Part shown: one piece after another, positions 1 through 64,000 of the stretch
Numbering within the stretch: the first letter of the stretch is position 1
How the letters are laid out: every line of letters starts with the position of its first letter
Assembly (NCBI GenBank): GCA_947499715.1
Contig: CANMPL010000003.1
Span: forward strand, 62,001 to 126,000
Source: an uncultured Paracoccaceae bacterium
Lineage (GTDB): Bacteria > Pseudomonadota > Alphaproteobacteria > Rhodobacterales > Rhodobacteraceae
Direction: 5' to 3'
DNA length: 64,000 bases
Program-made: the position numbers and the translations under genes
The notes under the pieces: model-generated
What the model saw: the letters and a program-made list of their open reading frames with translations, nothing else
The model's database searches: none
Told to the model about the DNA's origin: nothing

Positions 1-4
1 TTGG

Positions 5-820
5 ATGTATCGCCGATTTCCCGGCGCACGCCAAATTCGGGGGCTGATGCACCTGACCCTTGCCTACGACAAGACCCTGCGCATGACGCAAAAGTTCGAA
101 CATGCGCCGTCGTCACAGATCATGGCACATATGGGTGGCTTGCTGGCGAAAGACGTCCTTGCAACCGGGCTGGGCCATATCCCCCGCCACGGCCCGGCTA
201 TCATCGTGGCCAACCACCCCACAGGCATCGCGGATGGTGTGATCGTGCACCACCTGCTGGCGGCAATGCGCCCTGACACTTATTACTTTGCCAATTCCGA
301 CATTCTGCGCGTCCTGCCACAGATGGAGGATATGATTTGCCCGGTGGAATGGCGCGAGGACAAGCGCAGCCATGCCAAGACCCGCGACACGATGGCCTAT
401 GTGCGCCGCGCCACCGAAGATGGGCGTTTGGGCGTGATCTTTCCCTCTGGCCGTTTGGCGAAACGGCGCGGGCTGCGGCTGGTTGAGCGGCCCTGGATGG
501 CGTCGGCAGCGATGCTGGCGCGCAAATACGACCTGCCGGTGATCCCGGTGCATATCGCGGCGCGCAATTCAGCGCTGTTTTATCTGTTTGACCTGCTGCA
601 CCCGACGTTGCGCGATGTGACGCTGTTTCACGAGACGCTGAACAAGTCGCGTCAGCCGTTCCGCATCAATGTAGGTGAACCGATTGCTGCCTCTGCCCTG
701 CCAAAAGGGTCCGAGGATGGTATTGCCATGCTGCGGCGCGCGACCTTGGCGCTGGCGGGCGCGGATGCCCCCAACGTCAGCCTGATCCGGGCGACCCGGC
801 GTCCATTGTTGAAACTGTAG
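5..820 (+). CDS. PlsC-like 1-acyl-glycerol-3-phosphate acyltransferase family protein
   Basis: Probable membrane-associated acyltransferase that moves an acyl group onto a lysophospholipid or related acceptor. The PlsC block I appears near residues 70-77 as N-H-P-T-G-I-A-D, an H-x5-D spacing instead of the usual H-x4-D, and the block III equivalent reads F-P-S-G-R. At about 271 aa it fits the family. The frame is open to the left edge of the window, so the true start could lie outside; internal ATGs at 47 and 83 are also possible. It ends convergently inside the last codons of the lytic transglycosylase gene (44-bp overlap). The substrate cannot be told from sequence; ornithine-lipid acyltransferases share this fold. 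Confidence 0.72.
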   Translation: MYRRFPGARQIRGLMHLTLAYDKTLRMTQKFEHAPSSQIMAHMGGLLAKDVLATGLGHIPRHGPAIIVANHPTGIADGVIVHHLLAAMRPDTYYFANSDILRVLPQMEDMICPVEWREDKRSHAKTRDTMAYVRRATEDGRLGVIFPSGRLAKRRGLRLVERPWMASAAMLARKYDLPVIPVHIAARNSALFYLFDLLHPTLRDVTLFHETLNKSRQPFRINVGEPIAASALPKGSEDGIAMLRRATLALAGADAPNVSLIRATRRPLLKL

Positions 821-1604
821 CCCGCAAGCTAGGCCGCGCCTGTGGCCGCACCAGAACCGGCACCTGGCAATAGGCCTGGCGGCTGGTCCAGTCCGCCATC
901 GCCGCAATCTTGTTGCGGCTGGTCATTGGCCCCCAATCCGCCGCGACCCCGCGCCAACGCCCATCGTGCAGCGCCACGGCCCGGTCACGCGCGACGGTCA
1001 CGGCCATGATGCGGGCGGCACAGGACAGGTTCTCGGTTGGGTTTTTCAGCGCTTCGCCCGTGGTCGCACGGCAGCCATAGCGCCGCGCGGTATCGGGGTA
1101 GATCTGCAAGAGCCCGAACCAGCGGTTTCCACCGCCGACGGCTGTGGGGTTATAGGTGCTCTCATATTTCGCCAGCGCCGACATCATGCCGACCCAAAAC
1201 GCCCGCCGCATGGTCGGAGAGTTGCTGGCGTAGGTCGGGCACCAGCGGTCGATATCGCGCGGCACGACCGAATCAAGCGCCTCTGCGTGGCCCGCAATCG
1301 CCGACATCGCCGCACGGGTCCAGACGTCGCTGCCGCGTTTATGATCCCACCGTGTGTTGGGAAGAAACGCCGCCCGCGCCACCGGGCGCAGGGCCGGTTC
1401 GCGCGTATTCACCTGCACCGGATACCGGATCATGTGGGCGGGGCGCGGCACAACACGAAATGAGGCAAGCGCTGCCGCGGCGGCCTCAACCTTCAATGCG
1501 ATTGCATCATCGCGGGAAATGGGGCGGATCACTGGCTCTGCCGTGACGGCAGTGGCCAGGATCGCGCCCGCCATCCCCCCCAGGATGGTCCGTAGAAACC
1601 TCAT
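777..1604 (-). CDS. Lytic transglycosylase-like protein (SLT domain), exported
   Basis: Predicted periplasmic or envelope peptidoglycan-cleaving enzyme. An N-terminal hydrophobic signal (residues about 3-22, ending near A-V-T-A-E) is followed by a spacer and an SLT-like domain. This carries a candidate catalytic Glu in A-K-Y-E-S (about residue 148) and the G-L-L-Q-I-Y-P motif (about 164-170), typical of goose-lysozyme-like transglycosylases. Four cysteines may form disulfides. ATG at 1604 was chosen over an upstream TTG at 1613 because the signal peptide starts there. The gene is divergent from gatB, and its last 44 bp overlap the acyltransferase tail on the other strand, giving a Pro/Ser/Gly-rich C-terminus that may be non-essential. 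Confidence 0.8.
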
Positions 1605-1742
1605 GCGCGGCAATTTGCACGGGCGGCCATCCTGCGATCAAGGGAAACTTTTGTGCGCAAGCGAACATGCGCCCGCCAATCGGCCTTGCGAGGGGCGCGC
1701 ACCCGGCCTAAAACCCCTGCAAACAAAGCCAAAGGGACCGCC

Positions 1743-3254
1743 ATGCTTGACCTGACCTACGACGCCCCCGCCCCCAAAGTTATTGCGGGCGCTACGTCTG
1801 ACTGGGAACTCGTGATCGGGCTGGAGGTCCACGCGCAGGTCGCCACCGCGGCGAAGCTGTTTTCCGGCGCCTCGACCCTTTTTGGCGCGGAGCCCAATTC
1901 CAATGTCGCCTTTGTCGACGCGGGCATGCCCGGCATGTTGCCCGTCATCAACGAAGGCTGTGTCGAACAGGCCGTGCGCACCGGGTTGGGCCTGAAGGCG
2001 CAAATCAACCTGAACTCCGCCTTTGACCGCAAGAACTACTTCTACCCCGATCTGCCGCAGGGCTACCAGATCAGCCAGCTTTACCACCCCATCGTCGGCG
2101 AAGGTGAAGTGCTGGTCGAACTCGGCGACGGCACCGCGCGTATCGTGCGCATCGAACGCATTCACCTGGAACAGGACGCGGGCAAATCCATCCACGATAT
2201 GGACCCCACGATGTCGTTCGTGGACCTCAACCGCACCGGTGTCGCGCTGATGGAGATCGTCTCCCGCCCTGACATCCGTGGCCCGGAAGAGGCCGCGGCT
2301 TATGTCGCCAAATTGCGCCAGATCATGCGGTACTTGGGCACCTGCGACGGCAACATGCAGAACGGCAACCTGCGCGCTGACGTGAACGTGTCGGTCTGTA
2401 AACCGGGCCAATACGAAAAGTATCAGGAAACGCAGGATTTCAGCCACCTCGGCACCCGTTGCGAGATCAAGAACATGAACTCCATGCGGTTCATCCAGAT
2501 GGCGATTGAGGTTGAGGCCCGCCGTCAGATCGCCCTAATCGAGGACGGTAAAGAGGTTGTGCAGGAAACCCGGCTTTATGACGCGGACAAGAACGAAACC
2601 CGCTCCATGCGGTCCAAGGAAGAGGCGCATGATTATCGCTACTTCCCCGACCCTGATCTGCTGCCGTTGGAGATTGAACAAGCCTGGGTCGATGACATCG
2701 CCGCCGGCTTGCCCGAACTGCCCGACGCCAAAAAGACCCGCTTTATCAGCGAGTTTGGCCTGTCAGACTATGACGCCTCTGTGCTGACTGCAGATGTATC
2801 CAACGCCGCCTACTTTGAAGAAGTGGCCGAGGGCCGCGACGGCAAACTGGCCGCCAACTGGGTCATCAACGAGCTTTTCGGCCGCTTGAAGAAAGATGAC
2901 AAGGACGTCTCGGACAGCCCGATTTCTGCTGCGCGCCTGGGCCAGATCGTGGGGCTGATCAAGTCCGACAAGATCAGCGGCAAAATCGCCAAGGACGTCT
3001 TTGAAATTGCCTATACGTCTGACCGCGACCCCGAAGAGATTGTCGCGACCGAAGGCATGGAACAGGTCACCGACACCGGCGCGATTGAAGCGGCTGTGGA
3101 CCAGATCATCGCCGACAACCCTGCGCAGGTCGAAAAGGCCAAGGTGAACCCAAAGCTCGCCGGTTGGTTTGTGGGCCAAGTGATGAAGGCGACAGGCGGC
3201 AAGGCCAACCCAGCGGCAGTCAACAAACTGGTCGCGGCCAAACTCGGCCTGTAA
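1743..3254 (+). CDS. gatB: Aspartyl/glutamyl-tRNA(Asn/Gln) amidotransferase subunit B
   Basis: GatB component of the GatCAB amidotransferase, which phosphorylates and amidates mischarged Glu-tRNA(Gln) or Asp-tRNA(Asn) in organisms lacking GlnRS or AsnRS. The 503-aa length and conserved blocks are typical: [10 protein letters not shown] near the N-terminus, [23 protein letters not shown], and the C-terminal YqeY-like tail domain. ATG at 1743 was chosen because it precedes the conserved start of the fold and follows AAAGGGA; the open frame extends upstream to 1653 but that part shows no family similarity. It stands alone, without gatC or gatA nearby, and is followed by a stem-loop. Confidence 0.97.
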
Positions 3255-3265
3255 AGCGCCCGTAG

Positions 3266-3284
3266 GGTGGGCAATCTGCCCACC
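3266..3284. repeat. Stem-loop intergenic repeat, copy 1 (GGTGGGCA/TGCCCACC)
   Basis: Perfect 8-bp inverted repeat GGTGGGCA-ATC-TGCCCACC just after gatB. A near copy with 7-bp arms lies at 31740-31758 between bamD and recN. Both are intergenic, so this looks like a dispersed palindromic element that could also stabilise mRNA 3' ends. Confidence 0.6.
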
Positions 3285-3306
3285 TTCTTCGGCCTTTCCA
3301 AAACAA

Positions 3307-3334
3307 AACGAAAGAGGCCCGGTCTCTTCGTTTG
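3307..3334. terminator. Stem-loop between convergent gatB and VOC gene
   Basis: AAACGAAAGAG pairs with CTCTTCGTTT across a 7-nt loop, with one bulged A. It lies between the gatB stop and the convergent VOC gene stop and could act as a terminator for both strands. There is no long U-tract, so the call is modest. Confidence 0.45.
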
Positions 3335-3360
3335 GAATGCTCGAGACGGAACCAACCCGC

Positions 3361-3717
3361 CTAATCCGACAGACAAATCTTGTTCCCATCCAGATCGCGG
3401 ACATAGGCCGAGAACTTTGGCCCACGCTGTCCCGGCGCGCCCTCGCAGGTGCCGCCAAGCTCCAACGCCAGAACGTGCATCCGGATCACATCGTCCGCCT
3501 CCCCGACAGAAAACCCGACCATCGTGCCATTGCCGTTGGTGGCGGGCTGTGTGTCAAACGGGATCGCAATGGCAAAGGCGAAATCCGCGCCCATCCAATA
3601 ATGCATGCGCTCTGACGGCCCAAAGCTTTGCAGCCCCGTATCGGTAAACAGTGCGTCGTAAAAGGCGCGGGCAGCCCCGATGTCGTTTGTTCCAACGACA
3701 AAATAGTTCATTTTCAT
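3361..3717 (-). CDS. VOC (glyoxalase/bleomycin-resistance) family protein
   Basis: Small 118-aa vicinal-oxygen-chelate fold protein. It starts N-Y-F-V-V-G-T-N-D, a typical first beta strand, and ends with the usual V-R-D-L-D-G-N-K-I strand. VOC proteins bind a metal and act on small electrophiles or oxygen substrates; no specific substrate can be assigned. ATG at 3717 was selected because AAGGGAG lies 7 nt upstream on the minus strand, whereas the longer frame to 3759 has no ribosome-binding site. It is divergently paired (87-bp gap) with a WYL-domain regulator, which may control it. Confidence 0.8.
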   Translation of the reverse strand: MKMNYFVVGTNDIGAARAFYDALFTDTGLQSFGPSERMHYWMGADFAFAIAIPFDTQPATNGNGTMVGFSVGEADDVIRMHVLALELGGTCEGAPGQRGPKFSAYVRDLDGNKICLSD

Positions 3718-3804
3718 ATGCTTACTCCCTTGGCGCGCAGGTTGGTCACTGCGGCTCAAAGACGTGATATTGCAAAATGCGCCATTTAGTGTCTTATTTC
3801 ATCC

Positions 3805-4539
3805 ATGCCCCGCACAAATGCCCAAGACAGGCTGCGACGGATGGAACTGATCGCCGTCCAGCTGAAACAAGACACCCATTGCACGGTCGCGGACCTTGCC
3901 CAACAACACGGTGTCAGCACCCGCACGATCACCCGCGATCTGGCGCTCATGCGCGACCAGGGCATGCAGATCGACGCGGACCGCGGGCGCGGTGGCGGTG
4001 TGCGTCTGGACAGCAACTGGGGCGTGGGCCGGTTGAACCTGCCCTATGCCGAGGCGGTCGATCTATTGATCAGCATTGCAGTGGCCGAGCGCATGCAATC
4101 GCCGATTTTTCTGGCAAGCCTCGGCTCTGTCCGGCGGCAACTGGTGGCGTCATTCTCGCCCGAAAAGCGCAGGCAGGTGGACCGGCTGAAGTCCCGCATC
4201 ATGATCGGCGACACCGCCTCGACCTTTGTGCAAACCAGCGTCAATGCGCCGCCCAAGCGCGTCGTCCAGACCCTGCATCAGGCCTTCGTGACGCAGACAG
4301 AGCTTGAGATCCGCTACCAAAAAGAAGGCGGCACCTTTTCAACCCGGCAAATCGCGCCGCACTATCTGCTGCTGAAATACCCAGTCTGGTATGTCGTGGC
4401 GTTTGACCACCTGCGCGACAGCCCGCGCACCTTTCGCTGCGACCGGATTCACGCTGCAACCAAGACCGAAACCACCTTTCGCCTGCTGCCCAAATCGACC
4501 TTTGCACCCTCAATTACAGACGACGATCTGGTGCTTTGA
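3805..4539 (+). CDS. DeoR-type HTH / WYL-domain transcriptional regulator
   Basis: Predicted DNA-binding regulator of 244 aa. The N-terminal winged helix-turn-helix (about residues 8-60) includes V-A-D-L-A-Q-Q-H-G-V-S-T-R-T-I-T-R-D-L, the typical recognition helix. A WYL-type ligand-sensing domain follows, with its signature seen as V-W-Y-V-V-A-F near residue 195. WYL regulators respond to nucleotides or small molecules. It is divergent from the VOC gene with a short shared promoter region, so local control of that gene is a reasonable inference. It is followed by about 180 bp without a gene. Confidence 0.85.
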   Translation: MPRTNAQDRLRRMELIAVQLKQDTHCTVADLAQQHGVSTRTITRDLALMRDQGMQIDADRGRGGGVRLDSNWGVGRLNLPYAEAVDLLISIAVAERMQSPIFLASLGSVRRQLVASFSPEKRRQVDRLKSRIMIGDTASTFVQTSVNAPPKRVVQTLHQAFVTQTELEIRYQKEGGTFSTRQIAPHYLLLKYPVWYVVAFDHLRDSPRTFRCDRIHAATKTETTFRLLPKSTFAPSITDDDLVL

Positions 4540-4720
4540 CCGTCTCACCCGCCTGCCATTCCCAGACCTCAACCGCAGGGCCAACCACAGCCAACCCCAT
4601 ATTTCGCGGCACATTGCACAGCCTTCCACCACCCCTAGCGGGGACCAAAAACGCCAGCAAAACCTTGGCCTTACGCCCCGATCTTGCTATACCGACCCCG
4701 CAGTGTGGAAGGGTATCATC

Positions 4721-5092
4721 ATGGCAAAGTTTGAATACAAGGTCGTTCCGGCCCCAACACGTGGCCTCAAGGCCAAGGGTGTGAAATCCAATCAGGACCG
4801 ATTTGCCAATGCGCTCGAGACGGTGATGAATGAACTTGCCGCCGACAATTGGGAATACCTGCGCACCGACAGCCTGCCTGCCGAAGAACGCGAAGGGCTG
4901 ATGGGCAAAACGACCGTGTTCCAGAACATGCTGGTGTTCCGCCGCACGGTTGCGTCCACGGCAGAGGCCGCTGATACCGCCACCGCAGAAGAACGCGTGG
5001 TTGAGGCGATCGAAGCCCCCGAGGCACCAAAGCAGATCACGCAGGTCCCTGCAGAGGTGCCACGCCCAGACCCGGCAGTCGCTGCCGAATAA
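4721..5092 (+). CDS. DUF4177-like small protein
   Basis: A 123-aa protein whose first about 75 residues resemble DUF4177: F-E-Y-K-V-V-P at the N-terminus, N-E-L-A-A-D-N-W-E-Y-L in the middle and M-L-V-F-R-R ending the domain. The C-terminal third is Ala/Glu/Pro-rich and probably disordered. The start at 4721 follows GGAAGGG with good spacing; the open frame upstream has no family similarity. It ends exactly where the convergent BolA gene ends, with no intergenic base. Function unknown. Confidence 0.75.
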   Translation: MAKFEYKVVPAPTRGLKAKGVKSNQDRFANALETVMNELAADNWEYLRTDSLPAEEREGLMGKTTVFQNMLVFRRTVASTAEAADTATAEERVVEAIEAPEAPKQITQVPAEVPRPDPAVAAE

Positions 5093-5347
5093 CTACTTGA
5101 TTTCTATTGCCAAAGCATGGATGCGCCCGATGATGTCGGGGCCTAATGCGCTGTGCACGGCCCGGTGTCGCGCCAGACGCGATTGATCGTCCAGTGACGG
5201 CGCCGTGATCACAACCCGCCAGTGGCTTTCGCCCGACCCGTCGTCGCCCGCATGACCACTGTGCAGGTGGCTTTCATTCACCACTTCCAGCGCGCTTGGG
5301 GCCAAACCAGTTTGCAAGGCCTCGTAAATCTCTGCCTCAAGTCCCAT
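5093..5347 (-). CDS. BolA family protein
   Basis: An 84-aa BolA-like protein. BolA proteins partner monothiol glutaredoxins in iron-sulfur handling and are sometimes described as regulators. The family core is visible as N-E-S-H-x-H-x-G-H, then S-H-W-R-V-V-I, and a helix with the conserved R-H-R-A-V-H. ATG at 5347 has GGAGAG at good distance, and the upstream extension to 5380 lacks support. Divergent from the J-domain gene at 5427 with an 80-bp gap; tail-to-tail with the DUF4177 gene. Confidence 0.9.
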   Translation of the reverse strand: MGLEAEIYEALQTGLAPSALEVVNESHLHSGHAGDDGSGESHWRVVITAPSLDDQSRLARHRAVHSALGPDIIGRIHALAIEIK

Positions 5348-5426
5348 ATTTTTGCTCTCCACCCCTTCAATCTCTCTCACAAGCGTCTAAACTCTGTCGT
5401 CCGAGTCGGAAAGGTATGCAACTCCC

Positions 5427-6059
5427 ATGCAGAAAAAAGACCCCTTTGGTTTTGATATGTCCGTGTCTTCTTCGAAGAAGAAAAACCCGCGTGGACGGCG
5501 GGGCATGTCTGGCGCGTCCGAGACATCGACGCGCGTGTGTGACCACGAGGGTTGCGAAGAGGCGGGCAAGTATCGCGCGCCCAAAACGCCCGATGTGCTG
5601 GATGACTTCTTTTGGTTCTGCCAGACCCACGTGCGTGAATATAACCTCAAGTGGAATTTCTTTGACGGTACAACAGAGGCCGAGATGAACGCCCAGCTGA
5701 CCGAAGACCGCGTCTGGGAACGGCCCACCAAGCCGTTCAAACGCACGGTCGAGGAACGCGCATGGGCGCGGTTGGGGATTGAAGACCCCCATCAGGTGCT
5801 GGGCGAAAATGCCACACGCAACCCGGGTCGCAATCAGGGTGCGGGTCGCAAACTGCCGCCCACCGAACGCCGCGCGATTGAGATTTTGGACGCCAAAGAC
5901 ACGTGGAACAAGAAAGAGATCCGCAAGGCCTATAAGTCACTGATCAAAGTGCTGCACCCCGACATGAACGGTGGTGATCGCAGCCAGGAGGATCAGTTGA
6001 ACGAGGTGGTTTGGGCCTGGGAACAGATCAAGGTCAGCCGCAGCTTTCCCGACAAGTAA
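5427..6059 (+). CDS. J-domain (DnaJ-like) protein with N-terminal Cys/His cluster
   Basis: A 210-aa protein with a basic, Ser/Lys-rich N-terminus. A possible metal site follows, formed by C38-x4-C43 and C65-x2-H68. The C-terminal J domain carries the diagnostic H-P-D in V-L-H-P-D-M-N-G-G. J domains stimulate Hsp70 ATPase, so the protein probably recruits DnaK to an unknown client. There is no Gly/Phe or zinc-finger region as in DnaJ itself, so it is a class III type. It abuts the convergent membrane-protein gene at 6060 without a gap. Confidence 0.85.
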   Translation: MQKKDPFGFDMSVSSSKKKNPRGRRGMSGASETSTRVCDHEGCEEAGKYRAPKTPDVLDDFFWFCQTHVREYNLKWNFFDGTTEAEMNAQLTEDRVWERPTKPFKRTVEERAWARLGIEDPHQVLGENATRNPGRNQGAGRKLPPTERRAIEILDAKDTWNKKEIRKAYKSLIKVLHPDMNGGDRSQEDQLNEVVWAWEQIKVSRSFPDK

Positions 6060-6554
6060 TTAAATCGGAATGCCATCGTCATGGATGGCAAAAAGCGTGT
6101 GACGTTCGCGCCGCCATGTCAAAATGAGCAGGTGACAGGCGGTCAGCACAATTACCCAGAACGCCAGCAAGATTGGCGTTTCCCAAAAGGCGAGCACCGT
6201 CGCAAAGGGGCCGAACATGGTGCCATATCCCGGCAGCGCCAATGTCCCGGCACAGACGGTCGCCGCGAAAGTGACCACCACCATGCCCAAAGCGGCCCGA
6301 CCCGCGCCGTCCCAGCCGTCATGACCCAAGCGATCCTTGCCGATGAACAAGCCGCCAGCAGCGCCCAAGGCCCCGGCAAGAATGACCCAATAGTCATACA
6401 TCGTCAGCTTGCGCAGGAATTCGGCCTCTCCGCCCAGTTTGTTCACAATGGTAAAGGACAGCCCGGCACCAAAAAGTGCCACGCCGAGAAAAGCCAGGAA
6501 AAGGCTGCGTTCGCCGTCACTGCGCGAAATATTAAGATTTGCCCGCGTAAACAT
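6060..6554 (-). CDS. Hypothetical four-helix membrane protein
   Basis: A 164-aa protein with about four hydrophobic segments: residues about 18-40, 55-75, 88-110 and 125-148. The tail is short and basic-to-acidic, ending D-D-G-I-P-I. I do not recognise the family. The stop directly abuts the J-domain gene stop. An upstream 70-bp gap separates it from the next leftward membrane protein, so the two may share a transcript. Confidence 0.65.
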   Translation of the reverse strand: MFTRANLNISRSDGERSLFLAFLGVALFGAGLSFTIVNKLGGEAEFLRKLTMYDYWVILAGALGAAGGLFIGKDRLGHDGWDGAGRAALGMVVVTFAATVCAGTLALPGYGTMFGPFATVLAFWETPILLAFWVIVLTACHLLILTWRRERHTLFAIHDDGIPI

Positions 6555-6626
6555 TTGGGTCCATTCACTAACTCCCTACGCGGGTAGAATGGGATTGGGG
6601 CAGCATTGTGGCAGCTGCCCCGAAAT

Positions 6627-7025
6627 TCAGTGTTTCGCAAAATCACTATAGTGTTTCGCGCAGGCGTCCCCATAGGCGACCCAGTGGGCGACCCCCATCA
6701 GGATCACCCACCGCCCGCCTGCGACAACATCAGTCGCCAAGATCTCGGCCACCGCAGCGACGGCCATCCCGCTGCCATGGGGAAACGCCATCAGCCCGCC
6801 GACAAGCAAAGCACCGATCACCGTGGCCAACAATGCGCCAAAGGCGGCCAGCACCAGACCGATGACCCCGGATTCCCCGAAAAGACGCGCAACAAGCGTG
6901 CCCGAGATCAAGGCCCCAACCCCGGCCATCAGCGCAAATCCCAACTCTTGCTCGATCCCCCATCCGGTCACGAATCCTGCCCCACCAATCAGCCCGATGG
7001 TATTTGCATGTCTTTGAAAATACAT
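6627..7025 (-). CDS. Hypothetical small membrane protein
   Basis: A 132-aa Gly/Ala-rich protein with four predicted membrane segments and no recognised motif. ATG at 7025 is preceded by AAGGA at correct spacing, whereas the frame to 7085 is unsupported. It lies 72 bp upstream of the 6060-6554 membrane-protein gene in the same direction and may be co-transcribed. An FNR-like palindrome lies about 200 bp upstream (7224-7239). Confidence 0.6.
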   Translation of the reverse strand: MYFQRHANTIGLIGGAGFVTGWGIEQELGFALMAGVGALISGTLVARLFGESGVIGLVLAAFGALLATVIGALLVGGLMAFPHGSGMAVAAVAEILATDVVAGGRWVILMGVAHWVAYGDACAKHYSDFAKH

Positions 7026-7594
7026 GGCATTTCCTTTGCTATTGCCCAATGTCGATAGGCCATAGAAAACCCCTTGCACCAGCATCTGGTCGCGGGAGTT
7101 TCAGCAAAGTTTGTGCAGGATTGTCTGACGGTCGTGCGCCTCAACTCCGCAGCGCCCGGCCCCTCTTCGGCGAAAGGATTTGATCCTCCGTGCCACGCAA
7201 GGTCGGTCGAACCCTCGCTCAATTCTGATCCAAATCAGACCACCGATGAGAACAACGCAAATGACGCTGTGTGGGACACAACCGACATTCATTTTCCCGT
7301 TTTTGCCGGCGCAGCATCACTTTGCGGTTGCGGCGAACTCTACGCTGCAAAACAGCTCAAGTCACCGAGGCGGTCATTTCAAAGCTTTTTGGTAGGCTCG
7401 TCCAAACCGCACTTTGGTTTCAGGGCATTGGAACAGATCAGACGCGGGACGAAGCTGGCATATGCGTGTGATCCGATGCGCACACAGCATTTTTTCGCAG
7501 TTGAGATCAAATTGAAGCGATGACGCGAGGCGTATCGTGGAAGCAGCGGTTCAACGCTTTCCGTAACCTGAACCCCTCGGACATCGATATCCGG
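7026..7594. other. 569-bp gene-free stretch
   Basis: No open frame here looks coding: the longest (7074-7523, plus) has no recognisable motif, no good ribosome-binding site and atypical composition. The stretch is more AT-rich than its surroundings. The only structure supported is the CTGAT-N4-ATCAG palindrome at 7224-7239. It separates the small membrane genes from the 3' end of the nor/nnr run. Confidence 0.5.
7224..7239. promoter_or_regulatory. FNR-like palindrome TCTGAT-N4-ATCAGA
   Basis: Perfect 6-bp inverted repeat with a 4-bp spacer. The FNR/FnrL consensus is TTGAT-N4-ATCAA, so each half differs at the outermost bases. It could be an oxygen-responsive site for the leftward gene starting at 7025, but the 200-bp distance makes this weak. 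Confidence 0.3.
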
Positions 7595-8263
7595 CTAGAT
7601 AGCAGAAATTCCAATGACGACAGGATGCAGCCAAAGCAGAAGGGCAAAGGCTAGGACTCCAGCAGCCAATCGGAGTGTGAATGCTATCAAAGGCGTTTTC
7701 GGGTAGAAGAAAGAGGACTTTGCGACAGTTGTGTTAAGTCTGTTCCAGGCGTCGACACCCATCTCGCGCCGCTTTTTCTGGTTGATCAGAGTGCCGCCTG
7801 CCGAGGCAAATCCACCGAGCACGGCAAACAGCAGGACATGAGCAAGATTTCCATTGGGCAGGATATGCAGCGCAGCCCATAGGTCGATCACGGTCAGGAT
7901 GGGATGGCGTGTCAGGCGCACGATACCGGGGCGTTCCGGGTCAAAGGTATGGTTGCGCGCGCCGCCAAAGGAAAATGGGTTGGGACGGGCAATTGCGAAA
8001 GCCAAAGTCAGGCAGACCCCTAGCATGCCGAGGTGCACGACATGGCGGTGCCACGGCATTTGCGGCCAAAGCGGCACAAAGGGCGCTTGGCCTGCGGACC
8101 AGATCAACAGGGCAAGCATGACAACCGAGATCGCGGAATAGCTGATCGCAAAGCCCGCCGGACCAAGAACCGCGACGATCGGGGACTTGATCGCTGGCTG
8201 CACGGGCACCGAATGGGTCATGAAGAACAACCCAAAGACACCGGCAAAACCAAGCCAGCTCAT
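7595..8263 (-). CDS. nnrU: NnrU family membrane protein
   Basis: Polytopic inner-membrane protein (222 aa) of the NnrU family, encoded with nitrite/NO reductase genes and needed in some alphaproteobacteria for NO metabolism; its exact activity is not known. Recognised from the T-H-S-V-P-V-Q start, the conserved internal R-H-P-I/L region (L-T-R-H-P-I) and a charged N-Q-K-K-R-R-E-M-G loop shared with NnrU/methyltransferase-like membrane proteins. The ATG at 8263 overlaps the nnrS stop in an ATGA junction, so the two are translationally coupled. Last gene of the nor/nnr run. Confidence 0.88.
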   Translation of the reverse strand: MSWLGFAGVFGLFFMTHSVPVQPAIKSPIVAVLGPAGFAISYSAISVVMLALLIWSAGQAPFVPLWPQMPWHRHVVHLGMLGVCLTLAFAIARPNPFSFGGARNHTFDPERPGIVRLTRHPILTVIDLWAALHILPNGNLAHVLLFAVLGGFASAGGTLINQKKRREMGVDAWNRLNTTVAKSSFFYPKTPLIAFTLRLAAGVLAFALLLWLHPVVIGISAI

Positions 8264-9453
8264 GATGTTTTGCGCGTCTTGGGTCGCGCAAGGGACGGCC
8301 CGTACGCAAGGGCGAAGCCTGCAAATGCGGCAATCCACAAAATACCAGAAAGCGTGATGAGTTCAGGGTATCGGCCAGACATCCAGCGGGCACCAACGGC
8401 TGCGAACAGGCACAGATAGATGGCGACAGTCGCCGCATTTGCACGCAAGTCCTGCCCGGTATGGCCCAGTGTCGCCCTGGTCATCACTGCAAGTGTCATT
8501 GCCCCGATTGCACCTGCCATCCAGATATGTTGCGCCGCCGCCAGTCCGGTTCCGCCGATCAACACGTCAAAAGACAGGACAAGCGCACCAATGGGGATAA
8601 GAAGGTATGAGACATGAAGCACCCAGACCATTGGATCCGACACTGTATGATGCCCCTGCCAGCGCATCATCCGCAGGGTGTGGAGCCCACCGAAAACCAT
8701 CAGGCCGGCGGCTGTCAGAATCGAGCTCGGCGCCAAGACCCAAGATGCCAATATCGGAAGGCTGGCCAGCAACGCAGCCTTGTCAAAGCGTTGCATTGGT
8801 GGCGCTGGCCGTGCCGGGTGTTCGCGTTTTACCAACCAGTTTCGCGTGAATGACGGAATGATACGCCCGCCAATGACCGCGATCATCATGATAGCAGTCC
8901 CTAGTCCGAGGCGCAGGCCAAAGCCCTGTGCCGCGTAGACGCCGCGCATTGCTTCGATGTGAAAAATGGCGTTGGCGATGGTGAAAACTGCAAGCAGCGC
9001 AAGAACGATAAGATTGCGCCAGTTCTTCCCGGCAATGATCTCTTGCAGGATCAAAGCGCCCAAGACGACCGGAAAGGCGAGGTCTATGATCGGGGCCGCA
9101 CCGACGGGTAAGTGTGCGGATAGAAAAACCGCAATGCGCCCCAAACACCAAAGCGCAAAAAGAGCCGCAAGTTTCCAGCCCACCATGGGCAGACGTCCTG
9201 TCCAGTTGGGCACGGCGGTCAGCAAAAACCCTGCCAGAACCGCGCCGAGGTACCCAAAAAGAAAAGCGTGGGCATGCCATGACACCGGATCCAACCGTGA
9301 CGGGATGGTGATCCTTCCAGACAGTGCAAAAACCCAGATGGACATCGCGCAGGCGACCCATGCAGATCCAAACAGGAAAAATGGGCGAAACCCGAAACCA
9401 AACAGCGCAGGCCCGGTCCATGCACGCATTTGTTCCGCAGACGATCGTGCCAT
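8260..9453 (-). CDS. nnrS: NnrS family heme/copper membrane protein
   Basis: About 397 aa with roughly 12 membrane segments. NnrS is a heme- and copper-containing inner-membrane protein in NnrR-controlled NO regulons, thought to help cells tolerate NO and nitrosative stress. Family features seen: the start G-F-G-F-R-P-F-F-L, W-H-A-H-A-F-L-F-G-Y with several histidines, and G-G-R-I-I-P-S-F-T-R-N. ATG at 9453 shares a base with the stop of the upstream 54-aa ORF (TGATG), preferred over a GTG at 9456. Overlaps nnrU downstream. Confidence 0.93.
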   Translation of the reverse strand: MARSSAEQMRAWTGPALFGFGFRPFFLFGSAWVACAMSIWVFALSGRITIPSRLDPVSWHAHAFLFGYLGAVLAGFLLTAVPNWTGRLPMVGWKLAALFALWCLGRIAVFLSAHLPVGAAPIIDLAFPVVLGALILQEIIAGKNWRNLIVLALLAVFTIANAIFHIEAMRGVYAAQGFGLRLGLGTAIMMIAVIGGRIIPSFTRNWLVKREHPARPAPPMQRFDKAALLASLPILASWVLAPSSILTAAGLMVFGGLHTLRMMRWQGHHTVSDPMVWVLHVSYLLIPIGALVLSFDVLIGGTGLAAAQHIWMAGAIGAMTLAVMTRATLGHTGQDLRANAATVAIYLCLFAAVGARWMSGRYPELITLSGILWIAAFAGFALAYGPSLARPKTRKTS

Positions 9454-9617
9454 CACGTTGGTCCCATATCTGCCCTGATCCGGCAGAGAACGGTGCCAAC
9501 TTTTGCGCAGGTCAGCCTCATCTGTTTTCCCGCGCGATAAAGCGTCAGACGAAAGCGCGCCGCGTCCTCATCAGGGGCATCTATCACGGGTTGGTCGCCC
9601 ATAAATGCGATCCTCAT
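9453..9617 (-). CDS. 54-aa unknown protein in nor/nnr operon
   Basis: Tiny soluble-looking, Arg- and Met-rich protein with two Cys residues and no recognised domain. Evidence that it is real is positional: its ATG overlaps the stop of the 79-aa gene (ATGA) and its TGA overlaps the nnrS start (TGATG), a pattern expected only for a translated cistron. Expression should follow the nor operon. It could assist metal or heme loading, but that is speculation. Confidence 0.55.
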   Translation of the reverse strand: MRIAFMGDQPVIDAPDEDAARFRLTLYRAGKQMRLTCAKVGTVLCRIRADMGPT

Positions 9618-9853
9618 GAGGCTGGATCCTTGTCTGCGACGGTCATGAGGTGGCGGATATGCTGGGCGAAATACCATGTTGCGGGCAGACCAATCACACA
9701 GCCAAGACCAATTGACCAAGTGATCGAGGCGACAGGACCTCCGACCCAACTGAAGATCAAAGAGGCAAAGAACACGTTGACGGCCGCAGCACCGGCCCCG
9801 AATGGATAAAGCGCCACAGCAATCTTACGCGTTGACCAGCCTTGGTCTGTCAT
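9614..9853 (-). CDS. 79-aa two-helix membrane protein (possibly NnrT-like)
   Basis: Small membrane protein with two hydrophobic segments (about residues 11-36 and 40-62) and a charged C-terminus. Position between norD and nnrS/nnrU recalls the small NnrT protein reported beside nnrU in Rhodobacter, but I cannot confirm the homology from memory. Both ends overlap neighbours by ATGA, indicating translational coupling in the nor operon. Confidence 0.6.
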   Translation of the reverse strand: MTDQGWSTRKIAVALYPFGAGAAAVNVFFASLIFSWVGGPVASITWSIGLGCVIGLPATWYFAQHIRHLMTVADKDPAS

Positions 9854-10032
9854 GATCTGGCAACCAGTCTTTGCACCAACACAAGTGCCACGATCAGCGC
9901 GACGCTGCCCAAGGCAAACCAGAATTCGGCAGTAGCGGTTTGCGCCTGCGGGATCGGCCTGTCGAACGCATCCGCAATGCTCGCAGAGGCGAAGGCGCAG
10001 AGCAGGGTGGTGAAGGGAAAGAGAATTCGCAT
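9850..10032 (-). CDS. 60-aa exported/one-helix protein after norD (NorF position)
   Basis: Has a signal-like N-terminus (residues about 1-22, ending F-A-S-A-S-I-A-D-A) and one C-terminal membrane segment (about 38-56). It follows norD by one base, with AGGAGA upstream, and overlaps the next ORF by ATGA. In other nor operons small NorE/NorF membrane proteins occupy this position; this one is far too short for NorE, and a NorF-like role is only an inference. Confidence 0.6.
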   Translation of the reverse strand: MRILFPFTTLLCAFASASIADAFDRPIPQAQTATAEFWFALGSVALIVALVLVQRLVARS

Positions 10033-10033
10033 G

Positions 10034-11917
10034 TCAGGTCTCCTGTGTGAGGGTGCGGTAGATATCAGGAAGCGCGCGGGTCAGCCGGTTGGCATCAGGC
10101 AGCAGCGTGAAACCTCCACGTCCGAAGATGCGGGCGAACCAGTCCTGCCCGTCTTCGTCGATGACGATACCGTGCAGGGACAGGCCCGCGGTTCGGGCTT
10201 CGCGCACGGCCATATGACTGTCTTCGATGCCGTGCTGGCCCTCGTAGTGGTCCAGATCATTGGGCTTGCCGTCGGTCAGCACAATCAGCAGTTTGCGCGC
10301 ACTTGGTTCTTCGGCCAGTTGTGCGCTGACATGGCGGATCGCGGCGCCAAGGCGCGTGTAGTGTCCGGGTTTGAGGGCGCCGATATTGGCGAGAGTGTCG
10401 GCCGACACCGGATCATCGAAATCCTTGCAGCGGGTCATGAACACGCGGTCGCGGCGCAGGGATGAAAATCCCCAGATGCCCAAACGATCACCCGCCGCAT
10501 CAATCCCGGTGGCAAGGGCGGCCATCGTGTGACGCGCGACCTCGATGACGCTTGTATCGCCAATGGCCGCTTCGGTGGACCGTGAATTGTCGATCAGGAA
10601 GGCCACAGACATATCGCGTTCCACCTGACGCGCGGATTGCCAGATGCGGTCTGACCCACGCCCTGTTGCGCGCAGGTCGGCCTGTGCTGTCAGAAGTGCA
10701 TCCAGGTCGAGTTCCGCCCCGTCAACCTGACGTGGTTGTAAGATACGGCGTGGGCGCAAGGCCTCGAACTGGCGGCGGACTTCGCGGGTGCGTCTGGGGT
10801 CTGGCACGAAGGGGGCGCCGTCGGGCTGAGCGGGCGCATCCAGAACACGGCAATGTTCCGGCATGTAGCTGCGGCTGCGGTGGTTCCATTCTGGATAGGT
10901 ATGGATGCCCGACAGCGCCTCATGGTCGGCATCGGCGGGGGACAGATCCAGATGCAACCGCAGACGGGTTGCCGCCTTGCGATCATGTTTGGAGAGGGTG
11001 ATTTCGTCTTGATCATCGGCGGCCTTTTGGGCGTTCTCATCATCGTCGTCATCGACACTGCGATTGATGTTCATCGATTCAACCCAAGACAGGATCGATT
11101 CAAACCGGTGAATGATAAAGCTGTCCTTGCGGTCGTTTTGTTCATGATCCTTGCGCGCGCCAAGCTTGCGATTGGTGTGGGCGGCATTCGCTGGTGGCGC
11201 TGCGGGGTCGGATGGCTCTTCGGCGGCGGGCGCGCCAGCACCAGGCACCGAAAACCGCAACCAGATTGGCACGGGCGCAAAGGGTCTGTAGCCGCGCGCG
11301 ATGTCGCAATCAAACGCGTCACGGGCCACGCCATACAACTGATCAAGGATGGCGGTTTCCATCGCAGCTTCGATCTGCGGCCGCACCACGTTCGGACGAT
11401 GCTGCGCGCAATGCTTGGACATCTTTGCGTAGGCGTCGTGCAAACCAGGGCACGCCCGATACGCAAGGTCAGCGGCCGTGGCATTCAAACGGATTTGCAA
11501 ATAATCGAAGGCGGGTTGTTCTTTGGGCAGGACCAGTTCCGCAAGATCGCACGTCGCGGCAAGCGCAGTCAGCCAGAAATAGGCCGCCCGATTAAGGGCT
11601 GCGTCGGGAAAGGCTGCGATCACGGGGGGCAGGCTCAAACGCTCGCCGTCAAAGCTTGCGATCCATTCGCGATCCTGATCCGCACCCAGCTTGCGCCGCA
11701 GCGGGCGGCGGTGCTGCATCAGCGTGGCCGGCGCTTCACCAAGTTCAACACCCGCCGCTCCGCCAAGGGCGCGAAACAGAACCGCAAGGCTGGGACGAAG
11801 AGCGGCAAACGTAACGCTGGCGTCTGGATAGCACGCATCCGCGCCAATCCCATGCGCCATGTCGTGCCATAGGTTACCGACGGTTTCTTCGGGTTCCATC
11901 AGGTCAAGAAGACGCAT
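10034..11917 (-). CDS. norD: Nitric oxide reductase activation protein NorD
   Basis: A 627-aa NorD-type protein needed to assemble or activate the NorCB complex together with the NorQ ATPase. The C-terminal third is a von Willebrand A domain whose metal-ion-dependent adhesion site is visible as D-N-S-R-S-T (D-x-S-x-S pattern), followed by L-T-D-G-K-P-N-D. The middle is acidic and charged, with D-D-D-D-E-N. Known NorQ/NorD pairs resemble MoxR ATPase plus VWA partners, probably inserting the non-heme iron. It lies 5 bp after norQ in the same operon. Confidence 0.93.
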   Translation of the reverse strand: MRLLDLMEPEETVGNLWHDMAHGIGADACYPDASVTFAALRPSLAVLFRALGGAAGVELGEAPATLMQHRRPLRRKLGADQDREWIASFDGERLSLPPVIAAFPDAALNRAAYFWLTALAATCDLAELVLPKEQPAFDYLQIRLNATAADLAYRACPGLHDAYAKMSKHCAQHRPNVVRPQIEAAMETAILDQLYGVARDAFDCDIARGYRPFAPVPIWLRFSVPGAGAPAAEEPSDPAAPPANAAHTNRKLGARKDHEQNDRKDSFIIHRFESILSWVESMNINRSVDDDDDENAQKAADDQDEITLSKHDRKAATRLRLHLDLSPADADHEALSGIHTYPEWNHRSRSYMPEHCRVLDAPAQPDGAPFVPDPRRTREVRRQFEALRPRRILQPRQVDGAELDLDALLTAQADLRATGRGSDRIWQSARQVERDMSVAFLIDNSRSTEAAIGDTSVIEVARHTMAALATGIDAAGDRLGIWGFSSLRRDRVFMTRCKDFDDPVSADTLANIGALKPGHYTRLGAAIRHVSAQLAEEPSARKLLIVLTDGKPNDLDHYEGQHGIEDSHMAVREARTAGLSLHGIVIDEDGQDWFARIFGRGGFTLLPDANRLTRALPDIYRTLTQET

Positions 11918-11922
11918 GATAC

Positions 11923-12717
11923 CTATCCGTAAATCGTGCTGACCAGATCACGCAGGGATTGCTGCACGTCAGGTTCGTCACTCAGGGGTTCGATCACAGC
12001 GGCCTCAAGCGCGGCGTTCACACCCATCCCGCCTGCCATCAATGTGGCGGCATATATGAGCAACCGTGTTGAGACGCCTTCTTCGAGGTCCATGCCCGAT
12101 AGCTTGCGAATATGCCCGGCAAGACGCACGAGCGGAGCCACACGCCCGGCCTCAAGACCGCTTTCGCTGCTGACCACTTTGATCTCTGTTTCCGGGTCCG
12201 GGAAATCGAACGAGATCGACAGGAACCGTTGCCGCGTAGAGGGTTTGAGCCGCTTGAGCACGTTTTGGTAGCCGGGATTATAGCTGGCGACCAACATGAA
12301 ATCCTTGGGCGCAACCAGTTCTTCGCCCGTGCGGTCAATCATCAAAGTGCGGCGTGTATCGGTCAGAGGGTGCAGGACAACGGTGACGTCTTTGCGCGCT
12401 TCGACCACCTCATCAAGATAACAGATGCCGCCTTCGCGGACTGCCCGTGTCAATGGGCCGTCGACCCAAACCGTCTCTCCCCCCTTCAACAAATATCGCC
12501 CGATCAGGTCGGCCGCAGACAGGTCGTCATGGCAGGCCACGGTGTAAAGCGACTTGCCAAGCGATGCGGCCATATGTTCAACAAAGCGGGTTTTGCCGCA
12601 GCCGGTCGGCCCCTTCAAAAGAAGGGGCAAACCGTGGCTTTGTGCCATCTCGAATAGGTCGCATTCAGACCCGGTGGGGTGATAATATGGCAGGCTCGGA
12701 TGTGTGGCGATGTTCAT
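11923..12717 (-). CDS. norQ: NorQ, MoxR-type AAA+ ATPase for nitric oxide reductase
   Basis: A 264-aa cytoplasmic AAA+ protein of the NorQ/CbbQ class. Walker A is G-P-T-G-C-G-K-T at residues 36-43 and Walker B I-C-Y-L-D-E-V around 98-104; an arginine-finger region S-T-R-Q-R-F follows. The CbbQ/NorQ C-terminal domain ends the protein. It acts with NorD to mature NorB. Only 2 bp separate it from the norB stop, so it is co-transcribed with norCB. Confidence 0.95.
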   Translation of the reverse strand: MNIATHPSLPYYHPTGSECDLFEMAQSHGLPLLLKGPTGCGKTRFVEHMAASLGKSLYTVACHDDLSAADLIGRYLLKGGETVWVDGPLTRAVREGGICYLDEVVEARKDVTVVLHPLTDTRRTLMIDRTGEELVAPKDFMLVASYNPGYQNVLKRLKPSTRQRFLSISFDFPDPETEIKVVSSESGLEAGRVAPLVRLAGHIRKLSGMDLEEGVSTRLLIYAATLMAGGMGVNAALEAAVIEPLSDEPDVQQSLRDLVSTIYG

Positions 12718-12719
12718 GA

Positions 12720-14069
12720 CTACTCTCCCGGTACTTGGTTTGCTTTGCCAGGTTCGATGATCTCGCCTTTGTGCACGACCAGCATGGAATAGATGAACAA
12801 CAGCGCGCCAAGCACGACAGCGACGCCCGCGCCGAACCGCATCATGTAGAAGATCGCGAGGTCGTCCTGGACGGTCATGTAGTAGTCACCCAGCACACGT
12901 TGCATGTGTGTTTGAATGGTGCCCGCGAAGGTCAGAACGAAGGTCATGAACGCCATGCCACCTGTCATCAGCCAGAAGGACGCCATGTTCAGCACTTGGT
13001 TATAGGGCGCACGTTCGCGCAGCATCGGCATCGCGTAGGTAAAGATCGCGAGGTTAAGCGCAACGTAGGCGCCATAAAAGGCAAGGTGCCCGTGTGCCGC
13101 GGTGATCTGTGTGCCGTGACTGTAGAAGTTCACGCCGTGCAGGGTGTGTAGAAAGCCCCAGACCCCTGCGCCAAAGAAGGCCACAGTGCTTGAGCCGAGC
13201 GACCACAAGAGTGCAGCCTTGTTGGGATGGTTCTTGCGCCCCTTCCAGACCATGACGAAGGCAAATGACATCATCAGGAAGAACGGTATCACTTCGAAGG
13301 TCGAGAAGATCGACCCGACCCACTGCCAGTAGCCCGGCAGGCCGATCCAGTAGAAGTGGTGACCGGTGCCGAGAATGCCGCTGAACAGAGCTGTGGCGAC
13401 GATGACATAAAGCCATTTCTCAACGACCTCGCGGTCCACGCCTGTCAGCTTGAGCAGCAGGAACGCAAGGATCGCAGCCATCACAAGTTCCCAGGTCGCT
13501 TCGACCCACAGGTGCACGACGAACCACCAATACATTTTGTCCAACGACAGGTTGTCGGGGTTGATGAAGGCAAAGACCCATAGCAGCGACAACAACCAAA
13601 GCCCCATCAGCAAGACATTGGTAATCGCAGTTTTCTTACCCGCCAGAACCGTCATCGAGATGTTCAAAAGAAAGATCAGCGCGGCGACAAGGATACCGAA
13701 CTTGACCCAGAGCGGCTGTTCAAGGAATTCACGACCGCCATGGATCCCAACCAAATAGGACCCAACCGCACCCAATGTGCCGACCAATAGAATGATGAGC
13801 TGGACATAGGCCAGTTTCGGCGACCAGATTTCACGTTCGGATTCCTCGGGTATCATGAAATACGCCGCGCCAAAGAAGCCGAGCAACAGCCAGACGATCA
13901 GCGCGTTGGTGTGGATCATGCGAATGACATTGAAGGGGAGGATTTCGGACAGAAAGTTGGGCGAGACGTAAATCCAGCCTGCAACGAGCCCACCCAGCAC
14001 CTGGACCCCGAACAGCGCCATGGCTGCAAGGAAATACCAGTAGGCTACCTTTTGTGTTTGATATTTCAT
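12720..14069 (-). CDS. norB: Nitric oxide reductase large subunit NorB
   Basis: Catalytic subunit of cytochrome c-dependent NO reductase (2 NO + 2 e- + 2 H+ to N2O + H2O), a heme-copper oxidase relative with 12 membrane helices carrying hemes b and b3 and a non-heme iron. The 449-aa length matches. Expected histidines are present: R-M-I-H-T-N for heme, H-L-W-V-E-A-T-W-E for the FeB site with its characteristic Glu, and G-T-G-H-H-F-Y-W-I. The C-terminal helices also carry histidines (H-G-T-Q-I-T-A-A-H-G-H). Translated 12 bp after norC. Confidence 0.97.
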   Translation of the reverse strand: MKYQTQKVAYWYFLAAMALFGVQVLGGLVAGWIYVSPNFLSEILPFNVIRMIHTNALIVWLLLGFFGAAYFMIPEESEREIWSPKLAYVQLIILLVGTLGAVGSYLVGIHGGREFLEQPLWVKFGILVAALIFLLNISMTVLAGKKTAITNVLLMGLWLLSLLWVFAFINPDNLSLDKMYWWFVVHLWVEATWELVMAAILAFLLLKLTGVDREVVEKWLYVIVATALFSGILGTGHHFYWIGLPGYWQWVGSIFSTFEVIPFFLMMSFAFVMVWKGRKNHPNKAALLWSLGSSTVAFFGAGVWGFLHTLHGVNFYSHGTQITAAHGHLAFYGAYVALNLAIFTYAMPMLRERAPYNQVLNMASFWLMTGGMAFMTFVLTFAGTIQTHMQRVLGDYYMTVQDDLAIFYMMRFGAGVAVVLGALLFIYSMLVVHKGEIIEPGKANQVPGE

Positions 14070-14081
14070 CTGAGTATCTCC

Positions 14082-14534
14082 TTATCCCGCGTCATTGGGC
14101 GGCCAGCCCTGTGTGTCAGTCTGATCGGCCCAGCGCAGAAATTCGGCGAGGCCGCGCAGTTCTTCGTCGGTAAACTGATAGGCTGGCATCTGGCGGCGGC
14201 CCTCGATCCCGCTTGGCTGTGCCTCGATCCATCCTTTGAGAGTTTCGAACGCACCATCCGGATCATCCTGCACGCCCCAGCGGGTCATGACGTTGCCAAC
14301 TTCTGGTGCGAAATAGGCACCTTCGCCATGCAGGGTGTGGCAGTTGATGCAGGATGCAGCTTCCCAGGTGTGTTTTCCTAAAATGACCTCTTCGGTCAGC
14401 GGCATGCCTGCGGTGGATGTGTTCACCACGTATCTGTGTGAATGGACGGTCATCGCCACAAAGACGACGACAAAGAAAATCGAGCCCCCGTAAAAGATGT
14501 TGCGCGCCCGCGATTTGGTCAGAAATTCAGCCAT
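14082..14534 (-). CDS. norC: Nitric oxide reductase cytochrome c subunit NorC
   Basis: Membrane-anchored cytochrome c of 150 aa that passes electrons to NorB. One N-terminal membrane anchor (about residues 14-32) is followed by a periplasmic domain with a single heme-c motif C-I-N-C-H at 62-66 and an axial Met in R-Q-M-P-A-Y near the C-terminus. First gene of the norCBQD run. The promoter between norC and the divergent DUF1858 gene contains a TTG-N8-CAA box, so expression should depend on an NnrR/Dnr-type regulator and NO. Confidence 0.96.
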   Translation of the reverse strand: MAEFLTKSRARNIFYGGSIFFVVVFVAMTVHSHRYVVNTSTAGMPLTEEVILGKHTWEAASCINCHTLHGEGAYFAPEVGNVMTRWGVQDDPDGAFETLKGWIEAQPSGIEGRRQMPAYQFTDEELRGLAEFLRWADQTDTQGWPPNDAG

Positions 14535-14594
14535 TTTGATGGATCTCCCTGGGCTTCAGTTGGCGCAAGGATACGGGAGCACAAAGCGGCAAAG

Positions 14595-14610
14595 TTTGTG
14601 CCAGCACAAA
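14595..14610. promoter_or_regulatory. NnrR/Dnr-type operator, TTG-N8-CAA (norC / DUF1858)
   Basis: TTTGTGC-CA-GCACAAA, a perfect 7-bp inverted repeat containing TTG-N8-CAA, the pattern bound by NNR/DNR-type Crp-Fnr proteins. It lies about 60 bp upstream of the norC start and 47 bp upstream of the DUF1858 start, so it can serve both directions. Confidence 0.85.
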
Positions 14611-14657
14611 GTTCAAGCAGATTGAGAGAGTATGGTTGACCCTGGAAGGAGACAAAG

Positions 14658-14873
14658 ATGGGCAAGCCGAAACTCGATGATCCCGACCTGCCTTTGGCCG
14701 ACCTGATTTCATTGTGGCCGGAAACGGTGCCTATATTTCTAAAGCATGGGATGCTGTGTGTTGGCTGCGTGATTGGTCCTTTTCACACGATTGTTGACGC
14801 TTGTGCGGAATACCGTCTGGATCAAGACAGTTTCTTGAATGAACTTCTTGTGGCGGTTTCCGGGGCCGCTTAG
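14658..14873 (+). CDS. DUF1858 redox-disulfide-domain protein
   Basis: A 71-aa protein matching the DUF1858 domain, seen alone or fused to hybrid-cluster and related redox proteins. C34-V-G-C37, preceded by L-K-H-G-M-L, is the redox disulfide motif. GGAAGGAG lies 7 bp upstream of the start. The NnrR-type box upstream and the position between norC and nnrR imply co-regulation with NO reduction; it may help sense or repair nitrosylated thiols or metals, which is inference. Its stop overlaps the convergent nnrR stop by 4 bp (TTAG). Confidence 0.85.
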   Translation: MGKPKLDDPDLPLADLISLWPETVPIFLKHGMLCVGCVIGPFHTIVDACAEYRLDQDSFLNELLVAVSGAA

Positions 14874-15586
14874 GCGTTGCTGAGAATCACGAGGGCATGC
14901 GGGTCTGTTACCGTGATCCGTTTGCGTCTGCTTTGCACGATGCCTTGTTTTTCCCAACTGCTTAGCAGGCGGCTGACCGTGTGCAGCGTGGTCGCAGTCA
15001 ATTCGGACAGATCCTGCCGCGTGATCGGGAAATCAATTTCAATACCGCTATCAATCTTCCGGCCGGTCTGATGGATTAGGCGCAGCAAGGCACTTGCCAC
15101 ACGTTGTTCGACCTGCTGCGTCGCCATTTCAACGATCCGGTTGTTCATTTCCCCAACACGGTTTCCAACAGTCTTATACGTCTCGGTTGCGAACCCGTCA
15201 TAGTCGGCCACAAAGCCATCCCAAAGCCGCATCGGCCAGCTTAGTGCGATTGCCTCGATCGCCGTTATTGCGGTTGCCGGATAGGTATCCTTCCCAAGCG
15301 CTTTCGCGATTCCCATAAGTTGCCCGGACGGAATATGCAGCGCTGTGACCTGTTCGCCGGTTGCCGTAATTCGAACGACCCGAACATATCCGTCCAACAG
15401 CAAATAGAAACGGCTGGCTTCTGCCCCTTCATCAAAGACCGTAACGCCCGCGTCATAACGGCGAGACGTGGCCTGATCCAGAATCGTGCGAATCTGTGAT
15501 TTCGCCAGCTTCGAGAACGGCGGCAAATGCGACAGCAGACTTTCGTCCAGTCGAGGAAACGGTTTTTCGGCGACGGCCCTGTCCAT
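14870..15586 (-). CDS. nnrR: Crp/Fnr-family regulator, NnrR/Dnr type
   Basis: A 238-aa transcription factor with an N-terminal cyclic-nucleotide-binding-like beta barrel (about 25-130), a long dimerisation helix and a C-terminal winged helix. Its recognition segment L-S-E-L-T-A-T-T-L-H-T-V-S-R-L-L is typical. It contains no cysteine, so it cannot carry the FNR iron-sulfur cluster; this fits the NO-responsive NNR/DNR group. It sits between the two TTG-N8-CAA boxes and should activate norCBQD, the DUF1858 gene and pseudoazurin-nirK-nirV. The second box 65 bp upstream of its own start suggests autoregulation. Confidence 0.9.
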   Translation of the reverse strand: MDRAVAEKPFPRLDESLLSHLPPFSKLAKSQIRTILDQATSRRYDAGVTVFDEGAEASRFYLLLDGYVRVVRITATGEQVTALHIPSGQLMGIAKALGKDTYPATAITAIEAIALSWPMRLWDGFVADYDGFATETYKTVGNRVGEMNNRIVEMATQQVEQRVASALLRLIHQTGRKIDSGIEIDFPITRQDLSELTATTLHTVSRLLSSWEKQGIVQSRRKRITVTDPHALVILSNA

Positions 15587-15650
15587 ACCGGCACTCTGAC
15601 ACAGCCGAAAAATTCACGCCACACAAACCGCCGTGGGAACCGTTTCAAAG

Positions 15651-15666
15651 TTTGTTCCAGCACAAT
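15651..15666. promoter_or_regulatory. NnrR/Dnr-type operator (nnrR / pseudoazurin-nirK)
   Basis: TTTGTTCCAGCACAAT contains TTG-N8-CAA and shares CCAGCACAA with the box at 14595. It is placed almost symmetrically, about 65 bp from the nnrR start on one side and from the pseudoazurin start on the other. Confidence 0.82.
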
Positions 15667-15730
15667 GTTCCTTGGCGGGGACGGCGTAAAATTACGGACA
15701 AGATGAAACGAGATCGAAAAGGAACAGACC

Positions 15731-16162
15731 ATGATCCGTAGACTTATAACCGCCCTTGCACTGTCTGCCCTGACGGGCGGGTCTGCATATGCCGAGACGT
15801 TCGAAGTTCAGATGCTCAACGTCGGATCAGACGGGGAGCGTATGGTGTTTGAACCGGCATTCGTTCAGGCGGCTGCCGGCGACACAATCAAGTTCATCGC
15901 CACAGACCGCGGGCACAACGCCGAACTGAATGACGGGATGTTCCCCGAAGGCGCGGAACAATTCGCGGGCCGCATCAACGAAGAGATCGAGGTCACACTG
16001 GATGTCGAAGGCGTCTATGGCGTGATCTGCAAGCCGCACTTCTCAATGGGGATGGTGATGGTCATCGCCGTTGGCGATGCGGATGCGCCCGAGACATTCC
16101 TGGAAGGCCGCGTTCCGCGGGGTGCCAAAGCACGTTTTGAGGACCTGCTCGGCAGTCTTTGA
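15731..16162 (+). CDS. Pseudoazurin (type 1 blue copper electron carrier)
   Basis: A 143-aa periplasmic cupredoxin. The signal peptide ends at A-Y-A before E-T-F (about residue 21). Copper ligands are visible: His in R-G-H-N-A-E and Cys/His/Met in I-C-K-P-H-F-S-M-G-M. Pseudoazurins donate electrons to copper nitrite reductase, and the gene directly precedes nirK. AAGGAACAG lies upstream of the start. The promoter carries the NnrR-type box. Confidence 0.95.
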   Translation: MIRRLITALALSALTGGSAYAETFEVQMLNVGSDGERMVFEPAFVQAAAGDTIKFIATDRGHNAELNDGMFPEGAEQFAGRINEEIEVTLDVEGVYGVICKPHFSMGMVMVIAVGDADAPETFLEGRVPRGAKARFEDLLGSL

Positions 16163-16220
16163 CCCATTCAGACGGCGCGGGGCATGAGGCCCCGCGCACA
16201 TCAATCACATGGAGGAAACC

Positions 16221-17438
16221 ATGACCAAATTCATCAATCCGGGCCTTATGCCAACCAGCCGCCGCAACATTCTACGTGGCAGCGTTCTTGCCGGTGCTGC
16301 TGCGCTTACCGGGGCAGCCGTCAAGGCATCGCCGCGCGCGCCCCGCATCACCGGGATCAACGAAACATCTGCAAACCTATATCGGGTTGCAGGCGAACAA
16401 GACGCCGACAGCAGTGCCGCACCTGCGGATTTGTCTGGCTACACTCGCGTCAAGATGGATCTCGTTGCACCGCCATTTGCACCAGCTCATGAACAGGTCG
16501 CCACAGGTGGACCAAAGATCATCGAGATCACGATGGAAACAACCGAAGTGCTGATGACTGTGGACGAGGACACAGGCGCAGAAGTCTGGGCGCTGACCTA
16601 CAATGGGTCCGTCCCCGGTCCACTGATCATTTGCCACGAAGGCGATATGGTAGAACTGACTTTGCGCAACCCAATCGACAGCATGATGGAACACAATATC
16701 GACTTCCACGCATCAACTGGTGCGTTGGGCGGTGGTGGTCTCACACATGTTTATCCCGGTGAGGAAACTGTGCTGCGCTGGAAGGCGACAAAACCCGGCT
16801 GCTTTACCTATCACTGCGCCCCCGGTGGTGCGATGATCCCCTATCACGTCACCCACGGGATGAATGGCGCCGTCATGGTTTTGCCCCGCGACGGCCTGAA
16901 GGATGCAGATGGCAATCAGCTGACCTATGACAGCATCGCCTACATCGGCGAGCAGGATTATTACCTGCCGATGGACGAAAACGGTGACTACAAAACTTAC
17001 GAGGCGGCCGGTGATGATTATGGTGATAGCATCGCGGCTATGCGCGGGCTGATCCCTACACACTCTGTCTTTAACGGCGCTGTTGGTGCTCTTACCGGTG
17101 AACACGCACTCACATCCAAGGTCGGTGAGACGGTTCTGATGATCCACAATCAGGCGAACCGCGACAGTCGTCCGCACCTGATCGGTGGTCATGGTAGCTA
17201 TGTCTGGGAATCCTCCTTCACTGACCCGCCGTTGCGGGACATGGAAACCTGGTTTGTGCGGGGCGGGAGTGCCGTCGCGGCGATGTATACCTTTGAGCAA
17301 CCCGGTGTTTACGCCTACGTCAATCACAACCTGATTGAGGGGGTGATGCTTGGGGCTACAGCACACTTCGTGGTCGAAGGCGAATGGGACAACAATCTGA
17401 TGGAACAGGTCGTCGCCCCGCATGAATTTTCAACCTGA
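16221..17438 (+). CDS. nirK: Copper-containing nitrite reductase
   Basis: Periplasmic trimeric enzyme reducing nitrite to nitric oxide, 405 aa with two cupredoxin domains. A twin-arginine signal is seen (S-R-R-N-I-L-R-G near residue 13-20). Type 1 and type 2 copper ligands lie in M-E-H-N-I-D-F-H and in [13 protein letters not shown] with the following H-G-M. The A-P-G-G-x-M-I-P spacing is as in Rhodobacter-type NirK. ATG at 16221 was preferred over an upstream one at 16209 because GGAGGAAACC immediately precedes it. Part of the pseudoazurin-nirK-nirV operon. Confidence 0.97.
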
Positions 17439-17455
17439 TCAGAAAGACTAAAGCC

Positions 17456-18196
17456 ATGTTTGTCGCCCTGCGCTCTGTTCTGTCAAAACGCTATGCCCTT
17501 GGGTTTGCGATGACAGGCATGGTGGGGGCGGCACTTGTTGCCGGGGCTGCGTTCACACTGCGTGGCCCCGATCTTGCATATGCGCCTGCGATGGCGCCGC
17601 AAGGTGTTGAATTGCCCGACGGGCGCGCCTTGTTCGTTCAGCGCTATGAGGTCACGATCGCCGAATGGAACAGGTGTTTTGAACAGGGCGGATGTTCAAT
17701 GGCGCTTCGCGCAAGGCCCGGTCAGGATCCGATGACCGTTCCGGCAACGGGGCTGAGCTACGTGGACGTGCAGGAATACGTGAGTTGGATTAACGCAGTA
17801 ACACGCCACAAATGGCGGCTCCCAACGTCCGAGGAATGGGCGTTTATGGCCCAACCGGTTCTACCCAAAAAACCTGATCCCATTTTCACCGATCCAGAAC
17901 TGACTTGGGCGTCTTCCTATCTTATCGAAGGCCTTGCCTCGCGGGCTCTCAAACCCCAAGGCAGCTTTGCCACCACGCCCGAGGGGATCGTTGACCTCAA
18001 TGGAAGCGTCTGGGAATGGACCAGTGATTGCTATTCAGGTGAGGCTGACGCGGACCGATGTCCCGCATACTTTGTCGGGGGTGAACACATCGCCGCGATC
18101 CCGTTTCTGGTGCGTGACCCCGCTCGTGGCGGCTGTGCCGTCGGAACACCACCCCCCCATCTGGGCATGAGGCTGGTGACAGATCGCAGTCTTTGA
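17456..18196 (+). CDS. nirV: NirV-like SUMF1/formylglycine-generating-enzyme family protein
   Basis: A 246-aa exported or membrane-anchored protein with an N-terminal hydrophobic segment (about residues 12-36). An FGE-sulfatase-like fold follows: V-T-I-A-E-W-N-R-C, L-P-T-S-E-E-W-A-F, G-S-V-W-E-W-T-S-D and the terminal G-M-R-L-V. Genes of this kind follow nirK in several denitrifiers and are called nirV; the role in nitrite reductase maturation is not established. It begins 17 bp after nirK and ends the operon, followed by a hairpin. Confidence 0.88.
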   Translation: MFVALRSVLSKRYALGFAMTGMVGAALVAGAAFTLRGPDLAYAPAMAPQGVELPDGRALFVQRYEVTIAEWNRCFEQGGCSMALRARPGQDPMTVPATGLSYVDVQEYVSWINAVTRHKWRLPTSEEWAFMAQPVLPKKPDPIFTDPELTWASSYLIEGLASRALKPQGSFATTPEGIVDLNGSVWEWTSDCYSGEADADRCPAYFVGGEHIAAIPFLVRDPARGGCAVGTPPPHLGMRLVTDRSL

Positions 18197-18685
18197 CATG
18201 CAGTTTGCGATGCTGGGTCTCTTTCCCAGCATAACGCCAACAGTTCATGGATTCAGTCTTTTGAGAGGCTGCGGATGGCTGCAAGAGGTATGTCTTTCGC
18301 TCAACTCTGCACTCTCAACGGATAGATCATCACTGCCGCGACATCTTGGTATCGATGGTTCAATCCATTTTCCCGCGATTCTGCAAAATTCGTTCGGGAT
18401 ATCGCTGGCGCGGGTTGATGGGCGTCGTAAGGCGCGACCTGTCATATCCGCAATTGCCCCTGAGCCATCTACCGAAGCCCGCCGGGAGGCAACGACAAGG
18501 CTTGTAAAATAGCGATTTCGTGTTGCAGCGCCCCACGATGCAAAAACTCAAGCCCGCTTTGATCAGGATTTTTGAGCTGGGCTTTACGTTGTCACCGCGA
18601 ACAACATGCATAGCGACGAAAACAATCCAGCAGATGCCACGACCTGCATGCTGCGTGCGCTCGCTTAGCCACGAATCCTCAAAAC
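18197..18685. other. 489-bp gene-free stretch with possible transposase debris
   Basis: Apart from the hairpin at 18210-18232, no coding frame is supported. Minus-strand frames near 18360-18480 give broken phrases (C-G-Y-D-R-S-R and nearby basic residues) faintly like an IS5-type transposase C-terminus, but they are too short and frameshifted to call. Confidence 0.35.
18210..18232. terminator. Hairpin after nirV
   Basis: ATGCTGGG and CCCAGCAT form a perfect 8-bp stem with a 7-nt loop, 13 bp after the nirV stop. No U-tract follows, so it may be a weak terminator or 3'-end stabiliser. Confidence 0.5.
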
Positions 18686-19144
18686 TCAGGCCGCGCGGAA
18701 CACAAGCGACACGCCGTTCAGGCAATGGCGCTTACCCGTGGGCGCGGGTCCATCATCAAAGATATGGCCAAAATGGCTGCCACACCGACGGCAATGCACC
18801 TCTGTGCGCACGCTCAAAAGCTTTCGATCGGGCTTGGTGCCAATGGCACCGGGCAGGCTTTGCCACCAGCTGGGCCAGCCGGTGCCGCTGTCATACTTGG
18901 TGTCAGACGGATAAACCGGCAGGTCACAGCCGCGGCAAAAATAGGTGCCCGCGGCGTAATTCTTGTCAAGCGGGCTGGACCCGGCACGTTCGGTCCCCTC
19001 ATCACGCATCACTTTGTATTGCGCCGGGGTCAGCATGGCACGCCACTCCGCCTCTGTGCGGGTGATCTCAAAGTTTTGCGCCTGCAGCGCAGCAGGTGCT
19101 GCGGCACTGGCAAGGGCGGCAAGGGTAAACTGGCGGCGGTTCAT
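18686..19144 (-). CDS. msrB: Peptide-methionine (R)-S-oxide reductase MsrB, Tat-exported
   Basis: A 152-aa MsrB that reduces methionine-R-sulfoxide in proteins. The N-terminus M-N-R-R-Q-F-T-L-A-A-L looks like a twin-arginine signal, so it probably acts in the periplasm. Zinc ligands C70-x2-C73 and C118-x2-C121 and catalytic C141 in R-H-C-L-N-G-V-S-L are intact, as is G-W-P-S-W. ATG at 19144 has AAAGGAA upstream. It lies downstream of, and in the same direction as, the ECF sigma/anti-sigma pair, suggesting an oxidative envelope-stress link. Confidence 0.93.
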   Translation of the reverse strand: MNRRQFTLAALASAAAPAALQAQNFEITRTEAEWRAMLTPAQYKVMRDEGTERAGSSPLDKNYAAGTYFCRGCDLPVYPSDTKYDSGTGWPSWWQSLPGAIGTKPDRKLLSVRTEVHCRRCGSHFGHIFDDGPAPTGKRHCLNGVSLVFRAA

Positions 19145-19265
19145 GGCGTATTTCCTTTCGGCTTTGGACATGACCTAGCAGCCGACCCGCTGACCGATCC
19201 AGAAAAACCGCACCCAAGCACGCGCTTGTGACCGCAACGTGAGGGACCGTCACCAGATTGTAATA

Positions 19266-19991
19266 TCAGCCGACCCAGACAACCGGGGCCACCGCCAGGA
19301 TCTCGCCGGTTGGCGCGCCTGTTGTTGACCCGCCCGGTGGCTCTACCGAAATGGCGCATTGCGCGCCGCGCAGCAGGCCAAGCTTGTAGTCCGCGATCAC
19401 CATCTCACCGCTGTCATCGGGCAGGATCCCCAATGACACCGGCGCGGAATCACCCTGAATGACCCAAAGTTCCAGCACCTGCCCCGCAGGTGCTGCACCC
19501 GCCAGCCGCGTCACCTGCAAGACTGCGCTATCCTCGACATAGCCGACCTCGACCTGCAATTGCTGATCGGCCGACGCCAGTACCACCCGCGCTGTGGCCG
19601 GCGGGTCCAGAATTGGCCCCACGAAAATGTTGATGCCCCACAGGGCGATCATTGCGGCGATCAGACCGCCGCCGACGGCGGGTAACAGGCCCAGACGTTC
19701 CATCCACGACCGGCGCGGTGCGGGTTTGGGTGCCGGATCGGGCGCTTCAGTCGCAGCGGTACCAAAGGCCGCGGCGCGGATCTGGTCCAGCAACGCCGCT
19801 GGGGGCGCGACGGGGGCAATGTCGCCAGTCAGCCCGGCAAAATCCTCGGCCCAGCGGGCATATTCGGCGCGCGCCGCAGGATCATTTGCCATGAGCGTCT
19901 CAAACGCTGCGGCCTCATCCGCGTTCAACAGGCCAAGCACATATTCGGCGGCCAGCACGTCGTCTTCATTTGGATCGATGTCATCACTCAT
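19266..19991 (-). CDS. RskA-type anti-sigma factor
   Basis: A 241-aa membrane anti-sigma factor. The N-terminal sigma-binding region (about 1-90) has A-A-E-Y-V-L-G-L-L-N-A-D-E, typical of RskA/ChrR-like anti-sigma domains. One membrane helix follows (about 100-125), then a periplasmic RskA domain ending in a beta-rich segment with V-L-E-L-W-V-I. It would hold the ECF sigma factor at the membrane until a periplasmic signal arrives. Its start overlaps the sigma gene stop in an ATGA junction. The periplasmic MsrB gene follows after 121 bp. Confidence 0.88.
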   Translation of the reverse strand: MSDDIDPNEDDVLAAEYVLGLLNADEAAAFETLMANDPAARAEYARWAEDFAGLTGDIAPVAPPAALLDQIRAAAFGTAATEAPDPAPKPAPRRSWMERLGLLPAVGGGLIAAMIALWGINIFVGPILDPPATARVVLASADQQLQVEVGYVEDSAVLQVTRLAGAAPAGQVLELWVIQGDSAPVSLGILPDDSGEMVIADYKLGLLRGAQCAISVEPPGGSTTGAPTGEILAVAPVVWVG

Positions 19992-20530
19992 TGCGACAGA
20001 CACTCTCTTAACTTTAACAGGCTGCGGCGCAGCCATGTCCTTATGGTGTTGAGCGGGACGTCAAAATCGGCGGCCAACTCCTGATACGTCTCCCCCTCCA
20101 GATAGGCGCGGCGCACGGCCCCGGCCTTGTCCGGGTCCAGCCCTTCCATACAGCCCACGATCCGCGCCCGGTCGGACGCTGCAATCGCCAGCGCCTCTGG
20201 CCCTGGCGCGCTATCGGCAAGGGCCGCAACCTCGTCCATGTCGCCGGTCGTGGCCTTGCGGGCCCGGATCCGATCTATGCACAGGTTGCGCGTCACCGTA
20301 ATCAGCCAGGTCATCGGGCTTAACCCATTGACCTTGTAGCGATCTGCGTTGCGCCAGATCTTGACGAAAGCGTCCTGCAAGGCGTCCTCGGCTTCTGCCC
20401 GATTGTTCAAGACACGCAGGCAAACGCCAAAAAGTTTCGCGGACGTTGCGGCGTATAAATCCTCGAATGCGGTGCGGTCACCTTGGGCCATGCCCGCAAT
20501 CATCGCTTCGATATCTTTGATCGTTGTCAT
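19988..20530 (-). CDS. ECF-type RNA polymerase sigma factor (SigK-like)
   Basis: A 180-aa ECF sigma factor. Region 2 includes [13 protein letters not shown] and [15 protein letters not shown]; region 4 includes [24 protein letters not shown] at 20530 was chosen over a GTG at 20548, as neither has a strong ribosome-binding site. Coupled to the downstream anti-sigma gene by a 4-bp overlap. The regulon likely includes the pair itself and perhaps msrB; no promoter motif was established. Confidence 0.92.
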
Positions 20531-20688
20531 CAAACACTCACCCACCAATGCCCCTACTTTGGCGCGGTTTTGGGAAAACGCAACCGCAAGGCGACCCTGT
20601 CGGCAAAATCACCCCTTCCCCTTCCCTTTCCGCGCAATATGTTGCATCCGCAGACAAGACGAATTGGATGACACGAAAGGTGCCCCAG

Positions 20689-21675
20689 ATGGCCGACGGC
20701 ATGATTGATATTGACGCGAAACCAACCGAAGATATTTCGGTCCGCGAGGTCTTTGGCATCGACAGCGACATGAAGATCAAGGGCTTTGCGGAGAAGACCG
20801 ACCGCACGCCCGATATCGACAGCACCTATAAGTTTGACCCCGACACCACGCTCGCGATTTTGGCGGGCTTTGGCTACAACCGCCGTGTGATGATCCAAGG
20901 CTATCACGGCACGGGCAAATCGACCCACATCGAACAGGTCGCCGCCCGGCTCAACTGGCCTGCTGTGCGTGTGAACCTCGATTCACACATCAGCCGGATC
21001 GACCTGATCGGCAAAGACGCGATCAAGCTGCGCGACGGCGTGCAAGTCACCGAATTCCACGAAGGCATCTTGCCTTGGGCGCTGCGCAATCCGGTTGCGA
21101 TTGTGTTTGATGAATATGACGCGGGTCGTGCGGACGTGATGTTCGTGATCCAGCGCGTGCTGGAACATGACGGCAAGCTGACGCTGATGGATCAGAACCA
21201 GATCCTGACACCACACAAATACTTCCGTCTCTTTGCGACCGCCAACACTGTTGGTTTGGGCGATACGACGGGCCTCTACCACGGCACCCAGCAGATCAAC
21301 CAAGCGCAGATGGACCGTTGGTCGCTTGTGGCCACGCTGAATTACCTCAGCCACGACGCTGAAGCTGCGATCGTTCTGTCCAAGTCGCCGCACTTCAACA
21401 CAGAGACGGGCCGCAAGACCATTTCCCAGATGGTCACCGTCGCCGACCTGACCCGCACGGCCTTTATGAATGGCGACCTGTCGACGGTCATGTCCCCCCG
21501 GACCGTGCTCGCCTGGGCCGAAAACACACGCATTTTCCAAGACGTCGGCTACGCCTTCCGCCTGTCGTTCCTCAACAAATGTGATGAGCTTGAGCGCCAG
21601 ACGGTCGCCGAATTCTACCAGCGTTGCTTTGATGAGGAACTGCCAGAGAGTGCAGCGAGCCTGAGCCTGGGGTAG
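20689..21675 (+). CDS. cobS: Aerobic cobaltochelatase subunit CobS
   Basis: AAA+ subunit (328 aa) of the CobNST complex, which inserts cobalt into hydrogenobyrinic acid a,c-diamide in aerobic B12 synthesis. Walker [10 protein letters not shown] spans about 71-79, Walker B is V-I-F-D-E-Y-D, and sensor residues lie in F-A-T-A-N-T. The C-terminal [12 protein letters not shown] is characteristic. ATG at 20689 follows AAAGG; an in-frame ATG at 20668 is less likely. Separated from cobT by about 940 bp containing two small genes. Confidence 0.96.
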
Positions 21676-21773
21676 TGCGCCAGACTGCACTTGATCGCGC
21701 TCTAGAGGTTCGCATCCAAATCGACAGATGGGACAAGTCCTTCAAACGCGTGTCTTAGATCACAATTGTTGGA

Positions 21774-22004
21774 ATGGCGATTGCAGGTGGCTTGCTGGCA
21801 AGCTGGCGTATTGAGATTGCTATTCTCGCTGCAATTCTCATGGCATTTATTGGTATCCGGCACGAGACACGTCAGCATTTGCGTCGAATGGAACTCAGAA
21901 TTCTGTTCGCCATCGAACCGGAGTTAGAAGACCAGCTTCTTGGACGCTACAAAGAAGTAACAAGCGATCCGGACCAACTAAAACTGTGGGGAAACGATGA
22001 CTGA
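21774..22004 (+). CDS. Hypothetical 76-aa one-helix protein
   Basis: Possible small membrane protein: N-terminal hydrophobic helix (about residues 5-28) followed by a charged amphipathic region rich in R/E and ending W-G-N-D-D. Composition is more AT-rich than the flanking cob genes and no strong ribosome-binding site is seen, so this may be horizontally acquired or spurious. No family recognised. Confidence 0.4.
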   Translation: MAIAGGLLASWRIEIAILAAILMAFIGIRHETRQHLRRMELRILFAIEPELEDQLLGRYKEVTSDPDQLKLWGNDD

Positions 22005-22007
22005 CCT

Positions 22008-22056
22008 GCTTTCTTTGATTCTCAAATATCCCGGGGGTGCGGGGGCTGGCCCCCGC
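22008..22056 (-). repeat. Dispersed hairpin/ATATTT module, copy D
   Basis: Read on the minus strand: a GCGGGGGC/GCCCCCGC hairpin, then CCCCCGGG-ATATTT, then CAAAGAAAGC. It shares the ATATTT core and purine-rich tail with copies at 24502-24555, 53735-53788 and 48967-49021. Unlike those, no minus-strand gene follows it here. Confidence 0.6.
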
Positions 22057-22186
22057 CCATCGCGACGCTGAAAGCGGCGCAACACCACAACCTCCCCCGT
22101 GCCCAAAACCCCACACCTATCCCGCGCCACAAATTTACCCCCTAGATAGGCGATAAATTAACCTTCATGCTGTTTTTATGAGCAGT

Positions 22187-22567
22187 ATGAAAACTCTCAT
22201 ATCGATCACCTTCCTCGCGCTTGGCGCCCTCCCTGCCAACGCGGGGATTTCTTTGCCCGATGAACAACTCCGCACCTTTGCCGCCTGCGCGGGTCGCCTG
22301 TCGGCCCAGATGGAACACCAATGGATGTTTGACGGCGACGCCTCGGAAATCACCAAACGCCAGCGCGCCCAATTGATCGACCTTGTCAGCGCCGTCATGG
22401 CCCCCGATCAAGGGCGCGAGGTGCTGAACTGGCGCATCTCGGCCAAGGCCGCGCATCATGCCCTGCTGACCCGCGCCACCTTTAACGATGATCCCGGCGA
22501 TGCCGCTTGGGCCGCCGACATGGCCGCCCTGCAAACCGCCGATTGCACCGCGCTCCTGCTCAGTTAA
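22187..22567 (+). CDS. Hypothetical exported protein
   Basis: About 126 aa, with a clear signal peptide ([18 protein letters not shown]) and a mature part that is mostly helical with two Cys residues (C-A-G-R-L and A-D-C-T). An ATG at 22178 gives three more residues and is equally possible. It lies between cobS and cobT in the same direction, 51 bp before cobT. No family recognised; similar small secreted proteins sit near cobT in related genomes as far as I recall. Confidence 0.65.
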
Positions 22568-22617
22568 ACCGCCCGCCCCTCTGGTCTTTGCCCCAAACCG
22601 GCACTAGTTTGCCGGAC

Positions 22618-24495
22618 ATGAACAAACCGACCGACAACCCCGCTGATCCGTTCAAGAAAGCCTTGGCAGAGGCCACGAAAGTCATGGCCGATGATCCGGA
22701 ACTCTCGGTCACCTATTCCGTCGATCCCGCAGGCCAGACCAGCGACACGATCCGCCTGCCGCAAGTCACCCGTCGCATGACCCGCCAAGAGGTGCTGCTG
22801 GCCCGTGGCCACGCCGACGCCATGGCGCTGCGGCACAAATTCCATGACCCCGGCACAGCGGCAAAATACATGCCGCAGGGCCAGATGGCGCAAGACCTTT
22901 ATAACGCGATGGAAACCGCGCGTGTCGAGGCCGTGGGCGCGCAATATATGCCCGGCACCGCAGGCAATATCGACGCCAAGATCGGGAACGAGGCGCTGCG
23001 CAAAGGCTACGACCAGATCAAACAGCCGGCCGACGCCCCACTCGCCACCGCCGCAGGCTACATGATCCGCGAACTCGCCACGGGCCGCGACCTGCCGTCG
23101 GGCGCGGACAACGTGCTGAACCTGTGGCGCGGCTTTATCGAGGATCACTGCGGCGATACGCTTGAAAGCCTCTCGGACATGCTAAATGACCAGCAGGCCT
23201 TCGCGAAATTCGCGCGGCAGTTGATCTCTGACCTCGGCTACGCCGACCAGTTGGGCGATGACCCCGATGGAACTGACCAAGACGAAGAGAACGAGGCCGA
23301 AGAGGGCAGCGAAGAGCAGGAAGAGCCCGACAGCACCGGCGAAGACGACAGCGATGGTGATGAAGCCGAGGCTAGCCCAGAGCAGTCTCAAGAGGATCAG
23401 CAAGACGCCTCTCAGGCCGAGATTTCGATGGATGATCAGGCCGACGCCGAAATGGGCGAAGAGACCGAGATGCCCGATGGTGAGGCCCCGATGGAGCCGC
23501 CGCAGCCCGCGCCTGTGTCTGATGCCGACCCCGATTATCGTGTCTTTTCGACGGAATACGACGAAGAGATCGGTGCCGAAGACCTCGCTGAACCCGCCGA
23601 GCTTGAACGCCTGCGTAGCTATCTTGACCAACAACTCGAACCGCTCAAAGGGGCGGTCTCTCGCCTTGCCAACAAATTGCAGCGCCGCTTGCAGGCCCAG
23701 CAAAACCGGTCGTGGGAGTTTGACCGCGAGGAAGGCATTCTTGATGCCGGACGGCTCGCCCGCATCGTCGCCTCCCCCACCACGCCGCTGTCCTTCAAGG
23801 TCGAAAAAGACACCGAATTCCGCGATACGGTTGTAACGCTGCTGCTCGACAACTCCGGTTCCATGCGCGGACGGCCCATTTCCATTGCCGCGATCTGCGC
23901 TGACGTCATGGCCCGCACGCTGGAACGCTGCGCCGTGAAGGTCGAGATTTTGGGCTTTACCACCAAGGCGTGGAAAGGCGGCACATCGCGCGAGGATTGG
24001 CTGAAAGCAGGCCGCGAGGCGACGCCCGGTCGCCTGAACGATCTGCGCCACATCGTCTATAAATCCGCCGACGCCCCATGGCGGCGGACCCGCCCCAACC
24101 TTGGGCTGATGATGAAGGAAGGCCTGCTGAAGGAAAACATCGACGGCGAAGCGCTTGAATGGGCGCACCGCCGTCTGGTGGGTCGGCACGAGCAGCGCAA
24201 GGTGTTGATGGTGATCTCTGACGGCGCGCCGGTCGACGACAGCACCCTATCGGTGAACCCCGCCAACTATCTTGAGAAACACCTGCGCGACGTGATCGCC
24301 ATGATCGAAAAGCGTAAAGCGGTGGAACTCGCCGCCATCGGCATCGGCCACGACGTGACGCGCTATTATGACCGCGCAGTGACGATCACGGATGTCGAAC
24401 AACTGGCGGGTGCGATGACCGAACAATTGGCCAGCCTTTTTGACGCCGACCCCCGCAAACGGGCACGGGTGCTGGGGATGCGCAAGGCCAGCTAA
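22618..24495 (+). CDS. cobT: Aerobic cobaltochelatase subunit CobT
   Basis: A 625-aa subunit of cobaltochelatase that pairs with CobS in a chaperone-like ring acting on CobN. An N-terminal helical domain is followed by a very acidic linker (about 213-295, D/E-rich) and a C-terminal VWA domain with MIDAS motif D411-x-S-G-S and later I-S-D-G-A-P. This order matches CobT and related magnesium-chelatase D subunits. ATG at 22618 begins the conserved start. A dispersed hairpin repeat follows its stop directly. Confidence 0.96.
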
Positions 24496-24501
24496 GTGCG
24501 A

Positions 24502-24555
24502 CGATTATGCGTCGCATAATCGGGCCTCCGGCGGGCATATTTGTATTCAAAAGAA
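24502..24555 (+). repeat. Dispersed hairpin/ATATTT module, copy A
   Basis: Perfect palindrome CGATTATGCG-T-CGCATAATCG (24502-24522), then GGCCTCCGGCGGG, C, ATATTT, and a tail ending AAAAGAA. The same 54-bp layout occurs without gaps at 53735-53788 on the minus strand. Its purine tail continues into the probable ribosome-binding site of the TTG-start gene at 24568. Confidence 0.75.
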
Positions 24556-24567
24556 AGGGGCACGCCC

Positions 24568-26331
24568 TTGTTTCAAACCTTTGGTGCAACGACCACCCCA
24601 CAGCAGGGGCCGCCCCGGTTAGCGGCGCTGCGCCTGGAAATGGATGCCGCAGGCCTGGATGGTTTCTTGGTCCCCCGCGCAGACGCGCATCATGGCGAAT
24701 ACGTGACCGAGGCCGACGCGCGGCTGGCGTGGTTGACCGGGTTCACCGGCTCTGCGGGATTTGCGGCAATCCTCACGTCCAGCGCGGGCGTCTTTATCGA
24801 TGGTCGCTACCGCCTGCAGGTCGTCGATCAGGTCGCCTCGGATTTTACCCCCGTGCATTGGCCAGAGGTGCAATTGGCAGACTGGCTGCAAGAGCAGATG
24901 CCGCAGGGTGGCAGCGTTGGCTATGACGCCTGGCTGCATACCATAGATGAAATCGCGACCCTGACCAAAAAGCTGAACGGCAGCGGTATCGCGCTGTCAC
25001 CGGTAGAGAACCTGATCGATCGGATCTGGTCTGACCGCCCCGATGCACCCAACGCGAAGTTCACCGCCTATCCCACTGAATTTGCTGGCGAAGACCACCA
25101 ATCAAAACGCCGACGGGTAGCAAGCGGCACCCATGTTATTACCCTGCCTGACAGTATCGCTTGGCTGCTGAACATCCGCGGCACGGATGTCGAGCGCAAC
25201 CCTGTTCCACATGCCTTTGCGGTCCTGCACCCCGACGGAAAGGTGGACCTTTTCGCAACCCCCGGCAAGGCAGACGCGATCGCGGACCATCTGGGGCCAG
25301 ATGTCACGGTCCATCCACGCGACAGATTTCTTGACCATGTCGCCGCCCTGCCCGCCCCTGTTCTGATTGACCGCAAGGTTTGCCCTCAGATCATTGGCGC
25401 GACATTGGGCGACAAGGCGGTGCATGGCACCGATCCCTGCCTTTTGCCCAAGGCACGCAAGAACCCGACAGAGATCGCAGGCGCAAAGGCCGCCCACCTG
25501 CGCGATGGTGCCGCGATGGTGCGGTTTCTGGCTTGGTTGGATCAAGAGGCCCCAAAGGGCGGTTTGACCGAAATCGATGTGGTCAAACAGCTGGAACAAT
25601 GCCGCCGCGACACCAACCAGCTACTGGATGTCAGCTTTGAAACGATCTGCGGCGCGGGCCCGCATGGTGCTATCGTGCACTATCGCGTAACCGACGATAC
25701 CAATGCCCCTGTCACCCCCGGCAACTTGCTGTTGGTGGATTCGGGCGGCCAATACATTGATGGCACCACCGATATCACCCGCACCGTCGCAATTGGCGCG
25801 CCAACCCAAGACCACCGCACCTGCTATACGGCCGTGCTGCAAGGCATGATCGCCATCAGTCGCGCGCAATTCCCCAAAGGCGTCGCTGGCAGTCATCTGG
25901 ACGCCCTTGCACGCGCGCCGCTTTGGGCAATGGGCATGGACTATGACCACGGAACGGGCCACGGCGTTGGCGCATACCTGTCGGTTCACGAAGGCCCGCA
26001 TGGGCTGTCCCGCAGGGCCACGACTGCGTTTGAGGAAGGCGTCATCGTCTCGAACGAACCGGGCTATTACCGCGCCGGGGCCTTTGGCATTCGTATTGAA
26101 AACCTGATCGTCGTAACAGCCGCCCCGCCCGGCCCTGACAACCGGGATCTTATGGCGTTCGAGACATTGACCTATGTCCCGCTTGATCGCCGCCTGATCG
26201 ATACGTCGGTGCTGTCACCAGCGGAAAAATCATGGATCGACCACTACCATGCTGCCACCCTTGACCGCATCGGTCCGCTGGTAGATGGTGACGCGCTCGA
26301 CTGGCTGAAACGCGCAACCGCGCCGTTATAG
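24568..26331 (+). CDS. Xaa-Pro aminopeptidase (aminopeptidase P, M24B family)
   Basis: A 587-aa metallopeptidase that removes an N-terminal residue preceding proline. Two creatinase-like N-terminal domains precede a pita-bread domain with metal ligands visible in V-D-S-G-G-Q-Y, G-T-T-D-I-T-R, G-H-G-V-G-A-Y, N-E-P-G-Y-Y and R-I-E-N-L. The start is taken as TTG at 24568, because AAAGGGG lies 8 bp upstream and the product then begins M-F-Q-T-F, as I recall for relatives; the next ATG (24640) would delete part of the first domain. The ribosome-binding site lies at the end of repeat copy A. Confidence 0.9.
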   Translation: MFQTFGATTTPQQGPPRLAALRLEMDAAGLDGFLVPRADAHHGEYVTEADARLAWLTGFTGSAGFAAILTSSAGVFIDGRYRLQVVDQVASDFTPVHWPEVQLADWLQEQMPQGGSVGYDAWLHTIDEIATLTKKLNGSGIALSPVENLIDRIWSDRPDAPNAKFTAYPTEFAGEDHQSKRRRVASGTHVITLPDSIAWLLNIRGTDVERNPVPHAFAVLHPDGKVDLFATPGKADAIADHLGPDVTVHPRDRFLDHVAALPAPVLIDRKVCPQIIGATLGDKAVHGTDPCLLPKARKNPTEIAGAKAAHLRDGAAMVRFLAWLDQEAPKGGLTEIDVVKQLEQCRRDTNQLLDVSFETICGAGPHGAIVHYRVTDDTNAPVTPGNLLLVDSGGQYIDGTTDITRTVAIGAPTQDHRTCYTAVLQGMIAISRAQFPKGVAGSHLDALARAPLWAMGMDYDHGTGHGVGAYLSVHEGPHGLSRRATTAFEEGVIVSNEPGYYRAGAFGIRIENLIVVTAAPPGPDNRDLMAFETLTYVPLDRRLIDTSVLSPAEKSWIDHYHAATLDRIGPLVDGDALDWLKRATAPL

Positions 26332-26385
26332 CCCCGTCACATCCACCCGCTACCCATCGGCAGCACAACATGAAGGAGCCCTCTA

Positions 26386-26727
26386 ATGGCTGACCACATC
26401 AAAATTCGCCCGGCCAATGGTACCTGGGTAGTGCGTGCTGCTGGTGCTGTGATTGGGGAATCCACACGCGCCTTGGAATTGACCGAGGGCGATTACCCCC
26501 CGGTGATCTATTTCCCGCGCGAAGATATTGCCATGGCCTTTCTTGACCCGTCAGAGACCCGCTCGACCTGCCCCTACAAGGGGGACGCAAGCTATTTCAC
26601 CTTGGTCGCCAAGAGCGGACCCATTGCCGATGCCGCCTGGTCCTATGAAAACCCCAAGGCCGACGTTGCCCAGATCAAGGACCATCTGGCGTTCTATTCC
26701 AACAAGGTCGCCGTCGAAGAAGTCTAG
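26386..26727 (+). CDS. DUF427 domain protein
   Basis: A 113-aa protein matching the DUF427 fold: G-T-W-V-V-R-A-A-G-A-V-I-G-E-S, then Y-F-P-R-E-D-I-A, C-P-Y-K-G-D-A-S-Y and A-W-S-Y-E-N-P. The function of the family is not established. GAAGGAG lies before the start and the gene follows aminopeptidase P by 54 bp, so they may be co-transcribed. Its stop overlaps the convergent chloride-channel gene stop by 4 bp (CTAG). Confidence 0.9.
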   Translation: MADHIKIRPANGTWVVRAAGAVIGESTRALELTEGDYPPVIYFPREDIAMAFLDPSETRSTCPYKGDASYFTLVAKSGPIADAAWSYENPKADVAQIKDHLAFYSNKVAVEEV

Positions 26728-28412
26728 GAATGTTCTTCGCGCGCGGTTTCGGCCAGCGCCTTGTTCATCGCGCGTAACGCGTCCACCTGAAATAGCGCGC
26801 CCCACAACTCTGGCGGGGCCTCTTCACCACCAAGCGTCACGACCGGAATGAACCGGTGCCCGCCTGTTTCGAACAATGGCATCGCCTGTTCGAGCGTCGC
26901 GTTGCCGTCAATATAGACACCCTCTGCCACCAGATCCCAACAGGCGCTTTCCTCTGCCGCTGCGGAATGGCCGCGGGGGCGCATGATCGTGGCAACACGG
27001 AATGTCGCCAGCAGATAGGCCTGTGGCCCTGCCGCCAGATGGACATTGCGGCGTTCAAGCTGGGTCAAAAAGAACGACCGATCCACCAGCCGCGACGCCA
27101 GCGCCGTCGATAATGACACCGCCACCATCACCGCCATCGCGGTTTGCCAGTCCCCGGTCAGTTCGAACACAATCAAAGTGGTCGAGATGGGCGCACCTAG
27201 GACTGCGGCAGCAACAGCCCCCATGCCCGCCATCGCATATAGCGTGCCCTCGCCCGACACGGTGGGAAAGATGCTTGTCGCAATCAATCCAAAGGCCAAC
27301 CCGGTCAATGCACCCACCATCAACGACGGCGAAAAGACCCCCCCGCCCATGCGCCCGCCCATGGTGATCGCGACTGCCACGACCTTGAGCACCACAAAGA
27401 CAACGGCTTCGTTCAAAAGCAACTCTCCGGTCAGGGCCTGCGAGGTCGTCTCATAGCCAACGCCAATGATATGCGGCCACCAGATCGCCAGCCCACCCAG
27501 CATGGCCCCGGCGACTGCGGGGCGCAGGAAACGCGGTAGGTGCAGTTTGCCCTGCACGAAACTGCCAATGTCATCGGCCCAAAAGATCGCGCGCATCAGC
27601 ACGACAGCGACAAAGCCGCAGACAATGCCCAGCAACAGAAACGCGGGCAGTTCCACATAGAACGCCAGCGCATTCTGCGTCGGCAGTACAAATTCGGTCA
27701 CGTCCCCAAAGGCCAGCCGGTTGATGACGGTCCCTGCCACGCTGGCGATCACGATGGGGGCAAAGGCATGCACGGCAAAGTGCCGCAGCACCACCTCAAG
27801 CGCGAAAAGCGCCCCCGCCAGCGGCGCGTTAAAACTGGCCGAGACGGCCGCCGCCACTGCACAGCCCAGCAGATCACGCCCGGTGACCCCATCAGCGCGG
27901 ATCGCCCGGCTGATCAATGTCGAAATGACCGCCGCCATGTGCACGACCGGTCCCTCGCGGCCCGTCGATCCGCCCGTTGACAGGGTGATCATACTCGCAA
28001 TCGCTGAAACCGCGCCTTGCCGCACCTCAACCCGCCCCTCGTGCAGGGCCGCGCCTTCGATCACATCCGCGACGGACCGCACCCGTGCATCCGGCGTAAA
28101 GCGGTGAAACAACACGCCGACGATTAACCCGCCACAGGCCGGGATCAACAACACCTGATACCACGCCAAATCGGCAGCAAAGCTGGCCAGGCTGCGCACG
28201 TCATCGGTGCCATAAACCGTGGTCTGAATGAAAGTGATGCCCAACCGAAACAGCAAGGCCGCCGTGCCCGCCGCAATTCCGATGATCAGCGCGATAAACC
28301 AGAACTGCATCTGGCTCGGCCCGCGCGTCACCATGACCCGCAGTGCCTTGCGCAGATCAGAGGCGATCTTGCCCCGTAGCTCAACGATCAGCCCTGCGAG
28401 CGTGCTGCCCAT
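26724..28412 (-). CDS. CLC-family chloride channel/transporter with C-terminal CBS-like region
   Basis: Inner-membrane CLC protein of about 562 aa. The selectivity/gating motif G-R-E-G-P is intact (gating Glu about residue 153), and N-A-P-L-A-G is followed by A-L-F-A-L-E-V. By alignment with E. coli ClcA, the internal proton glutamate position (E203) is Val here, as in chloride channels. A cytoplasmic tail of about 120 residues resembles CBS repeats. Three starts are possible: 28412 (weak AGGCAGGG upstream), 28433 and 28463; the last would leave only 21 bp to the divergent flavoprotein gene. Confidence 0.88.
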   Translation of the reverse strand: MGSTLAGLIVELRGKIASDLRKALRVMVTRGPSQMQFWFIALIIGIAAGTAALLFRLGITFIQTTVYGTDDVRSLASFAADLAWYQVLLIPACGGLIVGVLFHRFTPDARVRSVADVIEGAALHEGRVEVRQGAVSAIASMITLSTGGSTGREGPVVHMAAVISTLISRAIRADGVTGRDLLGCAVAAAVSASFNAPLAGALFALEVVLRHFAVHAFAPIVIASVAGTVINRLAFGDVTEFVLPTQNALAFYVELPAFLLLGIVCGFVAVVLMRAIFWADDIGSFVQGKLHLPRFLRPAVAGAMLGGLAIWWPHIIGVGYETTSQALTGELLLNEAVVFVVLKVVAVAITMGGRMGGGVFSPSLMVGALTGLAFGLIATSIFPTVSGEGTLYAMAGMGAVAAAVLGAPISTTLIVFELTGDWQTAMAVMVAVSLSTALASRLVDRSFFLTQLERRNVHLAAGPQAYLLATFRVATIMRPRGHSAAAEESACWDLVAEGVYIDGNATLEQAMPLFETGGHRFIPVVTLGGEEAPPELWGALFQVDALRAMNKALAETAREEHS

Positions 28413-28484
28413 AATGCCCTGCCTCTGGTCCATGGCCGCAGGCTGCACTAGGATCGTCCGCATTGCAGAACGAAAGCCGCCTTC

Positions 28485-29858
28485 ATGACGATCCCAAGCG
28501 CGATTGCCGCCCTCCAATCCCTTCTAGGCGAAGGACTTAGCCTGTCCAAGTCCGATCTGGATCTCCACGGCCAATCCGAAAGCCACTTTCCCAACACCCC
28601 GCCCGATGCCGTCGCCTATCCGCGCGACACCAGCGAGGTTGCGGCCATTGTGCAGATCTGCGCGGAACACCGCTGCCCGGTAATCGCCTGGGGTACCGGC
28701 ACCTCGCTCGAGGGGCATAGCCTTGCGGTGCGCGGCGGTGTGACGGTTGACCTGTCCAAGATGAACAAATTGCTGGCCGTCAACGACGCTGACATGGATT
28801 GCCGGGTGCAGCCCGGTCTGACCCGTCAGGCACTGAACACCGAACTGCGCGCAACCGGGCTTTTCTTTCCCGTTGACCCCGGTGCCAACGCCGCACTTGG
28901 TGGCATGGCGGCAACGCGGGCCTCTGGCACCACGGCTGTGCGCTACGGCACCATGCGCGACAATGTCCTGGCGCTCGAGGTGGTCTTGCCCGACGGTCAG
29001 ATCATTCGCACCGGCAGTCGCGCCCGGAAATCCGCAGCCGGTTACGACCTGACCGGGCTCTTTGTCGGGTCCGAAGGCACCCTTGGCATCATCACCGAAT
29101 TGACCCTGAAGCTTCACGGTCAACCGCAGGCGACAGCCACGGCTATCTGTGCCTTTCCATCTGTGGCCGCTGCCGTGGATGCGGTCATCGCGACGATCCA
29201 GATGGGTGTGCCTATGGCGCGGATTGAACTGGCCGATACCGCGTCGGTTCATGCCATGAACGCCTATTCCGGTGCCAACCTGCCCGATGCACCGCAGCTG
29301 ATGATCGAATTCCATGGCTCTGACGCATCCGTCGCCGCCGAGGTTGCCACATTTGAGGCAATCGCCGCAGAAATAGGCGGCACAGATTTTGATTGGACTA
29401 CCGCCACCGAAGCCCGCAACCGCCTTTGGCAGGTCCGCCACGATGCCTATTATGCCATTCTCGCCAGCAAGCCCGGCGCGCGCGCAATCATCACTGACGC
29501 CTGCGTGCCAATCTCAAAGCTGGCAGAGGCGATTGCCGGCACGCAGGCCGATATTGATGCAAGCCCAATCACGGGGCCGATTCTTGGTCACGTCGGCGAT
29601 GGCAATTTTCATGCGATCCTCTTGGTCGATCCCGATGACCTGACGCAACGTCAAGCTGCCCTCGACATTGCCCATCGCATGACCCAACGCGCCCTTGCCC
29701 TTGGCGGCACAGTCACCGGCGAGCACGGCGTGGGATTGGGCAAAATGCCTTATATGCTTGCGGAACACGGGCCTGCATGGGCGGTGATGTCCCAGATCAA
29801 AAAAGCCCTTGATCCGACAGACATCATGAACCCCGGAAAATTATGTCAGCACAACTGA
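28485..29858 (+). CDS. FAD-binding oxidase, D-lactate dehydrogenase (cytochrome)-like
   Basis: A 457-aa flavoprotein of the VAO/GlcD family. The N-terminal PCMH FAD domain has W-G-T-G-T-S-L-E-G-H, D-P-G-A-N-A-A-L-G-G-M and G-S-E-G-T-L-G-I-I-T-E. The C-terminal domain has G-H-V-G-D-G-N-F-H, probably metal/substrate-binding, and G-E-H-G-V-G. This pattern fits D-lactate dehydrogenase (cytochrome) or the GlcD subunit of glycolate oxidase; the absence of glcE/glcF neighbours favours a stand-alone D-2-hydroxyacid dehydrogenase. Divergent from the CLC gene. A structured RNA candidate lies downstream. Confidence 0.88.
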   Translation: MTIPSAIAALQSLLGEGLSLSKSDLDLHGQSESHFPNTPPDAVAYPRDTSEVAAIVQICAEHRCPVIAWGTGTSLEGHSLAVRGGVTVDLSKMNKLLAVNDADMDCRVQPGLTRQALNTELRATGLFFPVDPGANAALGGMAATRASGTTAVRYGTMRDNVLALEVVLPDGQIIRTGSRARKSAAGYDLTGLFVGSEGTLGIITELTLKLHGQPQATATAICAFPSVAAAVDAVIATIQMGVPMARIELADTASVHAMNAYSGANLPDAPQLMIEFHGSDASVAAEVATFEAIAAEIGGTDFDWTTATEARNRLWQVRHDAYYAILASKPGARAIITDACVPISKLAEAIAGTQADIDASPITGPILGHVGDGNFHAILLVDPDDLTQRQAALDIAHRMTQRALALGGTVTGEHGVGLGKMPYMLAEHGPAWAVMSQIKKALDPTDIMNPGKLCQHN

Positions 29859-29929
29859 CCTTCTTTTTGACAGGTTGCGATGTTGAAGGTTTGATTTAAA
29901 CCTCTGCTTGTCCGGTTGAACTGAATAAC

Positions 29930-30088
29930 TGGGTGCTCAGGCTTCGGCCTGCCCCCACAAACAGCCAACCAGAAAGCACGATTTGCATAGGTCGTGCGGT
30001 GTTGACGTGAGTTGTTTTCGGGTGTGTGTGTGCCCGTGAGTAACGGGGCGCCTTAGGTCCGGCAACGGATTTGAGGCGCCTTTTTTAA
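29930..30088 (+). ncRNA. Candidate structured small RNA with intrinsic terminator
   Basis: About 160 nt between the flavoprotein gene and recN, too far from the flavoprotein stop to be just its terminator. It shows successive hairpins: CAGGC-TTCG-GCCTG (29938-29951), GCACGA...TCGTGC (about 29977-29998), CCCGT-GAGTA-ACGGG (about 30033-30047), and a 15-bp terminator stem. No open frame fits. The 5' end is not defined. It could instead be the structured 3' UTR of the flavoprotein mRNA. No known family was recognised. Confidence 0.5.
30047..30086 (+). terminator. Strong Rho-independent terminator, GCAA tetraloop
   Basis: A 15-bp stem (30047-30061 with 30066-30080, including G-U pairs) starting GGCGCC and ending GGCGCC, closed by a GCAA loop and followed by six T residues (30081-30086). 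The T-tract side shows it works on the plus strand. Its end overlaps the recN stop region. Confidence 0.9.
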
Positions 30089-31731
30089 TTTGACATCAAT
30101 GCTTTAGCCGCCTCGCGGGCGGCATCGGTGATCGTATCACCGGACAGCATCCGCGCGATCTCATCGACCCGCGCAGATGGGTCAAGCGCCGTCACGGTTG
30201 AGGTGGTTGCATCAGCGTCCTGACGCTTTTCCACCCGCCAATGATGCCCACCAAGGGCCGCCACCTGTGGCGAATGCGTTACAACCAGAACTTGCATTTT
30301 GACCGAAAGGTCAACTAAGCGTCGTCCTACCGCATCTGCGGTCGCTCCGCCCACCCCGCGGTCGATTTCATCAAAAATCATCGTCAGGCTCTCACCGCCC
30401 GCCTGCGTCAGGCACACCTTCAGCGCCAACAAAAAACGGCTGAGTTCGCCGCCAGAGGCAATTTTGTTCAGGGGCCCCGTCGGTGCGCCGGGGTTGGTGG
30501 CGACCGTGAAAGCAACCGCATCGCGGCCATCGGGTCCGGGCTCTGCCGCGCTGATCTGCGTGGCAAAAACCGCGCGCTCCATCTTGAGCGGCGCAAGCTC
30601 TGCCGCCATCGCCTTGTCCAGCGCCTTGGCCGCTTTTACCCGTGCGCTGTGTAGCGCATCGGCTGCCTTGGCATATTCGGCCTCTGCCTGCTCTACCGCC
30701 GCATCCAGATCCGCAAGGTCTGACGCGCCGCTATCCAGAACCGCCAGCCTGCCCCGCAGATCGTCCGCAAATGCGCGCAGATCATCTGGCAGCACATTGT
30801 GCTTGCGCGCCAATCCACGGATCGCGAACAGGCGTTCCTCTGTGTCTTCCAACTCGCTTGGATTGAAGGTCAGCGCATCCAGACAGCGCACAACACCCTG
30901 CTGTGCAGCATCCAGTTCCAGCATCGCCCGTTCGATGGCGGCCAAGGGTCCGTCAAGCGTGCCTTCGGCCTGTTCTGCCGCGCCAATCAACCAGCGGGTC
31001 GCATCCGTCAATGTCCCTTCAGCCCCCTGCAGGCCAAGCGCCTCATGGGCGCGGGCGATATCGGCGCGGATCTTTTCGGCGCTTTGCATCATGCGGCGAC
31101 GGGTATCCAGCTCTGCCTCTTCGCTCTGCTCAGGCGCCAGCGCATCCAGTTCCGCAACCGCATGGCGCAGGTAATCTTCCTCCGCCTGTACCTCTGCCAG
31201 GCGCGCGGTGGCGGCGGCCCGATCCTTGCGCGCGGCCCCTAGCGCTCTCCAAGCACTGCGCGTTTTTGTGCCATCAACGCCTGCAAAGGTATCCAGCATC
31301 GCCCGGTGCCCGCGGGGGTTCAGCAATCCTCGATCATCATGCTGCCCGTGCAATTCTACCAGCGTATCCGACAGCGCCCGCAGCACCTCGCCACTCACCC
31401 GCCGGTCATTGACCCACGCGGTCTTGCGCCCTTCACGCGTGTTGACCCGCCGCAAGATCAATTCATCCTCGGCGACGATGCCCGCCTCTTCCAGCACGGC
31501 GCGCGCGGGATGATCTTTTGCCAAATCGAACCAGGCTGTCACCTCACCCTGCGCGGCCCCTGCCCGCACAAGCTCTGCCCGGCCGCGCCACCCCAGCACG
31601 AACCCGAGCGAATCCAGCAAGATCGACTTGCCCGCCCCGGTTTCCCCGGTCAGCACGTTCAGGCCGGGCTGAAACGCAAGTTCCAGCCGGTCAATGATCA
31701 ACATGTCGCGTATGTCTAAGCCGCGCAGCAT
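30085..31731 (-). CDS. recN: DNA repair protein RecN
   Basis: A 548-aa SMC-like ATPase acting early in double-strand-break repair. Walker A G-E-T-G-A-G-K-S at 29-36, a long coiled-coil middle (about 150-370, Ala/Glu/Arg-rich), and a C-terminal half with the signature S-G-G-E-L-S-R-F, Walker B L-T-M-I-F-D-E-I-D and V-T-H-S-P-Q-V-A. ATG at 31731 begins M-L-R-G-L-D-I-R-D, the usual start; the longer frame runs through an intergenic hairpin. It follows bamD in the same direction with a 31-bp gap. Confidence 0.95.
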   Translation of the reverse strand: MLRGLDIRDMLIIDRLELAFQPGLNVLTGETGAGKSILLDSLGFVLGWRGRAELVRAGAAQGEVTAWFDLAKDHPARAVLEEAGIVAEDELILRRVNTREGRKTAWVNDRRVSGEVLRALSDTLVELHGQHDDRGLLNPRGHRAMLDTFAGVDGTKTRSAWRALGAARKDRAAATARLAEVQAEEDYLRHAVAELDALAPEQSEEAELDTRRRMMQSAEKIRADIARAHEALGLQGAEGTLTDATRWLIGAAEQAEGTLDGPLAAIERAMLELDAAQQGVVRCLDALTFNPSELEDTEERLFAIRGLARKHNVLPDDLRAFADDLRGRLAVLDSGASDLADLDAAVEQAEAEYAKAADALHSARVKAAKALDKAMAAELAPLKMERAVFATQISAAEPGPDGRDAVAFTVATNPGAPTGPLNKIASGGELSRFLLALKVCLTQAGGESLTMIFDEIDRGVGGATADAVGRRLVDLSVKMQVLVVTHSPQVAALGGHHWRVEKRQDADATTSTVTALDPSARVDEIARMLSGDTITDAAREAAKALMSN

Positions 31732-31739
31732 CTGTGCCG

Positions 31740-31758
31740 GGTGGGCAATCCGCCCACC
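31740..31758. repeat. Stem-loop intergenic repeat, copy 2 (GGTGGGC/GCCCACC)
   Basis: GGTGGGC-AATCC-GCCCACC, a 7-bp perfect stem in the 31-bp gap between bamD and recN. It matches the element after gatB (3266-3284) in 17 of 19 positions by eye. Confidence 0.6.
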
Positions 31759-31762
31759 TCCC

Positions 31763-32617
31763 TTACAACCACTCGCCGCGAACAACCTGCCGATAGATCG
31801 ACGACAGCCAGCTGTTCCCCATCTGACGTGCTTCCAGCCCCTGGCCGGTCAGCAGCGCAAAGCTGTCCTGATACCATTCCGTGCTTGGATAGTTTTCGCC
31901 CAAGATCGCACCAGCTGTCTGCGCCTCATCGGTCAGACCAAGGCTCAGATACGCCTCGACCAGCCGATGCAGGGCTTCTGCGGTGTGGCTCGTTGTCTGG
32001 AAATCCTCGACCACGGTGCGGAACCGGTTCACGGCTGCGGAATAATGCTTGCGCTTAAGGTAGTAGCGACCGATTTCCATTTCCTTTGCCGCCAGATGAT
32101 CGAAGGCAAGATCAAACTTCAGCACCGACGCCCGCGCATATTCGGTGTCGGGATAGATCTCGATCACCTCGCGCAGGGCCTGCAAGGCCTGAAAGGTCAG
32201 CCCCTGATCGCGGCCAATCTCGTCGATCTGGTCGTAATAGGACAAGGCCAGCAGATACTGCGCATAGGCCGCGTCCTCTGTGCCGGGATAAAAGTCCAGA
32301 TACCGCTGTGCCGCAGCGCGGCTGTTGGGGTAATCTGTGTCACGGTGATAGGCAAAGGCTTGCATGATCAATGCCCGCTGCGCCCATTCCGAATAGGGAT
32401 AAAGCCGCTCAATCTCGCCAAAGTAAAAGGCCGCATCATCGGGCTGGTCGTTTTCAAGCTCAACTTCGCCGCGGGTAAAAATTTCTTCGGGGGTGTATTG
32501 TTCTAACGCGCCTTCGGCACGCGGATCGAACTGATTGCAGGCCACAAGCAATGACAACGCCGCAACCGCGCCCAACCAGCGGCTTTTCTTGCCCAAGATC
32601 GTGGAGGTGCCTGACAT
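31763..32617 (-). CDS. bamD: Outer membrane assembly lipoprotein BamD (ComL)
   Basis: A 284-aa lipoprotein of the BAM complex, which folds beta-barrel proteins into the outer membrane. Lipobox L-L-V-A-C places the lipidated Cys at residue 27. TPR-like repeats follow, with L-Y-P-Y-S-E-W-A, F-Y-P-G-T-E-D-A and Y-P-D-T-E-Y-A typical of BamD. ATG at 32617 is preceded by GGAGA; the extended frame has no signal for initiation. Lies between lpxC and recN, the usual alphaproteobacterial order. Confidence 0.94.
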   Translation of the reverse strand: MSGTSTILGKKSRWLGAVAALSLLVACNQFDPRAEGALEQYTPEEIFTRGEVELENDQPDDAAFYFGEIERLYPYSEWAQRALIMQAFAYHRDTDYPNSRAAAQRYLDFYPGTEDAAYAQYLLALSYYDQIDEIGRDQGLTFQALQALREVIEIYPDTEYARASVLKFDLAFDHLAAKEMEIGRYYLKRKHYSAAVNRFRTVVEDFQTTSHTAEALHRLVEAYLSLGLTDEAQTAGAILGENYPSTEWYQDSFALLTGQGLEARQMGNSWLSSIYRQVVRGEWL

Positions 32618-32744
32618 GCCCTGTCTCCGCATTTCTGCTCTTTTTGAGGGCATTCGCCCCCCGCTTGCGGATCGGTCTATCATAGAAAAATCGGGGGCAA
32701 AATGCCTTTTGCACGTTGCGCGGCGTTGAACGCTCACGCTTGTG

Positions 32745-33665
32745 TCAGGCGACAGCGGCTAAATCGGCGCGCGTGACGCCGACGCCGGGCAAACGTGCTG
32801 CAATCTGCGCATCACAGGTCACCCGCCGCCAGGCATCGGGCTGTGCAAAAAGCGCATGGAGCAAAGCGTTCGTGACCGCATGGCCCGACCGCACACCGGT
32901 ATAACGGCCCAGAATCGGTGCACCTGCGGTATATAGATCACCCAGCGCATCCAGCATCTTGTGGCGCACCGCCTCGTCCGCATGGCGCAACCCGCCTGGG
33001 GTCAAAACCTCAGCCCCATCAACGACGACCGCGTTGTTCAATGAACCGCCAAGCGCCTTGCCCTGCGCCTTCATCGCGTCAACATCAGCGGCGCGGCAGA
33101 ACGTGCGGCTGTCACACAACTCGCGTACAAAGCTGCCATTGGCCATATTCAACGTCTTGTGCTGCTGCCCGATGGCCGCATCATCAAAGGCGATGGCAAA
33201 ATCAATCTGCAGGCTCGTCGCCGGTGTCAGCGCCGCCTGCGCCTGCCCCACCTCGACCCGCACGTCCTTGAGGATCTCAATCGCGCTGAGCGGTGCCTGC
33301 TGGCGCATGACGCCCGCGCCGACAATACCCCGGACAAAATCCGCAGCACTGCCGTCCATCACCGGCACTTCCGGCCCATCAAGCTCCACCAGCGCATTAT
33401 GAACACCGCAGCCCGACAGCGCCGCCATGATATGCTCAATCGTGGAAACGCTTGTCCCGCTTGCATTGCGCAATTCGGTATTCAGCGGTGAGACGACGAC
33501 GTTATGCCAAAGCGCAGGCACAATCCCGTCGCGCCCAGCAACGTCAGTGCGCCGAAACACAATGCCGGTATTGGCACCAACCGGGCGCACAACCATCCGC
33601 GCGGCTGCCCCGGTATGAAGGCCAACCCCGTCAAAGGTCACAGCATGTTGCAGCGTCGTCTGCAT
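32745..33665 (-). CDS. lpxC: UDP-3-O-acyl-N-acetylglucosamine deacetylase
   Basis: A 306-aa zinc enzyme for the committed step of lipid A synthesis. Zinc ligands are visible in T-I-E-H-I-M-A-A-L-S-G and H-K-M-L-D-A-L-G-D-L, with G-V-G-L-H-T-G near the N-terminus and V-M-D-G-S-A central. The usual position downstream of ftsZ in the dcw cluster is kept, with 369 bp between them. Starts at ATG 33665. Confidence 0.97.
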   Translation of the reverse strand: MQTTLQHAVTFDGVGLHTGAAARMVVRPVGANTGIVFRRTDVAGRDGIVPALWHNVVVSPLNTELRNASGTSVSTIEHIMAALSGCGVHNALVELDGPEVPVMDGSAADFVRGIVGAGVMRQQAPLSAIEILKDVRVEVGQAQAALTPATSLQIDFAIAFDDAAIGQQHKTLNMANGSFVRELCDSRTFCRAADVDAMKAQGKALGGSLNNAVVVDGAEVLTPGGLRHADEAVRHKMLDALGDLYTAGAPILGRYTGVRSGHAVTNALLHALFAQPDAWRRVTCDAQIAARLPGVGVTRADLAAVA

Positions 33666-33989
33666 CGAATTGAAACACCCAGTAGCGTTAATCTTTCGTT
33701 GACGTGAAAGTAGTGTCTCGGGGCCCTGCTCTCAATTCACGCTTTGCAACGGTCTGAAACATCCCTGTCACAAACTGTCACATTTTTCGCTGCAGCGCGG
33801 CAAGGCATTGTTAAAAAACGAAAAAGGCGGATCCTAGGTGATTGAAACTCGTGATTTCGACGCAGCGTCAATACGCGCGACGGCGACCTTGTCGCACTCC
33901 AAACGCGCCAAACACACCAATCAGCAGCGGCGGGTTTGCCCAAATTGGCGCCGCTCACGATCACCATGTCTGGTCAATTCAACAAAAAA
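33666..33989. other. Gap between lpxC and ftsZ
   Basis: No gene is supported. It presumably contains the lpxC promoter, AT-richer than the flanking genes; the ftsZ terminator bounds it at the ftsZ end. No binding site could be named with confidence. Confidence 0.5.
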
Positions 33990-34007
33990 GGCCGCCCTTG
34001 GGCGGCC
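33984..34007 (-). terminator. Rho-independent terminator of ftsZ
   Basis: GGCCGCCC-TT-GGGCGGCC, a perfect 8-bp stem; on the minus strand it is followed by TTTTTT (33989-33984). It lies 27 bp beyond the ftsZ stop, so transcription of the division genes is separated here from lpxC. Confidence 0.9.
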
Positions 34008-34034
34008 CTTCTTCAATATCAAATCAGGTTGCGA

Positions 34035-35633
34035 TCAGTTCGCCTGACGCCGCAAGAAAGCAGGAATTTCAATCCGCTCTTGGTCTGGATCGGCCTCAAC
34101 CTCGGCCTGCGGCTCGCGCATTGCGGTCACCTGTGGCTGCTGACGGCTGGGCTGCTGTGCGGCTTCTGCACCGGCCCCTGTCATGCGGTTGATCAATCCG
34201 TTGATCCCGAAACGTGCCTTGCCAGCCTCGCCAGCGGGCGCTTCTGTTGGCGCAGCGGCGGCGGCCACTGGGACAGCCAGACCGGATGCCGGACGCTCAG
34301 AGGCTGGCGCACGACGCACCGCCGCTTCCAGACGCGCCATTGTCTCGGGCGAAGGCTGGCCTTGGCCACCGGCCCCACGGGGGGCGACAAATGCTTCAGG
34401 CGCTTCCATGACCGGCTCCGGGCGCGGCGTATAAGCAGGCGGCGGCAGATCGTCAGAGGCCGCAACCTCTTCGGTCGCATAGGCTGCTGGTGCTTCTTCG
34501 ATGCCCTCAAACAGGTTTGGCTCTGGCGCAGCTTCCGCCGCGATCGGTGCTGCCGCAACCGCAGCTGCGGCTTCTTCCACTGCCACGTCAGCAGCTGCGA
34601 TCGTGACCTGCGTGGTCAACGGCTGCGCCATGCTCCGGCGCGGCAAGGGTGTTTCGGCATTGCTGGCGTTGGCGTCGATGCCGGTGGCCACAACGCTGAC
34701 GCGCATGGCACCTTCCATCGACGGATCCAACGTTGAACCCACAATGATATTCGCCTCTGGATCCACCTTTTCGCGGATCTTGTTGGCGGCTTCGTCCAAT
34801 TCGAACAGTGTCAGATCGTGCGAACCTGTGATGTTGATCAACACGCCCTTGGCACCTTCCAACGAAATCTCGTCCAGCAGCGGGTTTGCGATCGCCTTCT
34901 CGGCGGCCTGCACGGCGCGGTTTTCGCCCTCTGCCTCGCCGGTACCCATCATCGCCTTGCCCATCTCGTCCATCACGGCGCGCACGTCCGCAAAGTCGAG
35001 GTTGATCAGGCCCGGACGGACCATCAGGTCGGTCACGCCTTTAACACCTTGGTACAGAACGTCGTCTGCCAGCGCGAAGGCTTCGGTGAATGTGGTGTTT
35101 TCATTGGCCAGACGGAACAGGTTCTGGTTTGGAATGATGATCAGCGTGTCGACAACTTTCTGAAGTGCTTCAACACCTTCTTCGGCTTGCTTCATGCGCT
35201 TGCCGCCCTCGAACTGGAACGGCTTGGTCACGACACCAACGGTCAGAACGCCCAGCTCACGGGCTGCTTGTGCGATGATCGGTGCAGCACCTGTTCCGGT
35301 GCCCCCGCCCATACCTGCGGTGATGAAACACATGTGCGCACCAGCAAGGTGATCGACGATCTGCTCAATGCTTTCTTCGGCCGCGGCGGCACCTACGGTC
35401 GCCCGCGCGCCAGCACCCAGACCCTCGGTCACTTTGATGCCCATCTGGATCTTGGCACCCGACCGGCTTTGCTGCAGCGCCTGTGCGTCGGTGTTCGCCA
35501 CGACGAACTCTACCCCATCCAGCTCTTTCTCGATCATGTTGTTGACCGCATTGCCGCCAGCACCACCAACGCCGAACACGGTAATACGTGGTTTGAGGTC
35601 TTCCTGACCCGGAATAGAGAGGTTCAATGTCAT
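34035..35633 (-). CDS. ftsZ: Cell division protein FtsZ
   Basis: Tubulin-like GTPase forming the Z-ring, 532 aa. The N-terminal GTPase has G-V-G-G-A-G-G-N-A and the tubulin signature [10 protein letters not shown] near residues 109-118. A long Ala/Pro/Glu-rich linker, typical of alphaproteobacteria, follows residue 320. The conserved C-terminal peptide is [11 protein letters not shown]. Start 35633 (M-T-L-N-L-S-I-P) was chosen over 35666 because family proteins begin there. Preceded by a 363-bp gap after ftsA, implying its own promoter. Confidence 0.97.
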
Positions 35634-35996
35634 ACTCAGTCCGCCTGCGCTATTGGCCCGTCCCACCGGGCAGATTCTCGTAAATTAGGCTGACCTTAAC
35701 GATTCACGCTCGCAACGTCACCCGCAAATGACGATTTATCCACAAAATATGGGGGCAAAGCGCGCCCAATCGGTAAGATTTCGCCGATCCAACTAGTTAT
35801 AGCGGTTTGTTAAGGTCAAAACACTACCGTGCCACACCATGCAGTGCCGCAAACGACCGCAACATGCGGTCAAAATTCAGATATGATCTTGGGGTGCCTG
35901 CTCGACCTCCCCGCCGTTTATTCTGCCGTGGGCCTCTTGCGGGCCATGTGGATAAGATAGCTGATTCCAATGGTTTCGTCACCGAAATTCGCAGAA
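35634..35996. other. ftsA-ftsZ intergenic region
   Basis: A 363-bp gap without a coding frame, AT-richer than its surroundings, expected to hold ftsZ promoters as in other alphaproteobacteria. A TTAACGAT at about 35697 resembles a CtrA half site (TTAACCAT), but the paired half at the correct spacing is not seen, so no operator is claimed. Confidence 0.5.
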
Positions 35997-37331
35997 CTAC
36001 CAGTTGTCCTTGAACCACTTCACCGCGCGCTTCAGCGACCGCGCGGGATAGGTGTCTGCCGGGATGTCAAAATCCCACCATTCGTCCTGCGGGTTCGCCG
36101 CGAATAGCGTGAGGCCAACCGCACCCGAGAACGCAGGTCCCGTCGCCGCCTGTGGCAAGCCTTGGACGCGCAATGGCCGTCCCAGCCGCACCTGCTGGCC
36201 CAATATCTTGGCGGCCAACCCGTCCAACCCGGGGATCTGGCTGCCGCCACCCGTCAAGACAATCTGCTGGCTTGGCAAATACTCAAAGCCCGCCGCATCC
36301 AGCCGCACCCGCACCTCTTCAAGGATTTCCTCAATCCGGGGGCGCATGATGCCGATCAGCTCGGCCCGCGACACGGTGCGCCGGTCACGCTCCCAATCGC
36401 CGGTATCGCCGCCGATCTCAATCATTTCGCGATCATCCATGCCTGTGGCCACAACACCACCATAAAACGTCTTGATCCGCTCTGCGGTCGCCTGCGGCAC
36501 CTGCAAACCCATTGAAATATCGCCCGTCACGTGATCCCCGCCCATGCGCACCGCATCGGCATAGATCATGTGTTTCTTCATAAAGACCGATATCCCGGTG
36601 GACCCACCGCCCAGATCAATACAGGCCGAGCCCAGCTCTTGCTCGTCCTCGACCAGCGACGAAATGCCGGACACATAAGCCGACGAGGCCAGCCCCGCCA
36701 ATTCCAGATCACAGCGCTTGATACAGAAAAACAGGTTCTGAATGACCGTCGCATCCACCGTCAGCATGTGCATATCCGTGGTCAGCTTATTGCCGATCTG
36801 CCCGCGCGGGTCCGCCATGCCGCTGCGGTGATCCAGTGCAAAGTTCACCGGCTGCGCGTGCAACACATGCCGGTCGGCACCGTAGTCCGGCACGTCGGCT
36901 GCCGCCATCACGCGCCCGATATCGCCATCCGTGACCGTGCCGCCTGCAACATCTACCGCACCATCCAGGCCATAAGACCGGGGCCGCGCACCGCTGAAAC
37001 AGGCGATGACATGATCGACGCGCACATTTGCCATTTTCTGCGCGGCCTGCACGGCTGTGCGAATGGCACGCTCCGTTTCCTGCATCGCGTCAACTTCACC
37101 AAAGCGCACCCCACGCGACCGCGTGGTCGCGGCACCGATCACCCGAAAGCTCGACTGCCCGGCCAGTGATCCGATCCCCTCGTGATCGCCAAACCGCTCT
37201 GGCCCGTCAAAGCGCAGCACCAGACAGGCAATCTTGGACGTCCCCACATCCAGAATGGCGATGACACCCCGCTGCATCGCTGCCTTGCGCATATTCCGCA
37301 TCGCCCGCTGGCTTTCGTATAGGTCACCCAT
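35997..37331 (-). CDS. ftsA: Cell division protein FtsA
   Basis: Actin-like ATPase (444 aa) that tethers FtsZ to the membrane and recruits late divisome proteins. I-L-D-V-G-T-S-K-I-A begins the phosphate-1 motif, I-D-L-G-G-G-S-T-G the phosphate-2 motif, and V-L-T-G-G-G-S-Q-I-P the adenosine motif. The C-terminal amphipathic tail ends L-K-R-A-V-K-W-F-K-D-N-W. ATG at 37331 shares a base with the ftsQ stop (TGATG), showing coupling. Confidence 0.97.
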   Translation of the reverse strand: MGDLYESQRAMRNMRKAAMQRGVIAILDVGTSKIACLVLRFDGPERFGDHEGIGSLAGQSSFRVIGAATTRSRGVRFGEVDAMQETERAIRTAVQAAQKMANVRVDHVIACFSGARPRSYGLDGAVDVAGGTVTDGDIGRVMAAADVPDYGADRHVLHAQPVNFALDHRSGMADPRGQIGNKLTTDMHMLTVDATVIQNLFFCIKRCDLELAGLASSAYVSGISSLVEDEQELGSACIDLGGGSTGISVFMKKHMIYADAVRMGGDHVTGDISMGLQVPQATAERIKTFYGGVVATGMDDREMIEIGGDTGDWERDRRTVSRAELIGIMRPRIEEILEEVRVRLDAAGFEYLPSQQIVLTGGGSQIPGLDGLAAKILGQQVRLGRPLRVQGLPQAATGPAFSGAVGLTLFAANPQDEWWDFDIPADTYPARSLKRAVKWFKDNW

Positions 37332-38215
37332 CACTCTTCTATCCCTGTCTCACTCACGCGCCGCATGGCGGTCGCTGCTTCTGTACTTAATCTCAATGTG
37401 GCGCGTGCCGGGTTGCGCATATCCACCACCGCAACATCGCGTTTCAAGAGTTCCTGCGCCTCGTTCAATGCGATCACCCGCAGCATCGCATCCATCGCGT
37501 CAACCTCCGGCAGCAGGATCCGCTGCCCCCGGTCCAGCACCATGTCCCAGCGCCGCTCTCCCATGCGCACCAACCCGCGCACACGGGTCGCAATTGGCTT
37601 GGCTGCCGCAAAAAGCGCCAGCGCCTCGTCAATGTGGTCCTGCGCCCCGTCGCCCGCGATCAATGGCAGGTCAAGCCGGTCTGACCGCGCCTCCACCACG
37701 CCCACATAGACGCCGCCGGCATCAATCAGCTTCAGCGTCTGCCGCTCCCGCCAAAGGGCCACCGGCACGCGCGGCGTGATTTCCACGTTCAGCGTCCCCG
37801 CCTCTCCGATCTTGACCCGCGCCTCTTCCACCGCGTTCAGCGCCGCGACGGTGCTGCGCATATCCTCAAGATCCAGATCAAAGGACGACACCGGCAGATC
37901 CAGCGGCAGCACCCGCATGACATCCGCCACCACATGCGCGTCAGCCCCGGTGACAATCATATCCGTCACCATGAACTCTGGCCGTTGCTGGATCGCAGCC
38001 TTGGTGGCCTCAATCTGCATCGCCAATTGATCGCGCCGCTCTTCTTTGGAAAAATACGTGGCTGCGATCACCCCGATCAGCACCAGCGGGATCCCCACGC
38101 GCAACGCCGACCGGAACCCCGGCGTCAGCATCATCCGCTGCCAGCGATAGCCCCATTTGCTGGGTGCGGGGTCCTTAATGACCCGTGGCTTGGGCGGCGC
38201 TGTCAACGGTCGCAT
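37331..38215 (-). CDS. ftsQ: Cell division protein FtsQ
   Basis: A 294-aa bitopic membrane protein of the FtsQBL complex. A cytoplasmic N-terminus rich in Pro/Lys is followed by a membrane helix (about residues 36-56, [10 protein letters not shown]) and a periplasmic POTRA domain (M-I-V-T-G-A), then the beta domain with P-V-A-L-W-R. ATG at 38215 has GGAGGA upstream and lies inside the end of ddl (13-bp overlap). Downstream it couples to ftsA. Confidence 0.95.
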
Positions 38216-39117
38216 GACGCATCCTCCACCATCCAGCGGCACAAGTCGGGGAATGACATGCCGGTCTTGTCGGCCTGCTCTGGCGCCAATGACGTCGGCG
38301 TCATACCGGGCTGCGTGTTGGTTTCCAGCAGGATCAATCCCGCCAAACCCTTCGCTTCGTCCCAGCGGAAATCCGTGCGCGTCAGCCCACGACAGCCCAA
38401 GGCATGATGCGCCCGCACCGCGTAATCCATGCAGGCGTCGAAAATCTCTTGCGGGATCTGCGCGGGGATCTCATGGCGCGATCCGCCGTCGGCATATTTC
38501 GCGTGATAATCGTACCAGCCATCGGTGATGATATCCGTGACCGTCAACGCCCGCCCGTCCAGCACCGTCGTCGTCAGCTCGCGCCCCGGCGCATAGGCCT
38601 CGACCATCACATCCTCGGGCATCTCGCGGGCCAACTGCGGCGGACCATTCGCGCTTTCACCAACGATATAGACGCCGACCGACGACCCCTCGTTAAAGGG
38701 CTTCACCACATAAGGCGGTTCCATCACATGCGCCGCCTCAACATCGCGAGACTTGGCAATCACCGACTCCATGAACGGCAGCCCCGCGGCGCGGTAGACA
38801 TCCTTGGTCTTCTGCTTGTCCATCGTCAGGGCAGAGGCGAGCACGCCGCTGTGCGTATAAGGGATTTTCAGCCATTCAAGGATGCCCTGCACGCAGCCAT
38901 CCTCGCCCCAGCGACCATGCAAAGCATTGAACACAACATCGGGGGCAAGATCATGCAGGCGCATAGCAAGATCGGGCCCTGCATCGACCTCGATCACGTC
39001 ACATCCTGATACCCGCAAAGCTGCTGCACATTCGGCGCCACTCGACAACGAAACTTCGCGTTCCGCCGATGGGCCGCCCATCAGAACCACAACTTTCGGG
39101 TTTGCCCTGCTCGACAT
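38203..39117 (-). CDS. ddl: D-alanine--D-alanine ligase
   Basis: ATP-grasp enzyme (304 aa) making the D-Ala-D-Ala dipeptide used by Mur[30 protein letters not shown], the ATP loop F-N-E-G-S-S-V-G-V and metal-binding E-T-N-T-Q-P-G-M-T are intact. Located between murB and ftsQ as usual; overlaps ftsQ by 13 bp. Confidence 0.97.
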
Positions 39118-39200
39118 ACCCTACCACCTTTTGAAGCGCTCCGTTTTCGGGGCGTCTTTTATCGCGATGACCCTTGCCTCGGGTCCGACCCTTTGGGCCG

Positions 39201-40133
39201 TTATTCTTGATTTTTAAGCGCCCGGTCGCCCACGCGCATAATTTCCCACTCTAGCGTGATCCCGCTAGTAGCGTAAACCTTTTTCCGGACCATTTCGCCC
39301 AAATCCTCAAGGTCTTTTGCGCTCGCTCCGCCGACGTTGGTCAGAAAGTTTGAATGCATCTCATTCATCACCGCCTGACCCAGCTTTGCGCCACGCATGC
39401 CCGCGTCATCAATCACCTTCCAGGCCTTCAGCTCGTGGCTGTCATCATCACGCCCCGTGCTGGAAAAGCCCGCTGGGTTACGAAACGTGCTACCCGCCGT
39501 GCGGTCCTTGGTGGGCTGCGTTTCATCACGCTTGGCCAATTGCGCGTCCATCCGCGCCGCCAGCGCTTCGGGATCGCCCGCAGGTCCCCGCAGCGTCGCC
39601 GAGATCAGAACAGCTCCGTCCAGTAACTGGCTGGACCGATAGGCAAATTGCAGATCATCCGGCCCCAGCGTCACCCGACTGCCGTCGCGCAGGATCACCT
39701 CGGCGCTTTGGAAAACATCCGCTGTATAGGACCCATAGCACCCTGCATTCATCCGCACCGCACCACCGATGGACCCGGGGATCGTGCGTAGAAACGTCAG
39801 ATCCACACCCGCCTCAGCCGCTTTGCGCGCCACATGGGCATCCAGCGCCGCCGCCCCTGCCGTCACCGTGTCGCCGTCGACCTCAATCCCGTTGAACCCA
39901 CGGCCAAGGCGCACCACAACACCGCGCACCCCGCCATCCCGCACGATCAGATTAGACCCCACGCCCATCGGAAACACCGGCACATCCGGATCAAGACTGC
40001 GCAAAAAGTCGCGCAGATCATCGGCATCGGCAGGCTGAAACAGCACATCCGCAGGCCCGCCCACCCGCAGCCACGTCAAGCTGTCGAGCGGGCGATTCTT
40101 CGTCAATGTGCCGCGCACTTCAGGCAGTTGCAT
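39201..40133 (-). CDS. murB: UDP-N-acetylenolpyruvoylglucosamine reductase
   Basis: FAD- and NADPH-dependent enzyme (310 aa) that forms UDP-MurNAc. FAD-binding motifs [22 protein letters not shown] and [14 protein letters not shown] are present; the catalytic Ser lies in G-S-T-F-R-N-P and the Glu near [10 protein letters not shown] type II MurB lacking the YxxxxR insertion. Its start overlaps the upstream 97-aa membrane protein by 14 bp. Confidence 0.97.
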
Positions 40134-40413
40134 GGTCCTTTTGCCCTTCTCTCTTATACTTGCCGATCAAGGCCCCCAGCCCCAATCCAAGGGCGCTCGG
40201 CGCGCTGATCCCGGCCAGTCCAAGGAAGTATCCCAACCCGTCCCAGCCCGTTGCCGTAGCCATGCCGTAGCCCATCACGGCTGTAAACCCCAGCCAAAGC
40301 AGGGCCAGCATCACCAGCGCGGATTTTGCGCGAAACTTTGCCGCGAAATAACCCGCCACACCCGTCCCTGCCGCCACCGCCGCGGGGATCGCAAATACCA
40401 AAAACTCTTCCAT
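40120..40413 (-). CDS. Small membrane protein upstream of murB
   Basis: A 97-aa protein with three hydrophobic segments (about 4-22, 31-52 and 63-85) and a basic tail [12 protein letters not shown] at 40413 follows GGAGG with good spacing, preferred over 40434, which lies inside a palindromic operator-like site. It overlaps the murB start by 14 bp, suggesting coupling. No family recognised. Confidence 0.65.
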
Positions 40414-40433
40414 CTCCCGTTCCTCCAATTTCA

Positions 40434-40474
40434 TGAACGATGTTCATCAAATGGGCAATCGTGAACATCGTTCA
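40434..40474. promoter_or_regulatory. Paired palindromic operator-like sites, TGAAC-N3-GTTCA twice
   Basis: TGAACGATGTTCA (40434-40446) and TGAACATCGTTCA (40462-40474). Each is a perfect 5-bp inverted repeat around 3 bases, and the two are exact reverse complements, centres 28 bp apart. They lie 20-60 bp upstream of the leftward gene at 40413, a typical repressor position. No regulator gene is adjacent. The spacing does not match the alphaproteobacterial LexA GTTC-N7-GTTC site. Confidence 0.6.
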
Positions 40475-40650
40475 AGAACCGACTTGAAAGATTTCTACAT
40501 TTTCTCGAAATACCTGCCCCACGCTCAGAATGCCCCGGGTTGTCAATTTGACACATGCAACAATTGCAGCGCGGCAGACAGGCATCGTCAAAAAATTGCC
40601 GTCTTTAACGAAGACATTCGCCCCTGTGCATTAAGGTCCCAATCGTACAA

Positions 40651-41427
40651 ATGAGCGAACAAAATCACATTGAGCGGCGCGTTTTCAATGAATGCGCTAT
40701 CCAGATTGCCTATTTTGTCCATAAGCATTGTCAGCAAAGGGACGGCCCAGACGCGGGCGTGCAGTGGGGCGCCTGGACCAGCGAATGGCAACAGGGTTGC
40801 CACCTGCTGAAGTCCATCGGGTTATTGCGCGAATGTGAAGCGCATTCCTGGTACGATTGGACGATCGCGCAGCAGGACGTGCGACAGCACATTGAATCTT
40901 TGGAACTGGGTCCTCGCCACAATCTCGACGACTTCATCGGCAGTTTTATTTCGCTCACCAGCTTTCATGGCCACCTGTCCGATGAGCGTGCGCCCTTTGA
41001 AGTTGATGGCGAATTGCACCCCGCCATGTGGTCCTTGGTTGAAATGGGATATGCATCCCGCGAACCCTCAGGCTTTCAATGGTCAGAAAAAATCGCGCCA
41101 ATCATGATAGAGCAGGTTCTTTGGACCAATGAAGGGGTCCCCTTTTCAACCCAGTCAAAAGACGACCGCCAGGCGCTGGGTGAAAAGATATGGGACAGCT
41201 TGCCGATCTGGCGCCGCTACTGGCTTGCCCATCGCATCGCCGGGATGAAAAGATCTGACGTCCATCACTATATTCTTATGCGATGGACGGGAGAGACTTT
41301 GACGCACTTCAAAATCCCACCTCCGAAAACGTCAAAGGAATGGCGCATGATTCCCGCCGACCTCCCGGCAGCGACGGATTTCGTTATTGAGCGCCTAATC
41401 AGTGTGCGGAAAAGCTGGAGGATCTAA
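40651..41427 (+). CDS. Unknown 258-aa protein, opposite strand within the dcw cluster
   Basis: Soluble-looking protein with many aromatic and His residues; Trp-rich stretches include V-Q-W-G-A-W-T-S-E-W and I-W-D-S-L-P-I-W-R-R-Y-W-L. No signal peptide or membrane helix, and no domain recognised. It is the only rightward gene between murB and murC, more AT-rich than its neighbours, and 237 bp of non-coding sequence precede it. Both points suggest an inserted gene with its own promoter. A palindrome TGTCAA-T-TTGACA lies about 100 bp upstream. Confidence 0.7.
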   Translation: MSEQNHIERRVFNECAIQIAYFVHKHCQQRDGPDAGVQWGAWTSEWQQGCHLLKSIGLLRECEAHSWYDWTIAQQDVRQHIESLELGPRHNLDDFIGSFISLTSFHGHLSDERAPFEVDGELHPAMWSLVEMGYASREPSGFQWSEKIAPIMIEQVLWTNEGVPFSTQSKDDRQALGEKIWDSLPIWRRYWLAHRIAGMKRSDVHHYILMRWTGETLTHFKIPPPKTSKEWRMIPADLPAATDFVIERLISVRKSWRI

Positions 41428-41467
41428 GGACCTCACGAAATTTGCGCATGTCTCTCGCAATCACGCG

Positions 41468-41761
41468 TCACTCCGCCTTCCGATCATCCTTGCGCCGCAT
41501 CAGCCAGCCCAACAGCGCCCCCGATAACGTGCCGATCATCGCCGGCACAAAGAACAACATCGCCCAAGAAATCGCGAGCAGCGGGTCAATGCCCAGCCGC
41601 CCGTCCGCGCCCCAGACCAAGATCCACAGCATTGCGCCAATCACCGACCCAAGCGTCAGCGCCAGCCCGTTTTTGCCCATCCGCACCAGATAACCGACAA
41701 TGCCAAATGGGATGAACGCGCCCACCACCATAATCCCAAAGACGACAATCCCGCCGCCCAT
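41468..41761 (-). CDS. Small membrane protein (97 aa) of the murC-murB interval
   Basis: Three hydrophobic segments with a Gly-rich start and a basic C-terminus R-R-K-D-D-R-K. Its ATG shares a base with the stop of the DUF2484-like gene (TGATG), so it is translated in the same operon. Not recognised. Convergent with the 258-aa orphan, 40 bp apart. Confidence 0.65.
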   Translation of the reverse strand: MGGGIVVFGIMVVGAFIPFGIVGYLVRMGKNGLALTLGSVIGAMLWILVWGADGRLGIDPLLAISWAMLFFVPAMIGTLSGALLGWLMRRKDDRKAE

Positions 41762-42030
41762 CAGCCCGGCAACCTAGCCCGCAACCAGCGGCCCAGATAG
41801 ATCAGCGGCCAGCGCAGAATGCTCGCCCCGGCCGCCAGAAACGCGAGCCCAATCCACGGCCCAAAGGCATAGGTGATCCACCCCAAAAGCGGCACCCCCA
41901 GCGCAATCAGCACATAGGCCCGCCGCCAATGATTATCGCGGCTCGGGATCATCCCCAAAAGGTTCGCCGTGACCAGCCAGACCAGCCCCATCACGATGGG
42001 CAGATAGTTCAGGATCCAGACAAAGCTCAT
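41761..42030 (-). CDS. DUF2484-like membrane protein, second copy
   Basis: An 89-aa protein with three membrane segments. The C-terminal motif A-S-I-L-R-W-P-L-I-Y-L-G-R-W parallels V-S-M-F-R-N-P-L-I-Y-I-Y-R-R in the preceding gene, indicating a tandem duplication. DUF2484 proteins are typical of this dcw location in Rhodobacterales as far as I recall; their role is unknown. Overlaps the upstream copy by ATGA and the downstream gene by TGATG. Confidence 0.7.
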   Translation of the reverse strand: MSFVWILNYLPIVMGLVWLVTANLLGMIPSRDNHWRRAYVLIALGVPLLGWITYAFGPWIGLAFLAAGASILRWPLIYLGRWLRARLPG

Positions 42031-42281
42031 TTCGGTCTTTCCGGCCTCTCGCCCCTTGCGCGGCGGTAAATGTAGATCAACGGGTTGCGGAACATCGACA
42101 CAAAGCCCGCCGCCGCCAAAATGCCCACGATCAGCCCGTAGTCAACGCCTAACCAGACAATAACCACCGGCGCGAGGCACAACAACGTGATCCCCGGCGC
42201 ATATTGCCGCTTCATCGGCAAAAAGGCCGTTGCGGTGGCAGCCAGCACCCAAAGGATCGCGATGATGACAGATAGGGTCAC
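42027..42281 (-). CDS. DUF2484 family membrane protein
   Basis: An 84-aa protein with about three hydrophobic segments, L-P-M-K-R-Q-Y in the first loop and the C-terminal G-F-V-S-M-F-R-N-P-L-I-Y typical of DUF2484. The start is GTG at 42281, directly after the stop of the 508-aa gene, with GGGAG upstream. The family is found between murC and murB in Rhodobacterales, so an envelope or division role is likely but unproven. Confidence 0.8.
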   Translation of the reverse strand: MTLSVIIAILWVLAATATAFLPMKRQYAPGITLLCLAPVVIVWLGVDYGLIVGILAAAGFVSMFRNPLIYIYRRARGERPERPK

Positions 42282-43808
42282 CTATGTGACTCCCTTCAAG
42301 AATGCCGCGACAAACTCCCGGAATGCAGGGCTTGCCAGCCACGCCAAGCCGCCGCCCGTCGCCGTCGCACCTGTCACAACAACACCCACCTTTTTCGTCG
42401 TATCAGCCGTTTCATCCAACACCGGCTTTGCCGCGCGGTAACTCCGCACCAATAGCCCCGCACCGCGCTGATTGGCTTGTTCAAGGGCCTCAACATCCTT
42501 CGCATCACCATTTAGCGTATCGACAACCTGTTCCAACGCACCCTGAAGATCTGGGTCACTCGCATCGGTCAGCGCCTGCGCCCCTTCCACAATCAGCGGG
42601 ACCGCGTCTGCCACGACCCTTGGCCGCGTCTTGTTATGCCAAGCCCGCACATCATCATTCAATGCCGCCAATTCTATCTGCACATCCTCAAGGATAAGCT
42701 GAAAGTCTTTTATTTTCGTGTCTTGCTCAGGCGTCGGGCAGTCACCTGTCTCGGCCTTATGCGCCAACCGCCGCAACACGCGGGTGACGGTTTTCATGAC
42801 GTGAATGGGCCGCTTGGCATAGCGGGTTTCCGCATCTTCCAGCAGTGCCAGTTCATCCGCCAAAGGCTGATAGGCATTGGAAAGCCCGTCACTGCCGTCA
42901 AATATGCGCCTTGCCGCCGCCATCTCTTCGAGAATGACAGACAGGTCGTCTGCATCAATCTGATCCCTCGGGCGCAAAACCAGCAGGTTCTGTTTGGGAT
43001 CAAACTCAACCGTTTCACCAATCGGTGTGGCATCAACGACGGCCTGCTCATCCTCCGCCCGATAAAGCGCCAACACCTCATCGAACTTGCCATTGATGAC
43101 AACCGGATCACCTTGCCAATCCGCTTCCTCGGTGAAGGTCTCCAACACCTTCGCCATCGCGTCTTGGTGCCAATCCCGACCGTCAATCACCCGCTCATAC
43201 CACAGAATCCAGACCTCCCATGATGGATCATGGGCGCGCATGGCTTGCTTTGCTGCCACCCAAATCTTGACCATATCCTCCGGCATGCCACCCGGCCAAA
43301 TTCCAGCCTCAGGACCGAGTAAATCAGCCCGAACAAGGGGCCAAATATTAGCAGCATTGGCTGCTTTCATAATTGGGTCGGCGGCGCCGTACATGTCAAC
43401 GTTAGGGCGGCGCGCAGCGACAGCGTAAGAATAGATATCCGCAACAAAGACATGGGCGAACTTTGGGTCGACTGTTCTTGCCTTCCACGCAGCAGCGTTT
43501 CTGGCGTCGGCAGCCATAATATCGACGAACGTGGCGTTGGCGGCATCGGCAACGGCTTGATCAACATCTCTATTGATTGACGAAACAGCCGCAAACATTG
43601 GAATCGAGCTTGCGCCAAAAAACGCGACCGGCGTCAAATTGCGGGTCCGCGCCCAAGGTTCAGTCAAAACCGCCTTCGTCACAATGGGAAGCAATCGTAG
43701 CGCTGCGCGCGACGCGACACGGTTTGCCGCCTTAAGTCGCTCCTCCATTGATATTGAGTTATAATAGAGCTGTAGTGTCGTGCTGTCCTTAACCTGGCTG
43801 GGGTCCAA
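42282..43808 (-). CDS. Unrecognised 508-aa helical repeat protein, one WYER-type repeat
   Basis: Function unknown. N-terminal about 255 residues form one copy of a repeat also present twice in the 815-aa neighbour: R-V-A-S-R-A-A-L-R-L-L-P near 30-41, W-x2-W-x2-W-Y-E-R-V-I-D-G-R-D-W near 197-213, and I-N-G-K-F-D-E-V-L-A-L-Y-R-A-E-D at 238-253. A charged helical region follows, and the C-terminus has one hydrophobic stretch (V-G-V-V-V-T-G-A-T-A) that might anchor it. TTG at 43808 is the chosen start: AAGGGA precedes it, and residues 1-41 then align without gaps to the neighbour. Confidence 0.72.
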   Translation of the reverse strand: MDPSQVKDSTTLQLYYNSISMEERLKAANRVASRAALRLLPIVTKAVLTEPWARTRNLTPVAFFGASSIPMFAAVSSINRDVDQAVADAANATFVDIMAADARNAAAWKARTVDPKFAHVFVADIYSYAVAARRPNVDMYGAADPIMKAANAANIWPLVRADLLGPEAGIWPGGMPEDMVKIWVAAKQAMRAHDPSWEVWILWYERVIDGRDWHQDAMAKVLETFTEEADWQGDPVVINGKFDEVLALYRAEDEQAVVDATPIGETVEFDPKQNLLVLRPRDQIDADDLSVILEEMAAARRIFDGSDGLSNAYQPLADELALLEDAETRYAKRPIHVMKTVTRVLRRLAHKAETGDCPTPEQDTKIKDFQLILEDVQIELAALNDDVRAWHNKTRPRVVADAVPLIVEGAQALTDASDPDLQGALEQVVDTLNGDAKDVEALEQANQRGAGLLVRSYRAAKPVLDETADTTKKVGVVVTGATATGGGLAWLASPAFREFVAAFLKGVT

Positions 43809-43986
43809 TCCCTCATCCCTTCAATAACTAAGACGCTGCTTTTCCATCGTATCTATTGTCTCCGCCTGAGCATAGATCGCCTCAGTGTTTTCAACTGGCT
43901 GTAGGCGCGTGACCGGATCGATTTGCCTCAAAAGCTTTTGTCAAAAGATGAATATGCCCATTGCGGAATAGCATAAGCCAAAGCAC

Positions 43987-46437
43987 TCACCCCCCGAACC
44001 CCGAGGCGACCACCTCGACGATGTCCAAAAGGCTCGTCACCCGCTTGTTCTGCTTGATCACCACATCCGCTGCCTTGCCCACTTGACCCGTGGCCGTCAC
44101 GGACCGCTCAAAGAACCGCGTCAGCGTCAGCCCCAACGCGCCAGAGCTTTGCGCGAACCGGTCCTCCAGCAGGCCCTGAAACGCCTCGGTCGAGGCTTCG
44201 GCAATCGCCGCCCGGTAGGTCCGCAATTCCTGCAACATATCGCGCAGCACCGCGACGCCTTCGACATCCAGCGCCACCATATCGGGGCTTGGCAGGCCTT
44301 CGACAAAGCCAATCGCGTGATCGAAAATCGCGATCACCTGCTCCTGATCCACCTGATCCAGCTTCAGTTGCGCCAGCGGGGCCAGCGCCAGATAGCTTGG
44401 CCCAAAGTGCTGACGACACAGGGTTTTCAGCAACTCGATGCGCGTATCCAGCATCCCCGACAGCGTCTCACCCAGATCGCTCCGCGCGCGCGCATCCTTC
44501 GAGAAGACCTCCAATTCAGAGGCCAGGATCACCAGCCGGTTGGCCCGCAGATGCATCTGATCCTCGGTCCGCGCAAATTCGCCCAGCACCTTTTCGGCCG
44601 CGCGTTTCAGGATGCCCGCATAGTTCCCGCCGGGGGCCAACTCTGACGCATAATCGGCAAAGTCCTGAAACAGATCGCGCACCTCTTCGGCGTCATCGAC
44701 AAAGGCCTGCACGATGCCGGGTTCCTTGAGATGCCCCAGATTATCCGTGATCCCCACCATCCGCATGACCCGCGCGAGCGTGTCAAAGCTGAACTCCACC
44801 GGCGCCGCATCCGCCAATTCCGTCGGAGCGGCCTCCTCGACGTCCTCGCCCCGATAAAGCGCCAACACATCGTCAAACAACGGATTGATATGCGCCGGTC
44901 CGCGTTCCCAGTCTTCTTTTTCAAGGAAGGTGTTGAGGACTTGAGCCAGCGCCTTTGGATGAAGCTCTTCAAACGACAAGATCCGCAGGTACCACGTCCA
45001 CCAGAACGACCAGTCGACCTCATCATTTGCAGCCATCGCCGTTTCCAACCGGTCGAATGCAGCCATCAAACTGCCCGGTGCGTCTTGTCGCCAAAGCACC
45101 TGTGCGCTCTTGTTTTGCAGGTCGTGCCGCACTTCGCCCCACAAATCCACAGCCTCACAGGCCGCGGCCACTGCCGCCACCGCCGCTGGCACTGCATCTT
45201 TCGACACCACCGCCGTCACCGCGGCCGACACCGCCGTCACGCTCGATGACGTCATCCGTGCGAAAGTCGCAACCTTGTTGATATCATCGGGGTCGCCATC
45301 ATTGGGCATCCCCCGTAGTGCCGCAACGCTAGCCCCACCTATCGTCTCTTCCGCTGCCCGCGCCGCCGCCAATGACGTCGCATATGCTGCGCCATTACTC
45401 ACGACGCCCGGCGCTGCGTCTTCCACACTTGCAACGACCAAGGCCCCCAAAACCGGCACCGTCCAAAGGTTTTTCAGGCTATCCTCAACCCGAGGCCCAT
45501 ACGCTTGCATCGCAAAGGGCAGCACCCGCGCCGCCGCCCGAAACGCCACGCGCCGTGCGACTCGCTGCACTTCATCCTCAGGCAAGCGGCGCAGATAGAC
45601 CTCAAGGCTTTCCTTGTCCCGCACATCGCGCGCATCCCGCCCTTCCATCTGCCGGAAGTCCGCCAATATCTCATCGAACATTGGGTTCACCTCAGCGGCC
45701 AAATAGGCCGGCCGCCCGATCACCCCCACAAGCAGCCCCGGCATCTGCGATGTCAGGACGTCTCGCCCGTCCAGCAACCGCTCGTACCACGCGACCCAGA
45801 ACGCCCAATGTGCCGATTTGTCTTCTAACATCAGAACCTTGGCGGACGCCCAAGCCTTTGCCACTGACCCCGGCACCTCACCGGACAACCACAACGGCGC
45901 GTCCAGCCCCCAGTCTTTGCCGACGGCCCACGTCAGATCTGCCCGCACAGCCCCCCATGCCAGATCATTGGCATAGGCGTTTTCCTCCAACTCGTGCAGG
46001 GCATCGGCGCAAACCGCACAGGCTGCGCCCATCCCTTCCACGCCCCGCTCGCGGTCCATCACAATCGCCACTGCATACAATCCATTTGACGTGGCCGCCG
46101 CCCGGTCAAATGCATGGGCGGCATTGGTCAGCGCATCCAGATATTCCATCTGCGCCGACAGCTTCATCCGTAGCCCGGCCGGGTCGCCACCATAGACCAC
46201 AGGATCCGGGTGCGCCGATTCCACCACGCCCATCAAAAGCGCCAACCACCCCTCCATCGGAGTGTACCCGTGCTTCTTGGGTCGTGGAGAGCTCAGCAGG
46301 AAATGCACCGCATAAGGCATGACCCGCGCCGCGGCCCTGGCGGCAAGCCGGTGAGACAGCTGCCGCGCCAATGCCGGATGGGTCGTCGTCAGAAATCGCG
46401 CAAGGCTGTCAGCGTCCTGAACCTCCGCAATCTCCAC
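43987..46437 (-). CDS. Unrecognised 816-codon helical repeat protein, two WYER-type repeats
   Basis: About 815-816 aa, no recognised family. Two tandem repeats of about 265 residues: R-L-A-A-R-A-A-A-R-V-M-P-Y-A (30-43) matches R-V-A-F-R-A-A-A-R-V-L-P-F-A (296-309); W-A-F-W-V-A-W-Y-E-R (211-220) matches W-S-F-W-W-T-W-Y-L-R (476-485); N-P-M-F-D-E-I-L matches N-P-L-F-D-D-V-L. A long charged helical C-terminal part (about 540-816) follows. GTG start at 46437, 4 bp after murC, with AAGGGG upstream, so it is read from the murC transcript. No signal peptide. Confidence 0.75.
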   Translation of the reverse strand: MEIAEVQDADSLARFLTTTHPALARQLSHRLAARAAARVMPYAVHFLLSSPRPKKHGYTPMEGWLALLMGVVESAHPDPVVYGGDPAGLRMKLSAQMEYLDALTNAAHAFDRAAATSNGLYAVAIVMDRERGVEGMGAACAVCADALHELEENAYANDLAWGAVRADLTWAVGKDWGLDAPLWLSGEVPGSVAKAWASAKVLMLEDKSAHWAFWVAWYERLLDGRDVLTSQMPGLLVGVIGRPAYLAAEVNPMFDEILADFRQMEGRDARDVRDKESLEVYLRRLPEDEVQRVARRVAFRAAARVLPFAMQAYGPRVEDSLKNLWTVPVLGALVVASVEDAAPGVVSNGAAYATSLAAARAAEETIGGASVAALRGMPNDGDPDDINKVATFARMTSSSVTAVSAAVTAVVSKDAVPAAVAAVAAACEAVDLWGEVRHDLQNKSAQVLWRQDAPGSLMAAFDRLETAMAANDEVDWSFWWTWYLRILSFEELHPKALAQVLNTFLEKEDWERGPAHINPLFDDVLALYRGEDVEEAAPTELADAAPVEFSFDTLARVMRMVGITDNLGHLKEPGIVQAFVDDAEEVRDLFQDFADYASELAPGGNYAGILKRAAEKVLGEFARTEDQMHLRANRLVILASELEVFSKDARARSDLGETLSGMLDTRIELLKTLCRQHFGPSYLALAPLAQLKLDQVDQEQVIAIFDHAIGFVEGLPSPDMVALDVEGVAVLRDMLQELRTYRAAIAEASTEAFQGLLEDRFAQSSGALGLTLTRFFERSVTATGQVGKAADVVIKQNKRVTSLLDIVEVVASGFGG

Positions 46438-46441
46438 GCCT

Positions 46442-47842
46442 TTACCCCTTCAGCCGCTCCGGCAATGCATTTGCCCAAGTGCTGATTGTACCAGCCCCAA
46501 GGCAAACCACCATATCACCGTCCGTCGCTTGTTCGCGCACCAGCCGTTCCAGATCATCCTCGGAGGCCACAGCCCGCGCGTGACGGTGTCCGTGGCGGAT
46601 CAATCCGGCCACCAGATCATCACGCTCGGCCCCGGGGATCACATCCTCGCCCGCGCTGAACACATCCGCAATGCCCACCACATCCGCGTCATTAAAACAC
46701 GCACAGAATTCATCGAAATGATGGCTCAACCGGCTGTAGCGATGCGGCTGATGCACCGCGATCACGCGGCCATCTGTCGCCTGTCGCGCGGCTTTCAGCA
46801 CGGCTGCAATCTCAACCGGGTGGTGGCCGTAATCATCAATGATCGTGACACCGCCAACTTCGCCGACACGGGTAAAGCGCCGGTTCACGCCACCAAACCC
46901 CTTTAACGCCGCCTTAATCTCGGCCTGCTTCATCCCCAGATGCCGCGCCACGGCCACCGCCGACAAAGCGTTCGAGACGTTATGATCCCCCGGCATCGGC
47001 AATTCGCAGCCTTCAATCACCAGCCCCTCGGCCTGCAAAGCCACATCAAAATGCGCGACCCCGGCCTTATAGGTCAGGTTCACCGCCCGCACATCCGCCT
47101 GCGCGTTAAACCCATAAGTCACCACGCGGCGGTCGGTAATCTTGCCCACCAAAGCCTGCACGTCCGGGTCATCGGTGCAGCACACCGCCAGCCCGTAAAA
47201 CGGAATGCCAGAGACGAACTCATAAAACCCCTGATGCAGCGCCTCTTCGGTGCCCCAGTGTTCCATATGTTCCGGGTCGATATTGGTCACAATCGCAATG
47301 GTCGCAGGCAAACGGTTAAAGGTGCCGTCACTCTCGTCGGCTTCCACCACCATCCACTCGCCCTGCCCCATGCGCGCGTTGGACCCATAGGCATGAATGA
47401 TCCCGCCGTTGATCACCGTGGGGTCAATCCCGCCCTCGTCCAACAGTGCCGCCACCATCGTTGTGGTCGTCGTCTTGCCGTGGGTGCCAGCAACGGCCAC
47501 GTTGGACTTCAGCCGCATCAGCTCGGCCAGCATCTCCGCCCGGCGCACAATCGGCAGCCCCGCAGCACGGGCCGCATCCAGCTCCGGGTTGCCCGGCTTG
47601 ATCGCGCTAGAGATTACGACGACCTCTGCCGCTTCCAAATTCTCGGCCACTTGGCCCACAAAAACCTTCGCGCCCAGCCGCGCCAACCGCTCGGTGATCG
47701 GCGTCGCCTTCAGGTCCGACCCCTGCACGGTATAGCCGTGGTTCAGCAGCACCTCGGCGATGCCCGACATCCCAATCCCGCCGATCCCCACAAAGTGGAT
47801 CGCACCTACATCCAATGGCAGTTTTGTCGCTGCTGCATTCAT
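46442..47842 (-). CDS. murC: UDP-N-acetylmuramate--L-alanine ligase
   Basis: ATP-dependent Mur ligase (466 aa) adding L-Ala to UDP-MurNAc. [10 protein letters not shown] at the N-terminal nucleotide fold, ATP loop G-T-H-G-K-T at 119-124, and the C-terminal H-Q-P-H-R-Y-S-R motif are intact. ATG at 47842 was preferred over 47863, which overlaps the murG stop; both are feasible. Follows murG closely and is followed after 4 bp by the 816-codon unknown gene. Confidence 0.97.
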
Positions 47843-47859
47843 AACCTGACTTCCATCCA

Positions 47860-48957
47860 TCATTTCGCGGCACCACCCTCTGCCAGAGTTTCAACAAGCG
47901 CCACAAGCCGCTCCGTAGCGTCCGGCCTGCCGCACGACAAGGCCGCAATGGCCATCTGAAGCGCCCCATCCGGGTTGCCCAGCACATTTTCCACCTGCTC
48001 TGACAGCGCCTCGGGCGTGAATGTGCTCTCAGGCATCAAAATCGCGGCCCCCGCATCCACCATCTGTCGCGCATTTGCCGATTGCTCATCCCGGATCGCA
48101 CTGGCGAGCGGCACAAAAATCGCAGGTCGCCCAATGACACTCACGTCCGCCACCGTTGACGCCCCGGACCGCCCAATAAACAACTGCGCCTCGGCCAGCC
48201 GTTCTGGCACATCCTTGAAAAACGTCTGCACCTCCGCCGGAATCCCCATTTCGGCGTAATAGGCCTGCACCCGCTCCAGATCCTCTTCGCGGGCCTGATG
48301 CGCCACCCGCAGATGATGGCGCATATTCTCCGGCAAGGCGGCCAGCGCGCGCGGCACCACGTCCGACAAGATCCGCGCGCCCTGGCTGCCCCCCATCACC
48401 ATCACCGACATCGGATAATCACCGGGCGGAATATAGGACGCGCCCGCACGTTCCAAAATCGTCGCCCGCACCGGGTTGCCCGTATGCTCACCCACCACGC
48501 CGTCAGGCAGTTCCGTCGGCCAGGTGCCACAGGCAATCTGATCAACGCGCCGCGCAAACAGCTGATTGACCCGCCCCAGCACGCCGTTTTGCTCATGGAT
48601 CATCCGTGGCACGCGCAGCACCCAGGCCGCCGCCATCGCCGGGATCGCGGGATAGCCACCAAATCCCACAACCACATCAGGCCGGTCGCGCAGCATCCGC
48701 CACTTGGCCATGCCGATCCCGCCCAAAATCCGAAACGGCACGGCAATCTTTGCCAAAGCCCCACCCCGCGCAAAGGTGGCAGAGCCCACAACATTCAACT
48801 CAACCGCACCCGGGAAACCGCCGGTATATCGCGCCCCACGCGCATCCGTGCTCAGCTTCACCCGCCACCCCTTGGCCAGCATCGCCTCGGCCAGCGCTTG
48901 GGCCGGGAACATATGCCCGCCCGTGCCCCCCGCCGCGATGACCATCAATTTACCCAC
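47860..48957 (-). CDS. murG: UDP-GlcNAc--lipid I GlcNAc transferase
   Basis: Peripheral membrane glycosyltransferase (365 aa) converting lipid I to lipid II. Glycine-rich loops [11 protein letters not shown] and G-G-S-Q-G-A are diagnostic. A GTG start at 48957 is favoured because AAGGA sits 8 bp upstream; ATG at 48966 would be placed directly against that site, and ATG at 48945 is a further option. A dispersed hairpin/ATATTT module (copy C) lies immediately upstream and supplies the ribosome-binding site. Confidence 0.96.
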
Positions 48958-48966
48958 GACGCCCAT

Positions 48967-49021
48967 CCTTCTTCTGGCCCAAAATATCCCGGGGGAGGCC
49001 ACAGGCCGGGGGCTGGCCCCC
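48967..49021 (-). repeat. Dispersed hairpin/ATATTT module, copy C, before murG
   Basis: Read on the minus strand: GGGGGCCAGCCCCC hairpin, a spacer, GGCCTCCCCCGGG, ATATTT, and a tail ending AGAAGAAGG that abuts the ATG at 48966. The same order of parts is found in copies A, B and D. The hairpin half also matches copy D (GGGGGCTGGCCCCC at 22041-22054). Confidence 0.65.
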
Positions 49022-49137
49022 AAAGTCCGGGATGGCGGGGTTTGCGTCGGAGATAAGGGCGCCCAGATAGGCGCACTGAGACGCAAACGGGCGGAGCCCA
49101 GTGTCGGCGCAGCCGCACGTCGTCCCGACAGACCCGA

Positions 49138-50301
49138 TCAACGCCCCGGCCTCAGCAAATCTTCCATCTCGCCCTGCGGACGGCTCCGTGTGAACGCCAG
49201 CAGCATCCCCACCGCAATCCCGCCCGCAATCAGGCTCGATCCGCCATAAGACACAAACGGCAAGGTCATCCCCTTGGCCGGCAACAGCCGCACCGCGACA
49301 CCCATATTGATCATCGCCTGCACGCCAAAAGCACAGGCCAGCCCGGTGCCCGCCAGCCGAATGAACGGATCACGTTCCTTCATCAGCCGCATCAGCGACC
49401 GCACAACAATCACCATGTAAAGCGCAATAATCACCAACACACAGATCAGCCCGTATTCCTCGGCCGCCACCGCGATGATGAAATCCGTATGCGCATCCGG
49501 CAGGCTCCACTTCACCTGCCCCTCGCCCACGCCCACGCCAAAAAACCCGCCTTCGCGGATCGCATTGGTGGCATAGCCAAGCTGCGTCGTGGGATCCAGA
49601 TCCGGGCTCAGAAACCCATCAATCCGGCGTGCGAAATGCTCGGAATTGGCATAGGCAAAAGACCCCGCCGCCACGACCAATGCCGCCAATCCGATCAACA
49701 GGATCATCGGCGCACCGGCGACAAAATACATCACACCCCATGAAAACAGGATCAAACAGGCCTGCCCAAAATCCGGCTGCAACGCCAGCAGCGTCACGAT
49801 GATGATGGTCAACACCAGCGAATAAGTCTTACCGGGCGGCCCGCCCACCTGCATCGCAGCCGCCATCAACCAGGCGGCCATCACCACAAAACCGGGTTTC
49901 AGAAACTCAGAGGGCTGAAACGACGCAAAGCCCAGCGAATACCAGCGCGTCGCGCCCTTGCCGAAGTCCGTGCCAAATATCGGCAAAAACGCCAAAGCGA
50001 CAAAGGCCGCCAAGAACCCCAGCACCGCCAAACGCCGCACCATCTGCGGGTTCATCATCGAAAAGGCAAACATCACGATCATCGCCATGCCGCCGAAAAA
50101 CGCCTGCCGGGTGACGTAATAAAACGGCTCCAGACCGTTCTTGCTCGCCAATGGGGGCGAAGACGCAAGCCCCAAGAGCAACCCAATGCCAAACAGCAAA
50201 AGAATGCAGGACATTGTCCATTTATCAATTGTGCGCCACCAACGCGGCAAAACCGGGTCCTCATGAACCACAGGTGCCGTGCCATAGACCATTTCCGTCA
50301 T
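49138..50301 (-). CDS. ftsW: Lipid II polymerase / SEDS protein FtsW
   Basis: A 387-aa SEDS-family membrane protein with about ten helices that polymerises septal peptidoglycan with FtsI. Conserved F-Q-P-S-E-F-L-K, Q-P-D-F-G-Q, W-S-L-P-D-A-H-T-D-F-I and G-G-S-S-L-I-A are present. ATG at 50301 starts a typical cytoplasmic tail; the frame extending upstream has no similarity. It is separated from murG by 180 bp holding repeat copy C. Confidence 0.97.
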   Translation of the reverse strand: MTEMVYGTAPVVHEDPVLPRWWRTIDKWTMSCILLLFGIGLLLGLASSPPLASKNGLEPFYYVTRQAFFGGMAMIVMFAFSMMNPQMVRRLAVLGFLAAFVALAFLPIFGTDFGKGATRWYSLGFASFQPSEFLKPGFVVMAAWLMAAAMQVGGPPGKTYSLVLTIIIVTLLALQPDFGQACLILFSWGVMYFVAGAPMILLIGLAALVVAAGSFAYANSEHFARRIDGFLSPDLDPTTQLGYATNAIREGGFFGVGVGEGQVKWSLPDAHTDFIIAVAAEEYGLICVLVIIALYMVIVVRSLMRLMKERDPFIRLAGTGLACAFGVQAMINMGVAVRLLPAKGMTLPFVSYGGSSLIAGGIAVGMLLAFTRSRPQGEMEDLLRPGR

Positions 50302-50386
50302 GGGACTACCGCCAATACTGCCTCTACCGCCCGCTTTTGCGGGTCTATCTGGCCAGTTTAGCCTGTTCTGGCCCCTGATTCTACTT

Positions 50387-51427
50387 CTATTTGCGCGTCT
50401 TTGGCAGCGGTGCCAATTCAGGATGCCGATAGGCCTGCGGATAGGGCATCGGATGGTTTGGCCCCAGCGGCACAACGCCATTCCAGGACCGCCCGAAATA
50501 GCCCTGCCTGCAATGGATCAAGGATCCGGACTGGGCCACACCGGGCCGCGCATAGACCCCGCAAAGCCAGCGCCACAAATGGGGATAATCAAGGATCCGC
50601 GCGCCGTTCAGCTTCATGCGCACATAATAAACCGGATCATGCCGGTAAAGCGTTGGAAACAGCCTCAGATCCGCTGCGGTAAAGGCATCCCCCGTCAGGT
50701 AATCCCGCCCATCCGCCAATTGCGTCTCCAACTGGTCCAGCGCTGCAAAATAGGCCGCAAATGCTGCGGCATAAACCGCCTGATCCGATGAAAACCCCGC
50801 CTTATATGCCCCGTTATTGATCGCTGTGTAGATCAGCGCATTCAATCGTGTCACCTCGGCCCTTTGCCCCGCATCTTCCGGCATCAACCTTGGCCGCTCA
50901 GCCCCCGGAAAAACCGACCCAAGGGCCGCGGCATGAGCATCAAGCATCTCGATAATCTCGGCACTTTCGTTGCTGACGATCCGCTGAGTCAGCTTGTCAT
51001 AAAGGATCGGCACAGATTGCTCATCCGACCCCTCTGCCTGATAAATCTCCTTGGCCAACCGCAGCCCCCGGCCCGTGCCAGTCTCTTTGGTGCACTCAGG
51101 CAATCGCGCCCCGGTCAGCGTCGCAATCCGCTCCGGCGCAAATTGCCACAGGTTTGGCCCCACCGGATCCCCCTCGCCCGTGCGGTTGGGAAAGGCCACA
51201 TCCATGCTCACCGCTCCATCCAGCCCCAGAACCGACCGCGCAAGCGTCACCCGATGGCACCACGGGCAATTGAGTGCCACAAACAGATGATAGCGCCCCG
51301 GCTCTGGCGGAAAATCCGCATCGCCAATCGCGTGCCGGAACCCGCTTAGCCCGCGCACGAATTCACCCTTTGCACGCCTCGCAGCCGCGTCTTGTTGATC
51401 TTCTTGCGTCGCATCTGTTGGTGTCAT
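50387..51427 (-). CDS. Xi-class glutathione S-transferase / glutathionyl-hydroquinone reductase
   Basis: A 346-aa cytosolic protein of the ECM4/YqjG family, which uses glutathione to reduce glutathionyl-(hydro)quinones. Catalytic motif N-C-P-W-C-H-R (C54, C57; usual form N-x-P-W-A/C-H-R), N-E-S-A-E-I-I for glutathione binding, and R-L-F-P-T-L-Y-R-H-D-P-V-Y in the helical domain. ATG at 51427 is the first with family similarity. It precedes ftsW by 86 bp in the same direction, an unusual dcw neighbour. Confidence 0.9.
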   Translation of the reverse strand: MTPTDATQEDQQDAAARRAKGEFVRGLSGFRHAIGDADFPPEPGRYHLFVALNCPWCHRVTLARSVLGLDGAVSMDVAFPNRTGEGDPVGPNLWQFAPERIATLTGARLPECTKETGTGRGLRLAKEIYQAEGSDEQSVPILYDKLTQRIVSNESAEIIEMLDAHAAALGSVFPGAERPRLMPEDAGQRAEVTRLNALIYTAINNGAYKAGFSSDQAVYAAAFAAYFAALDQLETQLADGRDYLTGDAFTAADLRLFPTLYRHDPVYYVRMKLNGARILDYPHLWRWLCGVYARPGVAQSGSLIHCRQGYFGRSWNGVVPLGPNHPMPYPQAYRHPELAPLPKTRK

Positions 51428-51577
51428 GCGGCCATCTGTCCCGCATCTGCACCCCATTGCAACCCCGCCCAGCCCCCGCAGCCCCCTTGCGCTCCGCCAG
51501 CGCCAATTGTCGCCGCAACGTCTTGTTTTCGCCGCACCGCCCTGATCTATTGCTCCTCAACCAAAGAAAGGCTGACC

Positions 51578-52066
51578 ATGACTGACTATTTTGAAGACAC
51601 CCTTCGGCTCTACCAGACAACCGACGACGGCGCGGTCTTCCTTTGGATCTATACCGTTGATGACATGATCTGTATCGATACTGGCGTGCTGGGCCAGATG
51701 GCCAAACGTATGCAAATTCACGCGAAAGATCGCGCCAAGGCCGACGCCATGATCACCGATCTGATGTCACAGGGATTCGCCGAGATTGACGAAAACGCCA
51801 TGCCATTTCTTGATGTGGTCTGGCCGGTCAAGGAAGGATTTGCCGACGCCGCGGAATTTGAGGCACGCAACGCCGCACTGGACCGCCTCGATTGCTTCTG
51901 CGCATTGACGGGCCTTGGCTGGGTCGACGGCGCAAGCTCTGGCAGCGGCACAATGGAGGTCGGTTTGCAGGTCGTTGATCTGAACATCGCAATTGTGGCC
52001 CTGCAGACTGAACTGACCAAACCCGACTACCCGCCCAACGCGCGCCTGGTTCAGTTGGCGGCCTGA
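51578..52066 (+). CDS. WGR-like small protein A
   Basis: A 162-aa protein. Residues about 8-69 align without gaps over 62 positions with the proteins at 53390-53719 and 53797-54096; shared positions include L-x-L-Y, G at 10, G-x-x-G-Q and a C-terminal G-[FY]-A. The pattern recalls the WGR domain of MolR and PARP-type proteins, though the W-G-R itself is not kept here. The rest, with two Cys and W-P-V-K-E-G-F, is unrecognised. AGAAAGG precedes the ATG at 51578. Confidence 0.7.
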   Translation: MTDYFEDTLRLYQTTDDGAVFLWIYTVDDMICIDTGVLGQMAKRMQIHAKDRAKADAMITDLMSQGFAEIDENAMPFLDVVWPVKEGFADAAEFEARNAALDRLDCFCALTGLGWVDGASSGSGTMEVGLQVVDLNIAIVALQTELTKPDYPPNARLVQLAA

Positions 52067-52214
52067 CGCGAAGAGAAAGGGCAGGCCAAAGCGACGCCAA
52101 CAGTATGCGGCGACACCCATCTGGCTCATCGCTGTTGCATCATTTCGCCTCAAATCTTCAATCGCGCGGTCTGCACCCTTGCGCGCTGCCTCTTTCCGCG
52201 CCACCACCCATCCC

Positions 52215-53393
52215 ATGCACGTCAACACCCTCATCCTTGGTGCCGGGGCCGCAGGCCTGATGGCCGCCGCCCATGCAGGCCCCTCGACGCTGGTCATCGA
52301 CCACGCGAAGGCTCCGGGTGAGAAAATCCGCATTTCCGGCGGTGGGCGCTGCAACTTCACCAACCTCTATGCGGGGCCAGAGAATTTCATCTCTCAAAAC
52401 CCGCATTTCGCCAAATCAGCGCTCAGCCGATACACCCAATGGGACTTCATCGACTTGGTGACCCGCCACGGCATCCGCTACCACGAAAAGACGCTGGGCC
52501 AGCTGTTCTGCGACACCTCCGCCAAAGACATCATCGCCATGCTGCTGGCCGAAATGGCCCCCGCTGATCTGTGGCTGAATACTTCTGCGGCGGACATCCG
52601 GCACGACGGCCAATTCCATGCGACCCTGACCCGCGACGGCACGGCAACGCAGGTCACTGCCAGCAATCTCGTGCTGGCCACGGGCGGCAAATCAATCCCG
52701 AAAATGGGTGCCACCGGGTTCGCCTACCAGATCGCGGCCCAATTCGGCCTGAACATCATCACCCCCCGCCCCGGCCTTGTGCCGCTGACGTTCGGCGATA
52801 CCTTCGCCCCCCTTTCCGGCACCGCACTGCCCTCCAAGGTCACCGCAAACGGCACCACCTTTGCAGAGGCGACACTCTTCACCCACCGTGGCCTTTCCGG
52901 CCCCGCGATCCTGCAAGCCTCCAGCTACTGGGCGGATGGGTACCCGATCACGCTCAACCTTTCGCCCGCCACCGACCTGATGCAGGTCCTGGCAACGGCC
53001 AAGCGCACGGACGGGCGCAAAGGACTGACAAGCGCCCTCTCGCAGGTTCTGCCCAACCGCCTTGTGCAATACCTTGCCGACACGCTGCCCGCTGGCCCCA
53101 TCGCCGAAATGGCCGACGCAACGCTCGCAGAGGTGGCCCAGCGCCTGCATCACTGGCAGCTCACCCCCGCTGGCTCCGAAGGCTACCGCACCGCAGAGGT
53201 CACCTTGGGCGGCATCGACACCGCCGATCTGAATTCAAGAACGATGGAAGCAAAAACCCGCCCAGGCCTTTATGCCATCGGCGAAGCCGTGGACGTCACC
53301 GGCTGGCTGGGTGGCTATAACTTTCAATGGGCCTGGTCATCGGGCTGGGCTTGCGGTCAGGCCATCGCCGCACAAAGCACCGACACGCCTTAA
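52215..53393 (+). CDS. HI0933-family NAD(P)/FAD-dependent oxidoreductase
   Basis: A 392-aa flavoprotein. Rossmann motif G-A-G-A-A-G at about 9-14, then G-E-K-I-R-I-S-G-G-G-R-C-N-F-T-N, the hallmark of the HI0933/YhiN family, and C-terminal G-E-A-V-D-V-T-G-W-L-G-G-Y-N-F-Q-W-A. Family members are linked to tRNA-modifying or aminoacetone oxidase activities in annotations, but a common reaction is not proven. Its stop overlaps the convergent WGR-like gene stop by 4 bp (TTAA). Confidence 0.92.
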   Translation: MHVNTLILGAGAAGLMAAAHAGPSTLVIDHAKAPGEKIRISGGGRCNFTNLYAGPENFISQNPHFAKSALSRYTQWDFIDLVTRHGIRYHEKTLGQLFCDTSAKDIIAMLLAEMAPADLWLNTSAADIRHDGQFHATLTRDGTATQVTASNLVLATGGKSIPKMGATGFAYQIAAQFGLNIITPRPGLVPLTFGDTFAPLSGTALPSKVTANGTTFAEATLFTHRGLSGPAILQASSYWADGYPITLNLSPATDLMQVLATAKRTDGRKGLTSALSQVLPNRLVQYLADTLPAGPIAEMADATLAEVAQRLHHWQLTPAGSEGYRTAEVTLGGIDTADLNSRTMEAKTRPGLYAIGEAVDVTGWLGGYNFQWAWSSGWACGQAIAAQSTDTP

Positions 53394-53719
53394 AGGCCGC
53401 CCAAAATGCCCCAATCCAAAAGATCGTCCGTCTCAATCTGGCGATCACCACAGGCGCGCCGCACGCGGTTTTGCCCAGGTGCTGCGGTGCCACTGACCTG
53501 CTCTGCGGCAATCGGCGCATAGCCATCCGCCAGCAGGCGCTCAATCGTGGCCTCGACATCTGCCTGCTCTGCCTTTGGATAAACCGCCCGACTGCGGGTC
53601 TGCCCGGTGCCGCCCGCATCCACCACAATCCGCTCGCCCAGATCAAAAAAGCTCACCAGGCACACGCCCCGTGGCGTATCCCGATAAAGATGCAGGCTCT
53701 TTTCGCAATCATCCGGCAT
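53390..53719 (-). CDS. WGR-like small protein B
   Basis: A 109-aa protein whose residues about 8-69 align without gaps with proteins A and C, including L-H-L-Y-R, G-G-T-G-Q and L-L-A-D-G-Y-A-P-I. The tail contains one Cys (R-A-C-G-D-R) and an acidic end. Repeat copy B lies directly upstream of its start. Function unknown; WGR domains are thought to bind nucleic acids or proteins. Confidence 0.7.
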   Translation of the reverse strand: MPDDCEKSLHLYRDTPRGVCLVSFFDLGERIVVDAGGTGQTRSRAVYPKAEQADVEATIERLLADGYAPIAAEQVSGTAAPGQNRVRRACGDRQIETDDLLDWGILGGL

Positions 53720-53734
53720 GATCCGGGCCCTTGC

Positions 53735-53788
53735 TTCTTTTGGCCGTAAATATCCCCGCCGGAGGCCCGATTATGCACCGCATAATCG
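53735..53788 (-). repeat. Dispersed hairpin/ATATTT module, copy B
   Basis: Minus-strand 54-bp element matching copy A in every block: palindrome (arms CGATTATGC(G/A) and CGCATAATCG, one mismatch), GGCCTCCGGCGGG (53767-53755), G, ATATTT, and AAAAGAA at the end. It ends 15 bp before the ATG of WGR-like protein B on the same strand. Confidence 0.75.
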
Positions 53789-53796
53789 CCATAGCC

Positions 53797-54096
53797 TCAA
53801 AAACCGCCGCCCAACTTGCGTTTGGCCCGTGCCGGTGCGCGCATCTGATCGGCCTTCTTGGCCACAGCCCAAGGCCCAAAGGTCTTTTCCAGCGGCGCAT
53901 AGCCCTTTTCAAGCAGCGCCTGCACCAGCCGGTCCACACGTGGCTTATCCGCCAACGGATGCAAAACCTTATGCCCCGGCCGCCCCATTGGGCCGCTTTC
54001 CACCGTAATCAATTGCCCCGCAACAGAGATGTTATACACCTCCATCCCGCCGGGCCCCTGCTTAAACAACCGCAGCATTTCATTCATGTAATCCAT
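53797..54096 (-). CDS. WGR-like small protein C
   Basis: A 99-aa protein, the copy closest to the WGR consensus: S-G-P-M-G-R-P-G-H in place of W-G-R-I-G-T, followed by the usual charged helix and L-L-E-K-G-Y. The C-terminus is basic (R-A-P-A-R-A-K-R-K). ATG at 54096 has GGGAG upstream. In the same direction as protein B, 77 bp before it, with repeat B in between. Confidence 0.75.
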   Translation of the reverse strand: MDYMNEMLRLFKQGPGGMEVYNISVAGQLITVESGPMGRPGHKVLHPLADKPRVDRLVQALLEKGYAPLEKTFGPWAVAKKADQMRAPARAKRKLGGGF

Positions 54097-54289
54097 GATA
54101 CATCTCCCGATTAACACCCTCGCATTAACGAACAATGATGGCTTTTGTTTGAAATGGGGTGGGCAAACCCGTGCCAGACCGCAACCAGCAGGCCCATCAA
54201 CGCGCCCCCCCCTTCACGATCCTTGCCGCATGCCCTAGGCTCGCGCGCTCAATGCACCGCTTGGATCCAACGCAAAAGGCCCGCCCCAA

Positions 54290-54706
54290 ATGATCGCCTA
54301 TGTCACTGTCGGCACAGACAATATCGCGCTGGCAAAGCAGTTCTATGACGCCATTCTGCCCGCCCTTGGCTACGGGCTAAAGGTCAGTGCCGAAGGCCTT
54401 AGCTACGCGCTACCCGTCCCCTCGGGGCAGTCACCGGTCTACCCCGATTTCTATGTCAAACCCACCTTTGATGGCCGCCCCGCGACGGCGGGCAACGGTG
54501 CCATGGTCGCCTTTGAGGCGCAAAATCAGCGACAGGTCCGCGCCCTGCACGCCGCAGCGCTCTTGGCCGGGGGCACGGACGAAGGCCAGCCGGGCTTTCG
54601 CCCCGCGTATGGCGCGCGCTTTTTTGTCTGTTACCTGCGCGACCCCCAAGGCAACAAGATCGCGCTTTTTTCAAGCAACCCCGCGGACCCCGGCCGCGAC
54701 GACTAA
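54290..54706 (+). CDS. VOC family protein (glyoxalase-like)
   Basis: A 138-aa single-domain VOC protein starting I-A-Y-V-T-V-G-T-D-N and ending Y-L-R-D-P-Q-G-N-K-I-A-L-F. It is related in layout to the gene at 3361-3717: both carry G-N-G-x-M-V in the middle. Metal-dependent enzyme on an unknown small molecule. Ends 6 bp from the convergent murD stop. Confidence 0.85.
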   Translation: MIAYVTVGTDNIALAKQFYDAILPALGYGLKVSAEGLSYALPVPSGQSPVYPDFYVKPTFDGRPATAGNGAMVAFEAQNQRQVRALHAAALLAGGTDEGQPGFRPAYGARFFVCYLRDPQGNKIALFSSNPADPGRDD

Positions 54707-54712
54707 GACCTG

Positions 54713-56116
54713 TCAGCCCTGCGCCAGCACCGCCTGCACCAACCCGGTGAAATCCTCGCCCCGTGCAGCAAAACTGTCGTATTGGTCAAAGCTCGCGCAA
54801 GCCGGTGCCAGCAACACAACATCGCCCGGTTCCGCCTCGGCACTGGCCGCGGCGACCGCCGTTGCCATATCACCGCAAATCGCTGCCGCGACCCCCGGCA
54901 ACTGCCGGGCAAACTCCTCTGGTTCGCGCCCAATCACATAGGCCTTGGCGACCGATCCCAGATGCGGCACCAGCCCCTCCAGACCACCCTCTTTCTGCAA
55001 ACCGCCACAGATCCAGCGGATCCGCTTGAACGCCTGCAACGCCTTGGCAGCGGCATCCACATTGGTGGCCTTGCTGTCGTTCACAAAGGTCACACCGTCC
55101 CTTTCGCCAATAACCTGGCTGCGGTGCGGCAGCCCCGGATAAGACCGCATCGCCGCCTCGATCCCCTTGGGGCCAAGCCCGATCACACGGGCGGCAGCAT
55201 AGGCCGCACAGGCATTTTGATGGTTGTGGGAACCGGGCAACCCCTTGATATCCCTCAGATCAATGGATCCCACCTGCCGCCCCTTGCGGTATTCGCTCAA
55301 GAACCCTTTGCGGGCAAAGACCGTCCAGCCGCGGGTGATCTTCTGCGTCACAGAAACCCGGATCACCCGATCATCCAGCGGCCCTTCGGCCATCTGGTTG
55401 GCCAGATAAGCGCCCTCTGGTTCATCCACGCCAATCACTGCGCGGTCCGGCCCGCCTTCGGCGAACAACCGGCGCTTGGCTGCCACATAGCCGCCAAACC
55501 CGGCATGCCGGTCCAGATGGTCAGGGCTGATATTGGTCCAAACCGCCACATCCGGCGTCAGGTTCCGCGCCAGCTCGGTCTGATAGGACGACAATTCCAG
55601 CACCACGACCTCTCCGTCGTGGGCCGGTTCAATATCCAGCGACCCGCGCCCGATATTGCCCGCCAATTGGCTGGGCCTGCCGTTTTCCACCAGAATGTGA
55701 TGCAGCAGCGCGGATGTGGTCGATTTCCCGTTAGACCCGGTGATCGCAATCACCCGTGGGGCCACGTCAAAACCGTCCCATTCATCGGTCGCATAGGACC
55801 GAAAGAACACGCCGATATCGTTGTCGACCGGCACGCCCGCGTCCCAGGCCGCTGCAATCACCGGGTGCGGACTGGGGTGCAAATGCGGAATGCCGGGGCT
55901 GACCACCAGCAAATCAACACCCTCGAACGCCCCCGCCTTGCCCAGATCGCGCAGATCGTAACCTGCGTCATGGGCCGCTTCGCGCGCGCTTTGCCCATCG
56001 TCCCAGACAATGACCTGCGCCTCACCAGCTACAAGCGCCTTGGCTGCCGCCAACCCGGTCCGCCCAAGCCCCAGAACGGCCACACACCGCCCTTCAACAC
56101 CTCTGACAGGAATCAT
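54713..56116 (-). CDS. murD: UDP-N-acetylmuramoyl-L-alanine--D-glutamate ligase
   Basis: Mur ligase (467 aa) adding D-Glu. N-terminal G-L-G-R-T-G fold for UDP, ATP loop [18 protein letters not shown] and the C-terminal [11 protein letters not shown], specific to MurD. It lies between the inserted VOC/WGR block and the SpoIIAA-like gene rather than directly beside mraY, as would be usual. Confidence 0.97.
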
Positions 56117-56252
56117 CCCAACCGCCCCTTATTTTCGCGCCAGAGTGCCGCCCGACACCGCCCGGCGCAAGGCACCCTTGACCTATATCAACGACAGGTC
56201 CCGCCTGAGCCCTCAAACCTTGCCTGCCCGTTTTCAAAAATAGGAGGCCCCC

Positions 56253-56651
56253 ATGCTCAAGACCACACGTATCTCTGCCGACCGTATTGACGTTGATCTC
56301 TCTGGCGCGCTCGACAGCATCGAGATGGCGGCAGGCCTTGACCATCTGATCGCCGAAGCCGCCGACATGACCCACGGCAAGATGCTTTACCGGATCTCTG
56401 ATTTTGAGATGCCGACGCTCTCTGCGCTGGCGGTCGAGTTCGGCCACCTGCCCTCGCTCTTTGGTCTGCTCAGCAAAATCGACAAATGCGCCGTGCTGTG
56501 TGACACCTCTTGGATGCGCAGCCTTGCCGAATTCGAAGGCGCGATCCTCCCCGGACTGGAAATCAAGGCCTTCCCGATGGATGCCGAACCCGCCGCTCTG
56601 GCGTGGCTCGATGGCGTTGATCACGATGTCTTTGACGACGTGCCCGTCTAA
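56253..56651 (+). CDS. SpoIIAA-like (STAS-related) protein
   Basis: A 132-aa protein resembling the SpoIIAA-like family (STAS fold): alternating beta strands and helices, I-D-V-D-L-S-G-A-L, E-F-G-H-L-P-S-L-F-G-L, K-C-A-V-L-C-D-T-S-W, and A-L-A-W-L-D at the end. STAS-like proteins mediate protein interactions; role here unknown. AGGAGG precedes the start. Convergent with the ACT-domain gene, overlapping its stop by 4 bp (CTAA). Confidence 0.75.
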   Translation: MLKTTRISADRIDVDLSGALDSIEMAAGLDHLIAEAADMTHGKMLYRISDFEMPTLSALAVEFGHLPSLFGLLSKIDKCAVLCDTSWMRSLAEFEGAILPGLEIKAFPMDAEPAALAWLDGVDHDVFDDVPV

Positions 56652-57061
56652 CCCGCAGCGTTTGACAACTTCTGCAATAGCGCGACTGCCTCGTCCACGC
56701 GCGATGCGGGCACAAAGGCATGGTCGTGGTGATGGGCCGCGACCATGTTGCAGGCGATCCCGGCCTCGGCCAGGGCGCTGGCCACCGCCGCCGTCAGGCC
56801 CACACCCTCAAGCGAGGAATAGACCCCCAGCGTGATCTGCGCCATCGGCTGATCGCCCGCCAACCCGGCCTCTTGCGCTGCGGCCTCCGGCAGGATCAAC
56901 GTCAGATCTTCGCGTTCCCGAAAGGTGCACAGCGCCGCCGCCGCCAGTTCGCCCGCCCTCGGATCGCCGTAGGCCAGCTTGCAGAAATGCACCACACCCG
57001 GCACCGGCTCGGGCGTCATGCCTGTCAGCATCGCCCCTAAATCTCGCTTAATCCCTGACAC
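56648..57061 (-). CDS. ACT-domain protein (DUF2241-like)
   Basis: A 137-aa protein beginning M-S-G-I and containing Q-I-T-L-G-V-Y-S-S-L-E-G-V-G-L-T-A-A-V-A-S-A-L-A (an ACT-type ligand fold) and H-H-H-D-H-A-F-V-P near the end. Such proteins bind amino acids or related ligands. The start is GTG at 57061 with GGGGGGA upstream; ATG at 57031 would cut the conserved N-terminus. It follows the CHMI-like gene by 3 bp. Confidence 0.8.
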   Translation of the reverse strand: MSGIKRDLGAMLTGMTPEPVPGVVHFCKLAYGDPRAGELAAAALCTFREREDLTLILPEAAAQEAGLAGDQPMAQITLGVYSSLEGVGLTAAVASALAEAGIACNMVAAHHHDHAFVPASRVDEAVALLQKLSNAAG

Positions 57062-57064
57062 GCG

Positions 57065-57394
57065 CTATCCCCCCACATGCATATTGGTAACGTAAAATTC
57101 TTCACTGAACCGCAGCCCCAGTGAAAACGCGCAAGGCGTCGGGATCTCGGATTTGATCCCGGCCTCAAGTGCGGCCAGCAGTTGGGTGCGAAACACCCTG
57201 TTCCGGTGCGGCTTATACAGCATCGCGACGTCAATCAGGATATGGCTATGGTGAGACACCGACGCCGGATAGGCCCGTCCCTTGCAGGCCCCGGCCCCGG
57301 CATCGTGTTGCAGAATGATCTCTTCGATCCGCGTCAGAATGCGGTAGGGATCAATCTCCAGATCATCGGAATATTTGATCTCGGCGTGGGGCAT
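57065..57394 (-). CDS. 5-carboxymethyl-2-hydroxymuconate isomerase-like (tautomerase superfamily) protein
   Basis: A 109-aa protein with N-terminal M-P-H: the Pro after Met removal is the catalytic base in this superfamily. Blocks H-S-H-I-L-I-D-V-A and L-G-L-R-F-S-E-E-F-Y resemble CHMI of homoprotocatechuate breakdown, but no other catabolic gene is near, so the substrate is uncertain. Its start overlaps the mraY stop by one base (TAATG), so it is translated with the cell-wall genes. Confidence 0.78.
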   Translation of the reverse strand: MPHAEIKYSDDLEIDPYRILTRIEEIILQHDAGAGACKGRAYPASVSHHSHILIDVAMLYKPHRNRVFRTQLLAALEAGIKSEIPTPCAFSLGLRFSEEFYVTNMHVGG

Positions 57395-58476
57395 TACCGC
57401 ACCTTAAGCGTCGCAAGCCCAATCATCGCCAAAATCAGGCTGATGATCCAGAACCGGATCACAATCGTCGATTCCGCCCAGCCCTTCTTCTCATAGTGGT
57501 GGTGGATCGGCGCCATCAGGAACACCCGCTTGCCGGTGGCCTTGAAGTAAAACACCTGAATAATCACAGAGAGTGCCTCAACCACGAAGAGCCCGCCAAC
57601 AATCGCCAGCACAATCTCGTGCTTGGTGGCCACCGCAATCGCACCCAAGGCACCGCCCAAAGCCAATGACCCCGTGTCGCCCATGAACACGGCCGCCGGC
57701 GGCGCGTTATACCACAAGAACCCCAAGCCGCCGCCAATCAGCCCGGCGGCAAAGATCAAAATCTCGCCCGATCCCGGCACATAATGCAGCCCAAGGCTTT
57801 CTGAGAAATCCACACGCCCCACGAAATAGGCGATAATCCCAAACGTCCCCGCCGCGATCATCACCGGCATAATCGCCAAGCCATCCAAGCCATCGGTCAG
57901 GTTCACCGCATTGGCGGCCCCCACAATCACGATCACAGCAAAGGGAATAAACATAAATGACAGATTGATCAGCGTGTCCTTGAACACCGGAACGGCCAAC
58001 TGGTTCACCAGCCCCTCTGGGTGGTATTGCGCCGCCCAAAACCCCGCAATCGCGGCAATCGCCAGCCCCAGCACAATCCGCACCCGGCCTGATACGCCCG
58101 CCGTCGTCTGCTTGCTCACCTTGGCGTAATCATCGGCAAAGCCAATCAGCGCAAAGGCCAGCGTCACGAACAACACCATCCAGACATAAGGGTTGTCCCA
58201 CCGCGCCCACAGCAGGGTCGAGGTCGTCAGCGCCCCGACAATCAGCAAACCGCCCATCGTCGGCGTGCCCGCCTTGACGAAATGCCCCTCTGGCCCGTCA
58301 TCGCGAATAGGCTGGCCCTTGCCCTGCTTGCGCCGCAGCACATTGATCAGCGGCAGGCCAAACATGAACCCAAACAAGAGGCTGGTCATAAACGCCCCGC
58401 CCGCGCGGAACGTGATGTACCGGAACAGGTTGAAAAAGTCGCCGCCATCTGACCAGGCCGTCAACCAATACAACAT
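57394..58476 (-). CDS. mraY: Phospho-N-acetylmuramoyl-pentapeptide-transferase
   Basis: Integral membrane enzyme (360 aa, about ten helices) that makes lipid I from UDP-MurNAc-pentapeptide and undecaprenyl phosphate. Catalytic Asp residues lie in F-A-D-D-Y and N-L-T-D-G-L-D-G-L, and the His-rich loop A-P-I-H-H-H-Y-E is intact. Directly follows murF by 30 bp in the usual order. Confidence 0.98.
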
Positions 58477-58506
58477 ATGCTCTGCCCCTTCTTGTTCTTA
58501 CTTGAT

Positions 58507-59922
58507 TTAGCGATGCCCGAGTTTGCGTATGGCGTCAACAATCACACTGACTTTACTGCCCTTTGATCCCTTCACGAGCACAACGTCACCCGCATCCACA
58601 AGGTTCACCGCCCGCGCAGCACCCTCGGACGCGGTCTCAAACCACTGCCCGCGCTGGCCTTCTGGCAGGGCATCATGCAAGTGCTTCATCCGCGGCCCGA
58701 CACAATGCACCAGCTCCAGCGCTTTCAAATGCGGATCGTCCGCCATCTGTCTGTGCATCGCGGCCTCTTCCGGCCCCAGTTCCAGCATATCGCCCAAAAT
58801 CGCCACGCGCCGCCCCTTCACGATCCGGCCCACACCGTCCTTGGGCCTGGACGCCGCCAAAACTTCGAGCGATGCCGACAGCGACGTGGGATTGGCGTTA
58901 AATGCATCATCAATCAGATCAATGGTTTCTTCCTCTGACCCGGCATCAAGAGCGATAACTTCGCGCGTGCCGCGTCCCTCTGGCGGCAACCACAGCGCCA
59001 TATCCTGTGCTGCCACCGCCGCATCAGCCCCCAGCGCCTCGCAAACCGCCAGCGCGCCCAGCGCATTCATCGCGAAATGCCGCCCCGGCAGGGACAGTTT
59101 GAACAGATAGGCATCCTCGCCATGGGTCGCCGAAATCACCGTGGCCGCATCCGTCACCCGGACATCGCCCAAGGCCCAATCGGTTGAAGTTTTACCAAAG
59201 CTTTGCACCGCAAACCCCTGACGTTCCACATATTTTTGCAAAACGCCTGCTGTTGCGATATCGCCATTCAGCACCGCAATACCACCAGGCTCCAGCCCAT
59301 CAACAATGCTCGCCTTTTCGCGCGCGATGCCGTCCAGATCCTCAAACGCCTCCAAATGCGCGGCGGCCACAGTGGTCACCATCGCCACATGTGGCCGGGT
59401 CATTTTCGACAGCGGTGCAATCTCTCCGGGGTTGCTCATCCCCATCTCGATCACCGCAAATTCCGTGTCCTTGGGCATCCGCGCCAGAGTCAACGGCACG
59501 CCCCAATGGTTGTTGTAGCTGGCAACTGACGCATGGGTCTTCCCCTGCCGCCCCAAAACGTCGCGCAACATTTCCTTGGTTGAGGTTTTGCCAACCGACC
59601 CCGTCACCCCCACGATCCGCGCCGCCGTGCGCGCACGTGCAGCCTTGCCCAAAGCCTCTAACGCGCCCAACACATCATCCACCACCAACAGCGGGGCACC
59701 CTCTGCCACGCCCTCTGGCCGGTGTGTGACCAAGGCCGCGGCAGCACCCTTTTCAAGTGCCGCACTGACAAATTCATGACCGTCCCGCACATCTTTCAAC
59801 GCCACAAACAAATCGCCATTGGCAATCGTGCGGGTATCAATCGACACGCCCGAGGCCGTCCAATCACCAGTGGTCTGACCACCCGTGGCCGCCACAGCCT
59901 CTGCTGCCGTCCACAAGGCCAT
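58507..59922 (-). CDS. murF: UDP-N-acetylmuramoyl-tripeptide--D-alanyl-D-alanine ligase
   Basis: Mur ligase (471 aa) that adds D-Ala-D-Ala. G-V-T-G-S-V-G-K-T-S-T is the ATP loop and A-V-I-E-M-G-M-S-N-P-G-E-I the catalytic block; D-D-A-F-N-A-N-P-T-S follows. ATG at 59922 starts the conserved A-L-W-T-A fold. The open frame upstream passes through two palindromes that lie between murE and murF, so those residues are not coding. Confidence 0.97.
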   Translation of the reverse strand: MALWTAAEAVAATGGQTTGDWTASGVSIDTRTIANGDLFVALKDVRDGHEFVSAALEKGAAAALVTHRPEGVAEGAPLLVVDDVLGALEALGKAARARTAARIVGVTGSVGKTSTKEMLRDVLGRQGKTHASVASYNNHWGVPLTLARMPKDTEFAVIEMGMSNPGEIAPLSKMTRPHVAMVTTVAAAHLEAFEDLDGIAREKASIVDGLEPGGIAVLNGDIATAGVLQKYVERQGFAVQSFGKTSTDWALGDVRVTDAATVISATHGEDAYLFKLSLPGRHFAMNALGALAVCEALGADAAVAAQDMALWLPPEGRGTREVIALDAGSEEETIDLIDDAFNANPTSLSASLEVLAASRPKDGVGRIVKGRRVAILGDMLELGPEEAAMHRQMADDPHLKALELVHCVGPRMKHLHDALPEGQRGQWFETASEGAARAVNLVDAGDVVLVKGSKGSKVSVIVDAIRKLGHR

Positions 59923-59935
59923 CAACCCGGCACCC

Positions 59936-59995
59936 CGATTATTCGTCGAATAATCGTCCACCCGGCACATAAACCGATTATTCGCCGAATAATCG
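59936..59995. repeat. Twin perfect palindromes between murE and murF
   Basis: Two 21-bp inverted repeats, each with 10-bp arms CGATTATTCG and CGAATAATCG around one base (59936-59956 and 59975-59995), centres 39 bp apart. Closely similar to the palindromes in modules A and B (CGATTATGCG). They sit 13 bp upstream of the murF start and could form hairpins in the murE-murF mRNA. Confidence 0.8.
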
Positions 59996-60001
59996 CGCCC
60001 T

Positions 60002-61480
60002 TCATATCCGCCCCTCCAATGCCGCCACCGCAACGCTTGCCTGCTCGACATCATCAAAGGGCAGCACCGTATCCCCCACGACCTGCCCGCTTTCATGGCC
60101 CTTGCCCGCAATCAACAGCGCATCACCTGCACCCAGCGCATCAATCCCGCGCAGGATCGCCTCGGCCCGGTCGCCCACTTCAAAGACCTGTTCGCAATTG
60201 CCTTCAACCGCACCGGCCATCACCGCCGCCCGGATCGCGCCGGGATCCTCTGACCTTGGGTTGTCATCGGTCACAATCACCACATCCGCATGATCCGCCG
60301 CCGCGCGCCCCATCAGTGGCCGCTTGGTTTCATCCCGGTCCCCACCTGCGCCGACAATCGCCACCAGCCGCCCCATCACATGGGGCCGCATCGCGCGCAG
60401 CGCAGTTTCCACCGCATCAGGCGTATGGGCATAATCAACAAAGACCGCCGCACCGTTTTCACGCGTCGCGGCCAGTTCCATCCGGCCCCGCACAGTTGTC
60501 AGTTCCGGCAGGACCGCAAAGACGTCTCCGGGGATCGCCCCTGCCGCAATCGCCAGCCCCGCCGCCAGCATCACATTATCGGCCTGAAACCCGCCGATCA
60601 GATCCAGCCGCGCCTGATAGGGCCGTCCCTGCCAGCTAAACCGCAGATCCTGCCCGGTGCTGTCAAAGCGTTGCGCCTGCATCTGCAACCGGCACCCCTC
60701 GGCCCGCCCGACAGAGATCACCTCTTGCCCGCGATATTCGCACAGCGATGCAACCTCCGGCCCTCTGGGATCATCCATATTGATCACCGCCACACCGTCT
60801 TCTGACAATACACGGGTGAAAAGCCCCATCTTGGCCTCGAAATAGGCCTCGAACGTCGCGTGATAATCCAGATGGTCCTGCGTGAAATTGGTAAACCCCG
60901 CCGCCGTCAGCAACACGCCATCCAACCGCCGCTGATCCAGCCCGTGGCTCGATGCCTCCATCGCCACATGGGTGATTTCCTGCGTCTCCGCCTCGGCCAG
61001 CACCCTGTGCAATGTAATCGGCTCCGGCGTTGTGTGTTTGAGCGGATAGGCCCAGGATCCTTCAACCCCCGTGGTGCCAAGGTTCACTGCCGCCAGCCCC
61101 AGCGCCTCCCAGATCTGGCGGGTAAAAGTGGACACGCTGGTCTTTCCATTGGTCCCCGTGACCGCCACCATCGTGCCGGGATGCGGGCCAAACCACAGGC
61201 TTGCTGTCTGCGCCAGCGTGGCGCGCGGGTCCTGCGCCACCACCACGGCCACATCAACGTCAATCAGCGCGGCGCCCTTGGCGTCGGTCAGCACCGCCAC
61301 CGCGCCATCCGCGACCGCCTGCGCGGCAAAAGTCGCGCCATGCACCACGGTGCCGGGCAAGGCCGCAAACAAAAAGCCGGGCCGCACCTCGCGGCTGTCC
61401 ACCGCCACGCCCGCAATCCTTGCGTCGCGCCCGCCTTGGGCCGTCAGCCCCAGTTCTGCGAGTGATACCGATCGGCCCAT
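60002..61480 (-). CDS. murE: UDP-N-acetylmuramoyl-L-alanyl-D-glutamate--2,6-diaminopimelate ligase
   Basis: Mur ligase (492 aa) adding the third residue. ATP loop G-T-N-G-K-T-S, N-F-T-Q-D-H-L-D-Y-H, and D-N-P-R-S-E-D, the DAP-recognition motif, which favours meso-diaminopimelate over lysine. ATG at 61480. It follows ftsI by 10 bp and precedes the twin palindromes. Confidence 0.98.
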   Translation of the reverse strand: MGRSVSLAELGLTAQGGRDARIAGVAVDSREVRPGFLFAALPGTVVHGATFAAQAVADGAVAVLTDAKGAALIDVDVAVVVAQDPRATLAQTASLWFGPHPGTMVAVTGTNGKTSVSTFTRQIWEALGLAAVNLGTTGVEGSWAYPLKHTTPEPITLHRVLAEAETQEITHVAMEASSHGLDQRRLDGVLLTAAGFTNFTQDHLDYHATFEAYFEAKMGLFTRVLSEDGVAVINMDDPRGPEVASLCEYRGQEVISVGRAEGCRLQMQAQRFDSTGQDLRFSWQGRPYQARLDLIGGFQADNVMLAAGLAIAAGAIPGDVFAVLPELTTVRGRMELAATRENGAAVFVDYAHTPDAVETALRAMRPHVMGRLVAIVGAGGDRDETKRPLMGRAAADHADVVIVTDDNPRSEDPGAIRAAVMAGAVEGNCEQVFEVGDRAEAILRGIDALGAGDALLIAGKGHESGQVVGDTVLPFDDVEQASVAVAALEGRI

Positions 61481-61490
61481 GTCTACCTCA

Positions 61491-63275
61491 TTAGTTTGAG
61501 GTGAGTGTTACACTGACTGGTTCCAGACTTTCAATCTGCGGACGTACACCAAGCAGCGGTGCAACGCGGCGGATCATCTCTGCCGCGATCGGCACAGCCG
61601 TCCACCCGGCGGTCCGGCGCGGTTTGTCGCCACTCGTCTCGCTCGGTTCATCCAAGGTCACAATCAGCACATATTGCGGGTCATTGGCCGGGAAAACGCT
61701 GGCAAAGGTGGCAATCACCTTGTCATCGTAATAGCCGCCGCCGTTTTCCTTGGGCTTATCCGCCGTGCCGGTCTTGCCGCCCACCTCATAGCCCGGCACC
61801 TCGCCAAAGCTCGCCGTGCCGCGCACAACCACCTGCCGCAGCATCTCGCGTGCGGTGCGGCTGACGCTTTCGCTGACCACCCTTGGGCCTTGCTGATTGC
61901 GGTCCTGCTTGATCAGCGTCGGTTCCACCTTGGTCCCGCCATTCAACAGGCTGGCATAGCCGGCCGCCAAATGCAGCGGCGACGACGACAACCCATGCCC
62001 GTAAGAGATTGTCATGGTTGAGATTTCCGACCAATTGCTGGGAAACAGCGGCGCACCACTGGGCGCTTCCTGCATCTCAACCGGGGTCGCCTCAAGGAAA
62101 CCCAAAGACCCCAAAAACTCTTTCTGCCGCGCCCCGCCGATCATATTGGCAATCCGCGCCGTCCCGATATTCGACGACTTCACAATCACATCCGTCGTGC
62201 TCAGCTCCGGCCCGTAATCGTGAAAATCCCGGATCCGGTGCCGGCCCCAGGTCAGCGGCCCCTTGGTCTCGATCATCGTATTTGCATTGACCAACCCCAG
62301 ATCCATCGCCTGCGCAATCGCGAAAATCTTGAAGGTCGACCCAAGCTCGTAGACACCCTGCACCGCGCGGTTAAACAGCGGGCTGTCGCTTTGGTCGCCT
62401 TGGGTCAAAACCGGCGGGCGGTTGTTGGGGTCAAAATCAGGCAAGCTGACCATGGAAATCACTTCACCGGTGTGAATATCCATCAAAACAGAGGCCGCAC
62501 CCTTGGCGTTCATGATCCGCATGCCGCCGTCCAACACCTCTTCAGCCGCCGCCTGCACCGTCAGGTCAAGGCTCAGCTCCAGCGGCGCGCCTTCATTGGC
62601 AGGATCACGCAGATAGTCGTCAAACCGACGCTCCACCCCCGCCACGCCAATCACCTCGGCACTGCTCACACCTTCGCGCCCGTAAGAGGCACCCCCCATC
62701 ACATGCGCCGCAATCGGCCCATTGGGATATAGCCGCATCTCGCGCGGGCCAAACAGCAAACCGGGGCTGCCGATATCATGCACCAACTGCATCTGTTCCG
62801 GGCTTATCTGCTTGCGAATCCACAGGAATTTCCGACTTCCCGTAAAATCCTTGTAAAGCTCTTCAACATCCATCTCAGGGAAGATCGCGGCCAGCCCTTC
62901 GGCGGCACCGCGCGGATCCACCATCTGCGGCGGCTGCGCATATAGGCTATGCGTCTGCAAATTCGTCGCCAGAATGCGCCCATTCCGGTCCACAATATCG
63001 GACCTTTGCCCGATGATCGGGTTGCCCACAGTCCGCGCGCGCGGCTCTTCCGGGACAGAGGACGCAAGCGCCCCCATCTGCGCCCCAATCGTCAGGAACG
63101 AAGCGAAAAACACGCCCCCCAAAACCAGCAAACGCCCCTCGGCACGGTGCCGGGACTTATCGCGCATCTCTTCATGGCGGCGGGCAAGGTTTTCGGCCTC
63201 GATCACATCGGGGTTTTCCCCCCGTTCGCGGGCTTTGAGGATACGCGCCAGCGGGCGCAACGGTGTGCGGATCAT
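61491..63275 (-). CDS. ftsI: Penicillin-binding protein 3 (FtsI), septal transpeptidase
   Basis: A 594-aa class B PBP that crosslinks septal peptidoglycan. One N-terminal membrane anchor (about residues 48-70), a dimerisation domain (R-S-D-I-V-D-R-N-G), and the transpeptidase with S313-T-F-K316, S-S-N and K-T-G-T. The ATG overlaps the ftsL stop in an ATGA junction, giving coupled synthesis. Confidence 0.97.
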   Translation of the reverse strand: MIRTPLRPLARILKARERGENPDVIEAENLARRHEEMRDKSRHRAEGRLLVLGGVFFASFLTIGAQMGALASSVPEEPRARTVGNPIIGQRSDIVDRNGRILATNLQTHSLYAQPPQMVDPRGAAEGLAAIFPEMDVEELYKDFTGSRKFLWIRKQISPEQMQLVHDIGSPGLLFGPREMRLYPNGPIAAHVMGGASYGREGVSSAEVIGVAGVERRFDDYLRDPANEGAPLELSLDLTVQAAAEEVLDGGMRIMNAKGAASVLMDIHTGEVISMVSLPDFDPNNRPPVLTQGDQSDSPLFNRAVQGVYELGSTFKIFAIAQAMDLGLVNANTMIETKGPLTWGRHRIRDFHDYGPELSTTDVIVKSSNIGTARIANMIGGARQKEFLGSLGFLEATPVEMQEAPSGAPLFPSNWSEISTMTISYGHGLSSSPLHLAAGYASLLNGGTKVEPTLIKQDRNQQGPRVVSESVSRTAREMLRQVVVRGTASFGEVPGYEVGGKTGTADKPKENGGGYYDDKVIATFASVFPANDPQYVLIVTLDEPSETSGDKPRRTAGWTAVPIAAEMIRRVAPLLGVRPQIESLEPVSVTLTSN

Positions 63276-63628
63276 AGCGGATCTCCCTCTTGCACCGGCG
63301 CGGATGTCACATCAATCGGCACGGTAATGGGCAGGATATCAGGCAGCGGATAGATGATTTGCCCAACGTTCCCAAAGGCATCCGGCATCAGCGGCAACAG
63401 CCCCAACCGGTCAAAGTTCAGCTCGGCCAGATCCGCCAACCGGTCAGGCCGGTTCAAATAGGCCCACTCCGCCCGCAGCATCCCCAGCCGCTCGTGCGCG
63501 GCCCCAATCTCACGGTGCAGTCCGCGCACCTCTTTGATCGCCTGCTGAGTCTTATAGTTCTCCTGATAGGCCCAGAACCCCAGCCCCATCACCGCAAATG
63601 CGGCCAATACATAAAATAACGCCTTCAT
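63272..63628 (-). CDS. ftsL: Cell division protein FtsL
   Basis: A 118-aa bitopic protein: short cytoplasmic start, membrane helix (about 4-21), then a coiled-coil segment ([11 protein letters not shown]) and [13 protein letters not shown], the usual FtsL signature. Part of the FtsQLB complex. Overlaps rsmH upstream by 4 bp and ftsI downstream by 4 bp. Confidence 0.93.
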
Positions 63629-64000
63629 CGCCCTGCCCTCATCATCGGCATGCCCAATTGCTTTGGGTCTATCGCCTCTGCTGGTGCGTCCGTGCGCACC
63701 GCCACCCGCAGCTTGGCCGACCGGCTGCGCGGGTTCTCTTCCAATTCCTGCGCATCCGGCCCGATGGCCTTGCGCGATTTGACCGTGAACGCGGCCACGG
63801 TTTTCTCTGTCTCGGGCGCATAGCGGTTGGCATTGGCATTATTGCCCGACCGCGCCTGCAAGAACCGCTTCACCATCCGATCCTCGACCGAATGAAAGGT
63901 CACAACCGCCAATTGCCCGCCGGGCTTCAGCGCCCGTTCCGCCGCCATCAGCCCCTGCCACAACTCGCCGTATTCGTCATTCACCGCGATCCGCAGCGCC
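63625..64000 (-). CDS. rsmH: 16S rRNA (cytosine1402-N4)-methyltransferase RsmH, C-terminal part
   Basis: Partial: the frame is open through the window edge, so the N-terminal two thirds lie outside. The visible part reads [35 protein letters not shown], all typical of RsmH (MraW). It begins the dcw cluster, overlapping ftsL by 4 bp. Confidence 0.97.

Follow-up and report, generated by a model that had tools for sequence, protein, structure and literature searches.

Genes A and B, which lie side by side in the window (the 64,000-nucleotide stretch analysed here, from an uncultured Paracoccaceae bacterium), belong to a family of modular proteins for which we establish a shared N-terminal domain, recurring genomic sites, patchy occurrence, a gene-exact swap, swaps of C-terminal modules and purifying selection. 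We tentatively read this as a modular single-gene conflict family that is kept at a few recurring core-genome places, of which the murC–murB interval is the main one, and give this reading slightly less than an even chance. The cell-wall cluster is a textbook example of conserved gene order. One of its slots is here a hypervariable locus, in which whole genes and tail modules pass between species, with flanking genes that remain nearly identical in sister species.

Architecture of genes A and B

The open reading frames of A and B, on the minus strand between murC and murB, match the coordinates of the first-pass annotation, and the spacings that it gave were verified: A starts 4 bp after murC, and B directly abuts the GTG of the first DUF2484 gene (0 bp). 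A and B themselves are not contiguous, a point to be added to that description (Table 1). The GTG start of A is conserved in two congeners, and its co-transcription with murC, as predicted from gene spacing, is plausible.

Table 1. Features of the murC–murB interval in the window.
Feature	Positions	Strand	Description
murC, upstream flank of the slot	46442..47863	−	Mur ligase domains
Gene A	43987..46437	−	816 aa, GTG start; two N-domain repeats and C-module type T3; ORF
A, N-domain repeat 1	45655..46437	−	residues 1–261; profile match 3e-54
A, N-domain repeat 2	44854..45633	−	residues 269–528; profile match 3e-54
A, C-module type T3	43990..44853	−	residues 529–816, nearly all helical; blastp clustering
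A–B gap	43809..43986	−	178 bp
Gene B	42282..43808	−	508 aa, TTG start; one N-domain and C-module type T0; ORF
B, N-domain	43062..43805	−	residues 2–249; profile match 4e-48
B, C-module type T0	42285..43061	−	residues 250–508; β-hairpin, helical bundle, poorly predicted tail
First DUF2484 gene, downstream flank of the slot	42027..42281	−	PF10658, E 8.9e-11
Second DUF2484 gene, next after the first	41761..42030	−	PF10658, E 8.8e-28
murB, far flank of the interval	39201..40133	−	MurB_C, FAD_binding_4

A and B match each other in blastp (E 7e-23), and an iterated profile finds the N-domain twice in A and once in B. The three consensus motifs proposed earlier are visible by eye in all three copies; their R, P, W, W and Y, together with one further W, are invariant in the 38 family rows. 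The likeness of this domain between A and B exceeds chance by far. Profile searches with A and B gave no match from PADLOC and nothing significant from Pfam or NCBIfam, where the best values were 0.77 and 0.12. The family, which the first reading had been unable to name, is unnamed in the libraries searched. The likeness of the N-domain to DUF416 (PF04222, structure 3f7c) stays under the level at which helical proteins count as kin; profile comparison of the two gave a probability of 1.3 over 11 columns.

The C-terminal parts of A and B are different, nearly all-helical modules, so that the distinct helical domains originally suggested for them were for the most part borne out. The Alphafold2 models, with a mean pLDDT of 80.3 for residues 266–816 of A and 72.6 for the model bearing on the C-module of B, both open with a β-hairpin. 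The final 41 columns of T0 and T3 show weak similarity (hhalign probability 31, E 5e-4). These two types of the window may be distantly related, and the difference between A and B could thus reflect deep divergence instead of a module swap. By blastp, the T3 module of A groups with six other proteins, and modules of types T1 and T2 also terminate three proteins without an N-domain. The tail of L071 is DUF6161 (PF19658; 47.7 bits against a cut-off of 27), the sole Pfam match to this family above cut-off among the 38 family rows, and Pfam finds no DUF6161 in A or B. L071, the member tested by Pfam, is of type T4, and L102 clusters with it by blastp.

Occurrence and gene-exact replacement

Searching with a motif from the end of the N-domain, an approach by which remote family members are missed, yielded 38 loci: 20 at murC and/or murB, five at lepA, two at gatB and 11 filed as 'other', six of which lie at contig edges and are possibly misfiled. 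Two genomes contribute two loci each (L050/L051 from one MAG, L063/L072 from one contig). In 17 of the 20 mur loci the gene lies between murC and murB on the same strand. The position is thus no accident of this genome. What the first-pass annotation noted for one genome recurs in others, although the family also occupies lepA, gatB and other sites.

An iterated profile found the N-domain in 16 of 120 murC regions, one of them a remnant, and did not detect it in the other 104. The regions were fetched from among 282 genomes with MurC, out of 132 places hand-picked from a similarity-ranked, shortened list (places apparently close to a contig end omitted, the last 12 left out), so that the sample leans to MurC close to that of the window; the tblastn count is at least 22 of 295. 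The murC–murB intervals have a median of 1 kb, and their second recurring occupant is an amino-acid permease. Tandem and remnant copies occur in the window, L138 and L077; remnants and one internally shortened copy are found among L077, L138 and L245. The domain is uncommon and hypervariable.

Within the genus of the window, MurC is 92–98% identical, and the slots of six species contain A and B, A, A, a one-repeat A-type gene, a B-type gene and nothing, the empty slot being that of congener G679. A of the window is 73% identical to that of L202, where A ends 9 bp before DUF2484, and 61–63% identical to that of L203, where a 98-aa ORF directly follows A. In the slot of L201, the single gene of this kind shares 42–45% identity with B. 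The clearest replacement separates the sister species L200 and L201, whose murC products are 99.2% identical (dS 0.147). Their DNA is 96.2% identical through murC and 98.1% identical from the start of DUF2484 onward; between these flanks each carries one gene, A-type in L200 and B-type in L201, with no blastn match between the two. Exactly one gene makes up the swapped unit; it contains no mobility gene, lacks an adjacent immunity gene and is followed by an almost identical DUF2484.

These data bear on the first functional proposal, a lineage-specific envelope or division factor, under which the wiring of A and B to murC would reflect a role in tuning the synthesis of peptidoglycan precursors. 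The concentration of loci at murC and murB and the 4-bp and 0-bp spacing to the flanking genes fit such a role. The domain is undetected in most murC regions, however, one congener has an empty slot, two others differ by a gene-exact replacement, and the same family resides at lepA and gatB and trades its tails. Patchiness, gene-exact swapping and tail exchange argue against a conserved envelope function, and we consider this explanation quite unlikely.

Substitution rates point to old but constrained alleles. Between the window and L202 or L203, dS of A is 1.10 or 1.21, compared with 0.57 or 0.50 for murC, 0.63 or 0.35 for murB and 0.50 or 0.52 for DUF2484. The dN/dS of A is 0.19–0.27 (from five of six pairs, the sixth not being computable) and that of murC 0.035–0.075. 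DUF2484 reaches 0.14–0.35, as high as A, and the ratio of A alone is therefore not special; together with a dS above that of the flanks, a ratio well below 1 suggests older alleles that are still constrained. A selfish or nearly neutral gene persisting through recombination could account for the patchiness, the remnants and the shortened copy. Given dN/dS well below 1, the few preferred sites and the lack of a mobility gene in the L200/L201 unit, it is very improbable.

Exchange of C-terminal modules

In the two Roseovarius loci L065 and L066, the N-domains are 96.6% identical in amino acids and 97.1% in DNA over 836 bp, and the tails are unrelated. Nine more pairs, hand-picked for differing tails (L050/L051 excepted) and not all independent, combine N-domains of 37–54% identity with tails that belong to different types and share no significant similarity. 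Mapped on the N-domain tree, in which 29 of 60 inner branches are unsettled, the four main C-types require 25 changes against a shuffled mean of 25.4, and 96 of 200 shuffles are as low. The tail type is without signal on this tree, whereas the site label requires 10 changes against 22.2 when shuffled. C-modules, besides whole genes, have thus been exchanged between species.

A hydrophobic stretch above a KD value of 1.5 is present in 28 of 68 C-modules; A and B have none at this threshold. These membrane-type stretches, and the purifying selection (dN/dS 0.18–0.27), would also suit a physiological role, for instance in membrane stress, as a sensor or regulator that evolves under diversifying selection. 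Minority presence in murC regions and exchange of the whole tail would be unusual for a regulator, and neither A nor B shows a recognised regulator domain; we regard this possibility as unlikely.

A putative conflict system and its relation to known systems

Under the conflict reading, A and B would be two side-by-side alleles of one modular single-gene family, whose members couple a constant N-domain, about 250 residues long, to a C-terminal module drawn from an interchangeable set. Complete genes, and also C-modules by themselves, pass between species, most likely by recombination via the conserved flanks. We hypothesise that the proteins serve in conflict, most likely as intracellular anti-phage defence, with an N-domain that senses or assembles and a C-module that acts as effector, in part of the family perhaps on the membrane. 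The cell-wall operon would then be a transcribed, recombination-prone landing slot and not the target of the function. Still a little more tentatively, we propose an undescribed class of single-gene conflict systems of Rhodobacterales, with a constant N-domain, at least four common exchangeable C-modules, gene-exact cassettes and murC–murB as the main slot, so that immune-type alleles would be exchanged within an operon that also encodes essential enzymes.

Mobility is common among defence genes. No clear defence-island link was found for this family, and searches of A and B against Pfam, NCBIfam and PADLOC recognised no effector domain, whether toxin, nuclease, TIR or of another kind. The 38 family rows gave PADLOC matches of 6.6e-4 at best, by one member each; single members matched Pfam MEDS (1.1e-5) and an unnamed PHROG (3.5e-5). 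The 82 neighbour proteins at other sites match mainly housekeeping families in Pfam (first 25 of 70) and largely helicase-type families in PADLOC (first 25 of 37), with mad3 and mad8 matched by two members each. Plasmids searched with B, L014 and L008, and phages searched with L008, gave no match, single-sequence searches being weak for so divergent a family; viral contigs searched with the motif gave none either. Should the proteins serve in defence or competition, the neighbourhoods of murC–murB, lepA and gatB would be ready places to search a major marine lineage for new systems, and the natural swap pairs L200/L201 and L065/L066 come close to isogenic tests of the action of each module.

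Conservation with the cluster across a lineage, as expected of dcw genes, is not seen here, as the 16 of 120 murC regions and the empty slot of G679 attest. The likeness to DUF6161 is limited to the type T4 C-module (L071, L102); DUF6161 proteins occur in 8 of 220 genomes of the class, four of them above cut-off, and all lack the N-domain. In polymorphic toxins, recombination makes diverse C-terminal parts on a shared N-terminal part (PMC3482391), and the A/B family has the same constant N-part with exchangeable C-terminal modules. This likeness, and tandem and remnant copies that resemble serial displacement (window, L138, L077), favour a factor of interbacterial competition, resistance or immunity whose C-module is the toxin or immunity part. 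The C-modules of the A/B family, unlike those of polymorphic toxins, are helical and without assigned function. No cognate immunity gene moves with the one-gene unit of L200/L201, its downstream gene being almost identical, and Pfam recognised no secretion, trafficking or pre-toxin domain in A, B or the 38 family rows, although a novel type is possible. We therefore judge a competition factor improbable.

The conflict reading finds a parallel in the core defence hotspots cDHS1 and cDHS2 of P. aeruginosa, which hold many distinct immune systems, have medians of 26 kb and 6 kb and, on their published description, may act as landing spots for mobile elements (PMC10250203). Against that description, the slot studied here holds one recurring modular family, has a median of 1 kb and revealed no mobile-element link, and PADLOC matches no known anti-phage family in A or B. 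It shares with cDHS1 and cDHS2 a variable occupancy between fixed core genes, by genes that mostly have no known function (PMC10250203).

Two genes of an unnamed family downstream of murC

The first-pass annotation described two unrecognised genes with a common repeat, one of 816 codons (A) and one of 508 (B), placed directly after murC and directly before DUF2484, and all of this holds. Both are encoded on the minus strand, and DUF2484 is here a pair of genes. Neither protein is named by Pfam, NCBIfam or PADLOC, and blastp of A against B gives an E value of 7e-23. Profile matches to their constant part of about 250 residues (N-domain) number two in A and one in B; the exchangeable C-terminal tail is of type T3 in A and T0 in B.

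Coordinates of A, B and associated features (window positions unless a fetched locus, L, is given)
Feature	Position	Strand	Remark
A	43987-46437	-	starts 4 bp downstream of murC; 178 bp to B
B	42282-43808	-	end abuts DUF2484 start directly
Two tandem DUF2484 genes	41761-42281	-	congener identity resumes at the first
258-aa ORF	40651-41427	+	within the murC-murB interval
Other N-terminus with T1 or T2 module	L219:1423-2259	-	
Other N-terminus with T1 or T2 module	L220		
Other N-terminus with T1 or T2 module	L221:1075-2043	+	
Amino-acid permease	L141:1459-2652		example of second recurring interval occupant

The 258-aa ORF has no Pfam match and no tblastn match in 111 other murC-murB intervals; in the congener L203, a LuxR-type regulator lies at about the same place, also on the opposite strand.

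A profile search with the end of the N-domain yielded 38 loci in named public genomes, nearly all labelled as Rhodobacteraceae or genera of that group, together with one uncultured Neomegalonema and one uncultured alphaproteobacterium. Class-wide, 8 of 385 genomes match, namely the window's own, two more in its family and five outside it. Members are 13-31% identical to the window's proteins, over N-domains and whole proteins alike, and the invariant N-domain residues are R, P, W, W, Y and W. One row of the family alignment matches Pfam MEDS (1.1e-5) and one phrog_35196 (3.5e-5).

Genomic sites and occupancy

Seventeen of the 38 loci are flanked by murC and murB, all in the same orientation; for three others, the stretch examined contains one of the two flanking genes. 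Five adjoin lepA, two gatB, and 11 lie elsewhere (6 of these at contig edges); further cases at gatB (L210, L212) and lepA (L214) were recognised by eye in other genomes. The site is inherited along the 63-row N-domain tree, since it changes 10 times compared with 22.2 in shuffles.

MurC was detected in 282 of 295 genomes of the window's family. Among 120 fetched murC regions, a sample leaning towards MurC sequences close to the window's, 111 have murB downstream on the same strand, at a median interval of 1042 bp (range 3 to 4487 bp). The N-domain is present in 16 of the 120, and its gene can follow murC immediately or sit close upstream of murB. One of the 16, in L077, is a remnant right behind murC that retains 79 residues from the beginning of the N-domain; the same genome also has a family member adjoining lepA (recognised by eye). 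L138 has a T0 gene and, behind it, another family member that ends in a T1 tail; the N-domain of this second gene is split into separate open pieces, which makes it a decaying second allele. Within the 111 intervals, tblastn matches the first DUF2484 gene in 66 and the second in 100; another recurring content is a cluster of 27 proteins, one tested member of which is an amino-acid permease (PF13520).

Replacement of whole genes and of C-terminal modules

Six species of the window's genus, with MurC 92-98% identical to the window's, were compared between murC and the first DUF2484 gene. The window has A and B; L202 has A alone (73% identical), L203 has A alone (61-63%) followed by a 98-aa ORF, L200 a one-repeat A-type gene (39-42%) and L201 a B-type gene (42-45%). 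L204 is empty, and its DUF2484 gene overlaps the stop codon of murC. The closest comparison is between the sister species L200 and L201 (dS 0.147 for murC, 0.116 for murB). Across murC the two share 96.2% DNA identity, and from the DUF2484 start onward 98.1%; blastn finds no match in between, so one gene has been swapped in its entirety for another. In the window, both alleles seem to have been retained side by side.

Against L202 and L203, dS of the window's A reaches 1.10 and 1.21, compared with 0.57 and 0.50 for murC, 0.63 and 0.35 for murB, and 0.50 and 0.52 for DUF2484. Faster protein change as sole cause does not account for this elevation, whereas exchange of older alleles does explain it. 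In computable comparisons, dN/dS of A and B is 0.18-0.27, and both are thus under constraint; DUF2484 gives 0.14-0.35, so the level in A is not special to it.

Tails are exchanged too. Those of 68 proteins fall into 13 blastp groups, four of them common (25, 15, 9 and 7 members). Roseovarius marisflavi (L065) and R. lutimaris (L066) have N-domain DNA 97.1% identical over 836 bp, above the 85-93% of their flanking pieces, and unrelated tails, T1 and T2 (profile comparison probability 0.3). A search within the genus found the domain, with three tail types, in 5 of 42 regions (40 fetched plus L065 and L066; L256 is apparently the same genome as L066). From this search, a third genome, L245 (T1), has tail and flanks in common with L065 and a diverged, internally shortened N-domain. 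Across ten hand-picked pairs of different tail type, including L065/L066 and not all independent, N-domains are 37-97% identical and tails lack significant similarity. In an eleventh pair, two T0 copies in one MAG (L050/L051), the values are 81% for N-domains and 21% for tails (E 0.002). The four main tail types change 25 times on the N-domain tree against 25.4 in shuffles (96/200 as low), on a weak tree with 29 of 60 inner branches open; several tail differences sit inside its starred clades. T1 ('GHNxPPE') and T2 modules also end proteins with other, unnamed N-termini.

A conflict system or an envelope role

The striking preference for murC-murB stays in favour of the envelope system proposed in the first-pass annotation, but that proposal does not accommodate the replacement data. 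The reading we favour, intracellular anti-phage defence, has points against it as well: neither A nor B has a defence or toxin domain that Pfam, NCBIfam or PADLOC recognises, the queries used found no match in plasmids, phages or viral contigs, and neighbour families, among the matches listed, are mainly housekeeping. We hold defence, all its inferred steps included, at somewhat short of an even chance; the tail would act as its effector. A conflict system fits better than a housekeeping role, because a constant N-terminal part with traded tails is combined with whole-allele exchange at a few core sites, and the gene, still under selection, occurs in a minority of surveyed regions.
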